A stretch of 64,000 nt of DNA, taken from positions 124,001-188,000 of the forward strand of contig NZ_FODY01000001.1 of NCBI RefSeq assembly GCF_900110485.1, given 5' to 3'. Shown here one piece after another: positions 1-64,000 of this stretch (position 1 is the stretch's first letter; each line of letters opens with the position of its first letter). Position numbers and translations under genes: made by a program. The notes under the pieces are model-generated. The model did not search any database. It was not told where the DNA came from and saw only the letters and a list, made by a program, of their open reading frames with translations. This DNA is from Propionispora vibrioides (lineage in GTDB: Bacteria > Bacillota > Negativicutes > Propionisporales > Propionisporaceae).

Positions 1-2
1 TT

Positions 3-368
3 TCACAAGCTGCTAACTGTAAAGCCTATGCTATCGATAATTCCCATTTATTCCGCTCAGGAAAATGGACGAATGAATCGGTAACCTTTTTAGCAAATAA
101 AATTTATATTTATTACCGTCGCGCTTTCCGGGTATTATTGAAAAACTATCTTATGCCGCAGGATTTTAAACCTTATGTGGAGGCCTTTAAAAAAATCAGC
201 AAGCCCCAGATCAGAAAGGTTATCCAAAAAATCCCCGCTGAATGGTGGACTAATCCAGAAGAAGCGCAGACACTGGAAACCTTCATCGAAGAGCGCCAAA
301 AAATAGCCGATAGATTATATTATGCTCTTAGCAGGTACACTGCAGCGGCGCCACATAGAATCACCTAA
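3..368 (+). CDS. HipA-like kinase family protein, C-terminal fragment (5' end outside window)
   Basis: An open frame runs in from the left edge and stops at TAA 366-368, so only about 121 C-terminal residues are visible. The segment AIDNSHLF followed by a Trp resembles the IDHGHxF part of the HipA-like, lipid-kinase-fold proteins of Firmicutes. The rest is a helical, lysine-rich tail ending IADRLYYALSRY. The kinase core is not in the window, so the family call rests on this short motif. No HipB-type antitoxin is visible on this side. It reads towards recG and has its own terminator at 476-499. It could instead be another uncharacterised conserved protein. Confidence 0.45.
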   Translation, partial: SQAANCKAYAIDNSHLFRSGKWTNESVTFLANKIYIYYRRAFRVLLKNYLMPQDFKPYVEAFKKISKPQIRKVIQKIPAEWWTNPEEAQTLETFIEERQKIADRLYYALSRYTAAAPHRIT

Positions 369-475
369 ATAACCGCTGCTAAAAGGCAGCAGACATATTA
401 TTTATGCTAAGGGACTGCATATATTTTCTATGGCCGGCAATAATAGTAATGTAAATTTTCTCCTCTCCCATAATC

Positions 476-499
476 GGCGGCGCAAGCCGCCCTTTTTTT
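476..499 (+). terminator. Rho-independent terminator of the HipA-like gene
   Basis: A perfect 6-bp GC stem (GGCGGC, GCAA tetraloop, GCCGCC) is followed directly by CT7. The T-run is on the + side only, so it serves the upstream + gene, about 110 nt after its stop codon. Confidence 0.75.
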
Positions 500-534
500 G
501 CCCTGATTACAGACCGGTAGCCGGTCATAAATTC

Positions 535-2586
535 TTAACATTGAAAAATCTGATCAAAGTGATGGTAAAAACGTTCTGCTATATAAGGACGCACCTTTTC
601 AAATTCGTCGGTTTGCATAACCGTTTCATAGGCGGCCCTCCTGGCCTTCAGCAACAAGTCAAGATCATTGACGATATCTGCTATTTTTAGATCCGGCAAT
701 CCATGCTGCTGCTCGCCAAAAAAGTGACCGGGACCGCGCAGCAGAAGATCCTGCTCCGCCAAAGCAAATCCATCACTGGTATTTGTCATAACCTGCAGCC
801 GCTCCTGTGATTCTGGATTGGGGTTATCTGACAATAAAATGCAATAGGACTGATGTTCGCCCCGGCCAATCCGCCCCCGCAGTTGGTGCAGTTGCGCCAG
901 ACCGAACCGCTCCGCCCCTTCAATGACCATAATAGTAGCATTAGGAACATTGACACCGACTTCAATGACCGTTGTGGCAATAAGCACCTTGATGCTACCC
1001 TCATAAAACCGGCGCATCATCTCATCCTTTTCCAGGTTCTTCATTTTGCCATGAACTAAGCCGCAGGTTATATGCCGAAAATAGGTTTCTTGCAGTTCTG
1101 CATAAAGCTGTGTCGCCGATTGAGCCTGGATTTTTTCCGATTCATCTACTAAGGGGCACACAATATAGGCTTGACGCCCTTTAGCTATTTCATCCGCTAT
1201 AAATTTATAAACTAGCTGCCTGCGGTCCGAACCGCGGACAAAGGTTTTTATTGGTTTTCGCCCGGGCGGCAGCTGCCGTATGGAGGAAACATCCAAATCA
1301 CCGTACACCGTTAAAGCCATGGTACGCGGAATCGGTGTTGCCGTCATAACCAGCACATCAGGCATCATGCCTTTAGCCTGCAGTTTGGCTCGCTGACGGA
1401 CTCCGAAACGATGCTGTTCATCAGTGATTACCAACCCCAGCTTATGAAAACAAACATCTTCTTGAATCAATGCATGAGTGCCAAGGACGATATCAACGCA
1501 GCCGGTCTGAAGCGCTTGGAGCAATTCTTTTCGCTTCCCTTTCGCAAGACTTCCCGTTAAAAGCGCCACTTTAATTCCCAGATCTTCAAGCTGGGCAGCC
1601 AGAGTCTGATAATGCTGTTCCGCCAATATCTCGGTGGGCACCATCATAGCTCCCTGATAGCCATTTTCTACTGTCTTGACTAACGCGATAGCGGCCACAA
1701 CCGTTTTACCGGAACCGACATCCCCTTGCACCATCCGCTGCATAGGCAACGGCTCCTCCATATCCGCTTTGATTTCCAGCAAGGCCTGTCGCTGTCCCTG
1801 TGTAAGCTGGAAAGGAAGCCGTTGTTCAAATTGAGCCACCAAGCTGCCGTCAGAAGCATGCTTGATTCCCAGCACGTCTTTTTTCACGGCATTCTTAGCA
1901 TACAACAAACCGCACTGCAATAGATACAGTTCTTCAAAAGCCAGTCTTTCCCTCGCCTTTTTCAATACCTCCCAATTGTCGGGAAAATGAACCTGCAACA
2001 GCGCTTCTTTGCGTTCCAGTAACTCATACTGTAGTAGAAGTGACGCGGGCAGAGATTCCAACGGCTGTTGCAGAGCAAAATCAAGGGATTGTCTAATTAA
2101 ATTTCTTAGCCACCGTTGGCTGACAGCCTCATTGGCCGGATAGACCGGCAATATAGTCCCGGCACAGGGCATCCCTGCCTCATCCAGAATTTCTATTTCC
2201 GGATTCATAATTTGCACCGGAAAAAATTTCGTTTGAACCTTACCATAGACCATGACTTCCATATTGACTTTATACTTTGTCTTTAAATAGGGCTGATTAA
2301 AAAAAACCAGTTCGGCCCTGCCGCTGTCATCCTGTATAATTATTTTCGTCAGAGTAAGGCGACGGGTCTTGTTAGCCGTAACCTTAAGTACCGTTCCCCG
2401 GCAGCTTTCCACATTGCCATCAGTCAGTTGACTGATCTTTTTTATTTGGCTGCGATCTTCATAGCGGCGCGGGAAATGCTCCACTAAATCCCGCACGGTA
2501 TAGATACCTAAAGAAGCCAACAATGCGGCCTTGGCGTTTCCCACTCCTTTCATATATCTGATGTCAGTTGACAACGTCTTGATCAA
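535..2586 (-). CDS. recG: ATP-dependent DNA helicase RecG
   Basis: Branch-migrating superfamily 2 helicase that remodels stalled forks and Holliday junctions. The 683-residue length is normal. An N-terminal wedge/OB domain precedes the helicase: Walker A GDVGSGKT (residues about 287-294), a DEQH motif II box (about 389-392), then TATPIPRT, and motif VI with QLRGRIGRG. The start is TTG at 2586, chosen because GGGGTG lies 6 nt upstream and the first residues match the family's usual opening. It follows the DUF1858 gene after 44 nt and is probably co-transcribed with it. Confidence 0.96.
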   Translation of the reverse strand: MIKTLSTDIRYMKGVGNAKAALLASLGIYTVRDLVEHFPRRYEDRSQIKKISQLTDGNVESCRGTVLKVTANKTRRLTLTKIIIQDDSGRAELVFFNQPYLKTKYKVNMEVMVYGKVQTKFFPVQIMNPEIEILDEAGMPCAGTILPVYPANEAVSQRWLRNLIRQSLDFALQQPLESLPASLLLQYELLERKEALLQVHFPDNWEVLKKARERLAFEELYLLQCGLLYAKNAVKKDVLGIKHASDGSLVAQFEQRLPFQLTQGQRQALLEIKADMEEPLPMQRMVQGDVGSGKTVVAAIALVKTVENGYQGAMMVPTEILAEQHYQTLAAQLEDLGIKVALLTGSLAKGKRKELLQALQTGCVDIVLGTHALIQEDVCFHKLGLVITDEQHRFGVRQRAKLQAKGMMPDVLVMTATPIPRTMALTVYGDLDVSSIRQLPPGRKPIKTFVRGSDRRQLVYKFIADEIAKGRQAYIVCPLVDESEKIQAQSATQLYAELQETYFRHITCGLVHGKMKNLEKDEMMRRFYEGSIKVLIATTVIEVGVNVPNATIMVIEGAERFGLAQLHQLRGRIGRGEHQSYCILLSDNPNPESQERLQVMTNTSDGFALAEQDLLLRGPGHFFGEQQHGLPDLKIADIVNDLDLLLKARRAAYETVMQTDEFEKVRPYIAERFYHHFDQIFQC

Positions 2587-2630
2587 AGTATCACCCCGGA
2601 AAGACTAGGCAAAGCTCGTAAGACACTTTG

Positions 2631-2828
2631 CTATTCTTTTTCTTTTGGTTGATTTAGTTCTCTTAACAGTGCATTTACATCAATATTATGCATTTTGGCT
2701 CCACTGGCAATAGTTTCCCTGGCGGAACCCATGCAGCCAATGCAACTCATTCCGTATAAAGCAAAAATTTTTCGAGCCTGCGGGTGCGACTGAAGCGCTT
2801 CCAGTATAGGAGTATCCTTGGTAATCAT
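2631..2828 (-). CDS. DUF1858 domain protein (hybrid-cluster-associated redox disulfide domain)
   Basis: A 65-residue protein consisting of one DUF1858 domain. It opens with a threonine-rich segment and a helix, then GMSCIGCMG holds the conserved CxxC pair. The family is thought to act as a small redox or metal-handling protein in anaerobes, but its function is not established. A strong Shine-Dalgarno (GGGAGG) sits 9 nt before the ATG. It is the first gene of the unit that continues into recG and is divergent from rpmB. Confidence 0.85.
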   Translation of the reverse strand: MITKDTPILEALQSHPQARKIFALYGMSCIGCMGSARETIASGAKMHNIDVNALLRELNQPKEKE

Positions 2829-2937
2829 GTGCCACGCCTCCCAACACCTATTTACATAGATTTTCCCTAAAGCTTAGTTAAAATCCTGCTGTCCACATAA
2901 AGTTTCAAAGTTATTCCATAATTTTAGGAACAATCCC

Positions 2938-2967
2938 TTGCGCAAAGTTACTCTCTTATGTTAAAAT
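2938..2967 (+). promoter_or_regulatory. Sigma-A type promoter of rpmB
   Basis: A -35 box TTGCGC and a -10 box TAAAAT are separated by 18 bp, about 50 nt ahead of the rpmB start codon. Judged by eye only. Confidence 0.55.
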
Positions 2968-3016
2968 ATCTATGTTTGGTTTATAAGCGTGTCTTCATTA
3001 GAGGAGGTGTATATAG

Positions 3017-3208
3017 ATGGCAAATGTTTGTGAAGTCTGTGGTAAGGGTGAGCAAAGCGGATTCAATGTCAGCCACTCCCATTTAAAAACAAAGCGTAGC
3101 TGGAAGCCCAATATTCAACGTGTCAAAGCTGTTGTTAGCGGCCAAGTAAAACGAGTCAATACTTGCACTCGCTGCCTGCGTTCCGGCAAAATCCAACGTG
3201 CTATATAA
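3017..3208 (+). CDS. rpmB: 50S ribosomal protein bL28
   Basis: A 63-residue protein with the bL28 sequence throughout ([15 protein letters not shown]). It is the zinc-binding form: Cys5 and Cys8 (CEVC) pair with Cys50 and Cys53 (CTRC). A near-consensus ribosome binding site GAGGAGGTG lies 8 nt before the ATG. It is monocistronic with its own promoter and terminator, and stands between recG/DUF1858 and hslO, which run the other way. Confidence 0.98.
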
Positions 3209-3217
3209 GTAGTGCAT

Positions 3218-3251
3218 AAAGGGTTAACATCTGTTAGCTCTTTATTTTTTT
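3218..3251 (+). terminator. Rho-independent terminator of rpmB
   Basis: AAAGGGTTAACA pairs with TGTTAGCTCTTT (two G-T pairs, very small loop) and is followed by AT7. It begins 9 nt after the rpmB stop codon. Confidence 0.65.
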
Positions 3252-3253
3252 CT

Positions 3254-3291
3254 CAAAAATAAAGGCTATAGCCAGTATTGGCTATAGCCTT
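3254..3291 (-). terminator. Terminator of the rib-yfcE-hslO operon (possibly bidirectional)
   Basis: A perfect 12-bp stem AAGGCTATAGCC/GGCTATAGCCTT with a 6-nt loop. On the minus strand it is followed by TTATTTTTG. On the + strand it is followed by ATTTTAT, so it may also back up rpmB termination. It lies 14 nt beyond the hslO stop. Confidence 0.8.
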
Positions 3292-3304
3292 ATTTTATAT
3301 CTGC

Positions 3305-4159
3305 TTATTTTAATAATGCTTCCAGTTCCTGACGGTTAAATTGGTATTTTTCCGCACAAAAATGGCAGCAAACCTCAGCCTTTCCTTCAGCGATCATGTC
3401 TCCCAGTTCCGCTTTTCCCAAACTTATCAAAACATTATGTACCTTCTCCCGCGAACAAAGGCATTGAAACGCTATCCCTGCCCGGTCATACCAGGTAATG
3501 GGGAGTCCCTGCAGTACCGCCTGGATGATACCAGCCGCGTCTTTTCCCTCATCAACCATTTGCGAGACGGGAGCAAGGTTAGCTAAATTGGCTTCAATTA
3601 CTTGCAAACTTTTCTCCTCATGCCCCGGCAAAGCCTGCACGATAAATCCACCGGCTGCCGCAACAGTCATGTCGGGGCACACTAGCACACCAAGCGCTAC
3701 ACTGGAAGGCGTCTGCTCCGAGACAGCTAAATAACTGGTGATATCCTCCGCGATTTCACCACTTACCAAAGGGACATTCCCGGTAAAGGGTTGTTTTAAT
3801 CCGGTAAAACGTGTTACATAAACATTCCCTTGACCTACAGCCGCACCGACATCCAATTTTTTTCCCCGTAAAGGTATATCGACATGGGGATTTTTCGCAT
3901 AGCCCCTCACGGTTCCATGGGCCGTAGCATCGGCAACGATATCACCAATAGGTCCATCTCCGGCAATGCGTACAGTGAGACTTTCTTCTGTTTTCAAATT
4001 TGCAGCCAAAAGCAAGGCCACCGTCATCGTCCTGCCCAAGGCTGCTGCTACGACGGGAAAGCAATCATGCCGGCGGCGGGCTTCTTCGACTAACTGCGTA
4101 GTCACTGCCGCAACAATACGCACTCCTGGCGCCGTAGCTTTCATGATATGATCTCGCAT
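3305..4159 (-). CDS. hslO: Redox-regulated chaperone Hsp33
   Basis: Holdase chaperone that is activated by disulfide formation on oxidation. The 284-residue length is standard. The C-terminal zinc switch is intact: CLC at about residues 235-237 and CHFC at about 266-269. The N-terminal dimerising domain has the family's RIAGDGP and GGFIVQALPG segments. The ATG overlaps the stop of the preceding yfcE gene as TAATG, and GGAGG lies 7 nt upstream, which fixes this start. It is the last gene of the transcription unit that begins with ribD. Confidence 0.96.
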   Translation of the reverse strand: MRDHIMKATAPGVRIVAAVTTQLVEEARRRHDCFPVVAAALGRTMTVALLLAANLKTEESLTVRIAGDGPIGDIVADATAHGTVRGYAKNPHVDIPLRGKKLDVGAAVGQGNVYVTRFTGLKQPFTGNVPLVSGEIAEDITSYLAVSEQTPSSVALGVLVCPDMTVAAAGGFIVQALPGHEEKSLQVIEANLANLAPVSQMVDEGKDAAGIIQAVLQGLPITWYDRAGIAFQCLCSREKVHNVLISLGKAELGDMIAEGKAEVCCHFCAEKYQFNRQELEALLK

Positions 4160-4734
4160 TACATTCCTCCTGTAATAAGCTCCTCCTGTATTACTGACCC
4201 CGAATCTACATCTGTTATGGTTAGTTTCCCGTTATACAGGGTAGCCAGGGTAGCACGCCCGTCTTCACGCTTGGATAACTCCCTGACCGGTGATCCCGGA
4301 TTTAGATGAATGATACCATCCCTTTTATTCAGCCGGGCAACATGGGTATGGCCGGTAATGATCACATGAGCTTTAAAATGTTTAGCAGCTTCAAATAGAG
4401 CTTCTTCATCTTTAAAAGTATGTCCGTGATTCACTACTATACGCATACCATTTATGACCACATAGCTATAGGGTGATTGTATAGGCATGGTAAGGACCAT
4501 ACTGTCTACTTCGGAATCACAATTACCCTGCGCTATAATAACCGGAACGGAGCACTGATTCAGGGCTTCAGCCAATTTTTGTGGATTATAGCCGGCAACA
4601 ATTGGATTGCGCGGCCCATGATACAATACATCACCGGCGTGAAGAATTAAATCGGAAGCCTGTAAATATTCGCGGTATAGTTTATCCCAAGCACCAAAAT
4701 AGCCGTGCGTGTCACTTACTATACTGATCCTCAT
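4159..4734 (-). CDS. yfcE: YfcE/MJ0936-family metallophosphodiesterase
   Basis: Calcineurin-like phosphoesterase of about 191 residues. All metal-binding blocks are present: SDTHG (about 7-11), GDVLYHG, GNCD, NHGHTF and TGHTHVA. The frame is open to 4749, but the Shine-Dalgarno GGAGG lies inside that longer version and is 8 nt from the ATG at 4734. The shorter start is therefore preferred; it opens MRISIVSDTHG as usual for the family. The gene follows ribH after 33 nt and overlaps hslO by one base. The physiological substrate is unknown. Confidence 0.9.
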   Translation of the reverse strand: MRISIVSDTHGYFGAWDKLYREYLQASDLILHAGDVLYHGPRNPIVAGYNPQKLAEALNQCSVPVIIAQGNCDSEVDSMVLTMPIQSPYSYVVINGMRIVVNHGHTFKDEEALFEAAKHFKAHVIITGHTHVARLNKRDGIIHLNPGSPVRELSKREDGRATLATLYNGKLTITDVDSGSVIQEELITGGM

Positions 4735-4767
4735 TTTAATTGCCTCCATTATTTCCCTGGAAATATT

Positions 4768-5229
4768 TTACATACTTTTTAGCAGATTAGCCATTTCAAT
4801 CGCCGAAAGTGCTGCATCAAAACCTTTGTTTCCAGCCTTTGTTCCGGCCCGTTCAATCGCTTGTTCGATATTTTCCGTAGTCAGGACACCGAAAATAGTG
4901 GGAACACCGGTAGCCATACCTACATGAGCCACACCTTTGGATACCTCAGCACATACATAATCATAGTGTGTTGTACCACCACGAATGACAGTTCCCAAAC
5001 AAATCACCGCATCATATTTACCGCTGCCGGCCATCTTCTGGGCTGTCAAAGGAATCTCAAAGGCGCCAGGAACCCAAACAACCGTGATATCCTCTTCACT
5101 GGCACCATGGCGTTTCAGCCCGTCCAGCGCACCGCCCAACAACTTATTGGTAATAAACTCGTTAAATCTTCCTACAATAATGCCGAAACGCAACCCTGTC
5201 GCAACTAACTGTCCTTCATATGTTTTCAT
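4768..5229 (-). CDS. ribH: 6,7-dimethyl-8-ribityllumazine synthase
   Basis: Condenses the ribityl-aminouracil from the RibD branch with the four-carbon unit from RibB to make lumazine, the substrate of RibE. It has 153 residues. Family motifs visible are GAFEIPL (about 55-61) and the phosphate loop [14 protein letters not shown] (about 80-93). GGAGG lies ahead of the ATG. It follows ribBA after 3 nt, in an operon controlled by the FMN riboswitch at 8313-8440. Confidence 0.98.
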
Positions 5230-5232
5230 TGA

Positions 5233-6441
5233 TTATCCCTCCATATTTTGTTTAAGCATGTGACCCAATTTTGCTTTCTTGACCGACAAATACCGTTGAT
5301 TAAAACGGTTTGGTTTTATTTCCAGCGGGATGCGTTCGGTAATGGTTAGTCCATAACCTTCCAGCCCGACTCGTTTGCGGGGATTATTGGTCAGCAGTCG
5401 AATACTGGTCAGGTTAAGATCTGCCAGGATTTGCGCACCAATACCATAATCGCGCAAATCAGCCGGGAATCCTAAAATCTCATTGGCCTCCACCGTATCC
5501 TTCCCCTGATCCTGCAAAGCATAGGCTTTGATTTTATTCGCCAATCCAATGCCCCGGCCCTCTTGCCGCATGTACAGCAAAACTCCCTCACCTTCTGCTT
5601 CGATACGCTTTAAGGCTGTCGCCAACTGGTCCCCGCAATCGCAGCGCAGAGAGCCCAGTACATCGCCGGTAAGGCATTCGGAGTGAACCCGCACCATAAC
5701 ATTCTCCTTATTGGTAATGTCTCCTTTGACAAGGGCAAGATGGCATTGTCTATCCAGAGAACTTTCGTAAGCGATTAAATGAAACTCGCCATATTTAGTA
5801 GGCAATTTGGTCTCAGAAATTCGTTCCACAAATTTCTCATGCTTTTTTCTATACTTTATCAAATCGGCGATCGTAATGATTTTCAGTTGATGTTTTTTCA
5901 CAAATTCCATCAGTTCCGGCACCCGGGCCATTTTCCCATTATCATTCATAATTTCGCAGATAACTCCCGCCGGATATAATCCGGCCAATTTGGCCATATC
6001 CACCGTGGCCTCGGTATGCCCGGCCCGCCGCAGTACGCCGCCTTCCCGATAACGCAGCGGGAAGATGTGCCCTGGACGCCGGAAGTCTTCTGCCTTGGCC
6101 TTAGGGTCCAGTACCTTTTGAATGGTTTCTGACCGTTCGTAGGCCGAGATTCCTGTCGTTACACTGGCAGCGTCAATAGACACGGTAAATGCCGTGCTCA
6201 TCGTATCCGTGTTCACCTGCACCATGGCTCCAATTCCCAGTTCATCCAATCGTTCGCCCACCACCGGCATGCATATTAAGCCACGACCATAGGTAGCCAT
6301 AAAATTGATTGCTTCCGGGGTGGCTTTTTCCGCAGCCATTAATAGGTCCCCTTCATTTTCCCGGTCTTCATCATCAACCACGACGATGATCTTGCCATTT
6401 CTTATATCCTCAATAGCTTCTTCAATCGTATTAAATTTCAT
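5233..6441 (-). CDS. ribBA: Bifunctional DHBP synthase / GTP cyclohydrolase II
   Basis: Provides both entry points of riboflavin synthesis. The N-terminal RibB half (about 1-200) has [11 protein letters not shown] and the HTEATVD metal site. The C-terminal RibA half (about 205-402) has the zinc cysteines in [15 protein letters not shown] and the GRGIGLANK segment. The 402-residue length is usual for the fused form, and no residue expected in the active sites is missing. It lies 21 nt after ribE in the rib operon. Confidence 0.97.
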
Positions 6442-6462
6442 CGCAAACCTCTCCTTCGTTTT

Positions 6463-7119
6463 CTAGAATCCATGATCCTTTAGATATTCCATGGTAATAC
6501 CGACAGGCTTACCAGTTTCGCTCTGATTTTGCGGCAACCCCAAGAGCTTTTCCACATACTTTCCGATCATATCGACTTCCAAGTTAACCGGATCTCCCTT
6601 CTGTTTATGTCCCAAAGTGGTCAGAGAAGCTGTATGCGGAATTAATGATACGGTAAACCACTGATCGCCGCAGTCGACTACGGTAAGACTAATGCCATCA
6701 ATGGCAATAGAACCTTTTTTTATAATATACCGCATAATTTCGGCATCTGCCGTAATCTTGATTAGAATGGCAATATCATTTTTCTCCTTGACGGCAATGC
6801 GTCCTACTTCGTCAATATGACCTGCTACAATATGCCCTCCCAAGCGGTCGCCAACCCGGAGTGTTCTTTCCAAATTAACATAGTCACCGGGTCTTAAATT
6901 TGCCAATGCAGTTCTATCAACAGTTTCCGGCATTACATCAGCGGCAAACCAACCGTTCGCCAGTTCTACTACGGTAAGGCAAGTGCCATTAACGGCAATG
7001 CTGTCACCCAATTTTGTCTGATCCAGCACAGTATTGGCATTAATCGTCAAACGAACCGACTTCTGGCCTCTAGCTATGGCCCTCACTGTTCCCAATTCTT
7101 CCACAAGTCCTGTAAACAT
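6463..7119 (-). CDS. ribE: Riboflavin synthase alpha chain
   Basis: Dismutates two lumazines to riboflavin. About 218 residues form two lumazine-binding repeats; each repeat has a GTCLTVV or GISLTVV strand and a GHIVAGHIDE-type segment. The ATG at 7119 is preferred: GGAGGG lies 5-6 nt upstream and MFTGLVEELG is the standard opening. A GTG one codon earlier is also possible. The 5' end of the gene lies inside the ribD reading frame, giving an overlap of about 50 bp. Confidence 0.97.
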   Translation of the reverse strand: MFTGLVEELGTVRAIARGQKSVRLTINANTVLDQTKLGDSIAVNGTCLTVVELANGWFAADVMPETVDRTALANLRPGDYVNLERTLRVGDRLGGHIVAGHIDEVGRIAVKEKNDIAILIKITADAEIMRYIIKKGSIAIDGISLTVVDCGDQWFTVSLIPHTASLTTLGHKQKGDPVNLEVDMIGKYVEKLLGLPQNQSETGKPVGITMEYLKDHGF

Positions 7120-8221
7120 CACGGCCCTCCCTTCGCTGCATGTAAGCAGTCAGCAATATATCTTTTCCAATATTTTTCACCTGCATGTCTTCAAGTACGG
7201 TAGCCTGCGCCATATCGCTCAGTCCCAATCCACCAACAGGTCCCGGCGCCGTTTTGCCGCCAATTATTTTAGGTGCGATAAACCAGTGCACTTTATCTAC
7301 CACATTCTCCGCTAGTACCGAAGCATTCACCTCGGCCCCGCCTTCCACAAGAATACTTGTTATATTTCGTTGACCAAGCTCAACAAATAAATGTCGTAAC
7401 GAAACACCTCTCCCGGCAACCAACGGCAGTGTAAGGACCTCTGCCCCCTTCGCTTGCAAAGCTGCCAGTTTTTCCGCCGAAGCCTCCGGCCCGACAGCTA
7501 TGATGACAGGCGCCTCACAGTCACAAAGCAGCTTTGCCTCTAACGGAATCCGTCCCTTACTGTCCACAATCACGCGGATGGGATTTTTGCCGCCGCCCGG
7601 CAAGCGCGTCGTTAGCGACGGATCATCGGCAAGAACGGTTCCAATTCCCACTAAGATAGCATCGTACATATTACGCAAGCCATGGACATACTCTCTTGAA
7701 CGCTCACTGGTAATCCATTTGGAATGGCCTGTATAGGTCGCAATTTTACCGTCCAGTGTTATTGCCGTCTTTAATACACCAAAGGGCAGTCCTGTGGCAA
7801 TCCATTTGATAAATACTTCGTTCAGCTGTGCCGCTTCAGCGGCACAAACTCCCTCCAGCACCTCAAGACCATGCTGTCTGAGTTTCTGAATGCCTTTTCC
7901 TCTGACAAGCGGATTAGGATCAGTCATTGCCACAACGACCCTTTTCACACCGGCTGCAATTATGGCATCTGTGCAGGGGCCTGTGCGCCCATGATGGCAG
8001 CAAGGTTCTAATGTGACATATAGCGTTGCATTTCGTGCCAGTCTCCCAGCCTGGGCGAGCGCATGTACTTCAGCATGGGGTGTTCCTGCAGCCTGATGCC
8101 AGCCTTGGCCGACGATGCTGCCATCAGCAACAATGACCGCCCCAACAACAGGATTGGGTGATGTACGTCCCAGCCCTTGCGCCGCCAGCATCAGTGCCTG
8201 TTTCATATATAATTCATCCAT
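7070..8221 (-). CDS. ribD: Bifunctional riboflavin deaminase-reductase RibD
   Basis: Performs the deamination and side-chain reduction steps of riboflavin synthesis. The deaminase domain (about 1-145) has the zinc ligands HAEVHAL and PCCHHGRTGPC. The reductase domain (about 147-365) opens with ITLDGKIAT and has the VEGGAEVN nucleotide site. The 383-residue length is slightly long, because the last 17 or so residues, after the family's usual end, run into the start of ribE in another frame. It is the first gene of the rib operon, downstream of the FMN riboswitch and its terminator. Confidence 0.97.
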   Translation of the reverse strand: MDELYMKQALMLAAQGLGRTSPNPVVGAVIVADGSIVGQGWHQAAGTPHAEVHALAQAGRLARNATLYVTLEPCCHHGRTGPCTDAIIAAGVKRVVVAMTDPNPLVRGKGIQKLRQHGLEVLEGVCAAEAAQLNEVFIKWIATGLPFGVLKTAITLDGKIATYTGHSKWITSERSREYVHGLRNMYDAILVGIGTVLADDPSLTTRLPGGGKNPIRVIVDSKGRIPLEAKLLCDCEAPVIIAVGPEASAEKLAALQAKGAEVLTLPLVAGRGVSLRHLFVELGQRNITSILVEGGAEVNASVLAENVVDKVHWFIAPKIIGGKTAPGPVGGLGLSDMAQATVLEDMQVKNIGKDILLTAYMQRREGRDVYRTCGRIGNSEGHS

Positions 8222-8233
8222 GCCAGCCTCCTA

Positions 8234-8274
8234 TAAAATAAAAATCCCCTAAAAACCGCAGGGGGTTTTAGGGA
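8234..8274 (-). terminator. Expression-platform terminator of the FMN riboswitch
   Basis: On the minus strand CCCTAAAACC pairs with GGTTTTTAGGG, followed by ATTTTTATTTT. It lies between the aptamer and ribD, so FMN binding would be expected to favour this stem and stop transcription before ribD. Confidence 0.85.
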
Positions 8275-8312
8275 AATAACATACCAAGCCTATTAAACTG
8301 ATGGCCCGTTTG

Positions 8313-8440
8313 TAGCCTTTTCCCATCCAGACTATACTGTCGGCCCTGGAATTTCACCAGATCAACCACAAAGGTTCGCGGGCTTTACCGCCGGTAAGGA
8401 ATTAAAAGATGCACTCTTTTTCACCTTGCCCCAAAGGCTA
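8313..8440 (-). promoter_or_regulatory. FMN riboswitch (RFN element)
   Basis: P1 is closed by TAGCCTTT (plus-strand positions 8433-8440) and AAAGGCTA (8313-8320). Between them lie the RFN core blocks GGGGCAAGGTG, ACCGGCGGTAAAGCCCGCGA, GGTGAAATTCCAG, GCCGACAGTATAGTCTGGATG in the standard order. It senses FMN and controls ribD-ribE-ribBA-ribH and, by read-through, yfcE and hslO. Confidence 0.97.
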
Positions 8441-8463
8441 AATCTATTCTTATGTATAGGTAT

Positions 8464-8492
8464 ATGATAATAAAATATTGACGATTAGTCAA
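8464..8492 (-). promoter_or_regulatory. Sigma-A promoter of the rib operon
   Basis: TTGACT (plus-strand 8487-8492) and TATCAT (8464-8469) are separated by exactly 17 bp, placed so that transcription starts just ahead of the FMN aptamer. Confidence 0.75.
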
Positions 8493-8523
8493 ACGGAATT
8501 TTTAAAAATTTACAGGACACGCT

Positions 8524-9420
8524 CTAAAACTTATTCCGTTGTTCCCGAAGCTCACCGATAATCTCCAAATAAGAGGCATAGCGGCTCTGAGCTATGTGGC
8601 CGTCAGTGACGGCTTCCTTTACCGCGCACTGCGGCTCCTTGACGTGAAGGCAGGAAGAAAACCGGCAATGGGCCGAGTATGGTTCCATTTCCGGAAAGCA
8701 ATCTGCCAGCTGTGCCTCTTTAATGCCGGAAAACTCCGTAAAGCTAAAACCAGGGGTGTCGACGACAAACCCTTCCCCTCCCGCTAACGGCAATAACTGG
8801 GCAAACCGTGTCGTATGTTTGCCACGTCCAATCTTCTCACTTAATTCACCGGTAGTCAATTGAAACCCCGGTTCTATTGCGTTTAAAAGAGTTGATTTTC
8901 CCACACCCGACGGACCGGCGAAAGCGGAAATTTTTCCGTACAGAATCTGTTTTAATTCCGCTACACCGGTGCCCTCTTTGGCGGAGAGAGCAAGCACCGG
9001 ATAGCCGATCGCTCGGTACAGGTTAATAATATCCTGCAAACGGTCCGCCGGCAATAGCTCAATCTTATTTATGCACAGGTATGCTTTTAAACCGGACAAA
9101 GCGGCAAGCACCAGAAAACGATCGACAAGTCCCACATGAAGGTCGGGTGTGGCAGCGGCAAATGTGACGATTACTTGATCAACATTGGCGACCATCGGTC
9201 GCTCCAATTTGGTACGCCTAGGTAAAATCTGCTCAATAACTCCCTTATCCGGTCCGTTGAGCGTGTACTGCACGATATCCCCAACTAACAGGGAAAAACG
9301 TTCCTGCTTCATTCTGCCTCGCAGGGTGCAAGTAATTTGGCTCGAATTGGTTTGCACATAGTAAAAGCTATTATAGGTCTTTACTACAATGCCCTGTATT
9401 AACTCATTCCCCTGCATCAC
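8524..9420 (-). CDS. rsgA: Ribosome small-subunit-dependent GTPase RsgA
   Basis: Circularly permuted GTPase acting late in 30S assembly. After an N-terminal OB domain the G motifs come in the permuted order: INKIE (G4), SAKEG (G5), GPSGVGKST (G1), then DTPGF (G3). The C-terminal zinc site CRFSSCLHVKEPQC is complete. It has 298 residues. The start is either GTG 9420 (AGGAG 8 nt upstream) or the next codon ATG 9417, which overlaps the prkC stop as TGATG. Downstream of prkC is the usual Firmicute position. Confidence 0.96.
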   Translation of the reverse strand: MMQGNELIQGIVVKTYNSFYYVQTNSSQITCTLRGRMKQERFSLLVGDIVQYTLNGPDKGVIEQILPRRTKLERPMVANVDQVIVTFAAATPDLHVGLVDRFLVLAALSGLKAYLCINKIELLPADRLQDIINLYRAIGYPVLALSAKEGTGVAELKQILYGKISAFAGPSGVGKSTLLNAIEPGFQLTTGELSEKIGRGKHTTRFAQLLPLAGGEGFVVDTPGFSFTEFSGIKEAQLADCFPEMEPYSAHCRFSSCLHVKEPQCAVKEAVTDGHIAQSRYASYLEIIGELREQRNKF

Positions 9421-11291
9421 AATGTCTGCTCCTGGGTCAGTGTTCCATTCAGATACACCTGCATGCGCACTTGCCCTACGCCTTCAATTTGCTTTTCAAT
9501 CTTATCGCCAGGCTTGTGAGCGCTTTCGTAAACCACTCGCCGGCCATTGGTGTCTGTAACTACGATTTGGACAACCTGGCGCGACGCCCCGTCAGGCACA
9601 GTAATCTGTACTATAGCCCGTTTAATGGCACTAGGCGCACTTCTTGCCACAGTAAAATCAATAGAAGTGCCCTCCGTCACCTCGGCTGCGGCAGGCGGAT
9701 TCTGACCGATGATCGTACCGGGAGGATACTTGTCGCTGGCCTCTTCCGTTACCTTGCCCTGCTTCAGCTTCAGGCTTTCCAGCTGTGTACTCACGGTAGT
9801 TAAAGGCGTTCCCTGAAAATCAGGCAGTACAATTTTGCGGGGAGTCGGGCCTTTGCTAACCACCAGATCAATAGGCGTACTCTTATTTACATGAGCCGGC
9901 GGACGGGGATTTTGGCTAATAACCGTATCGGCCGCCACATCCGTGGAGAACTGTTCGTCAACCCGGCCCAAGGTAAGCCCTGCATTCTTCAGTTGCAGCT
10001 CCGCATCTCTGCGCGTTAAACCTCGCAAATCGGGCACTACGGTGATTTCACCGCCTTTGCTAACCACCAGTGTGATCGTACGCTGTTCCTTGACGGTCGC
10101 TCCCGCTTCCGGATACTGGGATACAACATAGCCGGCGGGAACAGTATCGTTATAGGCCTCGGAAATAGAGACCCGTAAGTTTTGGTTAGTTAATACTGTT
10201 TTGGCAATTTCGACCTGCTTCCCTACCACATCGTTGACTACCACATCATTGTTGCTCCAGAACTTACCGAAGATCAGAAAAGAACCCAGAGCCACACCGA
10301 AGAACAGCAATACTAACAACAAAATCCACCAGAGCTTGGATTTTTTCTGGTTATTAGCCCGTTTATTTTCATTCTTTACCACACGGGTCGAAGCCGCATT
10401 GGTCTCCGTGATTTTAGGCAATACCTGAGTGGGAAAATCGCTGTGCGATAGCCGGCGGGTATGATCATCATGCAAATAATTCTGAGAAAGTTTAAGATCA
10501 GCAATCATTTGCCCGATATCATCAAACCTGGCCGTTACCTCCTTGGCCATAGCCTTTAGGACGGTAGCCTCAACCAAAGGCGGGATTTGAGGATTAATTT
10601 CCCGCGGCGGCCGGGGCTCTTGCTGCAGGTGCTGCAAGGCAATGCTAATGGGTGTCTCACCATTAAACGGCACAACACCAGTCAACATTTCATATAAAAC
10701 AACACCTAAGGAATAAATATCCGACTTATTACTTACCATTTCGCCCTTAGCCTGTTCCGGTGAAAAATAATGAACCGATCCCAAAATGGTTCCGGTATGA
10801 TTCATCGTGGCTGAAGTAACCGCCCGGGCAATCCCAAAGTCCGTAACCTTCACCCGTCCTGTACGGGTAATTAATATATTATGAGGTTTAATATCGCAAT
10901 GGACCAAATTATTCTGATGTGCATGCTCCAGAGCTTCGGCAATTTCTATGGCAATGCGGATTGCATTTTCCACCGGTAAAGCATTGCTGCGGACAATACG
11001 ATCCTTAAGTGTCTCTCCCGATATGTACTCCATGATTATGTAATAAATACCCTCATCCTGTCCAACATCATAAATATTTACGATATTAGGATGTGATAGC
11101 CTGGCGGCTGCCTGGGCCTCGCGGCGGAATCTGGTTACAAATTCATCGTCATGGGTGAATTGGGAACGCAGTACCTTGACGGCAACCGACCGATCCAACA
11201 GTTGGTCATGGGCCCGATAGACATCCGCCATTCCACCGCCGCCGATATGTTCCAATATAGTATATCTGTTGTCTAATGTTTTATTGAGCAT
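9417..11291 (-). CDS. prkC: Membrane Ser/Thr kinase with PASTA repeats (PrkC/PknB family)
   Basis: Receptor kinase that senses peptidoglycan or lipid II fragments and phosphorylates cell-wall and translation proteins. The kinase domain (about 7-265) has the glycine loop GGGGMADVY, VKVL lysine, catalytic HCDIKPHN and DFGIARA. The HCD in place of HRD is seen in other clostridial members. A basic linker and a transmembrane helix (about 322-344) follow, then three PASTA repeats and a C-terminal domain rich in beta strands. The frame opens at GTG 11300, but AGGGGGTG is best spaced for ATG 11291. Confidence 0.96.
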   Translation of the reverse strand: MLNKTLDNRYTILEHIGGGGMADVYRAHDQLLDRSVAVKVLRSQFTHDDEFVTRFRREAQAAARLSHPNIVNIYDVGQDEGIYYIIMEYISGETLKDRIVRSNALPVENAIRIAIEIAEALEHAHQNNLVHCDIKPHNILITRTGRVKVTDFGIARAVTSATMNHTGTILGSVHYFSPEQAKGEMVSNKSDIYSLGVVLYEMLTGVVPFNGETPISIALQHLQQEPRPPREINPQIPPLVEATVLKAMAKEVTARFDDIGQMIADLKLSQNYLHDDHTRRLSHSDFPTQVLPKITETNAASTRVVKNENKRANNQKKSKLWWILLLVLLFFGVALGSFLIFGKFWSNNDVVVNDVVGKQVEIAKTVLTNQNLRVSISEAYNDTVPAGYVVSQYPEAGATVKEQRTITLVVSKGGEITVVPDLRGLTRRDAELQLKNAGLTLGRVDEQFSTDVAADTVISQNPRPPAHVNKSTPIDLVVSKGPTPRKIVLPDFQGTPLTTVSTQLESLKLKQGKVTEEASDKYPPGTIIGQNPPAAAEVTEGTSIDFTVARSAPSAIKRAIVQITVPDGASRQVVQIVVTDTNGRRVVYESAHKPGDKIEKQIEGVGQVRMQVYLNGTLTQEQTL

Positions 11292-11304
11292 GAACTTCAC
11301 CCCC

Positions 11305-12732
11305 TTATCGTAATGCCTGTGCTAATATTTTCCGGGCGATGGGAGCGGCTATCTGACCACCGGCCCCCGCGTTTTCCACAATAACAGCAATAGCAACTTC
11401 CGGATTATCGGCAGGTGCGAACCCGATAAACCAGGCATGCGATTCTCCATGAGGATTCTCTGCCGTTCCGGTTTTTCCTGCCACTTGGATACCGCCTAAA
11501 CCGGCAGCACCGCCAGTACCTTCATTTACTACAGTTACCATCATATTTTTTATTTCATCAGCCACTTCAGGAGCAGCCGGTGTCAACCAAGTCTCCGGCG
11601 AGTACGTCTTTCTCACACTGCCATCGGCAGCCTGTATTTGGCTGACAAGAAATGGTTTCATCAACTTTCCCTGATTCGCAAAACTACTAGCTAACAACGC
11701 CATGCGCAACGGCGTAACCAATAAGCTGCCCTGACCGATCCCGGTTTGGGCCAGATCACCATCACTCAGTTTTGAAAACTCCGGCAAATGACTGGGCGTT
11801 TCCTGCAAGTCTTGCCCAAGAGGTTTTAGGAAGCCATACCGGTCAAACGTTTCTTCCAATCTTTTACTTCCCAGTTTCAAGGTAAGACTGCCAAACATAG
11901 TATTGCAGGAAACAGCCAGGCCTTGCTGCAAGTTAATTTTTCCATGCTTTTGCGAATCATGCTCATTAAGCACATAATCAGGCCCGATTTTCAAGGCCCC
12001 GTCACAATTAAAAGTCCAAGCCAAATCAACTATTTTCTCCCGCAAAACCGATTCCGCGATCATAACTTTTATAGTTGAACCCGGCGGATACAATCCCTGG
12101 GTAGCCCGATTCAAAAGCAAGCTATCCTTGGAGTGTGATATATTGTCCCAGTCAGCCTCTACCGAATTAGGATCGAAGGCCGGCTTACTTACCATCGCCA
12201 GAATTTCTCCGGTACGGGGATTTAAAACAACAACGGCTCCCCGGTGATTACCTAGCGCTGAATAAGCTGTCTTTTGCAGATTTACATCCAGCGTTAACTT
12301 TACATTATCACCCTGCTCCGGCATAAACAGCTGGGCAATAGCGCCCCACTGAGCCAATGGTGTATTGAGGCCTGTCAAGTAAGCGGCATAGGAAGCTTCC
12401 ATCCCTGATTTTCCATATTTATCACTATTATACCCGACAATATGCGCCGTTACCGGCCCAAAGGGATAGTTGCGCTGCTGACCGTTCTCTGACCTTTCAC
12501 TATAGGCAAGTTTATTGTTATTTCTATCCAGGATTTGACCGGTTAATACCCGCTTGCTGGCTTCCGTGAGTCGTTTATTCAGAGGATGTTCCGCAAGCGA
12601 ACGGCTCTCGTAGGTCTGCAGATAGGAAACATAAATGAACAGGATGCATAAAAGAGCCAGAATACAAATGGCAACCTTGCGAATATGGCTGCGCAGCGAA
12701 TTTTCAAATCCATTAAAGCGGTTAGAATTCAT
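11305..12732 (-). CDS. pbpA: Class B penicillin-binding protein (PbpA family transpeptidase)
   Basis: Peptidoglycan transpeptidase anchored by an N-terminal membrane helix (about 18-38). A short dimerisation domain precedes the catalytic domain, which has S219TIK222, S275CN277 and K420TGT423, so all three catalytic motifs are intact. The 475-residue length and lack of a long pedestal match the PbpA type found beside RodA in actinobacterial pknB clusters rather than the large PBP2 type. The ATG overlaps the preceding rodA/ftsW stop as ATGA, consistent with paired synthesis. Confidence 0.93.
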   Translation of the reverse strand: MNSNRFNGFENSLRSHIRKVAICILALLCILFIYVSYLQTYESRSLAEHPLNKRLTEASKRVLTGQILDRNNNKLAYSERSENGQQRNYPFGPVTAHIVGYNSDKYGKSGMEASYAAYLTGLNTPLAQWGAIAQLFMPEQGDNVKLTLDVNLQKTAYSALGNHRGAVVVLNPRTGEILAMVSKPAFDPNSVEADWDNISHSKDSLLLNRATQGLYPPGSTIKVMIAESVLREKIVDLAWTFNCDGALKIGPDYVLNEHDSQKHGKINLQQGLAVSCNTMFGSLTLKLGSKRLEETFDRYGFLKPLGQDLQETPSHLPEFSKLSDGDLAQTGIGQGSLLVTPLRMALLASSFANQGKLMKPFLVSQIQAADGSVRKTYSPETWLTPAAPEVADEIKNMMVTVVNEGTGGAAGLGGIQVAGKTGTAENPHGESHAWFIGFAPADNPEVAIAVIVENAGAGGQIAAPIARKILAQALR

Positions 12733-13991
12733 ATGTTCTTAGGCCTCATTTCGGATATACCAAATAAAATCCCTAATAGGATGAAGCCGGACAGCACAGA
12801 ACTTCCACCATAGCTGATCATCGGCAAAGTAATTCCTGTAAGTGGAAAAAACTTGGTAACCCCGGCAATAATCAGGAATATCTGCAAACCCATACTAGCG
12901 GACAGACCGCCGCCGAGCAACGCATAAAAGGGATCTTCCTGCAGCCAAGCAGTCCGAAAGGCGCGGTAAACTAAAAGAATGTAGATTAGCATCACTGCTC
13001 CCGCTCCTAAAAAACCAAGCTCCTCACCTATGGCCGCAAAGATAAAATCAGTATGAACTTCCGGAATCATATTGGGAAATCCGTAGCCCAAACCACTGCC
13101 TAGCATGCCGCCTGAACCAAAGGCGAATAAGGACTGCACAATTTGATAGGCTCTGCCATTCGGATCGGCCCAGGGATTGAGCCAAATATCCACTCTGGTT
13201 TGAATATGAGGATAGAGCATATAACACAAAACCGATCCGCCTAAAAACAAAACGGCCCCAATCAGAATATAACTCAACCGTCCACTAGCCATATAACTCA
13301 TCAAAATGGTTATGCTGAAATATAAAAGTGCCGATCCCATATCCCGCTGTAAAACAAGCACCAGCATGGTTATTCCCCAGACGACCAGCAAAGGAGCAAC
13401 AAACCGGGGATGGGGCAGCATAAAGGGCCCCACCCGTTTACTGGCATAAGCCAGTACCTCACGCCGTTCATTCAAATAGGCCGCCAGGAATATGACAATA
13501 AACAGTTTGGCAAATTCCGAGGGCTGAAAACGGATGGGTCCTAAAATAACCCAACTGCGGTGTCCGCCAATATCCACACCTAATACAATAGCCGCCAGTA
13601 ACAAACTAATACCGATAAAGCCGCAGATATATTTATATTTTGTTAAGGCTTCGAGGTTTTTCGAAAAATGAACGGTCAGACCAAAAGCCGCTATACCAAG
13701 CAGCATCCAAAGCACTTGTGAAAAAAACAAATCCGGCGTTAAACGAAAAACCATAATTAAGCCAATCGCCGATAAGACGGCAGTCAACGGAAAAAACAGC
13801 GGGTCTCCGTGATAACCGGTTTTGGACAGATAAATGCTTACCCCGAACCAAGCCATGACTACAGCGGCTATCGCGCCCAGCACCGGATAATCCATATGCT
13901 TTTGAACCAGGCCGACAACGACGACGCCGTTAATCAACACGGCACTGGCCAACAGTAGCAAGAGATAATCCGCTTTCCCAGTTCTTGTCAT
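12729..13991 (-). CDS. RodA/FtsW/SpoVE-family peptidoglycan glycosyltransferase
   Basis: A SEDS-family polymerase that makes glycan strands from lipid II. The 420 residues contain about ten to twelve hydrophobic segments. Family signatures visible are GGHRSWI, FQPSEFAKL (about 158-166), LQRDMGSALL, and the late GITLPMISYGGSS. The ATG overlaps the upstream phosphatase stop (TAATG) and the 3' end overlaps pbpA by 4 nt, so the polymerase and transpeptidase are tightly co-expressed. RodA-like versus FtsW-like identity cannot be settled from motifs alone. Confidence 0.93.
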   Translation of the reverse strand: MTRTGKADYLLLLLASAVLINGVVVVGLVQKHMDYPVLGAIAAVVMAWFGVSIYLSKTGYHGDPLFFPLTAVLSAIGLIMVFRLTPDLFFSQVLWMLLGIAAFGLTVHFSKNLEALTKYKYICGFIGISLLLAAIVLGVDIGGHRSWVILGPIRFQPSEFAKLFIVIFLAAYLNERREVLAYASKRVGPFMLPHPRFVAPLLVVWGITMLVLVLQRDMGSALLYFSITILMSYMASGRLSYILIGAVLFLGGSVLCYMLYPHIQTRVDIWLNPWADPNGRAYQIVQSLFAFGSGGMLGSGLGYGFPNMIPEVHTDFIFAAIGEELGFLGAGAVMLIYILLVYRAFRTAWLQEDPFYALLGGGLSASMGLQIFLIIAGVTKFFPLTGITLPMISYGGSSVLSGFILLGILFGISEMRPKNI

Positions 13992-14725
13992 TATACATCA
14001 CCATATTGCAGCCAAATGGCCGTTATATTATCCATACCGCCTGCCGCATTGGCCTTATCAATCAGGTTATCTACAACCTTTTGGCTTTCAACAGCAGCAC
14101 CATTTACAGATAAAATTTGAAGAATGTCCTGCTCACTAAGCATATTGGTCAAGCCATCAGTGCAGAGCAATATGTGATCTCCCGGTTTCCATTGAAACAC
14201 ACCGCTGTCAATTTTAATGTCAGGACTAGTGCCGACCGCCCTGGTAAGCATATTACGCTGGGGATGGGTCTGCATTTCATCTCTGGTTATATTGCCATTG
14301 AGAAACAACTCCCAAACCAGCGAGTGGTCACTGGTAATTTGCAGCATATTCTCTTTTTGAAACAGGTATAACCGGCTATCGCCGACATGACTCCAGTAAA
14401 CGGTATCTGTTTCCACATAGACTGCCGTCAGCGTAGTTCCCATTCCCAAATATTCCGGTTTACTTAAAGAAGCCTGGTAAATCAGTTCGTTGGCATGGGA
14501 AATGGCGTCTTCCATCAAATTCTGCAAAGGAATTTTCCCATAACCTGCCTCCACTTGTTCCAGCAAAGCTCTAATAGCCAGCCCGCTGGCAACTTCACCT
14601 GCCGCATGTCCACCCATACCGTCTGCCACAGCAAATAAATAGGGAGGGTGAAAGGCATAGCTGTCTTCATTGATTTCTCTCATCCGGCCGATATCTGACT
14701 TCACACTGGCTAACAAACCGATCAC
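13991..14725 (-). CDS. stp: PP2C-family Ser/Thr protein phosphatase (Stp/PrpC)
   Basis: Opposes PrkC. The 244 residues carry the PP2C metal-binding motifs: NEDS (about 19-22), VADGMGGHAAGE (about 33-44), SHVGDSRLYL, LCTDGLTN, and DNITAIWL at the end. It overlaps fhaB upstream and rodA/ftsW downstream by one to four bases. The start is GTG 14725, which overlaps the fhaB stop. A TTG three codons later has a better-spaced AGAGGTGAT and is a real alternative. Confidence 0.95.
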   Translation of the reverse strand: MIGLLASVKSDIGRMREINEDSYAFHPPYLFAVADGMGGHAAGEVASGLAIRALLEQVEAGYGKIPLQNLMEDAISHANELIYQASLSKPEYLGMGTTLTAVYVETDTVYWSHVGDSRLYLFQKENMLQITSDHSLVWELFLNGNITRDEMQTHPQRNMLTRAVGTSPDIKIDSGVFQWKPGDHILLCTDGLTNMLSEQDILQILSVNGAAVESQKVVDNLIDKANAAGGMDNITAIWLQYGDV

Positions 14726-15159
14726 CTCTCAAACTTAAAACTCACTGTCCCAATCTTTACTATGTCGCCGTCTTTTAGCAAGATTTCTCCCTTGACAGGA
14801 CGGTCATTTAAAAATGTGCCATTGGTACTGTTCAAATCAGCTAGCCAATAATCGTCCTTCTGTCCGGCAATACACGCATGGTCATGGGACACAACCGTAT
14901 CTTTGATAACAATATTGCTATGCTCATTCCGGCCGATCGTAAAGGTTTCCTTCAAGTAAAACTCCGACCGTGGAAACTGCAATCCACCGCTGTCAAGAAG
15001 GATAAGCCGGGCTTTTCTGTCATTTGTAAAAAAAGCTTTTCCCGTCAGGTCGGTATACATATATTTTATTGCAAAATATAAAAAAAGGTATATAAGTACC
15101 AGGAGACTGTATTGCAGAACTATACTAACCGCATTCACTAAAACAAGTTTTTCCGGCAA
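14722..15159 (-). CDS. fhaB: Membrane-anchored FHA domain protein (FhaB-like)
   Basis: A 145-residue protein with one N-terminal membrane helix (about 12-32) and a C-terminal FHA domain (about 70-145). The phosphothreonine-binding residues are present: IGRNEHSNI, VSHDHA, and LNSTNGTFLN. FHA domains of this gene context bind phosphorylated threonines, so it probably reads the output of PrkC at the membrane and links it to the adjacent RodA/PBP pair. That link is inferred from gene order. Confidence 0.9.
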   Translation of the reverse strand: MPEKLVLVNAVSIVLQYSLLVLIYLFLYFAIKYMYTDLTGKAFFTNDRKARLILLDSGGLQFPRSEFYLKETFTIGRNEHSNIVIKDTVVSHDHACIAGQKDDYWLADLNSTNGTFLNDRPVKGEILLKDGDIVKIGTVSFKFER

Positions 15160-15160
15160 G

Positions 15161-15922
15161 CTACTTCACCTCATATACAATGACCGTATTGCCCAGTTTT
15201 ATTTCGTCTCCGGAGCGCAAAACTTTGCGGCTGACCCGCTGACCATTCACATATAATCCATTCAAGCTATTCGCATCATGCAGGATATGGCTGTTATCTT
15301 CATAGATGATATAAGAATGCAACCGTGACGTATTCATATCCGTTAAAGTCAACTCATTACCCTCACGGCGGCCAAGATTGATTCGCCGCTTGCCGATTTC
15401 AAGGCTCTTGCCTTCATCAACGCCTTCTACCACCTGTAATACGGCCATCCTGCCATCCTGCTGACCGGCAGCAGGACTCAACTTGGTAAATACACGCGTA
15501 TCAGAAAGCTCGCTTTCCACACTGCCACCCGACGGCATTTCCATCGACGGTTCGGTGTATTCGGCATTAATCCGAACATTCCCCTGCAGCAAGGACTCAT
15601 CCGGTTCCAGACTAATAAGAGGATTTCCCACCAGCGTAAATCCTCTTCGCGACGCCTGTTCATTCAGATAGTTTGCCAGTTCAGTGCAAATGGTCTCCTG
15701 ATATGGCAACATTCGGTCATAATCTTGTTTACTTACATAAACTACATAGCCATTAGGAACATAAATATGGTCTACGCTAATAGAGCGAGCATCTTCCATG
15801 GCTCTAAACAGTTGTTTGGCAATTTCTACAGGCTGCAGTTCCCCTGCGATTTTCTTATTCAAAAAGCCTTCTATACATTTTTCAAATAAATCTTCCAGAC
15901 TGCGGACAAATTTTATTCCCAT
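15161..15922 (-). CDS. fhaA: DUF3662 + FHA domain protein (FhaA-like)
   Basis: The first gene of the signalling/wall operon, about 253 residues. The N-terminal DUF3662 domain (about 1-125) is followed by a variable acidic linker and a C-terminal FHA domain (about 175-253) with LGRREGNEL, SRLHS and NSLNGLYVNG. FhaA proteins of actinobacteria bind phosphorylated partners in lipid II export and wall synthesis; the same role here is inferred. ATG 15922 is preferred over GTG 15931 because GGAG lies 8 nt before the ATG. A consensus promoter lies just upstream. Confidence 0.92.
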   Translation of the reverse strand: MGIKFVRSLEDLFEKCIEGFLNKKIAGELQPVEIAKQLFRAMEDARSISVDHIYVPNGYVVYVSKQDYDRMLPYQETICTELANYLNEQASRRGFTLVGNPLISLEPDESLLQGNVRINAEYTEPSMEMPSGGSVESELSDTRVFTKLSPAAGQQDGRMAVLQVVEGVDEGKSLEIGKRRINLGRREGNELTLTDMNTSRLHSYIIYEDNSHILHDANSLNGLYVNGQRVSRKVLRSGDEIKLGNTVIVYEVK

Positions 15923-15950
15923 ATTATACACTCCAAATTCTTATAGCTGT

Positions 15951-15979
15951 ATTATACGCTATATTTCCAGTATAGTCAA
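15951..15979 (-). promoter_or_regulatory. Sigma-A promoter of the fhaA-rsgA operon
   Basis: TTGACT (plus-strand 15974-15979), 17 bp, TATAAT (15951-15956). It ends about 28 nt before the fhaA start, a near-consensus and presumably strong promoter. Confidence 0.85.
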
Positions 15980-15997
15980 AAATAAGCATTATCACGC

Positions 15998-16020
15998 AAA
16001 AAAAGGCGTTAACCGCCTTT
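15998..16020 (-). terminator. Terminator of the priA/def-to-rlmN transcript
   Basis: AAAGGCG, 5-nt loop, CGCCTTT followed by TTTT on the minus strand. It lies 165 nt beyond the rlmN stop; a repeat element (16038-16195) fills the space between. Confidence 0.75.
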
Positions 16021-16037
16021 TACTCTGTTTTTCCAGG

Positions 16038-16195
16038 GAAGCACTAATTTAATGAGCTGTCGGCCTGGAGAGAGAGTTTCTCGCCAGGCAAGAAAGCAAA
16101 ACCCAGAGGATCGCTGGGCTATTTCAAAGTTTACCGACATAATCAGGCGGGAAAATATCTGTCGGGACAGGCAAAGTGAATAAATCAGTGGTTCT
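16038..16195. repeat. Interspersed inverted-repeat element, copy 1 (rlmN 3' end)
   Basis: About 158 bp with imperfect terminal inverted repeats. The right end reads AATCAGTGGTTCT and the left end GAAGCACTAATTT. It aligns end to end with 41333-41493: shared blocks include GCTGTCGGCCT, GCAAGAAAG, CTATTTCAA and CAGTGGTTCT. An inner hairpin GCCTGG...CCAGGC is visible. The right terminus overlaps the last codons and TGA of rlmN. No coding capacity. Confidence 0.75.
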
Positions 16196-17228
16196 CTAAA
16201 TGCTTTTTTCTAAGCTGTCCGCAAGCCGCCTGAATATCCGCCCCCATTTCCCGGCGAACAGTAACATTGATGTTATGGGCAAGCAGCGTTTGTTCAAACC
16301 TTTTGATTGCCTCCGCCCCTGGCCGCAAGAGCCCTCTTTCCGGTACCGGGTTGACCGGAATCAAATTAACATTGGCCAACCGTCCCCGGAGCAGCTTCGC
16401 CAGCTCCTTAGCATCACTAACGCGGTCGTTACGCTCTGCAATCAAAGTGTACTCATAGGTGACCCGTCTTCCTGTCTGCGCAGCATAACGATCTCCCGCA
16501 GCCAGCAGACCAGCGATAGGATATCGTTTATTCACAGGCATAAGTGTCGAACGGCTCGTATCATTCGCAGCATGTAACGAAATCGACAGAGTAATTGGCA
16601 ACCCTTCTTGCGCCAACCGCTCTATTTCCGGCACCAGGCCCGAGGTGGAAAGCGTAATGCTGCGATAACTCAAATGTAGCCCATACTCCTCATGACATAG
16701 GCGAATAAACTTGACCACATTTTCGTAATTAGCCAACGGCTCGCCCATTCCCATAATAACAATGCTGTCTACTTTCTGTCCCTCCTGCGCAAGAAGAGAC
16801 TCGATATGCAAAACCTGCGCCATGATTTCACCGCAAGTTAAGTTTCTGGTCATTCCCTGCAAGGTAGAAGCACAAAAAATACAGCCCATGGCGCAGCCAA
16901 CCTGGGTAGACACACACACACTATTGCCATAGGACTGACGCATAAGTACTGTTTCCACAGCAGACTGATCGGGAAAACGGAGCAAATACTTACTTGTCTT
17001 CCCATCACCCGACTGCCAGACCGTCTGCAATTCATATTCCCTTACGGTAAAGTGCTCCGCCAGTAAGGTTCGCATGGACTTAGGCAGATTGATCATGGCA
17101 GAAAAATCGGTTACATGCTGCTTATATATCCAGTTGACAAGCTGCGAGGCACGATAGGCCGGCAAACCAAAAGGCTTAATGACAGCAGCAATTTCCTGAA
17201 CAAACAGCCCCAGTAAGGCCACTTTCAC
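16185..17228 (-). CDS. rlmN: Dual-specificity rRNA/tRNA adenine C2 methyltransferase RlmN
   Basis: Radical-SAM enzyme that methylates A2503 of 23S rRNA and A37 of some tRNAs. The cluster motif CAMGCIFC (CxxxCxxC, about 112-119) and the GMGEPLAN loop (about 165-172) are intact. The second catalytic cysteine is in the C-terminal QAACGQL. It has about 347 residues. The frame is open from GTG 17237, but AGGTGG lies 5 nt before GTG 17228. The last codons and stop lie within a repeat element, so its C-terminal tail may have been supplied by that insertion. Confidence 0.95.
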   Translation of the reverse strand: MKVALLGLFVQEIAAVIKPFGLPAYRASQLVNWIYKQHVTDFSAMINLPKSMRTLLAEHFTVREYELQTVWQSGDGKTSKYLLRFPDQSAVETVLMRQSYGNSVCVSTQVGCAMGCIFCASTLQGMTRNLTCGEIMAQVLHIESLLAQEGQKVDSIVIMGMGEPLANYENVVKFIRLCHEEYGLHLSYRSITLSTSGLVPEIERLAQEGLPITLSISLHAANDTSRSTLMPVNKRYPIAGLLAAGDRYAAQTGRRVTYEYTLIAERNDRVSDAKELAKLLRGRLANVNLIPVNPVPERGLLRPGAEAIKRFEQTLLAHNINVTVRREMGADIQAACGQLRKKHLENH

Positions 17229-17237
17229 TGCTACCAC

Positions 17238-18569
17238 CTACCTTACTCTCTTCATTCGTGCAATAAAAAATCCATCCACCTGATCCCGCTGCGGCCACAA
17301 CTGAACGGTTTCCTGATCGCCGTGGGGCTGCGGTAAATATTTTCCTGTTTTTTCAAGTACAAATTCCGGATGGCTCCGCAAAAAGGCGTCGACGACTTGC
17401 GTATTTTCTTCCGGTTCGGTAGTACAGGTACTGTAAACCAATATCCCAGCCGCCTTCACACAACAAGCGGCGCTATGCAATATCTGCAATTGCAGTTCAG
17501 GCAATTTCCTGAACATGACCGGGCTTTTTCGCCATCTGGCATCAGGTTTGCGGCGCAAAACCCCCAGTCCGGAACAGGGAGCATCCACCAATACACGGTC
17601 GGCCTGTCCGGCATACAAGTCTCCAATCTTTGTGGCATCCAACACCTTGGTTTCTATCATGCCAATACCCAGCCGCGCTGCATTTTCCTCTACCAGGGCC
17701 AGCTTGTGCTCATGCACATCCGCCGCTACAATACGTCCCTGATTACTCATCAGTGCTGCCATATGGGTACTTTTCCCCCCCGGTGCACTGCAAACATCCA
17801 AAATAAACTCACCGGCCTGCGGTGCCACTACATGGGCTACCAGCATGGAGCTTTCATCCTGGATCTGAAACAAGCCCTGTTGCAGGGACTGCAGTGAACC
17901 GAGCGCAGGAAATCCATAGCAAAGAATCCCTTCCGGCGTCCACTGAGAAGCTTCACATTCCACCCCTTCTTCCGCCAGAACAGCCAGCAGTTTATCGCGG
18001 CTTATTTTCAATGTATTTGTCCGCAGTGACAAAGGCGGGGTAGCATTGTTAATTCGACATAGCGCCTCAGCCTCCTCCGGGCCAAGACGTTCAATCCAAC
18101 GTTTTACAATCCAATCGGGATGAAAATACCGCAACGCCAGAGAGCGCACCGGATCGTCCTGCATAGCCGGATACACCACTTTCTCAGGATTCCTCGCGGC
18201 ATTTCTTAGGACTGCATTAACAAACTTGACAGTGCCTGCATGACCATATTTTTTAGTTAACTCCACCGCCTGGTTACAGGCTGCCGAGTCAGGAACCTTG
18301 GAAAGGAAAAATAACTGGTACACGCCCAGACGCAGAATATTACGGATAACAGGAGCTACCTTCTTCAGGGAACGGCTGAGATAATGTTCAAGAATCCAGT
18401 CCAGTGTGGCTCCCGCTTTCACAGTTCCGTAAACCAGTTCGGTCACAAAGCGGCGGTCCTGGTCGGAAAGTTGCTGCGCACCCAGTTCTTTTGCCAGAGC
18501 AATATTAGCATACGCAGCATTGGTATCAATCGTATTGATAATTTTTAGTGCGACTTCTCTTGCATTCAA
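17238..18569 (-). CDS. rsmB: 16S rRNA cytosine-967 C5-methyltransferase RsmB
   Basis: About 443 residues with an N-terminal NusB-like RNA-binding domain (about 1-140) and a C-terminal methyltransferase. The SAM site is visible as DVCSAPGGKSTHMA, the first cysteine motif as DAPCSGLGVLRRKPD, and the catalytic cysteine in YSTCTTEPEEN. The start is taken as TTG 18569, giving the typical MNAREVALK opening, with GGTGAT a few nt upstream; GTG codons up to 18581 are possible. The stop abuts the rlmN ribosome-binding region. Confidence 0.95.
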   Translation of the reverse strand: MNAREVALKIINTIDTNAAYANIALAKELGAQQLSDQDRRFVTELVYGTVKAGATLDWILEHYLSRSLKKVAPVIRNILRLGVYQLFFLSKVPDSAACNQAVELTKKYGHAGTVKFVNAVLRNAARNPEKVVYPAMQDDPVRSLALRYFHPDWIVKRWIERLGPEEAEALCRINNATPPLSLRTNTLKISRDKLLAVLAEEGVECEASQWTPEGILCYGFPALGSLQSLQQGLFQIQDESSMLVAHVVAPQAGEFILDVCSAPGGKSTHMAALMSNQGRIVAADVHEHKLALVEENAARLGIGMIETKVLDATKIGDLYAGQADRVLVDAPCSGLGVLRRKPDARWRKSPVMFRKLPELQLQILHSAACCVKAAGILVYSTCTTEPEENTQVVDAFLRSHPEFVLEKTGKYLPQPHGDQETVQLWPQRDQVDGFFIARMKRVR

Positions 18570-18608
18570 TTGTATCACCACTTTTAACGAATTAACTATT
18601 ATTTATTC

Positions 18609-19370
18609 TTACGCGATAAAGCTGAGGAGCGCTTCTTCCACTTCCGCCACATTAATTCGCGTATTGCAGCAGGGTCCGCAGGGACGCTGATTCAAAATCC
18701 CGATAACCGGCAGCGGAAACACATCCTGAATTCCGCTTGTCAGATCCCGTTCACAGGCGATTGCCAGCACGGCCTGGGGACGCAAAGTTTTTATAACTTT
18801 TCTCGCCAGCGTCCCGCCGGTAACAACAGCCACATGAACCCCATATTTTTCTTGCAGCCTGAGCAAATCACCGACCTGGCACATACCACAGGAACGGCAA
18901 TTGGCTACATCACGGGTTATCTTATGCGGGCAAGACTCTTGTTGAATACAATGCGGCGTAAGGATGAGCAGCCGTTCCGGCTTGACCCGTATATGTTTTT
19001 TCTTGATTAAATAATTGCTGACTTCAATGAAGGAACGTTCCACCCGCTCTTTTTCAAAATCCAGCAATTTCCCGATGCGAATGGCAACAGGAAACAACAG
19101 ATTGATCGCCGACCAGGCGTATCCCTGAAAAATGGACAACGTCGGCAGGCCCAGAATAGCCAAAATAATGCCGCCTACTCCACAGGCAACCAGGAAGATG
19201 GCAAGAGCCAGCAAGCCACCGAGAATAACGGGCAAATGTTCACTGATGAGAGCCAGTCCCGGAAAACTAACCATCCATAACCCATAAATAGATAAAGCGG
19301 CAACTAGCAAGCTGGCAAGAATAAGCGCCAGAAAAAGACGTTTTTTAGGACGAGGAATGACCCCGATCAT
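18609..19370 (-). CDS. DUF116 family membrane protein
   Basis: About 253 residues. The N-terminal third holds two or three membrane helices (about 13-35, 48-75). The rest is a cytoplasmic cysteine-rich domain with the DUF116 pattern: CIQQESCPHKI, CRSCGMCQVGDL, a conserved IACERDL, and CGPCCNT near the end. The spacing suggests a metal or Fe-S site, but no function is established. Clostridial genomes often keep it between fmt and rsmB, as here. The ATG at 19370 fits the Shine-Dalgarno GGGGGTG better than GTG 19379. Confidence 0.88.
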   Translation of the reverse strand: MIGVIPRPKKRLFLALILASLLVAALSIYGLWMVSFPGLALISEHLPVILGGLLALAIFLVACGVGGIILAILGLPTLSIFQGYAWSAINLLFPVAIRIGKLLDFEKERVERSFIEVSNYLIKKKHIRVKPERLLILTPHCIQQESCPHKITRDVANCRSCGMCQVGDLLRLQEKYGVHVAVVTGGTLARKVIKTLRPQAVLAIACERDLTSGIQDVFPLPVIGILNQRPCGPCCNTRINVAEVEEALLSFIA

Positions 19371-19382
19371 AACCTTCACCCC

Positions 19383-20321
19383 CTACTCCATTTTTTCCCC
19401 TACGACGGGAGAGTATCCGGTAATATATTCACGACTGTTCATGCGTCGCTTACTTTCAGGCTGTAATTCATAAATTTCCAGCGTACCTTTTCCGGTTTCA
19501 ACAACAAAAGAATCTTCGTTAATCTTACTGATCCGCCCCGGTTGTCCGCTAAAATTACCGTCCACAACTTGAGTCCGCCAAATTTTCACTAGCTTTCCCC
19601 GATGGAAAGCAAAGGATCCCGGCCAGGGATTTAACCCTCTGACCAAGTTGTGAATATCCTCTGCCGGACAGGTCCAGTCAATCCTTTCGGTTTGCCGCGA
19701 AAGCATCGGCGCATAGGTCGCTTTCGCATGGTCCTGCGAGATACGGGGAGCTTTATTTTCCGTCAGCAACTGAACAGACTTGGCTAACAAAGCGGCCCCG
19801 ACATGTTTAAGTTTCTCGTATAACTGTCCGGTTGTCTCTTCTGTTCCAATCACTACTTCTTCTTTAAGTAACATATCCCCGGTGTCCATTCCCTCATCCA
19901 TATACATGGTGGTAACACCCGACTTATTTTCCCCGTTGATGACCACCCAGTGAATGGGCGCCGCTCCCCGGTAATAGGGCAATAAAGAAGCATGCACATT
20001 GATGCAGCCCAGCGGGGGCAACTTTAAAATAGCCGGTGACAAAAGCTGGCCAAAAGCAACTACAACAATCAGGTCCGGGTTCCAGGCTCTTAAAGCCGCT
20101 ACTGCTGCTTCCGTCTTGATTTTTTCCGGCTGAAATACCGGTATGCTGTGAGCCAGAGCTATTTCTTTTACCGGTGAAGCCGTAAATTTCTGCCCCCGGC
20201 CCTTCGGTCTGTCCGGCTGGGTAACCACCCCGACCACTTCATGAGGCCCGCTCAGTAATGTTTCCAAACAGGGCACAGCAAAATCAGGCGTTCCCATAAA
20301 AACAATACGCAGCTTGGTCAT
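19383..20321 (-). CDS. fmt: Methionyl-tRNA formyltransferase
   Basis: Formylates initiator Met-tRNA. About 312 residues. The N-terminal transferase domain opens RIVFMGTPDFAV, has the folate site with NVHASLLPYYRGAAPI (about 110-125), and the C-terminal tRNA-binding OB domain starts near residue 205 (RGLNPWPGSF). The ATG overlaps the def stop as TGATG. It pairs with def, the enzyme that later removes the formyl group. Confidence 0.97.
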   Translation of the reverse strand: MTKLRIVFMGTPDFAVPCLETLLSGPHEVVGVVTQPDRPKGRGQKFTASPVKEIALAHSIPVFQPEKIKTEAAVAALRAWNPDLIVVVAFGQLLSPAILKLPPLGCINVHASLLPYYRGAAPIHWVVINGENKSGVTTMYMDEGMDTGDMLLKEEVVIGTEETTGQLYEKLKHVGAALLAKSVQLLTENKAPRISQDHAKATYAPMLSRQTERIDWTCPAEDIHNLVRGLNPWPGSFAFHRGKLVKIWRTQVVDGNFSGQPGRISKINEDSFVVETGKGTLEIYELQPESKRRMNSREYITGYSPVVGEKME

Positions 20322-20779
20322 CACTTTTGCCCCTTATAAATGGTCTTTGCCCGTTCAATAAACAGCACGCCTTCCAGATGATCAATTTCATGCTGCAATG
20401 CTCTGGCAAAAAAACCGTTCCCTGTAATGGTAACAGTCTTGCCATGACGGTTGAGTCCCTCCACAGTAACCTTGGCATAACGTTCCACTTCGCCAAATAC
20501 CCCGGGAATACTTAAACAGCCTTCAGTGCCAACCTCCAGATCCTCGTGACTGATAATAACCGGATTGATCAGTTCGACCAAACCTTCGCCAATGTCGACA
20601 ATAATAACTCTGAGTGATATGCCCACCTGCGGCGCTGCCAGGCCAACCCCATCGGCCGAATACATGGTATCCGCCATATTATCCAGCAATTGTTTAATCT
20701 TACGATCTATTTTAACAACCGGTTCCGCATGTTGTTTCAACACTTCGTCGCCGGCTTTTTTTATATCCAATATTGCCAT
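20321..20779 (-). CDS. def: Peptide deformylase
   Basis: Removes the formyl group from new proteins. The 152 residues carry the three metal-site motifs: GVGLAAPQ (44-51), EGCLS (86-90, metal cysteine 88) and QHEIDH (129-134). The short C-terminus indicates the type 1 form usual for this size. GGGGAGG precedes the ATG. It overlaps fmt by one base. The 111 nt between priA and def have no clear terminator. Confidence 0.97.
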   Translation of the reverse strand: MAILDIKKAGDEVLKQHAEPVVKIDRKIKQLLDNMADTMYSADGVGLAAPQVGISLRVIIVDIGEGLVELINPVIISHEDLEVGTEGCLSIPGVFGEVERYAKVTVEGLNRHGKTVTITGNGFFARALQHEIDHLEGVLFIERAKTIYKGQK

Positions 20780-20890
20780 GATGCATCCTCCCCATTTTAT
20801 TGACTTTAACTGTCCATATTATGTCCAAATTCTAACACAAAAGTTTACGAAAATCTATGAGTTACCTAATGACTTTCCAGGTTTCGCCTC

Positions 20891-23320
20891 TTACAGTATA
20901 TTCAAGGGTTCAATATCCAGCAGGACATCACTGCGGCTATTCAGCTTTAGTGCCACTATCTGAGACTTTATATTAGTCAGTTCCTTCGATTTTATTAAAA
21001 TATTAACGCGGTAGGAATTGTTAATTTTCGCAATAGGCGCAGCAAAAGGTCCTATAATTTCTGTTTGGCGGTCATGCTGCAGTTCTTTTCCCAATTGCCG
21101 GACAATCTGCTCAGCCTGACTGCGGGCCTGGTTTTCATCAGAAGAGTAGACGGTAAGTTTGAGCAACTCGCTAAAAGGTGGATACTGCAGGCTTTTTCTG
21201 GCCTCAATCTCCTGCCTGTAAAAAACTTCGTAATTATGGGACGAACTGGCCATAATGGCATAATGCTCCGGATTATACGTTTGAATAACCACCTGCCCGG
21301 CTTTATCGCCCCGGCCGGCGCGTCCTGCGGCTTGGGTCAGCAGGGAAAAGGTTCGTTCGGCGGAGCGAAAGTCAGGCAAATTCAAAGCTGAATCGGCTGA
21401 TATAATGCCCACGGCAGTCACGTTTTTTATGTCGTGACCTTTGGCAACCATTTGTGTTCCTAATAAGATATCATATTCTCCCCGTGAGAATGACGCTATA
21501 ATCCGGTCATGAGCCATTTTTCTGCTGGTAGAATCCTGATCCATACGGATGACCCGGGCCTGAGGAAAGATTTTCCCCAGTTCTTCCTCCAGTTTTTGGG
21601 TGCCTGTGCCAAAATAGCGGATATACCGGCTTGCACAGACAGGACAAATATCCGGTGCCGGACAGCTAGCCTGGCAGTAATGGCAGCGCAGCATATTGCT
21701 GGAATTATGATATACCATGGAAACGCTGCAGTGCTTGCATTTTATGATATGGCCGCATTCACGGCATAAGACAAAGGTCGCATAACCCCGGCGGTTGAGC
21801 AAAATAATAGCCTGTTCCTGCCGGCGCAGCGTATCGGCCAACAATTGCTGCAACGGTGCTGAAATGACACTGCGTCGTCCCTGGGCTAATTCCTCCCGCA
21901 TGTCGACAATCCGTACATCCGGTAAGAGAGAATGATCGATTCTCTTATCCAGGGTAAGCAATACGTGCCTGCCCTGCTGAGCTGCGTAATAGGTTTCCAA
22001 CGAAGGTGTCGCGCTGCCTAACAGCAGCACAGCTCCTTCCAATTCAGTCCGTTTAGCGGCCACTTGCCGGGTATGATAATGGGGCTGCTCTTCCTGCTTG
22101 TAAGTAAATTCGTGTTCTTCATCAATGACGATAATACCTAAACGGGTTACCGGGGAGAAGACTGCCGACCGGGCGCCAATCACAATACCGGCGCTTTCCT
22201 CTTGCAGACGCTGCCAGGCGTCATGCCGTTCCCCGATTGACAGCTTACTGTGCATTACCACCACATCTTCACCAAACCGCTCCTTAAACCGAGACACGAT
22301 TTGGCTGGTCAAAGCAATCTCCGGCACCAGGACAATCGCCTGGCGATCTTGTTGCCGCACCGCGGCAACAGCTTCAATATATACTTGGGTTTTACCGCTT
22401 CCGGTGATTCCATGCAGCAAAAAAGAACGATATTGCTGCTCATCAATAGCAGGTATGATATGGTCAATGGTTTGCTGTTGCTCCGGTGTCAAACGGACAG
22501 TCTGCTGCCGGCGTCCCATGCCGGCATAGCTGTTGCGCAGCACCTGGTGCTTCACATTTTTCACCAGTCCGGCTTTTACCAGACGGTTAACCGTATCACG
22601 GGTAATCTGCCATGTACTTAGGTCACTATATTTTACTTCTTCTTTTTGCAGCAATAGAGCCAATAAGCGTTTTTGCGCCGGCTTACCGGCTAGCGTTTCC
22701 AGATAAGTCTCGGCCTCTTCCGGGGGAATTGCTAACCGTACACTGGTTGTAAACTGGGGCACCGCCCTCTTTTTCGCCGTCGTAGTGCGGACAATTAATT
22801 TATTAGCTAATAAATCGTTCAGTGCGGCCTCCGTATAATCACCGAAGATTTTTTTCAACTTTGACAGGACCACCTGTTCATGTGTTTTCAGATAGTCATA
22901 GACCGCTTGCGGCTGAAGCGGCAAGCGGGACAGTATTTGTTCCACGACCGCTTGCTCCAGGTCGGGAGTTATGCCGAACTGCTTTTCACTTTTTATGCCG
23001 GTTTTTCCCGGAATGAAAAGACGCATAGCCTCGGCTAAGGTACAAAGATAATGCTCGCTGATCCACTTGGCTGTTTGCAGCATGCTGTCACTAAACCAAG
23101 CTTGGCTGTCCAATACATCAATAATCGGTTTTACTTCATATTCAGACGAGGTTTCCTCTGACAGAGCGACAATAAAGCCTTCATAGGTTCTGCTCCCGAA
23201 AGGCACTACCACCCGCCAGCCGATATCAAGAAAATGCAACGTTTCCGGAATCGCATAGGAAAAAACTTTATCTATATTGCGGGCAGGTAAATTAACACAC
23301 ACTTGAGCTATGCGATTCAT
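20891..23320 (-). CDS. priA: Primosomal replication restart helicase PriA
   Basis: Reloads the replicative helicase at stalled forks. About 809 residues. After the N-terminal DNA-binding domain come Walker A GITGSGKT, DEEH motif II, and the paired zinc clusters starting CRECGHIIKCKHC and CHYCQASCPAPDICPVC. The helicase C-domain has GTQMVAKGHD and QAAGRAGRG. The frame is open to 23356, but the family opening MNRIAQV at 23320 is preceded by AAAGGGAT and is preferred. Confidence 0.96.
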   Translation of the reverse strand: MNRIAQVCVNLPARNIDKVFSYAIPETLHFLDIGWRVVVPFGSRTYEGFIVALSEETSSEYEVKPIIDVLDSQAWFSDSMLQTAKWISEHYLCTLAEAMRLFIPGKTGIKSEKQFGITPDLEQAVVEQILSRLPLQPQAVYDYLKTHEQVVLSKLKKIFGDYTEAALNDLLANKLIVRTTTAKKRAVPQFTTSVRLAIPPEEAETYLETLAGKPAQKRLLALLLQKEEVKYSDLSTWQITRDTVNRLVKAGLVKNVKHQVLRNSYAGMGRRQQTVRLTPEQQQTIDHIIPAIDEQQYRSFLLHGITGSGKTQVYIEAVAAVRQQDRQAIVLVPEIALTSQIVSRFKERFGEDVVVMHSKLSIGERHDAWQRLQEESAGIVIGARSAVFSPVTRLGIIVIDEEHEFTYKQEEQPHYHTRQVAAKRTELEGAVLLLGSATPSLETYYAAQQGRHVLLTLDKRIDHSLLPDVRIVDMREELAQGRRSVISAPLQQLLADTLRRQEQAIILLNRRGYATFVLCRECGHIIKCKHCSVSMVYHNSSNMLRCHYCQASCPAPDICPVCASRYIRYFGTGTQKLEEELGKIFPQARVIRMDQDSTSRKMAHDRIIASFSRGEYDILLGTQMVAKGHDIKNVTAVGIISADSALNLPDFRSAERTFSLLTQAAGRAGRGDKAGQVVIQTYNPEHYAIMASSSHNYEVFYRQEIEARKSLQYPPFSELLKLTVYSSDENQARSQAEQIVRQLGKELQHDRQTEIIGPFAAPIAKINNSYRVNILIKSKELTNIKSQIVALKLNSRSDVLLDIEPLNIL

Positions 23321-23337
23321 CAGTATCCCTTTCATAC

Positions 23338-23370
23338 AAAGAGAGGACTTTACCAAGTCCTCTCCGAGAT
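23338..23370 (-). other. Hairpin between metK and priA
   Basis: GAGAGGACTT, short loop, AAGTCCTCTC is a perfect 10-bp stem. It overlaps the 5' part of the longer priA frame. On the minus strand only CTTTG follows, so termination would be weak. It may reduce read-through or protect a processed end. Confidence 0.4.
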
Positions 23371-23430
23371 TTTAAAGCAGGCATATTTTCTATCGTGGTG
23401 ATACTCTGATTCTTACAGACAGTTGCCGAC

Positions 23431-24624
23431 CTACTGAGTTATCTGAGCAGCCTGGCGTAAAACTGCTGCCTTATCCGTCCGTTCCCAGGGTAAGTCAACA
23501 TCGGTACGGCCAAAATGACCGTAAGCCGCCGTTTGGCGATAAATTGGCCGGCGTAAATCCAGGGTATTAATAATTCCTGCCGGACGAAGGTCAAAGTGTT
23601 TTTCAATCAATTTGACAATAACAGTCTCATCGATCTTAGCCGTGCCGAAGGTTTCCACCATAATAGAGACCGGATGGGCAATACCAATAGCATAAGCCAA
23701 TTGAATTTCGCACTTATCGGCCAAACCGGCTGCCACCACATTTTTGGCTACATAGCGGGCTGCATACGCCGCGGAACGGTCTACCTTCGTGGGGTCCTTA
23801 CCGGAAAAAGCGCCGCCGCCATGACGGGCCATCCCGCCGTAAGTATCAACGATGATCTTCCGTCCGGTTAAACCGGCGTCACCCTGGGGTCCGCCTACCA
23901 CGAAACGGCCTGTCGGATTGATATAATATTTTGTTTCCCCATCCAGCAGATGATCGGGAACGATTGGTCTAATAACCTTTTCCAAAACATCCCGTTCAAT
24001 CGTGGCGCCATCCACTTCCGGGCCATGTTGTGTAGAAATAACGATAGTGTCCACCCGCACCGGCTTACCATCTTCATATTCCACAGTAACCTGGGTTTTC
24101 CCATCAGGACGCAGATAATCGACTTCCCCGCTCTTACGGATGTCGGTTAACCTTTTGGCCAGTTTATGAGCTAAGGAAATCGGAAGAGGCATATATTCTT
24201 CCGTTTCGTTGGTTGCATAACCAAACATCATGCCCTGATCGCCGGCACCAATGGCATCAATATTGTCCATTTCACCTTTCTTTGCCTCCAGCGCCTTATC
24301 TACACCTAAAGCTATGTCCGGCGACTGTTCGTCGATGGATATGGATACACCGCAGGTATCTCCGTCAAACCCAAATTTGGCACGGGTATAACCAATATCT
24401 TTAATTGCTTCGCGGACAATCTTAGGAATCTCCACATAACATTTGGTTGTAATTTCACCGGCCACATGGACCTGCCCGGTAGTAACCAGCGTTTCACAGG
24501 CAACTCTCGCCGTCGGGTCCTGGGCAATAATCGCATCCAGAATACTGTCGGAAATCTGATCGGCAATCTTATCCGGATGTCCTTCCGTTACCGACTCTGA
24601 CGTAAACAATACACGCTTTCCCAT
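23431..24624 (-). CDS. metK: S-adenosylmethionine synthetase
   Basis: Makes SAM from methionine and ATP. The 397 residues carry [14 protein letters not shown] at the N-terminus, the [12 protein letters not shown] loop (about 117-128) and the [19 protein letters not shown] segment. It ends the SAM-I riboswitch-controlled transcript, so it is controlled by its own product. GGAGG precedes the ATG. Confidence 0.98.
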
Positions 24625-24651
24625 GCTAATACCTCCTTATAACAAACCAAT

Positions 24652-24677
24652 AAAAAAACTCTCCAAAACGGGAGAGT
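24652..24677 (-). terminator. SAM riboswitch expression-platform terminator
   Basis: ACTCTCC, loop, GGAGAGT followed by T6 on the minus strand, directly after the aptamer and 28 nt before metK. Confidence 0.9.
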
Positions 24678-24688
24678 AGCTACGTCAC

Positions 24689-24786
24689 TCCCATCTTGTG
24701 TAAAACACAGGATTTGGCACCTTTTTAGTCTAGCTAACGGTTGCCGCAGTTTCATCGGGCCAGTCCCTCAACCTGCTCTTGATGAG
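24689..24786 (-). promoter_or_regulatory. SAM-I riboswitch (S-box)
   Basis: The minus strand shows the S-box core in order: TCATCAAGAGCAGG, GAGGGACTGGCCCGATGAAA, CGGCAACC, AAGGTGCCAAATCCTG and a closing GATGGGAG that pairs with the opening strand. It controls metK through the terminator at 24652-24677. Confidence 0.97.
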
Positions 24787-24813
24787 TAAATCATATGTAT
24801 TTTCAACAAAATA

Positions 24814-24842
24814 ATTTTAAAATAGAAAAATAGAAAAAGCAA
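24814..24842 (-). promoter_or_regulatory. Promoter of the metK transcript
   Basis: TTGCTT (plus-strand 24837-24842), 17 bp, TAAAAT (24814-24819). It begins one base from the end of coaBC and would start transcription about 25 nt before the SAM aptamer. Confidence 0.6.
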
Positions 24843-26069
24843 CTATTTTTTTACTATTTGCTGAATTTTATCGAAAATGACATCGGCCAACTCCCGTTTC
24901 GTCATTTGAGCGATTTCCTCAATCCGTCCGTCCCGGTACAAAAGCTTCACGATATTCGTGTCTGCATTAAAGCCTGCGCCGGCCTGGGTAACATCGTTGG
25001 CAACAATCATATCCAGATTCTTTCTCATAAGTTTGTCGCCGGCATGCTCTAGCAGCGACTCCGTCTCAGCAGCAAAACCGATCAGAATCTGCTGGTTTTT
25101 ACGTTGTCCCAGTTCCAATAAAATATCAGGATTTTTTTCCAGGACTAAAGTAAGCGTATCGCCGGCTTTTTTTATCTTTTGCAGCGCCACCTGCTGAGGT
25201 TTATAATCAGCTACAGCCGCCGCTTTAATAACAATATCCGCCACCTGGTACTCAGCCAAAACAGCCTGACGCATTTCTGCCGCCGTCTCCACAGGCACAT
25301 AGGCTACACCCTCAGGCGGCTTCAATTTAGTGGGACCGGATATCAATGTCACTTGCGCGCCCCGTGCTTTTGCCGCTTCGGCCAGAGCATATCCCATTTT
25401 ACCGCTGGAGCGATTACCGATATAGCGTACAGGATCTAAGGGTTCTCTGGTTCCTCCTGCCGTAACGATGACCTTTCTCCCGACCAAATCATTTTTTTCA
25501 ACCGGATTTGCCGGGTTGGCAAGCTGCTTTTTCATAAAATCAACAATATAATCGACAATACAGGCCGGCTCAGGCAGCCTGCCCTGGCCTTCTACGCCGC
25601 AGGCCAGCATGCCGCTGGCCGGTTCGATAAAGGAATAGCCCAAAGCCGTAAGCTTGGCTATATTTTGCTGAACCAAAGGATTGTTGTACATATTGGTGTT
25701 CATAGCAGGTGCCATGATCACCGGCGCTTGCGTAGCCATAATGGTGGTAGAAAGCATATCATCCGCAATCCCATTGGCTACCTTGCCGATGATGTTCGCC
25801 GTGGCGGGCGCCACTACAAATAAATCAGCCGTGCTGGCTAACGCAATGTGTTCTACATTCCAGTGCTTGACTTCACTCCATAGATCAACAGCCACAGGGT
25901 TGCCGCTCAATTCCCGGAAGGTTAAGGGAGTCACAAACTCAGTGGCCGCTTTTGTCATGATCACATAGACGGTGGCACCGGCCTTTTTCAAACGGCTTAC
26001 CAATTCAACGGCTTTATAGGCGGCTATACCTCCGCTCACTCCCACTACTATGTTTTTCCCGTCAATCAT
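24843..26069 (-). CDS. coaBC: Bifunctional phosphopantothenoylcysteine decarboxylase / phosphopantothenate-cysteine ligase
   Basis: Two consecutive steps of coenzyme A synthesis. The N-terminal CoaC flavoprotein (about 1-185) has GGIAAYKA, PAMNTNMYNNP and the active cysteine in MLACG. The C-terminal CoaB domain (from about 190) has TAGGTREPLDPVRYI and KKNPDILLELG-type CTP site. It has 408 residues. It starts 10 nt after rpoZ in the yicC-remA-gmk-rpoZ-coaBC operon, a common Firmicute order. Confidence 0.97.
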   Translation of the reverse strand: MIDGKNIVVGVSGGIAAYKAVELVSRLKKAGATVYVIMTKAATEFVTPLTFRELSGNPVAVDLWSEVKHWNVEHIALASTADLFVVAPATANIIGKVANGIADDMLSTTIMATQAPVIMAPAMNTNMYNNPLVQQNIAKLTALGYSFIEPASGMLACGVEGQGRLPEPACIVDYIVDFMKKQLANPANPVEKNDLVGRKVIVTAGGTREPLDPVRYIGNRSSGKMGYALAEAAKARGAQVTLISGPTKLKPPEGVAYVPVETAAEMRQAVLAEYQVADIVIKAAAVADYKPQQVALQKIKKAGDTLTLVLEKNPDILLELGQRKNQQILIGFAAETESLLEHAGDKLMRKNLDMIVANDVTQAGAGFNADTNIVKLLYRDGRIEEIAQMTKRELADVIFDKIQQIVKK

Positions 26070-26079
26070 GGAGTGCCTC

Positions 26080-26286
26080 CTATTTTATGCCTGTTTTTGT
26101 TCTCTCATAGGAAATCTTGTCACTTGCGACTTCTTCCAGAGCAATGGTCACTTGTTTGTTGGATTTGCTGTCAACTAAAGCGTCTTCGCCGTCCATAATT
26201 TCACGGGCCCGTTTAGCCGCCAGCACCACCAGAGTGTATTTACTATCCACTTTACCTACCAAAACATCAAGTGAAGGATGAATCAT
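26080..26286 (-). CDS. rpoZ: RNA polymerase omega subunit
   Basis: A 68-residue protein with the omega helix pattern: LDVLVGKVDSKYTLVVLAAK, RAREI, then a run of residues ending in KQVTIALEEVASDKI. It supports assembly of the beta' subunit. GGAGGG is 8 nt before the ATG. It sits between gmk and coaBC as in many Firmicutes. Confidence 0.93.
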   Translation of the reverse strand: MIHPSLDVLVGKVDSKYTLVVLAAKRAREIMDGEDALVDSKSNKQVTIALEEVASDKISYERTKTGIK

Positions 26287-26310
26287 CAGGTTTTCCCTCC
26301 GTTAGTATAT

Positions 26311-26934
26311 TTACGATTCAGCTGTTTTACAGCAACACACGTCGTTAACCAACAGTGTATTGCGCTTTGCATTGCACTTTTCCGCCGTGATAATGGCGGA
26401 AATCTTGCGAACAGCTTCTTCTACCAAATCATTTACTACCACATAGTTATAGTGCTGCGCACAGTCAATCTCAAATGTGGCGCAACTGAGCCTGGTTTTT
26501 ATCGACTCCAGGCTATCGGTCCCCCGTTTATAAATACGGTTGGCCAATTCATTCAGGGAAGGAGGTATGATGTAAATAAAAACTCCTTCCGGAAATTTAT
26601 TTTTTATCTGCATAGCGCCCTGCGTATCAATCTCCAAAATAACATCCTTACCGTCGTTTAAAAGTTCCATAACATATTGGCGGGGCGTTCCGTAACAATT
26701 GCCATATACGTTGGCCCATTCCAGCAAATCATCCTTCGCTATCATTTCCTGAAACTCTTCCTGTGAAACAAACCAGTAGTTTGTACCGTGGACTTCTCCT
26801 GCGCGTGCCGCTCTCGTCGTCGCCGATACGGAATAATGCAAATTGGGATAGCTACGCAACAACTCTTTGCAAATTGTCCCTTTACCCGCTCCGGACGGAC
26901 CGGATAAAACAATTAAGATTCCTTGCTGCGTCAT
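26311..26934 (-). CDS. gmk: Guanylate kinase
   Basis: Phosphorylates GMP/dGMP. The P-loop GPSGAGKGT (about 12-20), the GMP-binding SVSATTRAARAGEVHG segment (about 37-52) and EIDTQGA (about 102-108) are all present. The 207-residue length is slightly long. The last 16 or so residues include CCC before the stop and do not look like the family's usual end. Confidence 0.96.
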   Translation of the reverse strand: MTQQGILIVLSGPSGAGKGTICKELLRSYPNLHYSVSATTRAARAGEVHGTNYWFVSQEEFQEMIAKDDLLEWANVYGNCYGTPRQYVMELLNDGKDVILEIDTQGAMQIKNKFPEGVFIYIIPPSLNELANRIYKRGTDSLESIKTRLSCATFEIDCAQHYNYVVVNDLVEEAVRKISAIITAEKCNAKRNTLLVNDVCCCKTAES

Positions 26935-26958
26935 AAAAAAGCTCCTTTCAACGTATAT

Positions 26959-27225
26959 CTATTCTGCACTTTCGTCGCTGGTATCTTTGCTGGCCAGACG
27001 GTGGGCTACCGTTTCCGGCTGAACCGCCGACAAAATAACATGGTCGCTGTCCGCAATGATAACCGCCCGGGTACGGCGTCCGTAAGTAGCGTCAATCAGC
27101 ATACCCCTGTCACGTGCTTCCTGGATGATACGTTTGATAGGAGCCGACTCGGGGCTTACAATGGACACAATCCGGTTAGCAGACACGATATTACCGAAGC
27201 CAATATTAATAAGTTTAATTTCCAT
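26959..27225 (-). CDS. remA: RemA/DUF370 extracellular matrix regulator family
   Basis: An 88-residue DNA-binding protein: [25 protein letters not shown], and [15 protein letters not shown] are the family core. The C-terminal 15 residues after AVQPET are variable. RemA activates matrix genes and osmoprotection in Bacillus; the regulon here is unknown. Its position between yicC and gmk is the conserved one. Confidence 0.94.
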
Positions 27226-27262
27226 AAGTTTAAATCCTCCTAAAATTATTTGTAATAAAGTT

Positions 27263-28168
27263 TTACTCTATATTTTGTATTTGTTCCCGAATCTTCTCGA
27301 TTTCGCTCTTTACATCCACCACGATATTGGCAACACAGTAATCATTCGCTTTAGAAGCAATGGTGTTGGTTTCCCGGTTGATCTCCTGCACAATAAAATC
27401 AAGTTTTCTGCCCACGGGCTCCTCAACGAGCAAGGTCTGTTGAAACTGGGACAAATGGCTTTTTAACCGAACCAGTTCCTCAGTAAAATTAATCCGTTCC
27501 GCAACCAGAGCTACCTCTTGCAAAATACGGGCCTCGTCCAACCCCACATTCAGCGTTGCCAGGGTATCCCTCATCCGGTTCAGCAATTTTTCACGGTATT
27601 CCACCATGATTTGCGGCGCCCGCTCTTCAATCGCCGCAATAAATCCCGACAGTTTTTCTATTCTGGCAGTCAAATCCTGAGCTATATTGGAGCCTTCCGC
27701 CATACGCATCGTCAGCAAATTCCGGCTGGCTATATCCAAAGCCTGGGATAATTTCTCCCACAATAAGAGAGCATCTTCTTCAATGTCCTCCACGCGAATC
27801 ACATCGGGGTACTTCGCTATGTGATACACGTTTTCTGCTTTACCGCTGCCAGGAATGGCAAAAAGCTCTGTCAATTCTTTCAAGGCATTATGGTAAGCGA
27901 TTGCCAGGTCTTTGTCAACCCTTACCTCACGATTCTTTTGCCCATATTCATCTATATTGATAAAAACATCAATCCGGCCGCGAAGTAATACATGGGAAAG
28001 ATGCCGGCGTATCTTATCCTCAAATACGTTAAGATTTCTGGGCATACGAATGACAATCTCGTTATAGCGATGATTTACGGCCTTAATTTCTACCGTCAGC
28101 CGATGAGCATTGTCCACATATTCGCCTCGGCCAAAACCGGTCATGCTTTTTAGCACAGTATGTTGCAC
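27263..28168 (-). CDS. yicC: YicC-family endoribonuclease
   Basis: A 301-residue YicC/YloC protein that opens with SMTGFGRGE and ends with the DUF1732 domain ([33 protein letters not shown]). Members are RNases acting on small RNAs or mRNAs. The ORF opens at GTG 28168, with AAAGGAC very close upstream; a GTG four codons later or the ATG of MTGFGRG are alternatives. It is the first gene of the operon reaching coaBC. Confidence 0.93.
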
Positions 28169-28284
28169 CGTCCTTTGCGTATGTTATTATTGACGTTACA
28201 ATTCAGAAATAATCTCATTTTATTTTAAATTACTTCTTCTTACATTGAAAAATTCCTTTTTATACAGGTTTTCATATCCATACT

Positions 28285-28878
28285 TCATTTTATACGATCC
28301 ATATTAAAATAAAAGGTATGCTCCTGTTTGTCGGCAGTGAGTATATGCAGCAACGCCGGTTTATCGGTTTGAATATCCTTTTCCTGAAAATAAAAATAAC
28401 ATTGGGCCATATACTGCGGCTTATTGTCAGGCCAATTAGTTTTGGATACCTCTACCGTCGATTGGGCCGCTTTGACTGTACGCTTATCCTGTTTTACCGT
28501 AACAGCAGCGTTTTGCATCAATGCGTCATTACCACCGTACAAGGTTGCACTAAAAATGACATAGCCCGAATAGTTCTCCAAGGTTTTACTGCTGTCCGCC
28601 GTCTCCACCTGTTTGCCTTGCTGTGCTTTGCCGCGGGCATCAATGGCAATCAATAGAAAGGGGGTGTAAAGATACGCTCGCTCGGCAAACTCATCCAACT
28701 TGGGAGCACGTTCTTCAAAGGCCATCCAGGGAGCCAAAAAAGAGGTATACTCTTTTTTTACATTAGCGGTTCCGTAAAGCTGGGCTTCTTTTATTACTTC
28801 AAGATTGATTGGGGATATTGCCAGGGCTTGACTACCGATGAGCAGACAAAATATCAGCGCCAAACTAACAATCCTCAT
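28285..28878 (-). CDS. Exported protein of unknown function
   Basis: The 197 residues begin with a clear signal peptide (hydrophobic residues about 4-14, cleavage likely after ALA at 20). The mature part has no membrane segment. It carries the segments LAPWMAFEERAP, YLYTPFLLIAIDARGK and FYFQEKDI, and has a mixed alpha/beta look. I do not recognise a named domain. GGGAGG lies 7 nt before the ATG. It is transcribed towards yicC after 116 nt, and dapF's terminator and a repeat element lie on its other side. Confidence 0.8.
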   Translation of the reverse strand: MRIVSLALIFCLLIGSQALAISPINLEVIKEAQLYGTANVKKEYTSFLAPWMAFEERAPKLDEFAERAYLYTPFLLIAIDARGKAQQGKQVETADSSKTLENYSGYVIFSATLYGGNDALMQNAAVTVKQDKRTVKAAQSTVEVSKTNWPDNKPQYMAQCYFYFQEKDIQTDKPALLHILTADKQEHTFYFNMDRIK

Positions 28879-28910
28879 GAAGCACCTCCCTTAGTCTTAT
28901 GGCGTATATT

Positions 28911-28940
28911 ATTATACTTTACACTAAAAAATTCCTGTAA
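28911..28940 (-). promoter_or_regulatory. Probable promoter of the exported protein
   Basis: A perfect -10 TATAAT (plus-strand 28911-28916) with a weak -35 TTACAG 18 bp upstream, 32 nt before the ATG. Confidence 0.45.
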
Positions 28941-28947
28941 GCGTATG

Positions 28948-28973
28948 AAAAAAGTCGCCTGTTTGCAGACGAC
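28948..28973 (-). terminator. Terminator of the dapF transcript
   Basis: GTCGTCTG, CAAA loop, CAGGCGAC followed by T6 on the minus strand. It lies 190 nt beyond the dapF stop, with a repeat element between the two. Confidence 0.8.
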
Positions 28974-28981
28974 AATGCATT

Positions 28982-29164
28982 AGTGCGTGTCTTCCAACTA
29001 TCCGAAACGCTCCCTGACGGTGCTTTTGGGGCCATACTTCATTAAATTTTTTTGAAATAGGGGCTGCTATTCCTGCAAAATTTCGCGTGTCCCTTAGGGT
29101 ATAATGCGTCTGGCCCCGAAAATCACTCACCTTGGATCATTCCGTTAGTTGGAAGACACACACT
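28982..29164. repeat. 183-bp element with 19-bp terminal inverted repeats between dapF and its terminator
   Basis: The left end (28982-29000) and the reverse complement of the right end (29146-29164) differ at one base in 19. The core of both is GTGTCTTCCAACTA. Palindromic similarity continues inwards, with GGGGCCA on one arm facing TGGCCCC on the other. No open frame of note. The right terminus reaches the dapF stop codon. Confidence 0.8.
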
Positions 29165-30003
29165 TAAAGACGATATTCTCCACGAAACACTTCGATAGCC
29201 GGTCCCGTCATAAATATATGATTGTTGTCGCCCCATTCAACAAACAGTTTGCCGCCGTCCAAATGAACGGTAACCTGCCGCTTGGTCTTTTGGTTTAACA
29301 CGCTTGCCGCCACAGCCGCGCAGGCGCCGGTACCGCAAGCTAAGGTTACTCCTGCACCGCGCTCCCAAACCCTCATCCGGATATTTTCCGCATCAAGTAC
29401 CTGCACAAATTCCACATTAATCTTTTTGGGAAACAGTTCATGTTTTTCAAGTCCCGGACCAACCAACGGCAAATCAATGCCAGCCGCATCATCCGTGAAA
29501 ATAACGCAGTGCGGATTTCCCATGGAAACGCAAGTACCGTAATAAAGAACCCCAGCTGCTTCCACCGGAATATGTATAGCAGTGTCATCCGCCTGTCCTG
29601 CTACCGGAATAACGCCACGGGTCAGTTTCGGCTCTCCCATATCAACCCGGGCGTTGGCAACCTTGCCGCTTTCAAAAATCAATTCCGAGCGGATAATACC
29701 AGCACCGGTTTCCAAACTGATCTTTGTTTTATCGGTCAGACCGTTCTCATATACATAGCGGGCCACGCAGCGAGTTACGTTGCCGCACATTTCCGCTTCA
29801 CTGCCATCGGAATTAAAAATTCGCATATGAAAATCAGCAACCGCTGAAGAAGAAATTGTAACCAACCCATCGGCACCTATGCCAAAATGCCGGTCACAAA
29901 CGGCAACCGCCAGTTGATTGCAATCAGTTATAGTCTCCTTAAAGCAGTCGACAAGGACAAAATCATTTCCCAGACCTTGCCATTTGGTAAATTGAAATCT
30001 CAT
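29164..30003 (-). CDS. dapF: Diaminopimelate epimerase
   Basis: Converts LL- to meso-diaminopimelate for lysine and peptidoglycan. About 279 residues. The two catalytic cysteines lie in SEAEMCGNVTRC (about 70-81) and ACGTGACAA (about 220-228). The frame is open to 30033, but MRFQFTKWQG is the standard opening and GGAGG lies 9 nt ahead of ATG 30003. The stop codon shares bases with a repeat element's end. Confidence 0.97.
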   Translation of the reverse strand: MRFQFTKWQGLGNDFVLVDCFKETITDCNQLAVAVCDRHFGIGADGLVTISSSAVADFHMRIFNSDGSEAEMCGNVTRCVARYVYENGLTDKTKISLETGAGIIRSELIFESGKVANARVDMGEPKLTRGVIPVAGQADDTAIHIPVEAAGVLYYGTCVSMGNPHCVIFTDDAAGIDLPLVGPGLEKHELFPKKINVEFVQVLDAENIRMRVWERGAGVTLACGTGACAAVAASVLNQKTKRQVTVHLDGGKLFVEWGDNNHIFMTGPAIEVFRGEYRL

Positions 30004-30059
30004 ATTACAACGCCTCCTTGCGCATCTATGCAACTGTTTTGATATGCTTCAGTGGTTGC

Positions 30060-32810
30060 CTAAGCACGTTTGGGCTGTGAAAACATATACCTTTTCTTTC
30101 GAAAAGCATATCGCACACCGCTTGTGATGAACGTCCAGCCAGAAATGGCTACCACCAGCAGCCAGTCAAAGAGTGACATGGGAACGGTCTGGAATATACC
30201 TTGAAAAAAGGGATGATATACTACTCCGATCTGCATTAAAACAGAACCGGTCACCGCCAGCACCAGATACTTATTTTTAGTTAAACCGACCTCAAATGCT
30301 GTGAATATCTCCGAACGGCAATCGAAAACATGAAACATCTGTGATAATACCAGTGTAACAAATGCCATCGTTCTTGCCAACTGCAAATTATCCTGCAAAA
30401 GATAGACAAGAGCGAAAATTCCTACGGTACTGCAGGAAATCTGGATACCACGCATAATAATTTTCCGGCTGAGCCCCCGAGAAAACACGCTTTCTTCCGG
30501 ATTTCGCGGCGGTCGCTGCATAATATCGCGTTGGTTCGGATCAATCCCCAGCGCCATGGCCGGAAAACCGTCAGTCACTAAATTCACCCAAAGAATTTGT
30601 ACCGGCAGCAGTGGCAATGGGAAACCAAGCAGCGAGGCAATAAACATAGTCAAGACCTCTCCCAGATTACAGGACAACAGATAACGGATAAACTTGCGGA
30701 TATTTTCATAAATGCCCCGGCCTTCCTCTATGGCGGCAACGATAGTCGTAAAATTGTCATCAGCCAGTACCATGGCAGAAGCCTCTTTAGTTACATCCGT
30801 CCCGGCTTTCCCCATGGCTACCCCGATATTAGCCTCTTTTATAGCCGGGGCATCATTAATTCCGTCACCGGTCATAGCCACAACATGGCCGCGGCGTTTC
30901 AACGCTTTTACAATTCTCAGCTTATGGGCGGGAGATACCCGGGCATACACAGCAACTTGATCGACAATTTTATCAAGTTCTTTGTCATCCAGCTTTTCCA
31001 GCTCGTGCCCGGCAAGAGCATAACTGCTATTTTCCTGGTAGATCTGCAATTCGCTCGCAATGGCGATGGCCGTATCCCGATGGTCACCGGTGATCATAAC
31101 CGTCTTGATCCCCGCCTGCCGGCAAGATAGAATAGCCTGCTTCACTTCACTGCGCGGCGGATCGATCATGCCGATTAATCCGGCAAAGACCATATCCCGT
31201 TCCACGCTTTCATCCAGAGCATCCTTATTGACCTGCTGTGGTCCCAGCTTACGGTAAGCCAGGGCCAAAACACGCAAGGCCTGTGAGGCCATACCGTCAT
31301 GGGCAGTCATGATTTGTTCCTTCATTTCAGGCGTAAGTATAACTTCCACATTGCCCTTATTATAATATTTACACACCTCCATAACAGTATCGGCAGCGCC
31401 TTTGGTATATAAAGTATATAAGCCCTTCTGACCATACACTACCGACATGCATCTACGCTCCGATGTAAACGGTACTTCACCCAAACGGGGTTGCGTTTTT
31501 TCCACCGTTTCCCGCCATATACCGGCTTTTCCCGCCGCCACTACTAACGCCCCTTCGGTGGGATCACCTTCGATCGACCAGCTATCAGCCTGAGCCCTGC
31601 GCCATAAGCCGCTGATGCCCACATTATTGCGTTTAAGAACACTGTTATTGCACAAAGCGCCAACCGTTAAGCATACCTGCAGCGCTTTTTCCCGCTGGAG
31701 ATTTACTTTGGCTTGATTAAGAAGAAACTCCCCTTTAATATCATACCCGTTTCCGGTCACTTCAAACGCATGACTCCCGGCAAAAACCTGCCGTACCGTC
31801 ATGGTATTTTGCGTCAACGTGCCTGTTTTATCCGAGCAGATTACCGTCGTGCAGCCCAGCGTCTCCACGGCCGGCAACTTACGGATAATTGCATTGCGGC
31901 GAATCATGCGCTGAACACCCAAAGCAAGCGAAACTGTCACAATTGCCGGCAGGCCTTCCGGAATAGCAGCAACTGCTAAACTAATTCCCGCCATGCACAT
32001 TAAAAAAAGCGGTTCCCCTTTCCAGATGCCGGTAAGCACTACAACCAGGCAAACAGCCAGGCAACCCCAAACCAGTAAGTGCCCCAGTTTAGCCAGCCTG
32101 ATTTCCAGCGGTGTAGGTTCCTGTTCTGCCGTCTGTAGCATATCGGCAATGCGCCCGACTTCTGTCCGCATGCCGGTATCACAAACAATGGCGGTCCCCC
32201 GCCCCCTGGTGACGCTTGTACCGGCGTACACCATGTTTTTCCGGTCACCCAAAGCGCTGGCTTCGTTGCAGAGCAAGCTTGCCGCCTTACTTACCGGCAG
32301 CGATTCCCCGGTTAAGGCGGCCTCTTCTATCTCCAAACCTTTCGTTTCTATCAAACGGCAATCGGCAGCCAGTTTGTCGCCTGTCTCTATAATCAGAATA
32401 TCACCGGGCACAAGCTCTCTGGCCGGGATTTGCTGCAAATTTCCGTTACGCAGGACTCTGGCAGTTGGTGCGGATAGTTTCTGTAAGGCTTGCAAGGATT
32501 TTTCGGCCCTATATTCCTGTACAAAACCTAAAATGGCATTAATGATTACAATAATTAAGATCGTGGCCGCATCGGCAAATTCCCCTAAAAAGGCTGAAAT
32601 TAATGTAGCTGCCAGCAATACCAGCACCATAAAATCCTGAAACTGGGCTACAAGTTTTTTCCACCATGCTATTTTCTCCTGGGCTGCCATTTCATTAAAA
32701 CCAAACCGTTGCAATTTTTCTTTAACTTCTTTAGAGGATAAACCTTCGTTAACTTCAGTTTGCCAAAATCCGATGATCTCGTCTACAGTACGCCTATGCC
32801 ACTGTTCCAT
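30060..32810 (-). CDS. P-type (type IIA) cation-transporting ATPase, probably Ca2+
   Basis: A 916-residue membrane pump. It has an N-terminal cation-ATPase domain, the actuator loop LTGES (166-170), the phosphorylation site CSDKTGTLT with Asp327, and hinge GDGINDAP. The ion-site helices read AIPEGLP (282-288), the Asn/Glu of SCNLGEVLT, and VNLVTDGFP, which fit the calcium (SERCA/PMCA-like) group rather than Na/K or Mn pumps. About ten membrane helices in the 4+2+4 arrangement are visible. It stands alone between dapF and rqcH. Confidence 0.9.
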
Positions 32811-32935
32811 ATCAGCCCGTTCACCTCGCTAAGTATTGGTCATATACCCATGTTATTCGAAAAAACAGGTAATTAGACCAAATACCGCCTATCCCTCCGG
32901 CAACAACCGGGCTGTCAACAAGGCTGAACACTTGT

Positions 32936-32964
32936 TTGACCGTATAAAGCCTGCATGATATACT
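32936..32964 (+). promoter_or_regulatory. Sigma-A promoter of rqcH
   Basis: TTGACC, 17 bp, TATACT, ending 28 nt before the rqcH start codon. Confidence 0.85.
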
Positions 32965-32992
32965 AGGGACAAATCATTCGGAGGCATTTTTT

Positions 32993-34749
32993 ATGAGTCT
33001 TGACGGTTTTTCCTTATCCTTATTGATTACAGAACTTAACCAAACCTTAACAGGCGGCCGGATTGATCGGATTTATCAACCGGATAAACATACCCTGACC
33101 TTGCTTGTGCGGCAGCTAAACGAAACAATACGTTTATTGATTAGTATTAAACCGGAAAATCCCTGCATGTACATAAGTGCCGCCTTGCCGGAAAATCCTG
33201 CAGCTCCGCCCGCGTTTTGCATGCTACTCCGCAAACACCTGGAAGACGGACGCATTGCATCCCTCTCCCAACACGGCCTGGACCGTACAGTGTTTATTGA
33301 CATCGACGTCAGAAATGAACGGGGCGAGCTGGTAACCAAGCGTCTGGTGGTCGAACTGATGGGTAAACACAGCAATATTATTTTCACGCAAAACAACCTG
33401 ATTGTTGATGCCATTCGCCGCATCGGGACCAATGTAAGCTCCTACCGGCAGGTACTTCCCGGCAGGCAGTATGAATATCCCCCGGGTCCTTTAGGACATG
33501 ATCTATTACGCGGCAGTATCCCCGATTTCATAGCACAGCTTTCCCTGGAAAACGATCTTTCCCTGGCTAAGGCCATTGTAAAAATCACCAGCGGCATAGG
33601 TCCGGTAACAGCCCGTGAAATCGTCTGGCGCAGCGGACTCCCGGCGGATATTATGGTGAATGCTTTGGATAAATCCGATCTTGCCGCCGTATCCGAAGCA
33701 ATTTACAGCATTAGAAACTTACTCCAGAAAGACCCTTTGCAGCCATCGCTGGTTATGGATGCGACTAACCGCATCGTCGCTATGGCTGCTTTTAAACTGG
33801 AGCACCTCACGGCAGGTCAGCGGCAAACCTTTCCTACCATGAGCCAACTACTCGAATTTACCAGTGATCAAAAGGGAATCCAAAAGCCGCCGGAAAAAAT
33901 CATGGTAGAAAAACTGCTGACCGGTGAAATCAGTAAGCAAAAACGCAAACTTGCTGCGCTAACCGCGGAACTGGCCGATGCCAATGCCTGTGACCAGCTT
34001 CGCCTGTACGCCGACATTTTGATGGCTCATCTGTACCAGTCCTTGCCTACCCGCTGCGAACAGATTATTCTGCCCAATATATACAGCACCACCGAAGGGG
34101 ACACCGCGATAATTCCGCTTGACCCATCCCTGTCGGTTTTGGAAAACGCCCAGGCATATTACGGAAAATATAACAAACTTAAGCGGGCTCAGGACTTGCT
34201 TGCCGAACAACTTTCTCATTGCCGTCAGGAAATAGCCTATCTGGAAAGCATCCAGGTGGCATTGGCCGACACTTCCTTACAGGCAGAGCTAGCCGAAATC
34301 AAACAGGAACTTACCCAGGCAGGCTATGTTAAGCCTACGGCGAAGCGCCGTTCTCCTACCGCTCCAACCGCTCCCTTACAGGTAGCGTCAAGCAATGGAG
34401 CAATCATATTGATCGGCAAGAACAACCGTCAAAACGATGCTCTTACCTGTAAACAGGCACGTCCGGATGATCTGTGGTTCCATGCCAAAGATATTCCGGG
34501 GTCTCACGTCATTCTCCGTACCGAGACAGTGCCGCCGCCGGAACAAATCATTCGGGAAGCGGCACAATTAGCAGCCTATTTTAGTAAAGCCCGGCAATCC
34601 GCCAATGTTCCGGTTGACTTTACCAAGCGGCGTCATGTAAAAAAACCGGCCGGTGCCAAACCGGGATTTGTCATTTATGATCATCAAAAAACTTTGTATG
34701 TGACACCACCGGACGAACAAACCGTTCAGCAAAAGCTCAAGGAAACCGG

Positions 34750-34756
<7 letters not shown>
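32993..34756 (+). CDS. rqcH: Ribosome-associated quality-control factor RqcH (NFACT family)
   Basis: Adds C-terminal alanine tails to chains stuck on split 50S subunits. The 587 residues have the family order: NFACT-N domain with the D97-R98 pair (GLDRT) needed for tailing, helix-hairpin-helix and coiled-coil segments (about 290-440), then NFACT-R/DUF814 with WFHAKDIPGSHVIL (about 499-512). It may also be annotated as a fibronectin-binding protein by older naming. Shine-Dalgarno CGGAGG lies 9 nt before the ATG. Its last codons lie in a long inverted repeat shared with pyrR. Confidence 0.95.
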
Positions 34757-36274
<1,518 letters not shown>

Positions 36275-36282
<8 letters not shown>

Positions 36283-36727
36283 TCTCGTTCAGTCCTTTTT
36301 TAAAAAAGATGATATCAATAATAATTACAATCACACCGGTCACAATCGCGATATCCGCCACATTAAAAACCGGCCAGATTCTAAAATCAAAAAAATCAAC
36401 CACATAACTAGTCTTAAGCCGGTCAATCACATTACCCACCGCACCGCCGGTCATGAGACAAATTCCTGCCCGCAATAAAATATCCTCCCGGGGAATGCGA
36501 GGATAAAAATATAGGACTGCCCCAACCATGAGAGTAGCTATCAAAACAAAAAAAGCTGTTTTGTGCTCCAATATGCCAAAAGCCGCTCCCGGATTTAAAA
36601 CATAAGTAATATGAAAAATCTTTGGAATAACCGGTATGGACATGCCTGGCTCTAAATGGGTTTGAATATAGTACTTAGTCAATTGATCCACAATAATTAC
36701 AAGTATTGATAACAGTAATATTGGCAC
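36275..36727 (-). CDS. lspA: Prolipoprotein signal peptidase
   Basis: Cleaves signal peptides of lipoproteins in the membrane. The 150 residues form four hydrophobic helices. The catalytic aspartates are Asp102 (GNVIDR) and Asp125 (FNVADI). The start is GTG 36727, with AGGAG 9 nt upstream. It heads lspA-rluD-pyrR. Confidence 0.96.
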
Positions 36728-36784
36728 AAGGGTTCGCTCCTATTCTTATTCAGCAATGGCGCCTGTTTATTTAGAGATAGTTAC

Positions 36785-36813
36785 ATCATACCTAACTTTT
36801 TCTAAAACGTAAA
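36785..36813 (-). promoter_or_regulatory. Promoter of lspA-rluD-pyrR
   Basis: TTTACG (plus-strand 36808-36813), 17 bp, TATGAT (36785-36790), about 55 nt before the lspA GTG. Confidence 0.6.
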
Positions 36814-36838
36814 GAATTATGGAGCTATTTATTGACTT

Positions 36839-37042
36839 TTATCCTTTCGCACTATCAGATTCTTTTGCAATACGATCCTGCCGGCACAAGCTGCAGATGC
36901 CGGTTTCCAACGTTTGCTGTCGCAACAACAAACGAGTCTCAGCCATACCCCGGGCCTGGCCAGTTTGTTCACCCCGGTGCTTGCCAAGCAAATATCCTGC
37001 CAAAAACGACAGAAGTACCAGCAATACTATCACTAAGCGCAT
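36839..37042 (-). CDS. Small single-helix membrane protein with a CxxC motif
   Basis: About 67 residues: a membrane helix (about 3-21, VIVLLVLLSFLAGYLLG), a charged amphipathic stretch, and a C-terminal CSLC pair. The frame is open upstream to 37144, but that would lie inside the neighbouring gene. AGGAGG lies very close to ATG 37042 and 10 nt before an in-frame GTG three codons on, so the exact start is uncertain. It overlaps the UbiA-like gene and looks co-translated with it. No known family recognised. Confidence 0.65.
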   Translation of the reverse strand: MRLVIVLLVLLSFLAGYLLGKHRGEQTGQARGMAETRLLLRQQTLETGICSLCRQDRIAKESDSAKG

Positions 37043-37620
37043 ACCTCCTGGTAATAATAATTTATTATATAAAATAAGGCTACACCACAAAATACAGGCT
37101 CGAATACAGCTTGATCCAATATCCAGGCAAGGGTCAGACAACAAGCAGCAGCTAAGATGCTTTCCAATACACCAAACCGGTAGGCCAGATTACGATATCC
37201 CGTCAGTTCATCTGCCCTCAGATCAATACAGTCATCGATTAATTGCACGGCGAAGACAAAAACAAGTGAAAAAACCATCATCGTCCATCCGGCCAGTACA
37301 CCGCCAAGTATAAAGGCTACAACTGACTCCTGAGCGCCTGTCAGTCGACTGGGAAATAAATTGTGTAAGTCCTGGAACATACCGACCATATAGCTTCCCA
37401 TGAATAAGCCGATACTCACGGCGTTATGCAGCGCCGAGGCAATTAACATGCTGATCAGGGCATAAAACATTGTCCCCCGCCCCAGCCTGACAGCCCAGTT
37501 TTTATACCGCCTTTTTTCATCCACCTCGCAATCCAGATAGTCATCGGCAAGCTTTATGGCGCCGGCACAAAATAAAACGGCCAGAAACATTTTAACCCAG
37601 TCAGATAGTATGTCTAACAT
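37033..37620 (-). CDS. Compact UbiA-like membrane protein with two DDxxDxxxDE motifs
   Basis: 195 residues with five to seven hydrophobic segments. Two Asp motifs, D26DxxDxxxDE35 and D129DxxDxxxDE138, resemble the Mg-diphosphate sites of UbiA prenyltransferases. Each is followed at the same spacing by Y-x-N-x-A-x-R-x-G (39-47 and 142-150), so the two halves are offset by exactly 103 residues. The protein is about 100 residues shorter than typical UbiA enzymes. Substrate unknown. It overlaps the upstream GTPase gene by about 20 nt. Confidence 0.7.
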   Translation of the reverse strand: MLDILSDWVKMFLAVLFCAGAIKLADDYLDCEVDEKRRYKNWAVRLGRGTMFYALISMLIASALHNAVSIGLFMGSYMVGMFQDLHNLFPSRLTGAQESVVAFILGGVLAGWTMMVFSLVFVFAVQLIDDCIDLRADELTGYRNLAYRFGVLESILAAACCLTLAWILDQAVFEPVFCGVALFYIINYYYQEVCA

Positions 37621-38200
37621 AGTTTTTCACCTCTCTAAAACCATGCAGATAAAGTGCCGATATAGTTAATATCGGCGTATCGGGAAACAGCATTGGCAGT
37701 CTTTTGACAGAGTCTCTTGCCACAGGCAAATCAATCTTATTCGCCAACAGAACATAATTGCGTCGCGTCATGCCATAGCTATATATCTCCCGGTCAATCT
37801 CCGTCCCGACATTGTGCTCTCTGATAGCCGTTAAATCAACGATATGTAAAATACCTTCCGCTGATCGCAATATTTTAAGGGTTTGGGCCATTCCCCTCCG
37901 GATAGTTTCATCAGGATGAATACTTTCACTAATGCCGCAAGTGTCGGTCAGCATGAAATTGGCCGTTGTCTTGCCAACCGGGATTTTAAGGACAAAAGAC
38001 TGCACGAGACGGGTTTTATGCAAGGTCATCGCGCAGAGTTCCCGTTTTGCCTCTTCGATGGAAAAATGCCGGCAGGTCATAAGTCCGTCAAAGCTCTTTG
38101 CCGTTATATCCACTGTCCGGCTTCCCAAATAATCGGCAAAATTTAAGGCAAACATGGTTTTACCGGAGTTAGGCCTGCCGACAATCACCAGTTCCCGCAC
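37601..38200 (-). CDS. Small GTPase of unknown role (Era/TrmE-like G domain)
   Basis: A 199-residue stand-alone G domain. G1 is G8RPNSGKT15, G3 is D86TCG89, G4 is N154KID157, and G5 SAL lies near residue 180. It has no KH, membrane or MnmE domain. The stretch of residues 40-80, where switch I would be, is not like any G protein I can name. It starts 3 nt after the AAA ATPase gene ends and overlaps the UbiA-like gene. The partner or effector is unknown. Confidence 0.8.
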   Translation of the reverse strand: MRELVIVGRPNSGKTMFALNFADYLGSRTVDITAKSFDGLMTCRHFSIEEAKRELCAMTLHKTRLVQSFVLKIPVGKTTANFMLTDTCGISESIHPDETIRRGMAQTLKILRSAEGILHIVDLTAIREHNVGTEIDREIYSYGMTRRNYVLLANKIDLPVARDSVKRLPMLFPDTPILTISALYLHGFREVKNYVRHTI

Positions 38201-38203
38201 TCT

Positions 38204-39172
38204 CTATTTCACCTCCAGAAGGTCTTCCGCTTCCAGTGTAACTAAATCCTCTCTGGTTGTGACTTGTTTGGCCATCAACCTGACCGCCTGTCGGCGGATT
38301 GCTCTTTCTATAATATTACGAATCGTCCTGGCATTGCCAAAATGCTCTTCTTTCTCACCGGAAGGACGGATCAGCAGTTTTAATAAAGCCAGCTTTGCTT
38401 CCTTCGTAAACCGGTACTGACGTTTGTTGCACATCTGTTCCGAAATAGCCAGTAATTCTTCCTGTGTATAATCAAGGAAATTAATATGAATGGGAAAACG
38501 GGAATGTAGCCCCGGGTTGGCTTGGAGAAAGCCATCCATTTCGTCTCTATAACCGGCTAATATCAGAATCAGTTCATTTTTGTGATCCTCCATGGCTTTT
38601 ACCAGCACGTCAATTGATTCTTTGCCAAAATCCTTTTCCCCGCCCCGGGCCAGCGAATAAGCCTCGTCAATGAATAAAATTCCTCCATAGGCCTTTTTCA
38701 ATTGCTCCCGGGTTTTTTGCGCCGTATGTCCAATATATTCGCCGACCAAATCAGCCCGCTCGACTTCCAGCAAATGGCCACGGCTTAAAACACCCATTTC
38801 ACAGAAAATTTTTCCCAGAATACGGGCCACCGTAGTCTTGCCGGTTCCGGGATTACCTTTAAAAATCATGTGCAAAACCAAAGGTTCGGTAATTAAATGC
38901 TCCTTTTCCCGGCGTTTTTGAATTTCCAGAAAAGCGTATATTTCTCTAACCAGTTTTTTCACTTCGTTCAGACCAATGAGAGCATCCAATTCCCGCAAAA
39001 TCTCTTCCATCTTTTTGCTGCTGTCTTCAGCTTTTTGTTTACTGCTTGCAGGTTTTCGCATAGCTGCATCCATCCGCTGATCCATATCCCGCATTTGCCG
39101 GAAACCGTCCAGTGCCGATATATCGCCTGCGGCGATTGCTGTAATGACCTCCTGGGGACATATGTATTTCAT
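38204..39172 (-). CDS. SpoVK/CbxX-type AAA+ ATPase
   Basis: 322 residues. A short N-terminal extension (about 1-65) with a lysine/glutamate-rich stretch precedes one AAA+ module: Walker A GNPGTGKTT (about 110-118), Walker B GILFIDEAY (about 164-172), sensor and arginine-finger segments, and the helical lid ending near HFGNARTIRN. This is the CbxX/SpoVK family, whose members include the stage V sporulation protein. The target is not known. A probable promoter lies upstream, and three small genes follow with almost no gaps. Confidence 0.85.
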   Translation of the reverse strand: MKYICPQEVITAIAAGDISALDGFRQMRDMDQRMDAAMRKPASSKQKAEDSSKKMEEILRELDALIGLNEVKKLVREIYAFLEIQKRREKEHLITEPLVLHMIFKGNPGTGKTTVARILGKIFCEMGVLSRGHLLEVERADLVGEYIGHTAQKTREQLKKAYGGILFIDEAYSLARGGEKDFGKESIDVLVKAMEDHKNELILILAGYRDEMDGFLQANPGLHSRFPIHINFLDYTQEELLAISEQMCNKRQYRFTKEAKLALLKLLIRPSGEKEEHFGNARTIRNIIERAIRRQAVRLMAKQVTTREDLVTLEAEDLLEVK

Positions 39173-39205
39173 TACTGTTCACCTCGCCGTCTATCGGTGA
39201 TATAC

Positions 39206-39234
39206 AGTATACGCAGCTACTCCCTAAAATGTAA
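39206..39234 (-). promoter_or_regulatory. Probable promoter of the AAA-GTPase module
   Basis: TTACAT (plus-strand 39229-39234), 17 bp, TATACT (39206-39211), 34 nt before the AAA ATPase start. It directly follows the hfq terminator hairpin. Confidence 0.5.
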
Positions 39235-39264
39235 CAGATGCTCCGGTAAAACCGGAGCATCTGT
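39234..39264 (-). terminator. Hairpin terminator after hfq
   Basis: A perfect 14-bp stem ACAGATGCTCCGGT/ACCGGAGCATCTGT with a 3-nt loop. It overlaps the end of hfq by one base; TACATTTTAG follows on the minus strand, so the T-run is imperfect. Confidence 0.6.
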
Positions 39265-39516
39265 TTATATTTTACTTTCTTCTTTTTTATCGTGATAACT
39301 GGCGGATAGCGGACGAAAAGGGGTAATAGTTGATATTGCATGCTTATACACTAATTGCTGTTTTCCATCATTTTCAATAATGACCGTAAAATTATCAAAG
39401 CCTCTAACTGATCCCCTCAGTTGAAATCCGTTAACCAGGTAAATTACAACCGGAACATTTTCTTTACGCACTTGATTTAAAAAACTATCCTGCAAATTGA
39501 TTACTTTTGTTGTCAT
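39265..39516 (-). CDS. hfq: RNA chaperone Hfq
   Basis: 83 residues with the Sm1 and Sm2 folds: [20 protein letters not shown] (13-32) and the Y57KHA60 proximal-face motif. The C-terminal tail is short, as usual in Firmicutes. It is downstream of mutS-mutL-miaA, a gene order kept across many bacteria. A strong hairpin follows. Confidence 0.97.
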
Positions 39517-39581
39517 GAATTAACCCCTCCGTATTTATGATTTGCCAAAAACACATTCATCGCCATATTCTAATTTTTATT

Positions 39582-40514
39582 CTACTTGAGACAAAACTTT
39601 CCTGCAATGCATTTGTAAATTGTTTCCATCATTTTCTCATAACTGTCGTACTCATCAACTGAAAACCATTGAATATACGGCATTCTGCGATACCAGGTAA
39701 GTTGACGCTTGGCAAAATTTCTGGTAGCCTGTTTAATTTGATTTACCGCAGAGGATAAATCCATCCTGCCTTGCAGATAGGCAACCATCTCTTTATAACC
39801 GATTCCCTTCATGGACTGGCAGTCAGGCGACACACCCGAGCGAAGCAGCTCTGCCACTTCTTCTTCCAAGCCGGCGGCCATCATTTGGTCAACCCGGAAA
39901 TTTATATTCTGATACAGTTTAGCCCGCTCCAAGGTCAAGCCAATTACGACCGACTCATAAACCAGCTCAGGCCTTTCCTTTGTTTGAGATATGCTTTCGC
40001 CGCCCAGCTCTTGTACCTCCAAAGCCCGTATAATGCGCCGGCGATCGTTGGGGTGAAGCCGCAAAGCCGCTTGCGAATCGCTCCTGGCCAGCATAGCATG
40101 CAGATAGTCGTTACCGTACTGCTCTGCCAGCTTTTCTAAGTGCTGACGAAATTCCGAATCGCCGGGAGTTTCATTAAATTGATAATTTTCCAACAGAGCT
40201 TTGACGTAGAGTCCGGTGCCACCGGCCAAAATGGGAATCTTCCCCCGTCGGTTAACCCCGGTAATATATTGTGCCGCTATTTGTTGAAAATCGGTTACAC
40301 TAAAAGGTTCGACCGGCTCAATATAGTCGATCAGGTGATGCACAATTCCTGCCCGCTCTTGTAGCGTCGGTTTAGCCGTACCTATGTTCATCCTTTTATA
40401 CACAAGCATGGAATCGCCGGAAATCACTTCTGTCTCCAGCAATTTAGCCAGATCAATGCTGACTCTTGTTTTACCGACGGCTGTCGGACCAATAACTGCA
40501 ATTACACGCTCCAT
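39582..40514 (-). CDS. miaA: tRNA dimethylallyltransferase
   Basis: Adds the isopentenyl group to A37, the substrate of MiaB encoded nearby. 310 residues. P-loop GPTAVGKTR (about 8-16), the DSMLVYKRMNIGTAKP segment (about 34-49), and VEPFSVTDF are present, and the tRNA-binding FAKRQLTWYRR is near the C-terminus. The start overlaps nothing; 18 nt separate it from the methyltransferase gene. Confidence 0.97.
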   Translation of the reverse strand: MERVIAVIGPTAVGKTRVSIDLAKLLETEVISGDSMLVYKRMNIGTAKPTLQERAGIVHHLIDYIEPVEPFSVTDFQQIAAQYITGVNRRGKIPILAGGTGLYVKALLENYQFNETPGDSEFRQHLEKLAEQYGNDYLHAMLARSDSQAALRLHPNDRRRIIRALEVQELGGESISQTKERPELVYESVVIGLTLERAKLYQNINFRVDQMMAAGLEEEVAELLRSGVSPDCQSMKGIGYKEMVAYLQGRMDLSSAVNQIKQATRNFAKRQLTWYRRMPYIQWFSVDEYDSYEKMMETIYKCIAGKFCLK

Positions 40515-40532
40515 ATCCTTCTCCCATCCACT

Positions 40533-41318
40533 TTATCCGTTAACCTGAATAACGCCATAATGTACGCTGCTGTATTTTCCGCCATACAGGCCTGATAAGG
40601 CAAACTTATCAAATTCGGCACTGTTGCGGGTTTCCTTGATGACAACACGCTGTCTGGCAATACGACAAGCCTCCTGGACTGCGTCCGGCAGCAAGGGGCG
40701 GTCATCAGCCAGATAACGAAGCGGTTTAAGGTTAGAGCTGCTATGGATAGGATGACGGAACATCGGATCGAAATACACAATATCAAAGCTTTTATCCGGC
40801 ACATGGCAAAGATACTCATAATAATCTGCCCAAACAACCTGTATGCGCCGTAATGCCATGGTAACCGCCTCATCCCCGGCAGAGAAATGACGCAGACCGT
40901 ATTCGGTAATTTGCGCGATCAACAGGGCATGCTCTATTCCAGTGACCTGCCCTGCCGCGCCGGCAACAAAACTGGCAACAATGGCGTCGGTAGCCAAGCC
41001 CATTGTGCAATCCAATACGGACATCCCGGCAGAGAGCCCCATGGCCTCCACCATATGGTCAGGTTTTCCATTTTTTAAATTATTTATACGTAATTCGGCC
41101 ATACTCAAATGAAAAAAGTACTCTCCCCCCGGTGTGATTACCACAGGGCCCTGCTTTTTTACCACTACGAGAAGCTCAGCTCTATGGCTGGCTTTTAAAA
41201 AGTCCAGTGATTGTTTTCCCCGCCGGACATAGGGGACCTGTAAAGTTTTTGCCATAGACTCGGCCAGTTGAGCGGTAGCCTCGGTGGGGTGAATTCCTGT
41301 TGTAACAATCAACTGCAT
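40533..41318 (-). CDS. Class I SAM methyltransferase of the RsmJ/DUF548 type
   Basis: 261 residues. The second half has motif I VLDCTMGLATDAIVA (about 100-114) and a catalytic motif VYFDPMFRHP (about 183-192), which places it with the RsmJ/YhiQ (DUF548) methyltransferases. The first 90 residues are an extra N-terminal domain seen in Firmicute members. The likely role is guanine-N2 methylation of rRNA, but the target here is untested. It sits between mutL and miaA; a repeat element separates it from mutL. Confidence 0.78.
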   Translation of the reverse strand: MQLIVTTGIHPTEATAQLAESMAKTLQVPYVRRGKQSLDFLKASHRAELLVVVKKQGPVVITPGGEYFFHLSMAELRINNLKNGKPDHMVEAMGLSAGMSVLDCTMGLATDAIVASFVAGAAGQVTGIEHALLIAQITEYGLRHFSAGDEAVTMALRRIQVVWADYYEYLCHVPDKSFDIVYFDPMFRHPIHSSSNLKPLRYLADDRPLLPDAVQEACRIARQRVVIKETRNSAEFDKFALSGLYGGKYSSVHYGVIQVNG

Positions 41319-41332
41319 ACCTTCCTCTTCAG

Positions 41333-41493
41333 AGAACCGCTGATTGAATGAGGCTGTCGGCCTAACGAGAGATTTTCGCCTAGCAAGAAAGAAAAACGGC
41401 AGGAATAGTTGCTCTATTTCAAGGTTTTGCTGACACAGCTATTAGGTGGAAAAAGATTCGCCAGGACGCGCAGTGTAATTAAGCAGTGGTTCT
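41333..41493. repeat. Interspersed inverted-repeat element, copy 2 (mutL 3' end)
   Basis: 161 bp, bounded by AGAACCGCTGATT at the left and CAGTGGTTCT at the right, imperfect inverted repeats of each other. It aligns along its length with 16038-16195. The right end abuts the TAA of mutL, and the left end runs to about 15 nt before the next gene start. It would be transcribed as part of the mutL-to-miaA message. Confidence 0.75.
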
Positions 41494-43329
41494 TTAAGTT
41501 CTTTTAAACATTTTTGCCATGTCCTGCGGTGAGAACCGGACAATCACAGGCCTGCCGTGTGGACAGGTATACGGCAGGGTAGTGGCACAAAGCTCGTTAA
41601 CCAGCGCCTGCATCTGCTCCAGTGACAGCGTATCGCCGGCCTTGATCGCCGCTTTGCACGAGGCGATTTGCAGGCAGGCATGGCGTAAATCCTGTGCCGT
41701 GGGATTGTGTAAGCCCTGTATTTCAGTCAGAATTTGCCTTAATAATGCTTCACTGGCGGCAGGAGGAATGTCTGACGGAGCTTCCGTCAATCTGACGGTG
41801 TTAGGTCCAACCACATCCAGGGAAAAGCCCAACTGTTGGAATACCTCAGCCTGCTCGCTGATTACATCAATTTCCACCTGGCTGAACTCAAAAAAAAGCG
41901 GCACCAGCAATTGCTGAAAAGGAATGCGCTCGGTGGCCTGGCCAAACTTATCATAAAGAATGCGTTCATGAGCAGCATGTTGATCGATGATATAAAGACC
42001 GTCTTTACCTTGCGCGATCAGATAGCACTCGGCAATCTGGCCCATAACTCTTAACTCAAAGGACTCTGCCGGTTCTTCCGTCGAGGCAGGCAACACCGGC
42101 ATGGCTTCAGCCTGCCAGGAGGCCTTTTGCTCTTCGTCCTGCTTCCTGACAGCCTCCCGGACAGCTGAAAAGCTCACACTCGGCTTTTCATATATCACAT
42201 TCGATCTCTGATAGGGCTGATATGGTACGGGTTCTTTATATTCTGGGTGCTTGGCAAATAAGCTTTCTACCGGCTGCGCAGGATGGCGTTCAATGAATTT
42301 CGGCTGTATAGGAGAAGCCAACTGCGTAGGCTGTTGGGGATTGATCAGTGTTGTCGTAACCGCCTTATACACGGCGCGAAAAACCTGCTGCTCATCGCGG
42401 AATTTCACATCGCTTTTTTGTGGATGAACATTTACATCCACGCTATCCAACGGCACCGTTATTTGCAGTACAGCTAACGGAAACCCTGTTTTCGGCAACA
42501 AAGAATGATAGGCATTATCAATGGCTTTGGCAATAAACCGGCTGTTAATAACCCGTAAATTAACAATATAGGTTTGCCACTGCCGGCTGCCTTTAAGCAG
42601 GGTCGGCTTACCGATCATGCCGGAAATGCTGATATTCGTATCGGCATAATCAATCTCAATAAGGTCGGGTGCAATCTGAGTACCATAAAGACTTGTCAGT
42701 GTATCTCTGAGCTTATTGGTTCCCGGCGTGTGCAGCACCAGTTTCTGATTATTAATCAATTTAAACGATACATCCGGGTGTGATAAAGCCAGCCTGGTGA
42801 CAACCTGATGAATTTGTGACGCCTCTGTTGCCGGTGTTTTTAAAAATTTCCGTCTGGCCGGCGTATTAAAGAACAAATCCTGAATGGTAATTGTTGTGCC
42901 AACCTGACCGGCACCTTCCCTAAGGTCGCTCATCGTTCCACCCTGGATTTCCAGATAAGTTCCCAGTTCTTCCCCATGCAGTCTGGTGGTAAGCGAAAAT
43001 TTGGATACCGCAGCGATGCTGGGCAGGGCTTCACCGCGAAACCCCAAAGAACTTATGCATTCCAGATCGTCAACTTCATAGATCTTGCTGGTCGCATGCC
43101 GCAACACCGACAACTTCGCGTCTTCACGGCTCATCCCGCTGCCGTCATCAGTCACCCGGATAAAGGGAATACCCCCTTCGGCAATTTCGATTTCTATATT
43201 CCGGCTGCCGGCATCCAGCGAATTCTCCGCCAACTCCTTGACAATGGAAGCGGGACGCTCCACCACCTCACCGGCGGCAATCTTATTGGCGGTATTTTCA
43301 TCAAGCACATGAATAATGGAATGGCTCAT
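41494..43329 (-). CDS. mutL: DNA mismatch repair endonuclease MutL
   Basis: 611 residues. The GHKL ATPase domain has ENSLDAG, DDGSGM and FRGEALPSI in the first 110 residues. After a proline-rich linker the C-terminal nuclease domain has DQHAAHERILYD (about 449-460), ASCKAAIKAG and CPHGRPVIVRF. The nuclease motif usually ends with Glu; here the last position is Asp. The ATG overlaps the mutS stop by 4 nt (ATGA). A repeat element begins right at its stop codon. Confidence 0.97.
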   Translation of the reverse strand: MSHSIIHVLDENTANKIAAGEVVERPASIVKELAENSLDAGSRNIEIEIAEGGIPFIRVTDDGSGMSREDAKLSVLRHATSKIYEVDDLECISSLGFRGEALPSIAAVSKFSLTTRLHGEELGTYLEIQGGTMSDLREGAGQVGTTITIQDLFFNTPARRKFLKTPATEASQIHQVVTRLALSHPDVSFKLINNQKLVLHTPGTNKLRDTLTSLYGTQIAPDLIEIDYADTNISISGMIGKPTLLKGSRQWQTYIVNLRVINSRFIAKAIDNAYHSLLPKTGFPLAVLQITVPLDSVDVNVHPQKSDVKFRDEQQVFRAVYKAVTTTLINPQQPTQLASPIQPKFIERHPAQPVESLFAKHPEYKEPVPYQPYQRSNVIYEKPSVSFSAVREAVRKQDEEQKASWQAEAMPVLPASTEEPAESFELRVMGQIAECYLIAQGKDGLYIIDQHAAHERILYDKFGQATERIPFQQLLVPLFFEFSQVEIDVISEQAEVFQQLGFSLDVVGPNTVRLTEAPSDIPPAASEALLRQILTEIQGLHNPTAQDLRHACLQIASCKAAIKAGDTLSLEQMQALVNELCATTLPYTCPHGRPVIVRFSPQDMAKMFKRT

Positions 43330-45920
43330 AGCTTTCCAGTCTCCTGCCTGGCCTGATTTTGAAGCTTGTATAACACATTCAGCGCTTCCAGCGGGGTCAT
43401 GGTCATAATGTCCAGCGACAGGATGTCATCCGCCAGCGCACTGCCAAACAAGGTCGGTTGATTTGCCGCAGCCGTCTGCTCCTGGGCGACTCTTTCCTGC
43501 ACACAAACATGCTGCTGCTCCAATTCGATTAATATCTCCTGTGCCCGCTCAATCGTGGCTTTCGGTAGCCCGGCCAACTGAGCCACATGGATACCATAGC
43601 TTTTATCGGCACCACCCGGCACAATCCGCCGCAGAAAAACAACTTCCTTACCCCGTTCTTTTACGGCTACGGAGTAGTTTTTTATGCTGTCATTCCACTC
43701 CGCCAAATCAGTGAGCTCATGATAATGGGTCGCAAACAAGGTTTTTGCCTTAATCTTCTTTTTGATATGCTCAATGACCGCCTTGGCGATGCTCATACCG
43801 TCAAAGGTGCTAGTTCCCCGGCCGATTTCATCCAGGATAATCAGACTTTTTTGTGTGGCATGCTTAAGAATTTGCGCCACTTCATTCATTTCCACCATAA
43901 AGGTGCTTTGACCGGTGGCCAAATCGTCACTGGCCCCTACCCGGGTAAAGATACGGTCTACCGGACAAATGCTGGCTTCCCGCGCCGGAATAAAACTACC
44001 GATCTGCGCCAGCAGGACAAGTACGGCAACCTGACGCATATAGGTTGATTTACCGGCCATATTCGGGCCGGTAATGACCATCACTTCACTGTCGGTATGA
44101 TTCAGCACTGTGTCATTAGGTACGAACATCTCGCGTACCAGCAAGCGTTCCACCACCGGATGCCGACCGTCTTTAAGGATGATTTCATTTCTGGTGTTAA
44201 TAGCCGGCCTTATATAGTTGTAGCGAGCCGCCGCTTCTCCTAAAGCAGTCAGTACATCCACCTGGGCGATTTGCCGGGCCGTCTGTTGAATTTCCTTAAT
44301 CTTTTCTTTAATATAATCGCGAACTTCACTAAACAGATGGTATTCGATGGATACAATTTTCTCCTGAGCTCCAAGAATTTTGGTTTCAAATTCCTTGAGT
44401 TCCGGTGTAATGTATCGTTCGGCATTAGCCAGCGTTTGTTTGCGTATATACTGTGCCGGAACTGACGCCGCATGGGTATGGGTTACCTCCAGATAATAAC
44501 CGAATACTTTGTTGTATCCTACCTTGAGCGATTTAATTCCCGTCTTTTCCCGCTCCTGCGTCTCCAACTCCTGGATCCATTTTTTACTGTCCCGCGAGAT
44601 AAACCGCAGTTCGTCCAGTTCGGCATGATAGCCCTCCCTGATCATGCCCCCTTCGCGAACCGAAAAAGGCGGCGTATCCACAATAGCCGAAGCAATAAGC
44701 TCGGCCGCATCTGTATGGCTTTGTATCTGTCCACGCAGATGGGCTAACAACGGATCGCGGATGTCCTGTAAGCAACCTTTGATCTCAGGCACAATGTCTA
44801 AAGAAGTCTTTAAAGCGACTAAATCCCGGGCATTGGCTGTTCCGACCTCGATCCTGGTTAATATACGCTCAAAATCATAAATTCCGGTTAGCAGCCTATG
44901 TATGTTTTGGCGTACGACAGGTAATTCCAAGAAGATTCCCACCGCATTCTGCCGGGCTGTAATTTCATCAGTCTTCAATAACGGATATTCCAGCCACTTT
45001 TTTAAGAGCCGCCCGCCCATGGCGGTTTGGGTAAAGTCCAATACGGAGAATAATGTATCTTTTTTACTGCCGTCACGCATATTGCGTGTTATCTCTAAAT
45101 TTCTTAGCGTAGCCGCGTCCAGAACAAGATGCTCGGCGGCATTGTATTTAACCAGGCAGTTGATATGCGACAAATCGTTCTTCACTGTCTGCTGCAAATA
45201 GTGCAACAAACAACCCACAACCATGCAAGCTCCATCGGTCTGGGGAAGTTCCGCCGGTGAAAAGAATTGCTGCGGCAAAGCTTTAATGGAATCAACTTCT
45301 GGCACATTCAGCGTAGTGACTGTGCAGCGGGAAATCCGGTTTTCGATAAAAGCTTCCAGTTCCGTTATATTTTCCAGCTTGGAGGCCAACACCAGTTCGG
45401 CAGGCATCAGCCTAAACAATTGATCGCACAGACCATTTAAACGATACAGTCCGCTAAAAACCGTCCACAAACACTCGCCGGTGGAAATATCAGCCGCGGC
45501 CAGACTGATTTCTTCGTTTTCTTCCCAAACAACCACCAAAAAATTATTATTCTGGTCAGGCAAAAGGCTTTCCGATAATACGGTCCCCGGCGTAATAATC
45601 TTGATCACTTCCCGCCGAACTAATCCTTTTACCTGCTTGGGATCCTCCATTTGTTCACAAATGGCAATTTTATAACCTTTGCCAATCAGCTTGGCAATAT
45701 AAGTATCTGCCGCATGATAAGGAATACCGCACATGGGAACTCTCGTATTCTGACCGCCCTCGCGGGAAGTCAGGGTGATTTCCAATTCCCGCGAAGCTAA
45801 CTCGGCATCAGAAAAAAACATCTCATAAAAATCACCAAGCCGGAAAAACAAAATTTCTTCCGGATGCTTAGCTTTAATCTCGCGGTATTGCTCCAGCATA
45901 GGAGTATAACTTACACTCAT
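43326..45920 (-). CDS. mutS: DNA mismatch recognition protein MutS
   Basis: 864 residues. The mismatch-wedging F31-x-E33 pair is in GDFYEMF. The ATPase domain has Walker A GPNMAGKST (about 615-623), the DEIGRGTSTFDG signature, and ATHYHELTDL. A variable linker and a short C-terminal helix-turn segment follow (about 800-864). It is the first visible gene of mutS-mutL-methyltransferase-miaA-hfq; miaB lies upstream with a 27-nt gap. Confidence 0.97.
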   Translation of the reverse strand: MSVSYTPMLEQYREIKAKHPEEILFFRLGDFYEMFFSDAELASRELEITLTSREGGQNTRVPMCGIPYHAADTYIAKLIGKGYKIAICEQMEDPKQVKGLVRREVIKIITPGTVLSESLLPDQNNNFLVVVWEENEEISLAAADISTGECLWTVFSGLYRLNGLCDQLFRLMPAELVLASKLENITELEAFIENRISRCTVTTLNVPEVDSIKALPQQFFSPAELPQTDGACMVVGCLLHYLQQTVKNDLSHINCLVKYNAAEHLVLDAATLRNLEITRNMRDGSKKDTLFSVLDFTQTAMGGRLLKKWLEYPLLKTDEITARQNAVGIFLELPVVRQNIHRLLTGIYDFERILTRIEVGTANARDLVALKTSLDIVPEIKGCLQDIRDPLLAHLRGQIQSHTDAAELIASAIVDTPPFSVREGGMIREGYHAELDELRFISRDSKKWIQELETQEREKTGIKSLKVGYNKVFGYYLEVTHTHAASVPAQYIRKQTLANAERYITPELKEFETKILGAQEKIVSIEYHLFSEVRDYIKEKIKEIQQTARQIAQVDVLTALGEAAARYNYIRPAINTRNEIILKDGRHPVVERLLVREMFVPNDTVLNHTDSEVMVITGPNMAGKSTYMRQVAVLVLLAQIGSFIPAREASICPVDRIFTRVGASDDLATGQSTFMVEMNEVAQILKHATQKSLIILDEIGRGTSTFDGMSIAKAVIEHIKKKIKAKTLFATHYHELTDLAEWNDSIKNYSVAVKERGKEVVFLRRIVPGGADKSYGIHVAQLAGLPKATIERAQEILIELEQQHVCVQERVAQEQTAAANQPTLFGSALADDILSLDIMTMTPLEALNVLYKLQNQARQETGKL

Positions 45921-45947
45921 CGTCTCCTCCTTTTCCGGGAAAACAAG

Positions 45948-47285
45948 TTAATAATTATACAGTTTGCCCTTTAATACCCAGGTCTGGGCATGATCTATTT
46001 TAACAGACAACAATTGTCCGACCTGTTCCGGCCCCTGCTTGTCCCATAGTATGATTTTATTGGTACGGGTACGCCCCATCAGTTTGGTGTCATCATTTTT
46101 ACTCGGCCCTTCCACCAGAACCTCCACCACACTGCCTTCCAATTGCTTATTGATTTCCAGGCTGATCGTATTCTGTACATCCATTAACGCCTGCAATCTG
46201 GCTTTCTTTTCGGCAAGCGGAATCTGATCAGGCATGGTAGCTGCAGGAGTACCTGACCGCTTGGAATAAATAAAGGTATAAGCAGCATCAAAACGGATTG
46301 TTTTTAGAAATTCCAGCGTTTCTAAGAATAATTCTTCAGTTTCGCCGGGAAATCCTACAATGATATCGGTCGTGATACTGGCCTGGGGAACTTTTTTCCT
46401 TATTTGCTCAATCAGTTTAGTATAGTACTCAGTGGTATAACCACGGTTCATTTTGGCTAAAACCCTATTGCTGCCTGACTGGATCGGCAGATGAAACTGC
46501 TCGCATATTTTTTTGCTTTGGCAAATTACATCAATGACAGCCTGATTCATATCACGGGGATGGGAAGTCATGTAACGAATACGTTCAATGGACTCCACCT
46601 GATCAACCCGGGCCAGCAATTGGGCAAAACCGTCTTCCTGTTTATCATCCTTGCCATAGGAATTCACATTCTGCCCCAACAAAGTGATTTCTTTAAAGCC
46701 TTCCTGCCCTAACTGTTCTATTTCTTTAATAATATCCTCCATTGGCCGGCTGCGTTCTCGTCCCCGCACATAAGGCACAATGCAGTAAGTGCAGAAATTA
46801 TTGCAACCATACATAATGGGGACATAAGCAGAAACCTTTCCTTTATGTACGGCAGGCACATCTTCAGCCAACCGTTCAGCCTGATCCCAGACAGCCAGCA
46901 CCTTGTCTTTTTTATTTTCCACCTCGGCAATTAATTCGGTTAATTTGTGAACATTATGTGTGCCTATGACAAAATCGACATGGGCCGCTTTCTTAAAAAT
47001 TTCATCCCGGTCCTTTTGAGCCATACAGCCGGCAATCCCAATAATCAAATTAGGATTTACCGCTTTCAGCCGTTTCAGTTCACCGATTTTTCCATAGATT
47101 TTCTGCTCAGCGCTTTCTCTGACACAGCAGGTATTTATCATAATTAAATCAGCCTGATCCAGCTTATCGGTTAATTCATAACCGACAGACTTCAGTTGTC
47201 CGACAAACCGTTCAGAGTCATTTTCATTCATTTGGCATCCGTATGTCAGCACGGACATGCGTTTTGACTGTATAGTATCCTGCAT
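45948..47285 (-). CDS. miaB: tRNA 2-methylthio-N6-isopentenyladenosine methylthiotransferase
   Basis: Radical-SAM enzyme acting after MiaA on A37. About 445 residues. An N-terminal UPF0004 domain with TYGCQMNENDSE, the radical-SAM motif CNNFCTYC (CxxxCxxC, about 155-162) and a C-terminal TRAM domain (about 370-440) are all visible. The frame is open to 47303, but GGAGATGAT is correctly spaced only for ATG 47285. A TTGTTT-17-TATAAT promoter lies upstream. Confidence 0.95.
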   Translation of the reverse strand: MQDTIQSKRMSVLTYGCQMNENDSERFVGQLKSVGYELTDKLDQADLIMINTCCVRESAEQKIYGKIGELKRLKAVNPNLIIGIAGCMAQKDRDEIFKKAAHVDFVIGTHNVHKLTELIAEVENKKDKVLAVWDQAERLAEDVPAVHKGKVSAYVPIMYGCNNFCTYCIVPYVRGRERSRPMEDIIKEIEQLGQEGFKEITLLGQNVNSYGKDDKQEDGFAQLLARVDQVESIERIRYMTSHPRDMNQAVIDVICQSKKICEQFHLPIQSGSNRVLAKMNRGYTTEYYTKLIEQIRKKVPQASITTDIIVGFPGETEELFLETLEFLKTIRFDAAYTFIYSKRSGTPAATMPDQIPLAEKKARLQALMDVQNTISLEINKQLEGSVVEVLVEGPSKNDDTKLMGRTRTNKIILWDKQGPEQVGQLLSVKIDHAQTWVLKGKLYNY

Positions 47286-47320
47286 AAAAAGAATCATCTC
47301 CATAAAATATCTTGATGGTT

Positions 47321-47349
47321 ATTATACCCTATATTAAAGCAGCAAACAA
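47321..47349 (-). promoter_or_regulatory. Promoter of miaB (and probably mutS-hfq)
   Basis: TTGTTT (plus-strand 47344-47349), 17 bp, TATAAT (47321-47326), 36 nt before the miaB start. The -35 box lies four bases from the end of the 168-bp palindromic element. Confidence 0.6.
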
Positions 47350-47353
47350 CAAC

Positions 47354-47521
47354 CCCTAGTGTAGTGACACGTTGACATTCAGCTAAAGGACGCCGGATAA
47401 ATTTCCATCTGCAAGGCGAAGGAGTGAGGCGTAGTGGTTCCTACGCCGATTGACGACAACGAAGCAGCTGGAAATGTAGACAAGTAATTTAGCGAAATGT
47501 GAATGGGCCACTACACTAGGG
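47354..47521. mobile_element. 168-bp palindromic element with perfect 13-bp terminal inverted repeats (MITE-like)
   Basis: The ends read CCCTAGTGTAGTG (47354-47366) and CACTACACTAGGG (47509-47521), perfect inverted repeats. The inner arms also match each other: ACATT..GCTAAA and ATTTCCA.CTGC on both, around a central GCGTAG/CTACGC hairpin. No gene product is encoded, and no clear target duplication is seen. It lies in the gap between miaB and trxA. Confidence 0.7.
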
Positions 47522-47545
47522 CTCTGCCAACTTTGAAACTGAAAG
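47516..47545 (+). repeat. Partial copy of the inverted-repeat end found in rnpB
   Basis: The stretch CTAGGGCTCTGCCAACT followed by TTGAAACT matches 49262-49286 in rnpB at 21 of 25 bases. It overlaps the right end of the 168-bp element by 6 bp. The rest of this gap, to the trxA terminator, shows no further match. Confidence 0.55.
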
Positions 47546-47568
47546 ATGATGACACGCCCTAAAGCAGC

Positions 47569-47604
47569 AAAATGGCTCTTAGTTGGCACATACCAATAAG
47601 AGCC
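47569..47604 (-). terminator. Probable terminator of trxA
   Basis: GGCTCTTAGTTGG pairs with CCAATAAGAGCC (one bulge); ATTTT follows on the minus strand. It is about 180 nt beyond the trxA stop. Confidence 0.5.
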
Positions 47605-47785
47605 GTTTTCGTTATTGCCCTGCTGTATTATACGATCTTCCAATCCTCCAAATAAGCTTGCAAAACTAAATAAGTGATTTGGTAAAATATTCCACGTGAA
47701 ACATTACGAAACATAGAAAAATAAACACTGCCCTCAAAAAGGCCACTGTCCTAAATTTCGTAAAAGCAGAATTCTCCCGAAAAAA

Positions 47786-48106
47786 TTATAGGTTCTTCTC
47801 CAACGCAACACTAAAATCTTTACGGGGCCGGTATCCCACCAGGCGGTTTACTTCCTGGCCTGCTTTAAAAATCAATATGGTCGGAATACTCATTACATTG
47901 TACTGGCTGGCCAGTTCCGCCTGCTCGTCAATATTGACTTTCGCAATGACGGCTTTCCCCTCATATTCCTCAGCTACCGCTTCTATTTCAGGCGCAACCA
48001 TCTTGCACGGACCACACCAGGAAGCCCAAAAATCAACTAATACCGGTTTGTCGGCAGCAATTGTCTGCGTAAATTCTGCCGGACTTGAAATGGTTATCAC
48101 ACTCAC
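47786..48106 (-). CDS. trxA: Thioredoxin
   Basis: About 106 residues. The active site WCGPC (Cys31, Cys34) and the cis-proline loop MSIPTILIF are present. The ORF opens at 48139, but GGAGG lies 8 nt before the in-frame GTG at 48106, giving the usual short N-terminus. It has its own consensus promoter and faces away from the nitroreductase gene. Confidence 0.96.
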   Translation of the reverse strand: MSVITISSPAEFTQTIAADKPVLVDFWASWCGPCKMVAPEIEAVAEEYEGKAVIAKVNIDEQAELASQYNVMSIPTILIFKAGQEVNRLVGYRPRKDFSVALEKNL

Positions 48107-48198
48107 CTGCCATACCTCCCTAATATATAATCCCATCATATTTATTATCTAAAAAAAGCTTTCATTAACACGGTAAAACAAAAACAATTATAATTAGA

Positions 48199-48227
48199 AT
48201 TATATAGAATATTCTTCCAAAAGTCAA
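48199..48227 (-). promoter_or_regulatory. Sigma-A promoter of trxA
   Basis: TTGACT (plus-strand 48222-48227), 17 bp, TATAAT (48199-48204), about 93 nt before the trxA GTG. Confidence 0.8.
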
Positions 48228-48257
48228 TTGAGTTCCCTCTGTGAGGACCTGCCGTGC

Positions 48258-48286
48258 TTTACTTTTCCAGGATAATTTACTATGAT
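48258..48286 (+). promoter_or_regulatory. Promoter of the nitroreductase gene
   Basis: TTTACT, 17 bp, TATGAT, 29 nt before the ATG. Confidence 0.65.
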
Positions 48287-48315
48287 AAAGGTAAATATTT
48301 TCGGGAGGTAGACCC

Positions 48316-48876
48316 ATGGATTTCAAAGAAACGCTGTATAGCCGACGTTCTGTTCGTAAGTATACCGGTCAGTTGGTGGATAAAAAAATAATCGAGGAAC
48401 TATGCACTGCTGCGGCTCAGGCTCCCAGTGCCACCAACTCCCAGCCTTGGTGCTTTGGCGTAATTCAGAACCAAAACCTGCTGTCCGCCTATTCCCAGCA
48501 AGTCAAGGCCCTTCTTATCGGTAAGATGGAAGAACTTCCTTCACTGCAGAAATATCACGCCCTGTTGGCACGCGATGATTATGATATATTTTATGGTGCC
48601 GGCACACTTCTGCTTGTTTATGCCAAACCAGCCGGTCCGTTTGCTGTCACAGATTGCTGTCTGGCGGCGCAAAATGTCATGCTGGCGGCCCACAGCCTGG
48701 GGCTGGGAACCTGTTGGATTGGTTTTGCCCAGGAATTCTTACAGCAGCCTTATATTAAGCAAGAACTTGGCATCCCTGAAACTCATGTTATGGTTGCACC
48801 GCTGATTGTAGGCTATCCGGCCAGCGAACAGGAACCGGTGGCGAAACGGGCACCGGAAATTCTTTTTTGGAAATAA
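48316..48876 (+). CDS. Nitroreductase-family FMN oxidoreductase
   Basis: 186 residues. The FMN-binding opening YSRRSVRKYTG (about 8-18) and the PSATNSQPW loop (about 37-45) are clear, as is GLGTCWIGF towards the end. It belongs to the large NfsA/Frm2-like family that reduces quinones, nitro compounds or flavins; no specific substrate can be named. It is monocistronic, with a promoter and the Shine-Dalgarno GGGAGG before the ATG. Confidence 0.88.
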   Translation: MDFKETLYSRRSVRKYTGQLVDKKIIEELCTAAAQAPSATNSQPWCFGVIQNQNLLSAYSQQVKALLIGKMEELPSLQKYHALLARDDYDIFYGAGTLLLVYAKPAGPFAVTDCCLAAQNVMLAAHSLGLGTCWIGFAQEFLQQPYIKQELGIPETHVMVAPLIVGYPASEQEPVAKRAPEILFWK

Positions 48877-48882
48877 CAATAA

Positions 48883-48932
48883 CATGGCCGTTGTACGATA
48901 AGCTGCATGCAGCTTATCGTACAACGGCCATG
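48883..48932. terminator. 50-bp perfect palindrome between nitroreductase and rnpB
   Basis: Two 25-base arms meet at a GCATGC centre with no loop and no mismatch. On the minus strand TTATTGTTATTT follows, so it probably terminates rnpB and may also stop the + strand gene. Confidence 0.7.
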
Positions 48933-48937
48933 AGCAT

Positions 48938-49386
48938 TATGAGTCATCAATAAGCCGAGTTCTGTTCCGCTAGCGCGGTGACGATTATTTATCTAGGCTG
49001 CCAGTTGCCTGACAGCTCAAGCGACGCAACCCGGAAGGCTCAGCGGGCAGCTTCATCCCTTCCCTATTCGGTCTTGCTCCAAGTGGGGTTTACCTAGCCA
49101 ATCAGTCACCTGATTGCTGGTGCGCTCTTACCGCACCGTTCCATCCTTACCTGGCAAATACCAGGCGGTCTACATTTCTGTGGCACTTTCCCTGAGGTCA
49201 CCCTCGCTGGACGTTATCCAGCACCCTGCCCTACGGAGCTCGGACTTTCCTCAAATACGCCCTAGTGCTCCACCAACTCTGAAACTACAATTTCTTCACA
49301 GATCTTTTTCCGTAAATTTAATTTGCAGTTTTAAAATTGGCGGAACACTAGCGCATTCGCAATCGTCTTTTTGACTCATAACAACC
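48938..49386 (-). ncRNA. rnpB: RNase P RNA (type A), with an expanded P3 arm
   Basis: Catalytic RNA that trims the 5' ends of pre-tRNA. P1 is ATGAGTCA (plus-strand 49372-49379) with TGACTCAT (48939-48946). The conserved core is present in order: GAGGAAAGTCCGAGCTCC, GGGCAGGGTGC, GGTGCGGTAAGAGCGCACC, GGTAAACCCC and CAGAACTCGGCTTAT. The P1-to-P1 length is about 440 nt, some 90 nt more than the usual type A RNA. The surplus is one insertion in P3 (49262-49351). Confidence 0.95.
49262..49351. repeat. 90-bp inverted-repeat insertion in the P3 arm of rnpB
   Basis: Ends CTAGTGCTCCACCAA and TTGGCGGAACACTAG can pair over 15 bp (two G-U). An inner segment AAACTGCAAAT/ATTGTAGTTT also pairs. It lies exactly where P3 should be and would extend it into a long hairpin. 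Left end matches 47516-47540 at 21 of 25 positions. Confidence 0.7.
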
Positions 49387-49394
49387 GGATTATT

Positions 49395-49423
49395 ATGTTA
49401 CCAGTTATTTTTGTTTATGTCAA
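49395..49423 (-). promoter_or_regulatory. Sigma-A promoter of rnpB
   Basis: Perfect -35 TTGACA (plus-strand 49418-49423), 17 bp, TAACAT (49395-49400). Start would fall about 8 nt before P1. It lies 4 nt beyond the nif3 stop. Confidence 0.85.
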
Positions 49424-49426
49424 GCC

Positions 49427-50548
49427 TCAATAAAAATCAAACACATCTTTAGAACAACCAGTCCCTGCCTCAATCTCGACGAACCATTTATTTTCTGTGG
49501 CCCATTGCGTTAAATAGGCGGCTAAATCAGCAACTACAGGCTGTTCCGTCGCAAAATGACCAGCATCAATAACTGTCAGTCCTGCCGCAATTGCCGCCTG
49601 AGCTTCATGATATTTTACATCGCCGGTTACCAATACATCCGCTCCGGCAGCAACTGCCTGGGCAATCAGTCCGGCCCCACTGCCGCCGCAAACAGCCACT
49701 TTGCCGACCATGTCGTCATGTTGACCGGCCACTTTCACAAAAGAAACCTCCAATGCCTGCTTAAGCAAGCAAATAAATTCCATCATACTGACCTTGTGGG
49801 GCAAATCGCCGATGCGTCCCAGTCCCTGCGGCACGCCCGGATTGAGCAGCTCATACAGATCATAAGCTACTTCTTCATAAGGGTGAGCCCGAAACATCGC
49901 CGCAAGCACCCGGTTCTTGATTTCCTCGGGCAAAACGGTTTCCAGGCGGACTTCGTCCACCTTTTCCAGTTGACCGGCTTTACCAATATAAGGATCTGTT
50001 CCCGCTAATGGCAAAAAGGTACCTGTTCCTGTTGTTTGAAAGGAACAATGACTGTATTGTCCTATATGGCCGGCTCCGGCATCGGCAATGGCGGTTCGCA
50101 CTTCTTCCACATGATTCTGCGGTACGTAGACCACTAGTTTTAAAAGTTGCCCGGTTTGCTGAACAGCAAGCGGTTTTATGTTTTGGAGCGCTATTTTTTT
50201 TGCCAGACTGTCATTTACACCGCCTGCAGCAATGTCCAGATTGGTATGTGCCGCAAATACCGCGATTTCGTTTTGCAGCAGTTTGGCTAGCATGACTCCT
50301 TCCGGTTTATCGGTACGGATACTTTTCAGGGAATGAAAAATGAGCGGATGGTGAGCAATAATCATATCGATTTGATTGGTTACCGCATAATCAATGACTG
50401 ACAACGTCACATCCAAAACAACCAATATCTTTTTTATCTTTTGGGAGGGGCTACCTACCAGTAAACCTACATTGTCCCACTTCTCAGCCAATTGAGCGGG
50501 AGCAAGACTATAAAGAGTATCCATAATCGCCTGACACTTCACAGACAT
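49427..50548 (-). CDS. Nif3-like dinuclear metal centre hexameric protein (YqfO family)
   Basis: About 373 residues. N-terminal WDNVGLLVGS, DVTLSVIDYA, IAHHPLIFH and AHTNLD supply the histidine-rich metal site; the inserted PII-like domain (about 125-230) is the Firmicute form, and GSGAGLI, TGDVKYHEAQ and DAGHFATEQ end the fold. The molecular function is unknown; it may act as GTP cyclohydrolase I-like or metal-storage protein. ATG 50548 is used; GGAGG is 10 nt upstream. It overlaps trmK by 10 nt. Confidence 0.92.
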   Translation of the reverse strand: MSVKCQAIMDTLYSLAPAQLAEKWDNVGLLVGSPSQKIKKILVVLDVTLSVIDYAVTNQIDMIIAHHPLIFHSLKSIRTDKPEGVMLAKLLQNEIAVFAAHTNLDIAAGGVNDSLAKKIALQNIKPLAVQQTGQLLKLVVYVPQNHVEEVRTAIADAGAGHIGQYSHCSFQTTGTGTFLPLAGTDPYIGKAGQLEKVDEVRLETVLPEEIKNRVLAAMFRAHPYEEVAYDLYELLNPGVPQGLGRIGDLPHKVSMMEFICLLKQALEVSFVKVAGQHDDMVGKVAVCGGSGAGLIAQAVAAGADVLVTGDVKYHEAQAAIAAGLTVIDAGHFATEQPVVADLAAYLTQWATENKWFVEIEAGTGCSKDVFDFY

Positions 50549-51228
50549 GTACGCCACGCCTCCAACTCTTCTATTTTTTTAACAAGCCGCTGACAGCGCT
50601 CGGCGGCCTCCGTTGTTTTACTTAATTTCAGATTTTCAACTATTTTTTTATATTGTTTTATACTCTGCGTCATATGATATTCCAGCAGCGGATGCTTTTG
50701 CCGCCACAAAACCGGCCCGATCTCATACAAAAGAGGATTCATGGCAGGCATCTCACCCGGCTCAGCCGCAATAATTTCATAAAGAATATCATCTTCTACG
50801 ATCAGCTCTTCCTCGCAGATGGCCCACTGATGCTTCGCCAGCCATTGACGCATTAGCGCAGCGCCGATCATCGGCTGCACCACCAGACGTTTAGCCGCTT
50901 GCACAACCGCCGGACAGGCATTAAGAATATCGGTCATGGTGGTTGCCCCCATGCCAGCAATCACTATGGTTTCCACTTCGCCAGGCTGTAAAACAGTTAA
51001 ACCATCACCCAGACGCAAGGAAACACTCGACTGCAGCGAAGCCCGTTGAATCGTTTCTTGAGCAGCCAGATAAGGCCCCTGATTCACCTCGCCGGCTATG
51101 GCATGAGTAACCACACCATGCTCAACAAGATAAATGGGCAAATAAGCATGGTCTGTACCGATATCGGCTACCCCGGCTCCCGGTATAACCAACTGCGCGA
51201 TGGCGGAGAGCCTCTTACTTAACGGCAT
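50539..51228 (-). CDS. trmK: tRNA (adenine-22-N1)-methyltransferase TrmK
   Basis: 229 residues. The SAM motif VADIGTDHAYLPI (about 20-32) and IAGMGATTM (about 89-97) are diagnostic of TrmK, and a C-terminal coiled-coil follows (about 180-229). It heads trmK-nif3, a pair conserved downstream of rpoD in Firmicutes. GGAGAGG precedes the ATG. Confidence 0.95.
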   Translation of the reverse strand: MPLSKRLSAIAQLVIPGAGVADIGTDHAYLPIYLVEHGVVTHAIAGEVNQGPYLAAQETIQRASLQSSVSLRLGDGLTVLQPGEVETIVIAGMGATTMTDILNACPAVVQAAKRLVVQPMIGAALMRQWLAKHQWAICEEELIVEDDILYEIIAAEPGEMPAMNPLLYEIGPVLWRQKHPLLEYHMTQSIKQYKKIVENLKLSKTTEAAERCQRLVKKIEELEAWRTCL

Positions 51229-51249
51229 ATCCCATCACCTCTCCTTTTT

Positions 51250-51278
51250 AGTATATAACAAAATCCCGCTTTGCATAA
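51250..51278 (-). promoter_or_regulatory. Possible promoter of trmK-nif3
   Basis: TATACT (plus-strand 51250-51255) with a poor -35 TTATGC 17 bp upstream, about 22 nt before the ATG. Confidence 0.35.
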
Positions 51279-51297
51279 TTGGCTTTTATCCTAAATT

Positions 51298-51324
51298 AAA
51301 AAATGCAAAGCCTGTGCTTTGCAT
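51298..51324 (-). terminator. Terminator of the tRNA cluster
   Basis: ATGCAAAGC, ACAG loop, GCTTTGCAT followed by T5 on the minus strand, 12 nt after tRNA-Val. Confidence 0.9.
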
Positions 51325-51335
51325 GTAAGTTCGTG

Positions 51336-51411
<76 letters not shown>

Positions 51412-51505
51412 GATTAACAGATATTTAGAAAGTTCTTCACTACGTCCGGAACTAAACGATTCACTTAGTTTTGGCTTCGCTCCTAAAAATCCGGTTCTCT
51501 GCTTA

Positions 51506-51580
51506 TGGTGACCCGTGGGGGAATCGAACCCCCGATACCGCCGTGAAAGGGCGGTGTCTTAACCGCTTGACCAACGGGCC
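51506..51580 (-). tRNA. tRNA-Glu (TTC)
   Basis: GGCCCGT acceptor strand (one G-U pair with ACGGGTC), anticodon loop CTTTCAC with anticodon TTC, TTCGATT T-loop and encoded CCA. 75 nt. Confidence 0.97.
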
Positions 51581-51600
51581 ATATACTATATAAATTTAGT

Positions 51601-51675
51601 TGGTGGGCCCACCTGGGATCGAACCAGGGACCAGCCGGTTATGAGCCGGCTGCTCTACCGCTGAGCTATAGGCCC
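51601..51675 (-). tRNA. tRNA with CAT anticodon (Met elongator or Ile2)
   Basis: GGGCCTA acceptor stem, anticodon loop CTCATAA, TTCGATC T-loop, CCA encoded. 75 nt. A CAT anticodon with this loop fits tRNA-Ile2 (modified to lysidine) or elongator tRNA-Met; the body resembles Ile2 at least as well. It is not the initiator, which starts with a mismatched C1-A72. Confidence 0.85.
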
Positions 51676-51720
51676 ATAAAAACAGGATTTCCAAAGAAAT
51701 CCTGTTTGCTGTAACAAAAA

Positions 51721-51796
51721 TGGCTCCTCGAGTAGGACTCGAACCTACGACCGATCGGTTAACAGCCGATTGCTCTACCAACTGAGCTATCGAGGA
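51721..51796 (-). tRNA. tRNA-Asn (GTT)
   Basis: TCCTCGA acceptor stem, anticodon loop CTGTTAA with anticodon GTT, TTCGAGT T-loop, encoded CCA. 76 nt. First gene of the cluster. Confidence 0.97.
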
Positions 51797-51814
51797 ATGT
51801 CACCAACGAAATAT

Positions 51815-51843
51815 ATTATATACCAGTATTATAAGTTGGTCAA
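51815..51843 (-). promoter_or_regulatory. Promoter of the tRNA cluster
   Basis: TTGACC (plus-strand 51838-51843), 17 bp, TATAAT (51815-51820), ending 18 nt before tRNA-Asn. It lies downstream of the rpoD stop. Confidence 0.85.
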
Positions 51844-51865
51844 TATTTTTCTTTAAAAGCTCATA

Positions 51866-52987
51866 TTATTCTAAAAAGTCTTTTAGCTTCTTACTCCGGC
51901 TCGGATGCCGCAGCTTGCGGAGCGCTTTGGCCTCAATCTGACGGATACGTTCCCTGGTAACACCGAAATGTTGTCCTACTTCTTCCAGAGTACGCGCCCG
52001 GCCATCGTCTAGGCCGAATCTCAATCGCAAGACTTTTTCCTCCCGCGGGGTTAATGTCTCCAGGACTTCTTCCAACTGTTCTTTTAAAAGCATGAACGAG
52101 GCGGCCTCCGCCGGCGCTGGCGCATCCTGATCCTCAATAAAATCCCCTAAGTGAGAGTCTTCTTCTTCCCCAATCGGGGTTTCCAAAGATACCGGTTCCT
52201 GGGCAATTTTCATAATTTCCCGAACCCGGTCAACACTGATTTCCATTTCACGGGCAATTTCCTCGGGCAACGGTTCACGTCCCAATTCCTGCAAAAGCTG
52301 GCGGGATACCCGGATCAGTTTATTAATTGTTTCCACCATGTGGACCGGAATCCGGATAGTCCGGGCCTGATCCGCTATCGCTCTGGTAATTGCCTGTCGA
52401 ATCCACCAAGTTGCGTAGGTACTGAATTTATAGCCTTTATTATAATCAAATTTCTCAACCGCTTTAATAAGCCCCAGATTCCCCTCCTGAATTAAATCCA
52501 GGAAAAGCATCCCCCTACCCACATAGCGCTTGGCAATACTGACAACCAAACGCAAATTGGCTTCAGCCAGACGGCGCTTAGCTTCCTCATCACCGTTCTC
52601 CATCCGTTGGGCCAGTTTAATTTCTTCATCAGCATTTAAGAGCGGGACACGGCCGATTTCTTTGAGATACATTCGCACAGGATCATCAATACTGATTCCT
52701 TCCGGGATACTGAGGTCAATGTCCACCTCTTCCGGCGTTACCTCTTCCATCTCTGAAATATCCGGTTCCCCTATGCTTTCTACATCTGGAATTTCATCGA
52801 CAATCTCAATACCCTTGCTGGAAAAAACTTCATACATATCATCAATTTCGTCGGGAGATAGATCATCGCCTTGGAGAGTGTCCATTATTTCAGCATAGGT
52901 CAGAACACCGCCACGTTGTTTTCCTTTATGCAATAATTCATTAACATGCTCATTAGATACATTAGGTACATTCTTTTTCTCTGTCAT
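51866..52987 (-). CDS. rpoD: RNA polymerase primary sigma factor
   Basis: About 373 residues. The acidic N-terminal 1.1-like region is followed by region 1.2/2 ([44 protein letters not shown]), region 3, and region 4.2 with the helix-turn-helix [19 protein letters not shown]. The ORF opens at 53017, but GGAGGGGGGAG lies before ATG 52987. It follows dnaG after 45 nt as in the macromolecular-synthesis operon, though rpsU is not present here. Confidence 0.98.
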
Positions 52988-53032
52988 TCTTACTCCCCCC
53001 CTCCATTGACAATACAATTAGGCAAGCACTTA

Positions 53033-54835
53033 CTATGACTGGTGCAATTTAGTAATTTCATCATTAATTCGCTGACTTTCCGCCAATTCCTGCAGAAAGC
53101 TACTATCCCCCATACGATGTAATTCATCAGCACGCAGCCGATGTTCTTCATATAATTTTTTCAGACTGAACAGACGAATCTTCTTTATGCAGTCATCAAC
53201 CATTTGTGTCATATTGGTTAGTTGTATATCCATTAGCATAATGTGAGAAAATTCCAGGGCCGCCTCTTCTCCGAGAGTTTCCTGAAAACTGATATCTGTA
53301 ATATTTTTCTCCATATTATACGCATTGCATATTGATTTCATTATTTTTTTTCTTCGTTCATCCTGAATATCTTCCAGTGTCAATTGTACTTCAATATATG
53401 GTATAATCGACATATCCTCACACATAAAGCGTATAATAGTTTTTTCAGCCTGCTCCGTGGGACTGACCTGCCGATTTTTCAAATAAACCGCACTACTATC
53501 CTTTCCCACATTTACAATTCTATCCTTTTTTTCAATATTTAAATATTTACGCAGTTCACTGCGAATAGAACTTTCATCAATGGACAACGCCTCAGAAGTT
53601 TGCGTAATGTACTCATTAATCTCAACCGCATTGTCAAGCGAGGCTAAAACAGGAATCATTTTACTGACCACTGCCACCTTGCCTTCCAGCGTAGAATAAT
53701 CTATGGTTTGTAATGAGCTGCGCAAACTATACTCCACAAGCGACAGGCTCTCGGTAACGAGCAGCTTAAAAGCATCAGCCCCATGTTTTCTGATATATTC
53801 ATCAGGATCTTTGCCATCGGGAATTGCTATCACTTTAATAGTTATGCCCAATTTTTTAGCGATTTCCAACGCTCTGAGCGTAGCATTCTGCCCGGCTGCA
53901 TCACTGTCATAGGCAAACACAATTTCATGAACCGATCGCAGGCTTTTTGCCTGTTCCAGGGTAAACGCCGTCCCTAACGACGCCACCGTGTTTCTTACAC
54001 CGGCCGAATGAGCCGCAATAACATCCATGTAACCTTCTACAACGATGGCCTGTCCTGTCTCCCGGATAAATTTATCTGCCAGATTAAGCCCGAATAAAAT
54101 ATGCCGCTTATTAAAGACTAGCGTCTCCGGTGAATTAAGATATTTAGGCTGGCTATCATCAAGCACTCTTCCGCCAAAACCGACAACACGACCACGTAAG
54201 TCACAAATAGGAAACATAATCCGGTTGCGAAACCTGTCATAAGCGCCTTCGCCGGAATTTCTCTCAGCAGCCAAGCCAGCCTTAATCATGGTCTCAAGCT
54301 GAATGCCTCTTGTAGAAAGCCCGTTCACCAGCTTATCCCACGCCGGCGGAGCGAATCCTAGACCAAATTGCTTGACCGCTTCTTGTGTAATTCCCCGGTG
54401 CTCCAGATATTTCCTTGCTCCTCCAGCAAAATTTGTTTTCGTAAGACAGGCATAAAAAAAATCCCTGGCTAATTCATTGGCACGGAACAAAGTAACTCTT
54501 TCCCGCTCAATCTGGCGCTCCTTTTCTGTCTTTTCCCTCTCCGGCACCGGAATATTAAGTTTATTAGCCAGCAGTTTTACCGCTTCCGGGAAAACCATGT
54601 TTTCCATCTTCATTAAGAAGGTAAAGACATTACCACCTGATTGACAGCCAAAACAATAGAAAAAGCCTTTATCAGGAGTGACAGAAAAAGACGGAGACTT
54701 TTCATTATGAAACGGACAGCATCCCCAATAATTTTTCCCTTTCTTTTTCAAGGGGACATATTGGGAGATAATACTGACAATATCGCTCTCCGCACGCAGC
54801 CTCTCAACAAAATCCTCATAATCCTTATCTTTCAT
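53033..54835 (-). CDS. dnaG: DNA primase
   Basis: 600 residues. The CHC2 zinc finger CPFHNEKSPSFSV...CFGC (about 39-64), the Toprim domain with VEGYMDVIAAH and AYDSDAAGQNA, and a C-terminal helicase-binding domain are in order. AAAGGTGAT precedes the ATG. It leads into rpoD. No confident promoter could be read in the 576-bp gap upstream. Confidence 0.97.
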   Translation of the reverse strand: MKDKDYEDFVERLRAESDIVSIISQYVPLKKKGKNYWGCCPFHNEKSPSFSVTPDKGFFYCFGCQSGGNVFTFLMKMENMVFPEAVKLLANKLNIPVPEREKTEKERQIERERVTLFRANELARDFFYACLTKTNFAGGARKYLEHRGITQEAVKQFGLGFAPPAWDKLVNGLSTRGIQLETMIKAGLAAERNSGEGAYDRFRNRIMFPICDLRGRVVGFGGRVLDDSQPKYLNSPETLVFNKRHILFGLNLADKFIRETGQAIVVEGYMDVIAAHSAGVRNTVASLGTAFTLEQAKSLRSVHEIVFAYDSDAAGQNATLRALEIAKKLGITIKVIAIPDGKDPDEYIRKHGADAFKLLVTESLSLVEYSLRSSLQTIDYSTLEGKVAVVSKMIPVLASLDNAVEINEYITQTSEALSIDESSIRSELRKYLNIEKKDRIVNVGKDSSAVYLKNRQVSPTEQAEKTIIRFMCEDMSIIPYIEVQLTLEDIQDERRKKIMKSICNAYNMEKNITDISFQETLGEEAALEFSHIMLMDIQLTNMTQMVDDCIKKIRLFSLKKLYEEHRLRADELHRMGDSSFLQELAESQRINDEITKLHQS

Positions 54836-55187
54836 ACTAATCCAATCACCTTTGGGTTGCCTGCTTTACTTATACAATTCTTGGCATTAAGTATATACAT
54901 TAGACAATTATTTATACACCAAAAGCCCTGATTAAGGTATATACTCCGGCAACCTTGCCAATAGATGTATACATTCGCGACTTTATCTAATTTTCCTGCT
55001 TAATCAATCCATTGTATAAAGCATAAGTAGACATACTCTGAGTTTATTCTACATAATTTGCTACAGTCCTGCTATGGAGCAAATACTTCTGACAGCTTAG
55101 CTTATTTTTTATAGTATTCAATAAATAATTTAAATATCCTCTCAATCAAGTACAAAAGTATGTTAAAATTAAAGTTTCTCCCGGGGC
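54836..55187. other. AT-rich upstream region of dnaG-rpoD, no gene seen
   Basis: No coding frame of note on either strand. Several TATA-rich tracts exist, but no -35/-10 pair with good spacing for dnaG. The promoter must be here, or the genes use another sigma factor. Confidence 0.5.
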
Positions 55188-55411
55188 ATGTTTGCTAACT
55201 ATCCGGAACGGTCCTTGACGGCACTGTTTTCACTATGGAACGTTAGTTTACAAAATGCGTCCTGGTCATCTGTTTACTATAAAATCATAATGACTTCATA
55301 GTCCTTTTCCCGCAATGCGTCGTTGCCGTCGGTTTACCTATGTCTGATAGGCGCACCGCCGTCGCCTCAAAATCCCCCGAATTCTTTTACGCTTTCAAAG
55401 CAGGCGGACTA
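55188..55411. repeat. Degenerate repeat region downstream of dgt
   Basis: The left part (AACTATCCGGAACGGTCC, TTGACGGCACTG) matches the arm of the element at 28994-29030 in sequence and order. The centre holds an imperfect 55-bp hairpin at about 55314-55368. CGTTAGT occurs at about 55243 and inverted at the dgt stop. It looks like one or two decayed elements. Confidence 0.45.
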
Positions 55412-56407
55412 CTAACGAATTTGCCAGTTGGCTGGAATAAATAATTCCTCAAACAAATGAATAGCGTATACGTCGGTTAATCCGGCAATATAGTCAGTAA
55501 CGGTTGTCTCCAAACCCCAGCGATCCCGTCGCTGCAAATATTCATCCGGTAATGCGGACGGTTTAGCAACAAAGTACTCATATAATTTCTGGATCACATA
55601 ACGGGCTTTTTTACGGTCCGGTTCCAACTCAGCCGAATGATATATCTTCTCAAACATAAACTCGCGTAATTCATTCATAGCCGCTTCAATAGCCGGCGAC
55701 AGGCGGATTTCTGTCAAATCGGCAGAAGCCTCAAGCATATCGGCAACCATAACAGTAATCATATCGGATGGATGTGTCCCCAGACATTTTTCCACCCGAG
55801 CCGGAAGATCTGTCTTTTTAATCATTCCAGCCCGGATGCCGTCATCATAATCGTGACAGAGATAGGCAATGCGATCTCCCTTCCGGACGATACTTCCCTC
55901 CAAGGTAAACGGCTTATTCTCACCGGTATGATTGAGAATTCCATCTTTTACCGCCGCCGTTAAATTCAAACCTTTTCCATTCTTCTCCAGATACTCTACT
56001 ACCCGCAAACTTTGTTCATTATGATTATAATGTCCGATCAGATCTCTTAACGCATATTCACCGGCATGACCAAACGGCGTATGCCCTACATCATGACCTA
56101 AAGCAATAGCCTCGATTAAATCTTCATTAAGGCGCAGCCCACGGGCGATGGTCCTTGAAATTTGGGAAACCTCCAAACTATGGGTCATACGCATACGATA
56201 GTGATCGCCCGGCGAAAAATACACCTGGGTCTTATGTTTTAGGCGCCGAAACGCCTTGCTGTGTATAATCCTGTCACGATCACGTTGAAATGCCGTGCGA
56301 AACGGGCATGGCTCTTCTTCTCTTTGCCGCACAGCCGTTTTACTTTTGCTGGCCGCCACTGCCAAGTAGATATACTCCTGTTCTTCTATCCGTTCACGTA
56401 TATTCAT
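55412..56407 (-). CDS. dgt: Deoxyguanosinetriphosphate triphosphohydrolase-like HD protein
   Basis: About 331 residues. The HD metal site is built from FRRLKHKTQVY, MTHSLEV, and ALGHDVGHTPFGHAGE (about 106-121). This is the type 2-like short family common in Firmicutes; activity on dNTPs is expected but the substrate may differ. The frame runs to 56476, but MNIRERIEEQEY at 56407 is preceded by GAGGAGG and is the accepted start. It is divergent from the lptA-like gene. Confidence 0.93.
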   Translation of the reverse strand: MNIRERIEEQEYIYLAVAASKSKTAVRQREEEPCPFRTAFQRDRDRIIHSKAFRRLKHKTQVYFSPGDHYRMRMTHSLEVSQISRTIARGLRLNEDLIEAIALGHDVGHTPFGHAGEYALRDLIGHYNHNEQSLRVVEYLEKNGKGLNLTAAVKDGILNHTGENKPFTLEGSIVRKGDRIAYLCHDYDDGIRAGMIKKTDLPARVEKCLGTHPSDMITVMVADMLEASADLTEIRLSPAIEAAMNELREFMFEKIYHSAELEPDRKKARYVIQKLYEYFVAKPSALPDEYLQRRDRWGLETTVTDYIAGLTDVYAIHLFEELFIPANWQIR

Positions 56408-56501
56408 AAAAATCCTCCTCACCAAAATATAACTATCAATCGGTTTTCCCATCATTTGACTGTGGAAAAATGACAAAGCAACTCCGCTACATTCAAAAAT
56501 C

Positions 56502-56510
56502 TGTTATAAT
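56502..56510 (+). promoter_or_regulatory. Extended -10 promoter of the lptA-like gene
   Basis: TGT directly before a perfect TATAAT (56505-56510), without a recognisable -35 box, 27 nt before the start codon. Confidence 0.65.
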
Positions 56511-56537
56511 AAATAGTGAAGAAAGGCGGGATCATTA

Positions 56538-57008
56538 GTGAAAAAAAAGATTTCCATCGTATTTCTCTTACTTACTCTCCTATTTACCAGCACTGTCTTT
56601 GCTGCCATGCCGACAATACGGGCAGACCATCAATATTTTGATATTACTTCAGGCTTGCAGGTATTGAGCGGCAATGTTTATATTGAACATAAAAACCGTG
56701 TGGTAACGGCCGGCGAAGCCAGAACAAACTATGTAGAAGTCTGGGCTTCCGGTGGAGTAACCTTTACCCAGGACGACATATATTTTACCGGCAGCACCGT
56801 ATATGTCTCTTTTCCCAAAAATTTAGCCCAAATAAGCGGCGGCATCAGCTTCTCCCGTTCCGGGCTGCAGATTACGGCTAATCAGGTCGATTTCAATTGG
56901 AAGACCAAAGTGGCTGACTTCAGCGGCAATGTCCAGGTTACCCAGGACGGCAACAGTTGGTCGGCAGATACGGCAAGTTACAATGTAATAACCAACAGCT
57001 TCTTATAA
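56538..57008 (+). CDS. Exported OstA/LptA-fold protein
   Basis: A 156-residue protein with a signal peptide (hydrophobic residues about 6-18, cleavage after A22 or A23). The mature part is a run of short beta strands of the OstA-like jellyroll: RADHQYFDIT, GLQVLSGNVYIEHKNR, ITANQVDFNWKTK, and DFSGNVQVTQDG. This is the periplasmic LPS-transport fold of LptA. In a Firmicute-like genome it indicates an outer membrane. Monocistronic, with a start at GTG 56538. Confidence 0.85.
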   Translation: MKKKISIVFLLLTLLFTSTVFAAMPTIRADHQYFDITSGLQVLSGNVYIEHKNRVVTAGEARTNYVEVWASGGVTFTQDDIYFTGSTVYVSFPKNLAQISGGISFSRSGLQITANQVDFNWKTKVADFSGNVQVTQDGNSWSADTASYNVITNSFL

Positions 57009-57030
57009 AGAATTATTTATGAGGTAAGAA

Positions 57031-57059
57031 AAACCTGTACAGTTGTACAGGTTTTTTTA
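57031..57059. terminator. Bidirectional terminator between lptA-like gene and glyS
   Basis: AAACCTGTAC...GTACAGGTTT with T7 on the + strand; on the minus strand the stem is followed by TTTTTCTT. It lies between two convergent genes. Confidence 0.9.
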
Positions 57060-57077
57060 TTTATTTTATTCATTTAC

Positions 57078-59144
57078 TCATAAAGTAATTTTGCTAAAAT
57101 CAGCCACTGTGTGTGTAAGTTCCAGCACAGCCTTTAATAAGGCAAGACGGTTGTTTCTCACTGGCAGATCGTCTACCATAACCATAACTTCGCTAAAAAA
57201 GGCATCTATCGGTGCAATTAAGTTAAATAATGAGGTCAAGGCTTCGTCATACCGCTTAGTGCCGGCGGCAGCCAATACCTTCTCCCGGACTGCGCCATAG
57301 GTTTGGTACAGGGCTTGTTCCGCCTGATTGGCAAACAAGGACGGGCTTATCGTTAAATTGGTATCCGTGATATTTTTAGTTAAATTTGCAATACGGGTAA
57401 ACGCCTGGGCTGCAAGCTGCAGCTCACCGGCACCGGCGTTAGCAGCAACCGCATTTGCTTTAAGCCAGGTATTATAAATATCATCCGTACCACTAGTCAA
57501 TACTGAATCAATCAAATCATAACGGATACCAGCATCAGCCAACACGTTTTTAATACGCAGACGGAAGAAATCCTGCACCTCGGCAGTCAATTTTTCCCGC
57601 TTGGCTCCGTCGGTGATTTGTAATAAGTTCAGCGTATCTTCCAAGAGCTCCTGCAGTGACAAGTGATAAGTCCCGTCAATCAGAATATGGACAATCCCCA
57701 GTGACTGGCGGCGCAAAGCATACGGATCTTGCGAGCCGGTCGGAATCAAGCCGCGGCTGAAAGTGGCCACGATATTATCCAATTTATCGGCAATACTGAC
57801 AATGCGACCGGCATCACTTTGCGGCAGTTCATCACCGGAAAATCGGGGAAGATAATGTTCATAAATCGCTTGAGCTACGGGCGGTTTCTCACCATTTAAA
57901 AGAGCGTACTGCCGTCCCATGATGCCCTGCAGCTCGGTAAACTCATACACCATCCCTGTGACTAAATCAGCCTTGGCCAGCAACGCACTCCTTTCCACAA
58001 TCGCACAGGTATCACTGTCTTGAGCAAGCTTACCGGCAATTTGACCAGCTAAACGTTGAACCCGTAAGGTCTTATCATATAACGTTCCCAAACCATCCTG
58101 AAACACGATCGTTTTCAATCGGTCTACCCGGTTGGCTAATGTCACTTTCTGATCCTCTTCAAAGAAGAACTTGGCATCATCCAGTCTAGCCCTTAGTACC
58201 CGTTCATTGCCATGTTGAACAATCTCGAGATGATCTGCGTTGCCGTTGCGTATCGTAATAAAGACCGGCAGCAACGATTTATCCTCGGCCCTTACCGGAA
58301 AATAGCGTTGATGTTCCCGCATCGGTGTTACGATGGCTTCTGCCGGCAAAGTCAGATAGGCTTCATCGAAGGTACCGCAAAGAGCGGTAGGATACTCTAC
58401 CAAGAACACAACTTCTTCCAATAATTCTTCATCAATTTCAGCCGTTCCGCCGTGACTTACAGCCAGTTTTTCCACCTGTTCCCGAATGACCTTACGGCGT
58501 TCCTCCTGATCAACCATAACAAAGTGATCAGCCAGCTTTTTAAAATAATCATCAACCGAATCAACTGTTATTGCCCCGGAACTCAGGAAACGATGTCCAA
58601 AAGTATAATTGCTGCTCACTACATCCGTAATAGTCAACGGGATACACTCCGTACCGCAGAGTGCCAACAACCAGCGAATCGGCCGGACAAAACGGATATC
58701 ATGATCGCCCCAGCGCATAGTCTTGGGAAAGTTCAGGCTCTGAATCAGCGAAAGCAACATTTCTGGTATCAATTCAGCTACCGGCCGGCCTTTTTCATTA
58801 ATCACCGCATATACATAGCCTTCCTTGGTAACTAAACTATTCACATCAACCCCCTGTCCACGGGCAAATCCCTGCGCAGCCTTGGTAGGTGCCCCCTCCG
58901 CATCAAAAGCAATTTTCAGCGAAGGTCCCTTATTTTCCGTTTGCCAATCTTTCTGCTGCTCTGCCAGTTCACGAATGACCAGCACTATTCTGCGCGGTGT
59001 GCCGAAGGTCCGTACTTCGCTATAACCGATGCGTAATTTTTCCAGTCTATCTTTGGTAATTTTCGCAAATTGCGCTAAAATATCCGGCATAAATCTGGCT
59101 GGGATTTCTTCAGTTCCAATTTCCAATAATAAATCTTTAGGCAT
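57078..59144 (-). CDS. glyS: Glycyl-tRNA synthetase beta subunit
   Basis: 688 residues. The N-terminal [16 protein letters not shown] opening, the GHRFLSS and REHQRYFPV segments, an HD-like domain (about 300-500) and a C-terminal anticodon-binding region with ADFSKITL ending the protein are all visible. The ATG overlaps glyQ by 8 nt. It works with GlyQ as an alpha2beta2 enzyme. Confidence 0.97.
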
Positions 59145-60021
59145 TATTCTTTCCTCCCTTAAGCAGCGGATACCCCAATTTTCCCCTTTGATTCAAATAA
59201 GCCTGCGCACAGAGCCGGGCCATGTTGCGCACCCGGCCAATGAAGCCGGTACGTTCACTTACGCTGATCGCTCCTCTCGCATCCAGCAAATTAAAGGTGT
59301 GAGAACACTTCAAGACGTAATCGTAGGCCGGAAGAACAAAACCGCTGTCTAATACGCGCAAAGCCTCTTTTTCGTATAAATCAAACAATTGGAACAAGAG
59401 GTTGGTATCAGCCAGTTCAAAGTTGTAATGGGAATGCTCCACTTCATTCCGATGAAACACATCGCCATAGGTAATACCATCCACCCACTCAATATCAAAT
59501 ACATTTTCTTTTCCCTGAATGTACATGGACAGCCGTTCTAAACCATACGTAATTTCAACCGATACAGGCTTAACATCAATACTTCCCACCTGTTGAAAAT
59601 AAGTGAACTGAGTAATTTCCATGCCATCCAGCCATACTTCCCAGCCTAACCCCCAGGCGCCCAGCGTAGGCGATTCCCAATTGTCCTCCACAAAGCGGAT
59701 GTCATGCTTAGCCGGGTCAATGCCCAGACGGGACAGACTTTCCAAATAAAGTTCCTGTATATTGTCGGGTGACGGCTTCATAATCACCTGGAATTGATGA
59801 TGTTGAAACAAGCGGTTGGGATTATCGCCATACCGGCCGTCAGTAGGCCGTCTGGACGGCTCCACGTAAGCAACGTTCCAAGGCTCCGGCCCTAAAGCCC
59901 GCAAAAAAGTTGCCGGGTTCATTGTGCCCGCTCCTTTTTCCACATCATAAGGCTGTTGCAAAATACATTTCTGCTCCGCCCAGAAATTCTGTAAAGTTAA
60001 GATAATCTCCTGAAATGTCAT
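59137..60021 (-). CDS. glyQ: Glycyl-tRNA synthetase alpha subunit
   Basis: 294 residues, the catalytic class II core. [19 protein letters not shown] opening, [14 protein letters not shown] (about 54-67), FTYFQQ and [20 protein letters not shown] are present. The transcript is controlled by the T-box just upstream. GGAGGGG precedes the ATG. Confidence 0.98.
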
Positions 60022-60062
60022 ATATTCCCCTCCTGTAATTTTTCCTTAAATAAAAGACAAAA

Positions 60063-60311
60063 ATAAAAAAAATCCGCGCCCCCAGTAACAATCCGTTACC
60101 AGGGACGAGATTTTTATCATCCCGCGGTTCCACCCTGCTTGGCAAATGCCCACTTTAAAATATTACGGCTTCTACTCTACCGCTATAAAAAACCATCGCA
60201 GTATTTCCGTCCGCAGCTCCAAAACGCCTTCACCTGACCATATTCCGGGCTTGCACCATCCCCGGTTCGCTAAAACGCAGGCTACTCTTTTTCTTCATTG
60301 CCGTATTTTAC
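60063..60311 (-). promoter_or_regulatory. Glycine T-box leader of glyQS
   Basis: The T-box core AGGGTGGAACCGCG is at plus-strand 60122-60137. Stem I has AGTAG and, facing it, GAAGGC, giving the specifier codon GGC. The AG-bulge region GATGGTGCAAGCCC is present. The terminator is CGTCCCTGGTAAC/GTTACTGGGGGCG followed by a long T-run at 60064-60072. Uncharged tRNA-Gly would favour read-through. Confidence 0.95.
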
Positions 60312-60316
60312 TATAC

Positions 60317-60345
60317 AATATACCAAATAAGCCAGGCAATGTCAA
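60317..60345 (-). promoter_or_regulatory. Sigma-A promoter of glyQS
   Basis: Perfect TTGACA (plus-strand 60340-60345), 17 bp, TATATT (60317-60322), placed just ahead of the T-box. Confidence 0.85.
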
Positions 60346-60367
60346 TTTAATCTTAAACAACAAACAC

Positions 60368-60763
60368 TTATTCTTCGTGATCGTTCTTATCGTTGCGAAT
60401 AACTTCAATAGTGCAACGCTTAAACACGGCAACCAAAACACCTAACGCGGCCAGTTGAGGCAGAAAAACAGCGCCAAGCGCACCTAAACCGACAGGAATA
60501 TCCACCAAGGTCTTGTCATCATGCTTTACCCGAATGCTATTGACATTTCCTTCATGAATCAGTTCTTTCACCTTATCAATCACTTCTGAAGAACGGACAG
60601 AAAACTCCTCCGTCCAGTTTGTCTGTTTTTCGCTTTCCAGCGCAATCAAGGCCTCAACGACATTGCCCTGCGTCTGTTCCAGCGCTTCCTTGGCCTCACG
60701 ATAAGAAACACCGGTTCTGCTCCGTATAGCATCAATCTTTTCCAGAGTAATTTCTTCCATCAT
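60368..60763 (-). CDS. DUF4342 protein with an N-terminal UBA-like domain
   Basis: 131 residues. The first 45 (LEKIDAIRSRTGVSYREAKE...NVVEALIALE) are a three-helix UBA-like domain of the kind seen at the N-terminus of EF-Ts. After a Glu-rich stretch the DUF4342 part has IRVKHDDKTLVDIPVG, then a hydrophobic segment (about 93-112). It may attach to a membrane or a protein partner; the function is not known. It follows recO after 47 nt. Confidence 0.8.
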   Translation of the reverse strand: MMEEITLEKIDAIRSRTGVSYREAKEALEQTQGNVVEALIALESEKQTNWTEEFSVRSSEVIDKVKELIHEGNVNSIRVKHDDKTLVDIPVGLGALGAVFLPQLAALGVLVAVFKRCTIEVIRNDKNDHEE

Positions 60764-60810
60764 GTAATCCTCCAGATTTTTTATTTTTATAATGCCCGAC
60801 GCCGCGAAAC

Positions 60811-61569
60811 CTATACCAGACCAGATGCACGAGAACGGTTAACGGCGTGTAATTGTTGGATAAAGCCCAGGGATTTCAGCGGCTTATCCAGACAGTACAG
60901 TAAATATTTGACCAGCACCGCCTCAGCCTGCACTAAAGCAGCCCCAGTAACCGAAAAGTCTTCAGGTTGTTTAAAATCCAGTTCCAGTAAGGTATTAATC
61001 AGTTCAACCGCCGGTTTATCAAGGCGAAGCTCCCGGGAAGAGCAGACAGGGCATGCTGCTCCGCCACCGGCGGCATCAAAAAAGGCCGGATATTGAAGAA
61101 CTTGTCCACAAACAACACATACCTGCCATTCCGGTACATAGCCACTGATCTCTACTATCTTCCAGGCTGCGGCCAATGCCACAATTCTTGGATTTCTGGT
61201 TTTCATCAATGAAAACGCATCCAGCAGAATATCAAAAAGCAAAGGTTCCGGCTGACGTTCCGGGCAAAGTTCAATGACCAGTTCCGTTAGAAAGGATGCA
61301 TAGGACATGGAAGTAAGCTCTTCACGAACCGAACGGAAATGATCTTTCACTTCACATTGCTTAATCACTTCCATGCCGGTGCCCGATTGGAGCTGCAGAT
61401 CCAGATAAGCAAAAGGCTGGATGCTTCCGGCCAGACGATTGCTAGGCCGCCTGGCGCCATAAGCGACAGCTGTCAGCTTTCCCTGTTCTTTTGAAAATAA
61501 CGTAACCAGTCTGTCAGCATCCCGCCAATCGCGTACTGCCAGTAAGACGGCTTCCACTGGATAGATCAT
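60811..61569 (-). CDS. recO: DNA repair protein RecO
   Basis: 252 residues. An N-terminal OB fold (VLLAVRDWRDADRLVTLFSKEQG; residues 8-30) and a helical C-terminal part with zinc site CVVCGQ...CPVC (about 143-168) are present. RecO loads RecA onto SSB-covered DNA with RecR. It follows yqzL with a 5-nt gap. Confidence 0.96.
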   Translation of the reverse strand: MIYPVEAVLLAVRDWRDADRLVTLFSKEQGKLTAVAYGARRPSNRLAGSIQPFAYLDLQLQSGTGMEVIKQCEVKDHFRSVREELTSMSYASFLTELVIELCPERQPEPLLFDILLDAFSLMKTRNPRIVALAAAWKIVEISGYVPEWQVCVVCGQVLQYPAFFDAAGGGAACPVCSSRELRLDKPAVELINTLLELDFKQPEDFSVTGAALVQAEAVLVKYLLYCLDKPLKSLGFIQQLHAVNRSRASGLV

Positions 61570-61574
61570 ATGCT

Positions 61575-61727
61575 TTAAACTACTTCCACTCTATTAGTAT
61601 GAATTGCTTCTTTTAAAAAGGGCTGACCGGCGAAAGAATCGCACTCCTTACACGAACGGTAAGCTAGATATGCTCCGATATGTCCGGTAGTTAAAAAGAT
61701 TTCCCACATGACTTCTCGTAATAACAT
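61575..61727 (-). CDS. yqzL: YqzL-family small protein
   Basis: A 50-residue protein that sits between corC and recO. The segment MWEIFLTTGHIGAYLAYR matches the YqzL pattern (W..F..TG.I..YL.Y) that Bacillus and clostridia encode next to recO and era. The C-terminal half adds a CKEC pair and a basic tail not typical of Bacillus YqzL. The function is unknown. Start ATG 61727 has GGGATGATAG upstream. Confidence 0.8.
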   Translation of the reverse strand: MLLREVMWEIFLTTGHIGAYLAYRSCKECDSFAGQPFLKEAIHTNRVEVV

Positions 61728-61751
61728 GTACTATCATCCCTTCGTATATAG

Positions 61752-63065
61752 TTATTGGTTTATTAACTCATCGTCATCCACCGAAGGCTCCGGCAATTGT
61801 TTTGCCTTCACTCTTACTATGCGAAATCCATTAACTTTTAATACTTCAAAGACATAAGCACCAATATTTACTGTATCACCAATTTCCGGCTTGCGGCCTA
61901 ACAGGCCGAAAATATACCCGCCGATCGTATCTTCCTCGTGGTCTTCCAATTCGATATGCAAAATGTCCGTAACATCATCAAGGAGCACCCGACCGTCAAA
62001 CTCGTAGCTGCCTTCTTCCAACCGTTGAATTTCCACATCGACAATTTCATCGTGTTCATCCTGGATATCGCCGACAATTTCTTCAATGACATCTTCCAGT
62101 GCCACCAAGCCTGCCGTCCCGCCATACTCATCGGCTACCACCGCAAGATGAATGCGTTTCCGCCGCATGACCTGCAAAAGTTTTGCTACCGACATTCCCT
62201 CCGGAACGACCAGAATCTCCCGCATAATGGTTTTTAAATCTTTATTTTCAGAATTACATAAATCAAAATCCATCAAATCTCTTAAATGAACCATACCGAT
62301 CACATGGTCTTTATCCTCAATGCAAAGCGGAAACCGCGTATGGCTGGCTTCCCGGACCACCCGCAGATTTTCTTCATAAGAATCATCAACAAACAGGCAA
62401 ACCATATCCTGCCGCGGAATCATAACTTCCCGGGCCAGACGGTCGGCAAAATCAAACACATTGTCAATCAGTTCGCTTTCCATTTGATCCAGCACACCGC
62501 CACGGTGGCTGGCGCTTACCAGCATGCGTAATTCCTCTTCCGAATGGGTCAGCTCAGCCTCTTTAGCGGCCTTAATCCCCAGGATAGCCAAAAATGCCTG
62601 CGCCGCCTGATTGAACAGCAAAATAACGGGATACCCGATTTTATGAAAAATATATAAGGGCCATACGGAAAATAAAGCGACTTCCTCCGTCTTTTGAATA
62701 GCCAGTGATTTGGGCACCAATTCTCCCAATACAATATGCAGAAAGGTTATAAGTATAAAACCAAGAGCCACACTGATGGTGGACGCCAGCCAATAATAAT
62801 TGTCAGGCAGAATGTCGTTAAACAAAGACACCAGCAGTGACGCCACGGCAGGTTCTCCCAGCCAGCCTAGAGCCAGCGAGGCCAGAGTAATTCCCAGTTG
62901 AGTAGCTCCCAGGTAGGTATCAAAGCCCGACACTACCTTCAGAGCCAAAACAGCCCGGCTGTTGCCCTGATGAGCCAGTTCTTCCAAGCGGGTCTTTCTT
63001 ACCTTTACCAGCGAAAATTCGGCAATAACAAAAAAACCATTTAGAAAAACCAATAACAGAGCCAA
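61752..63065 (-). CDS. HlyC/CorC family membrane protein with CBS pair
   Basis: 437 residues from TTG 63065. Order: CNNM/DUF21 domain with four hydrophobic helices (about 1-165), a CBS pair (about 200-320), and a C-terminal CorC transporter-associated domain (about 340-425). These proteins are linked to magnesium or cobalt efflux. No ATG or GTG start is available: the frame is open upstream, and GGGAGAGGAT is spaced for an ATC codon at 63101, which would add 12 residues (IDSPLYSTVKII). See the finding on this start. Confidence 0.88.
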   Translation of the reverse strand: MALLLVFLNGFFVIAEFSLVKVRKTRLEELAHQGNSRAVLALKVVSGFDTYLGATQLGITLASLALGWLGEPAVASLLVSLFNDILPDNYYWLASTISVALGFILITFLHIVLGELVPKSLAIQKTEEVALFSVWPLYIFHKIGYPVILLFNQAAQAFLAILGIKAAKEAELTHSEEELRMLVSASHRGGVLDQMESELIDNVFDFADRLAREVMIPRQDMVCLFVDDSYEENLRVVREASHTRFPLCIEDKDHVIGMVHLRDLMDFDLCNSENKDLKTIMREILVVPEGMSVAKLLQVMRRKRIHLAVVADEYGGTAGLVALEDVIEEIVGDIQDEHDEIVDVEIQRLEEGSYEFDGRVLLDDVTDILHIELEDHEEDTIGGYIFGLLGRKPEIGDTVNIGAYVFEVLKVNGFRIVRVKAKQLPEPSVDDDELINQ

Positions 63066-63115
63066 TATTATTTTTACCGTACTATATAAAGGCGAATCGA
63101 TAGCGCATCCTCTCC

Positions 63116-63700
63116 CTATTTTTGCACATCATGCCTGACCGGCATGATGGTTCCTGCTGTAAAAATATACTGCAGCGCACTTTCACTGGTAATGTCTAAA
63201 GCTATTATATCCTTCTTAGGTACCAGAATATTAAAGCCGTTGGTTAAATTAAAACTCATCGGAACATAGACACAGACATGTTCTTCGTCCATAGCTTCCG
63301 CCAGCGGCTCGGAAAGCTCCGACATAATAAAGCCGATTGACTTTGCCCCCGGATGGGGATAAGGCACCAAAACAGCCTGTTTAAATAGATGCTGTGACTC
63401 AAACACAGCCGTAGATAATTGTTTGATGCTTTTGTAAATAAACTTTACTATGGGAATGGAATCCAGCAGACGCTCACCAAATTCCAAAAGACGTTTCAAT
63501 ATCCAATACGAAGATAGCCAGCCTGTCACAATCAGCAGGATGACAACCGCAACAATCCCGATACCGGGAAAATGTACCGGCATATGTCGTCCCAGCAGAT
63601 CTTCGGCCATGGAAAAAATCTGTACAACAACAAAAGCGGTAATGGCAATTGGAACAATCACAATCAAGCCATTAATAAAATATTTGGAAATTCGATTCAT
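63116..63700 (-). CDS. DUF502 family membrane protein
   Basis: 194 residues. Two membrane helices (about 6-30 and 47-72) precede a soluble domain with DSIPIVKFIYKSIKQ, FKQAVLVPYPHPGAKSIGF, and VCVYVPMSFNLTNGF, which are the DUF502 hallmarks. Its role is unknown. It has its own promoter, and corC follows after 50 nt. GAGGAG precedes the ATG. Confidence 0.9.
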   Translation of the reverse strand: MNRISKYFINGLIVIVPIAITAFVVVQIFSMAEDLLGRHMPVHFPGIGIVAVVILLIVTGWLSSYWILKRLLEFGERLLDSIPIVKFIYKSIKQLSTAVFESQHLFKQAVLVPYPHPGAKSIGFIMSELSEPLAEAMDEEHVCVYVPMSFNLTNGFNILVPKKDIIALDITSESALQYIFTAGTIMPVRHDVQK

Positions 63701-63721
63701 AAAAAATACTCCTCTTTACAA

Positions 63722-63750
63722 ATGATACCATCTATCCTGATTGCGGTCAA
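63722..63750 (-). promoter_or_regulatory. Sigma-A promoter of DUF502-corC-yqzL-recO
   Basis: TTGACC (plus-strand 63745-63750), 17 bp, TATCAT (63722-63727), 22 nt before the DUF502 start. The era terminator lies immediately upstream. Confidence 0.8.
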
Positions 63751-63782
63751 TAAAGAGAAATGACTACCTATCAGGTAGTCAT
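63751..63782 (-). terminator. Terminator of era
   Basis: ATGACTACCT, GAT loop, AGGTAGTCAT, then TTCTCTTTATT on the minus strand, 23 nt beyond the era stop. Confidence 0.75.
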
Positions 63783-63805
63783 CCGAAACTTCCTATGCCG
63801 GCCGG

Positions 63806-64000
63806 TTATTCATAGCCAAAATTCCGCAATGAACTGTCCCGGTTACGCCAATCCTTTTTCACTTTAACCCATAAATCCAGAAAACTTTTCGAGCCAAGCA
63901 GGTTCTCAATATCTTTCCTGGCCGCATGACCAATCTCTTTTAGCAGTTTGCCGCCAGCACCAATCACAATGCCTTTTTGCGACTCCCGTTCCACATATAC
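63806..64000 (-). CDS. era: GTPase Era, C-terminal KH domain (5' end outside window)
   Basis: About 64 C-terminal residues; the gene continues past the right edge. [17 protein letters not shown] has the GxxG loop of the KH domain, and [18 protein letters not shown] with the final LRNFGY is the family's C-terminal pattern. Era binds the 3' end of 16S rRNA. The GTPase domain is not visible. The order era, DUF502, corC, yqzL, recO is close to that of other Firmicutes. Confidence 0.93.

Follow-up and report, generated by a model that had tools for sequence, protein, structure and literature searches.

A dispersed palindromic element at the tip of the P3 helix of a class A RNase P RNA gene in Propionispora vibrioides

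The window analysed here, a 64,000-nucleotide stretch of the Propionispora vibrioides genome (contig NZ_FODY01000001.1, positions 124,001 to 188,000), carries on its minus strand a class A RNase P RNA gene (rnpB) with a 90-bp block in its P3 helix. The gene and its immediate surroundings comprise the following features:

49395..49423, minus strand: promoter-like site of rnpB, TTGACA-17-TAACAT (consensus scan, 10/12)
48937..49381, minus strand: class A RNase P RNA gene (rnpB), from P1 to P1 with the insert, ends approximate (RF00010; P1 strands ATGAGTC/GACTCAT)
49352..49360, minus strand: 5' strand of the original P3 stem, RNA GCGAAUGCG (9-bp fold of the joined empty site; short P3 in relatives)
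49262..49351, minus strand: 90-bp copy of a dispersed palindromic element in the P3 loop, with CTAG at each end (genome copies, family alignment, fold)
49252..49261, minus strand: 3' strand of the original P3 stem, RNA GGCGUAUUUG, adjoining the conserved GAGGAAAGUC (same basis as the 5' strand)
48883..48932, minus strand: perfect 25+25 bp inverted repeat 3' of rnpB, terminator-like (inverted-repeat search)

The RF00010 covariance model matched the gene with 266 bits over 48936-49298 (gathering score 100), spanning model positions 1-367 and thus its full length, its 5' part misaligned owing to the insert. Measured from P1 to P1, the RNA has a length of about 445 nt, or 355 nt once the block is subtracted, in agreement with a preliminary description made from the sequence alone, which had read here a complete rnpB, placed the 90-bp block at 49262-49351 in P3 and expected about 350 nt after its removal. 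Besides RNase P RNA and tRNAs, no Rfam entry was detected in the region around rnpB. The terminator-like repeat is, over its 50 bp, a perfect palindrome that separates rnpB from a nitroreductase-like gene; a relative of the same genus (G002) also has this palindrome, with one difference.

The block sits between the two P3 strands and, ends included, folds on the RNA strand into a single long hairpin extending P3, the surrounding 110-nt stretch reaching -54.4 kcal/mol (z = -10.5), a value matched by none of 200 shuffled sequences. The outer arm of this 90-nt hairpin consists of 19 unbroken pairs, while several bulges and G-U pairs occur in the hairpin, which is nonetheless the best paired among the 90-bp copies of the element examined. 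The ends, initially described as 15 bp long and able to pair, do pair, but this understated a palindrome that runs throughout the block. Joining the empty P3 site with a single CTAG kept gives a predicted hairpin of 9 bp whose tip is formed by CTAG, and the insert folds in the model as a continuation of P3, in line with the earlier proposal that the palindrome would lengthen P3 and leave the fold intact.

Comparing the block and its short flanks with the 4.43-Mb genome (BLAST), a search already suggested in the preliminary description, produced 54 matches, the best other copies sharing 92% and 85% identity across the full 90 bp. Allowing up to 3 mismatches, the terminal repeat occurs 120 times in the genome, against a single match for the reversed control pattern. 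The block is thus a repeat and not natural P3 variation, as that description had claimed, and the match it had reported between 21 of the 25 bases at the left end and positions 47516-47540 was recovered, 47517 being among the genome-wide terminal-repeat matches. The stretches around 32 places define a family of ~166 bp, with ends CTAGTGCTCCRCCAACTYTGAAA (end sequence CTAGTGCTCCRCCAACT), terminal inverted repeats visible in alignment and folds, and a conserved centre CGTAAGGCTTCGTTGTCGTCGG...CCTTGCCTTACG. Shorter forms of ~90 and ~50 bp, including the rnpB copy, are without the centre, and the 166-bp form is commoner than the 90-bp one; the block is consequently a shortened copy of a ~166-bp element. 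Many scattered copies with defined ends make the family MITE-like, and 12 of 60 genomes of the class (this one included) hold related elements, recognised mostly by their centre.

Selection on the hairpin at the RNA level was considered for the family and set aside. The consensus folds to -91.6 kcal/mol on the rnpB strand and to -63.4 kcal/mol on the other, but copy-specific changes give G-U (65) only slightly more often than A-C (49); the strand difference is therefore assigned to the ancestral element and carries no information on a role in rnpB.

Three further features of this kind lie in the window:

47354..47521, no strand assigned: related palindromic element with different ends, CTAGTGTAGTG..CACTACACTAG (inverted repeat; short matches to the consensus centre; CTAG common with 47516..47544)
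47516..47544, plus strand: terminal repeat of another, decayed element copy, 86% to the element end (terminal-repeat match at G000:C1:171517)
55276..55414, plus strand: another element copy, 70% identity to the consensus (terminal repeat at G000:C1:179393)

At 47354-47544, two distinct palindromic elements with short centre matches in common join at a common CTAG, a pair which suggests that CTAG-flanked palindromes form a modular superfamily. Elsewhere in the genome (locus L052, 308-406), a 90-bp element is bounded by flanks that in G002 (L121) hold a longer related element, apparently inverted. Only one clean element-free site was found, the others being ambiguous: at the site of copy L059, G002 is without the element and has a single CTAG. 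This fits an insertion at CTAG with a 4-bp duplication, although CTAG may instead belong to the palindromic end, and target duplication is thus a tentative reading. Among the end matches listed genome-wide, no insertion sequence with matching ends and no transposase linked to the family was found. A linkage to RAYT transposases was likewise unconvincing: the genome has two Y1_Tnp genes, with a partial element copy ~1 kb from one and no convincing copy at the other.

The history of the insertion was read from three relatives, two of the same genus (G001 and G002) and one of the same family (G003). G002 holds a full 166-bp copy of the element at the same P3 site, whereas G001 and G003 have an ordinary short P3 without the block, the finding in relatives that the preliminary description had named as support; the other class A genes readable among the fetched loci likewise have a short P3. 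Since the inserts of P. vibrioides (G000) and G002 share both the site and copy-specific variants, they derive from one insertion event, and this distribution places the insertion after the split from G001 and before that between G000 and G002. The 166-bp form being commoner, we infer that the G000 copy lost its centre, leaving 90 bp, with the deletion perhaps running between short CGG matches where the inner hairpin begins to pair; alternatively, the same form could have arisen by gene conversion, with a different 90-bp copy as donor. The centre of the insert is completely different between the two species. Their insert arms differ at 1 of 76 positions, compared with 17 of 330 for two shared intergenic copies, and with so few sites we claim no difference between these values.

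The RNA itself looks functional, given its conserved core and its changes in paired strands. Between G000 and G002 the rnpB core is identical at 323 of 327 positions (98.8%, four differences), while the 3' flank differs by ~10% (~90% identity). Among 236 columns invariant in seven relatives, G000 is changed at 2 and the other members at 1-19. Both changed columns of G000 lie, in the alignment, in helices whose partner strand has changed too, namely P2, where GACGAUU with AAUCGUC replaces GAUGAUC with GAUCAUC, and a hairpin close to the 3' end. These patterns point to an RNA that has remained under selection while carrying the insert. From the conservation of the core, the hairpin is probably kept in the mature RNA, and the insertion appears to be tolerated, presumably without strong effect on RNase P RNA function.

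We consider it very probable that a mobile palindrome of ~166 bp was inserted at the tip of P3, was later shortened in this genome, and lengthened P3 with the core unchanged. A non-coding palindromic element with the family ends would have entered a CTAG at the tip of the P3 hairpin of class A rnpB in the common ancestor of G000 and G002. As an end-to-end inverted repeat, its transcript would fold back on itself and only prolong the P3 helix, so that P1, P2, P4 and the catalytic core would be unchanged; subsequent loss of the centre in G000 would have left the present 90 bp.

The same genome also encodes a complete class B RNase P RNA, outside the window (G000:C3:220884-221252; loci L143 and L044; RF00011, 212 bits), and the class B loci of relatives are L130-L146. 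Class B matches above the cut-off were obtained in 17 of the 60 genomes, this one included. Class A is present as well in 16 of them, and the one genome without a class A match is an assembly that is 87% complete (G021). A single rnpA match was obtained in every one of the 17. Many relatives have the class B gene embedded in an array of tRNA genes, frequently immediately 5' of tRNA-Arg(ACG); in P. vibrioides no tRNA was found within 1.5 kb on either side of it. Between G000 and G002 the class B gene is 97% identical, about equal to its flanks. A literature search, outside which most subscription journals lay, returned no report of a genome that carries both RNase P RNA classes, A and B.

Other fates of the insert have to be weighed against a retained, tolerated hairpin. 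Long double helices are the type of substrate taken by RNase III, and the insert is such a helix, with its 19 unbroken pairs here and 63 pairs in the fold of the 166-nt copy of G002. The hairpin could then be cut from the transcript, leaving two RNA pieces held together by P2 and the remainder of P3, although the bulges and G-U pairs of the 90-nt form speak against such cutting and no bacterial RNase P RNA split in two in this manner is known to us. Cutting of this type has been proposed for NEMIS repeat RNA in Neisseria (PMC2229807), a parallel that keeps excision conceivable, if unlikely. A lineage in which a two-piece class A RNase P RNA, with its insert cut, works beside class B with one RnpA for both seems rather improbable. 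The presence of the complete class B RNA could also have made class A rnpB dispensable, the insert then being part of its decay; against this, the class A core is conserved with compensated changes and many relatives retain both RNAs without such an insert, and we regard this reading as highly improbable.

The insert could conversely have been recruited for a function, for instance in contact with RnpA or in RNA stability. Its near-identical arms in the two species and its superior pairing among the 90-bp copies are compatible with this, as are crystal structures that place the RNase P protein close to the P3 stem-loop (PMC2858038); yet the shared intergenic copies are not clearly more divergent than the arms and the centre is wholly different between the species, which leaves recruitment very doubtful. 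Natural lengthening of P3 without any mobile repeat has a precedent in the same class, in genus g57 (L151, G114; L169, G113), whose P3 of 78-126 nt folds as a hairpin, differs between its two species and is single-copy in both. Length alone is therefore no proof of insertion, and P3 can grow by other routes; at this locus, however, the dozens of copies of the block elsewhere in the genome, with defined ends, refute such an origin, whose probability is close to nil. Two pattern scans of 380 genomes for other P3 inserts in the class retrieved only this gene and genus g57, but these scans were not exhaustive, their gap ranges being too short for the G002 insert and their P2 motif liable to miss genes. 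The preferred reading thus remains a mobile palindrome inserted in P3 and shortened in P. vibrioides.

With a full copy, a shortened copy and no copy among relatives of the same genus, this locus constitutes a natural experiment on the tolerance of RNase P RNA to insertion, which also bears on why self-complementary elements survive in structured RNAs. The occurrence of the two RNase P RNA classes side by side in one genome raises a separate question.

Several known systems share part of these traits. The intervening sequences of 23S rRNA are likewise palindromic inserts that occupy the tip of a variable helix in an essential RNA, but they are removed by RNase III, whereas for the P3 insert excision is a candidate reading. 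Like the Correia/NEMIS, RUP and ERIC repeats, the element is short, non-coding and present in many copies, with terminal inverted repeats, TA near its ends and a transcript forming a hairpin (PMC2229807); it differs from these bacterial MITEs in that the end matches listed revealed no insertion sequence sharing its ends, in being a palindrome from end to end and in the weak support for target duplication. High copy number, palindromic structure and the presence of two Y1_Tnp genes recall REP elements, which RAYT transposases mobilise (PMC2817692), yet the element measures 90-166 bp against 20-40 bp for REP, and a partial copy lies ~1 kb from only one of these genes. The closest likeness is to the Rickettsia palindromic elements (RPE) present in M1 RNA (RNase P RNA) and tmRNA genes (Ogata et al. 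2002, via PMC2229807), dispersed palindromic repeats of 100-170 bp forming a long stem-loop and apparently tolerated inside the RNase P RNA gene. From RPE as described there, the present element is set apart by another bacterial class, its ends CTAGTGCTCCRCC, its position at the tip of P3 and its full and shortened forms in sister species. It therefore represents a further case, beyond Rickettsia, of a mobile palindrome within an essential ribozyme, of a kind already known but new in its lineage, its element family, its position at the P3 tip and the in-place size difference between sister species.
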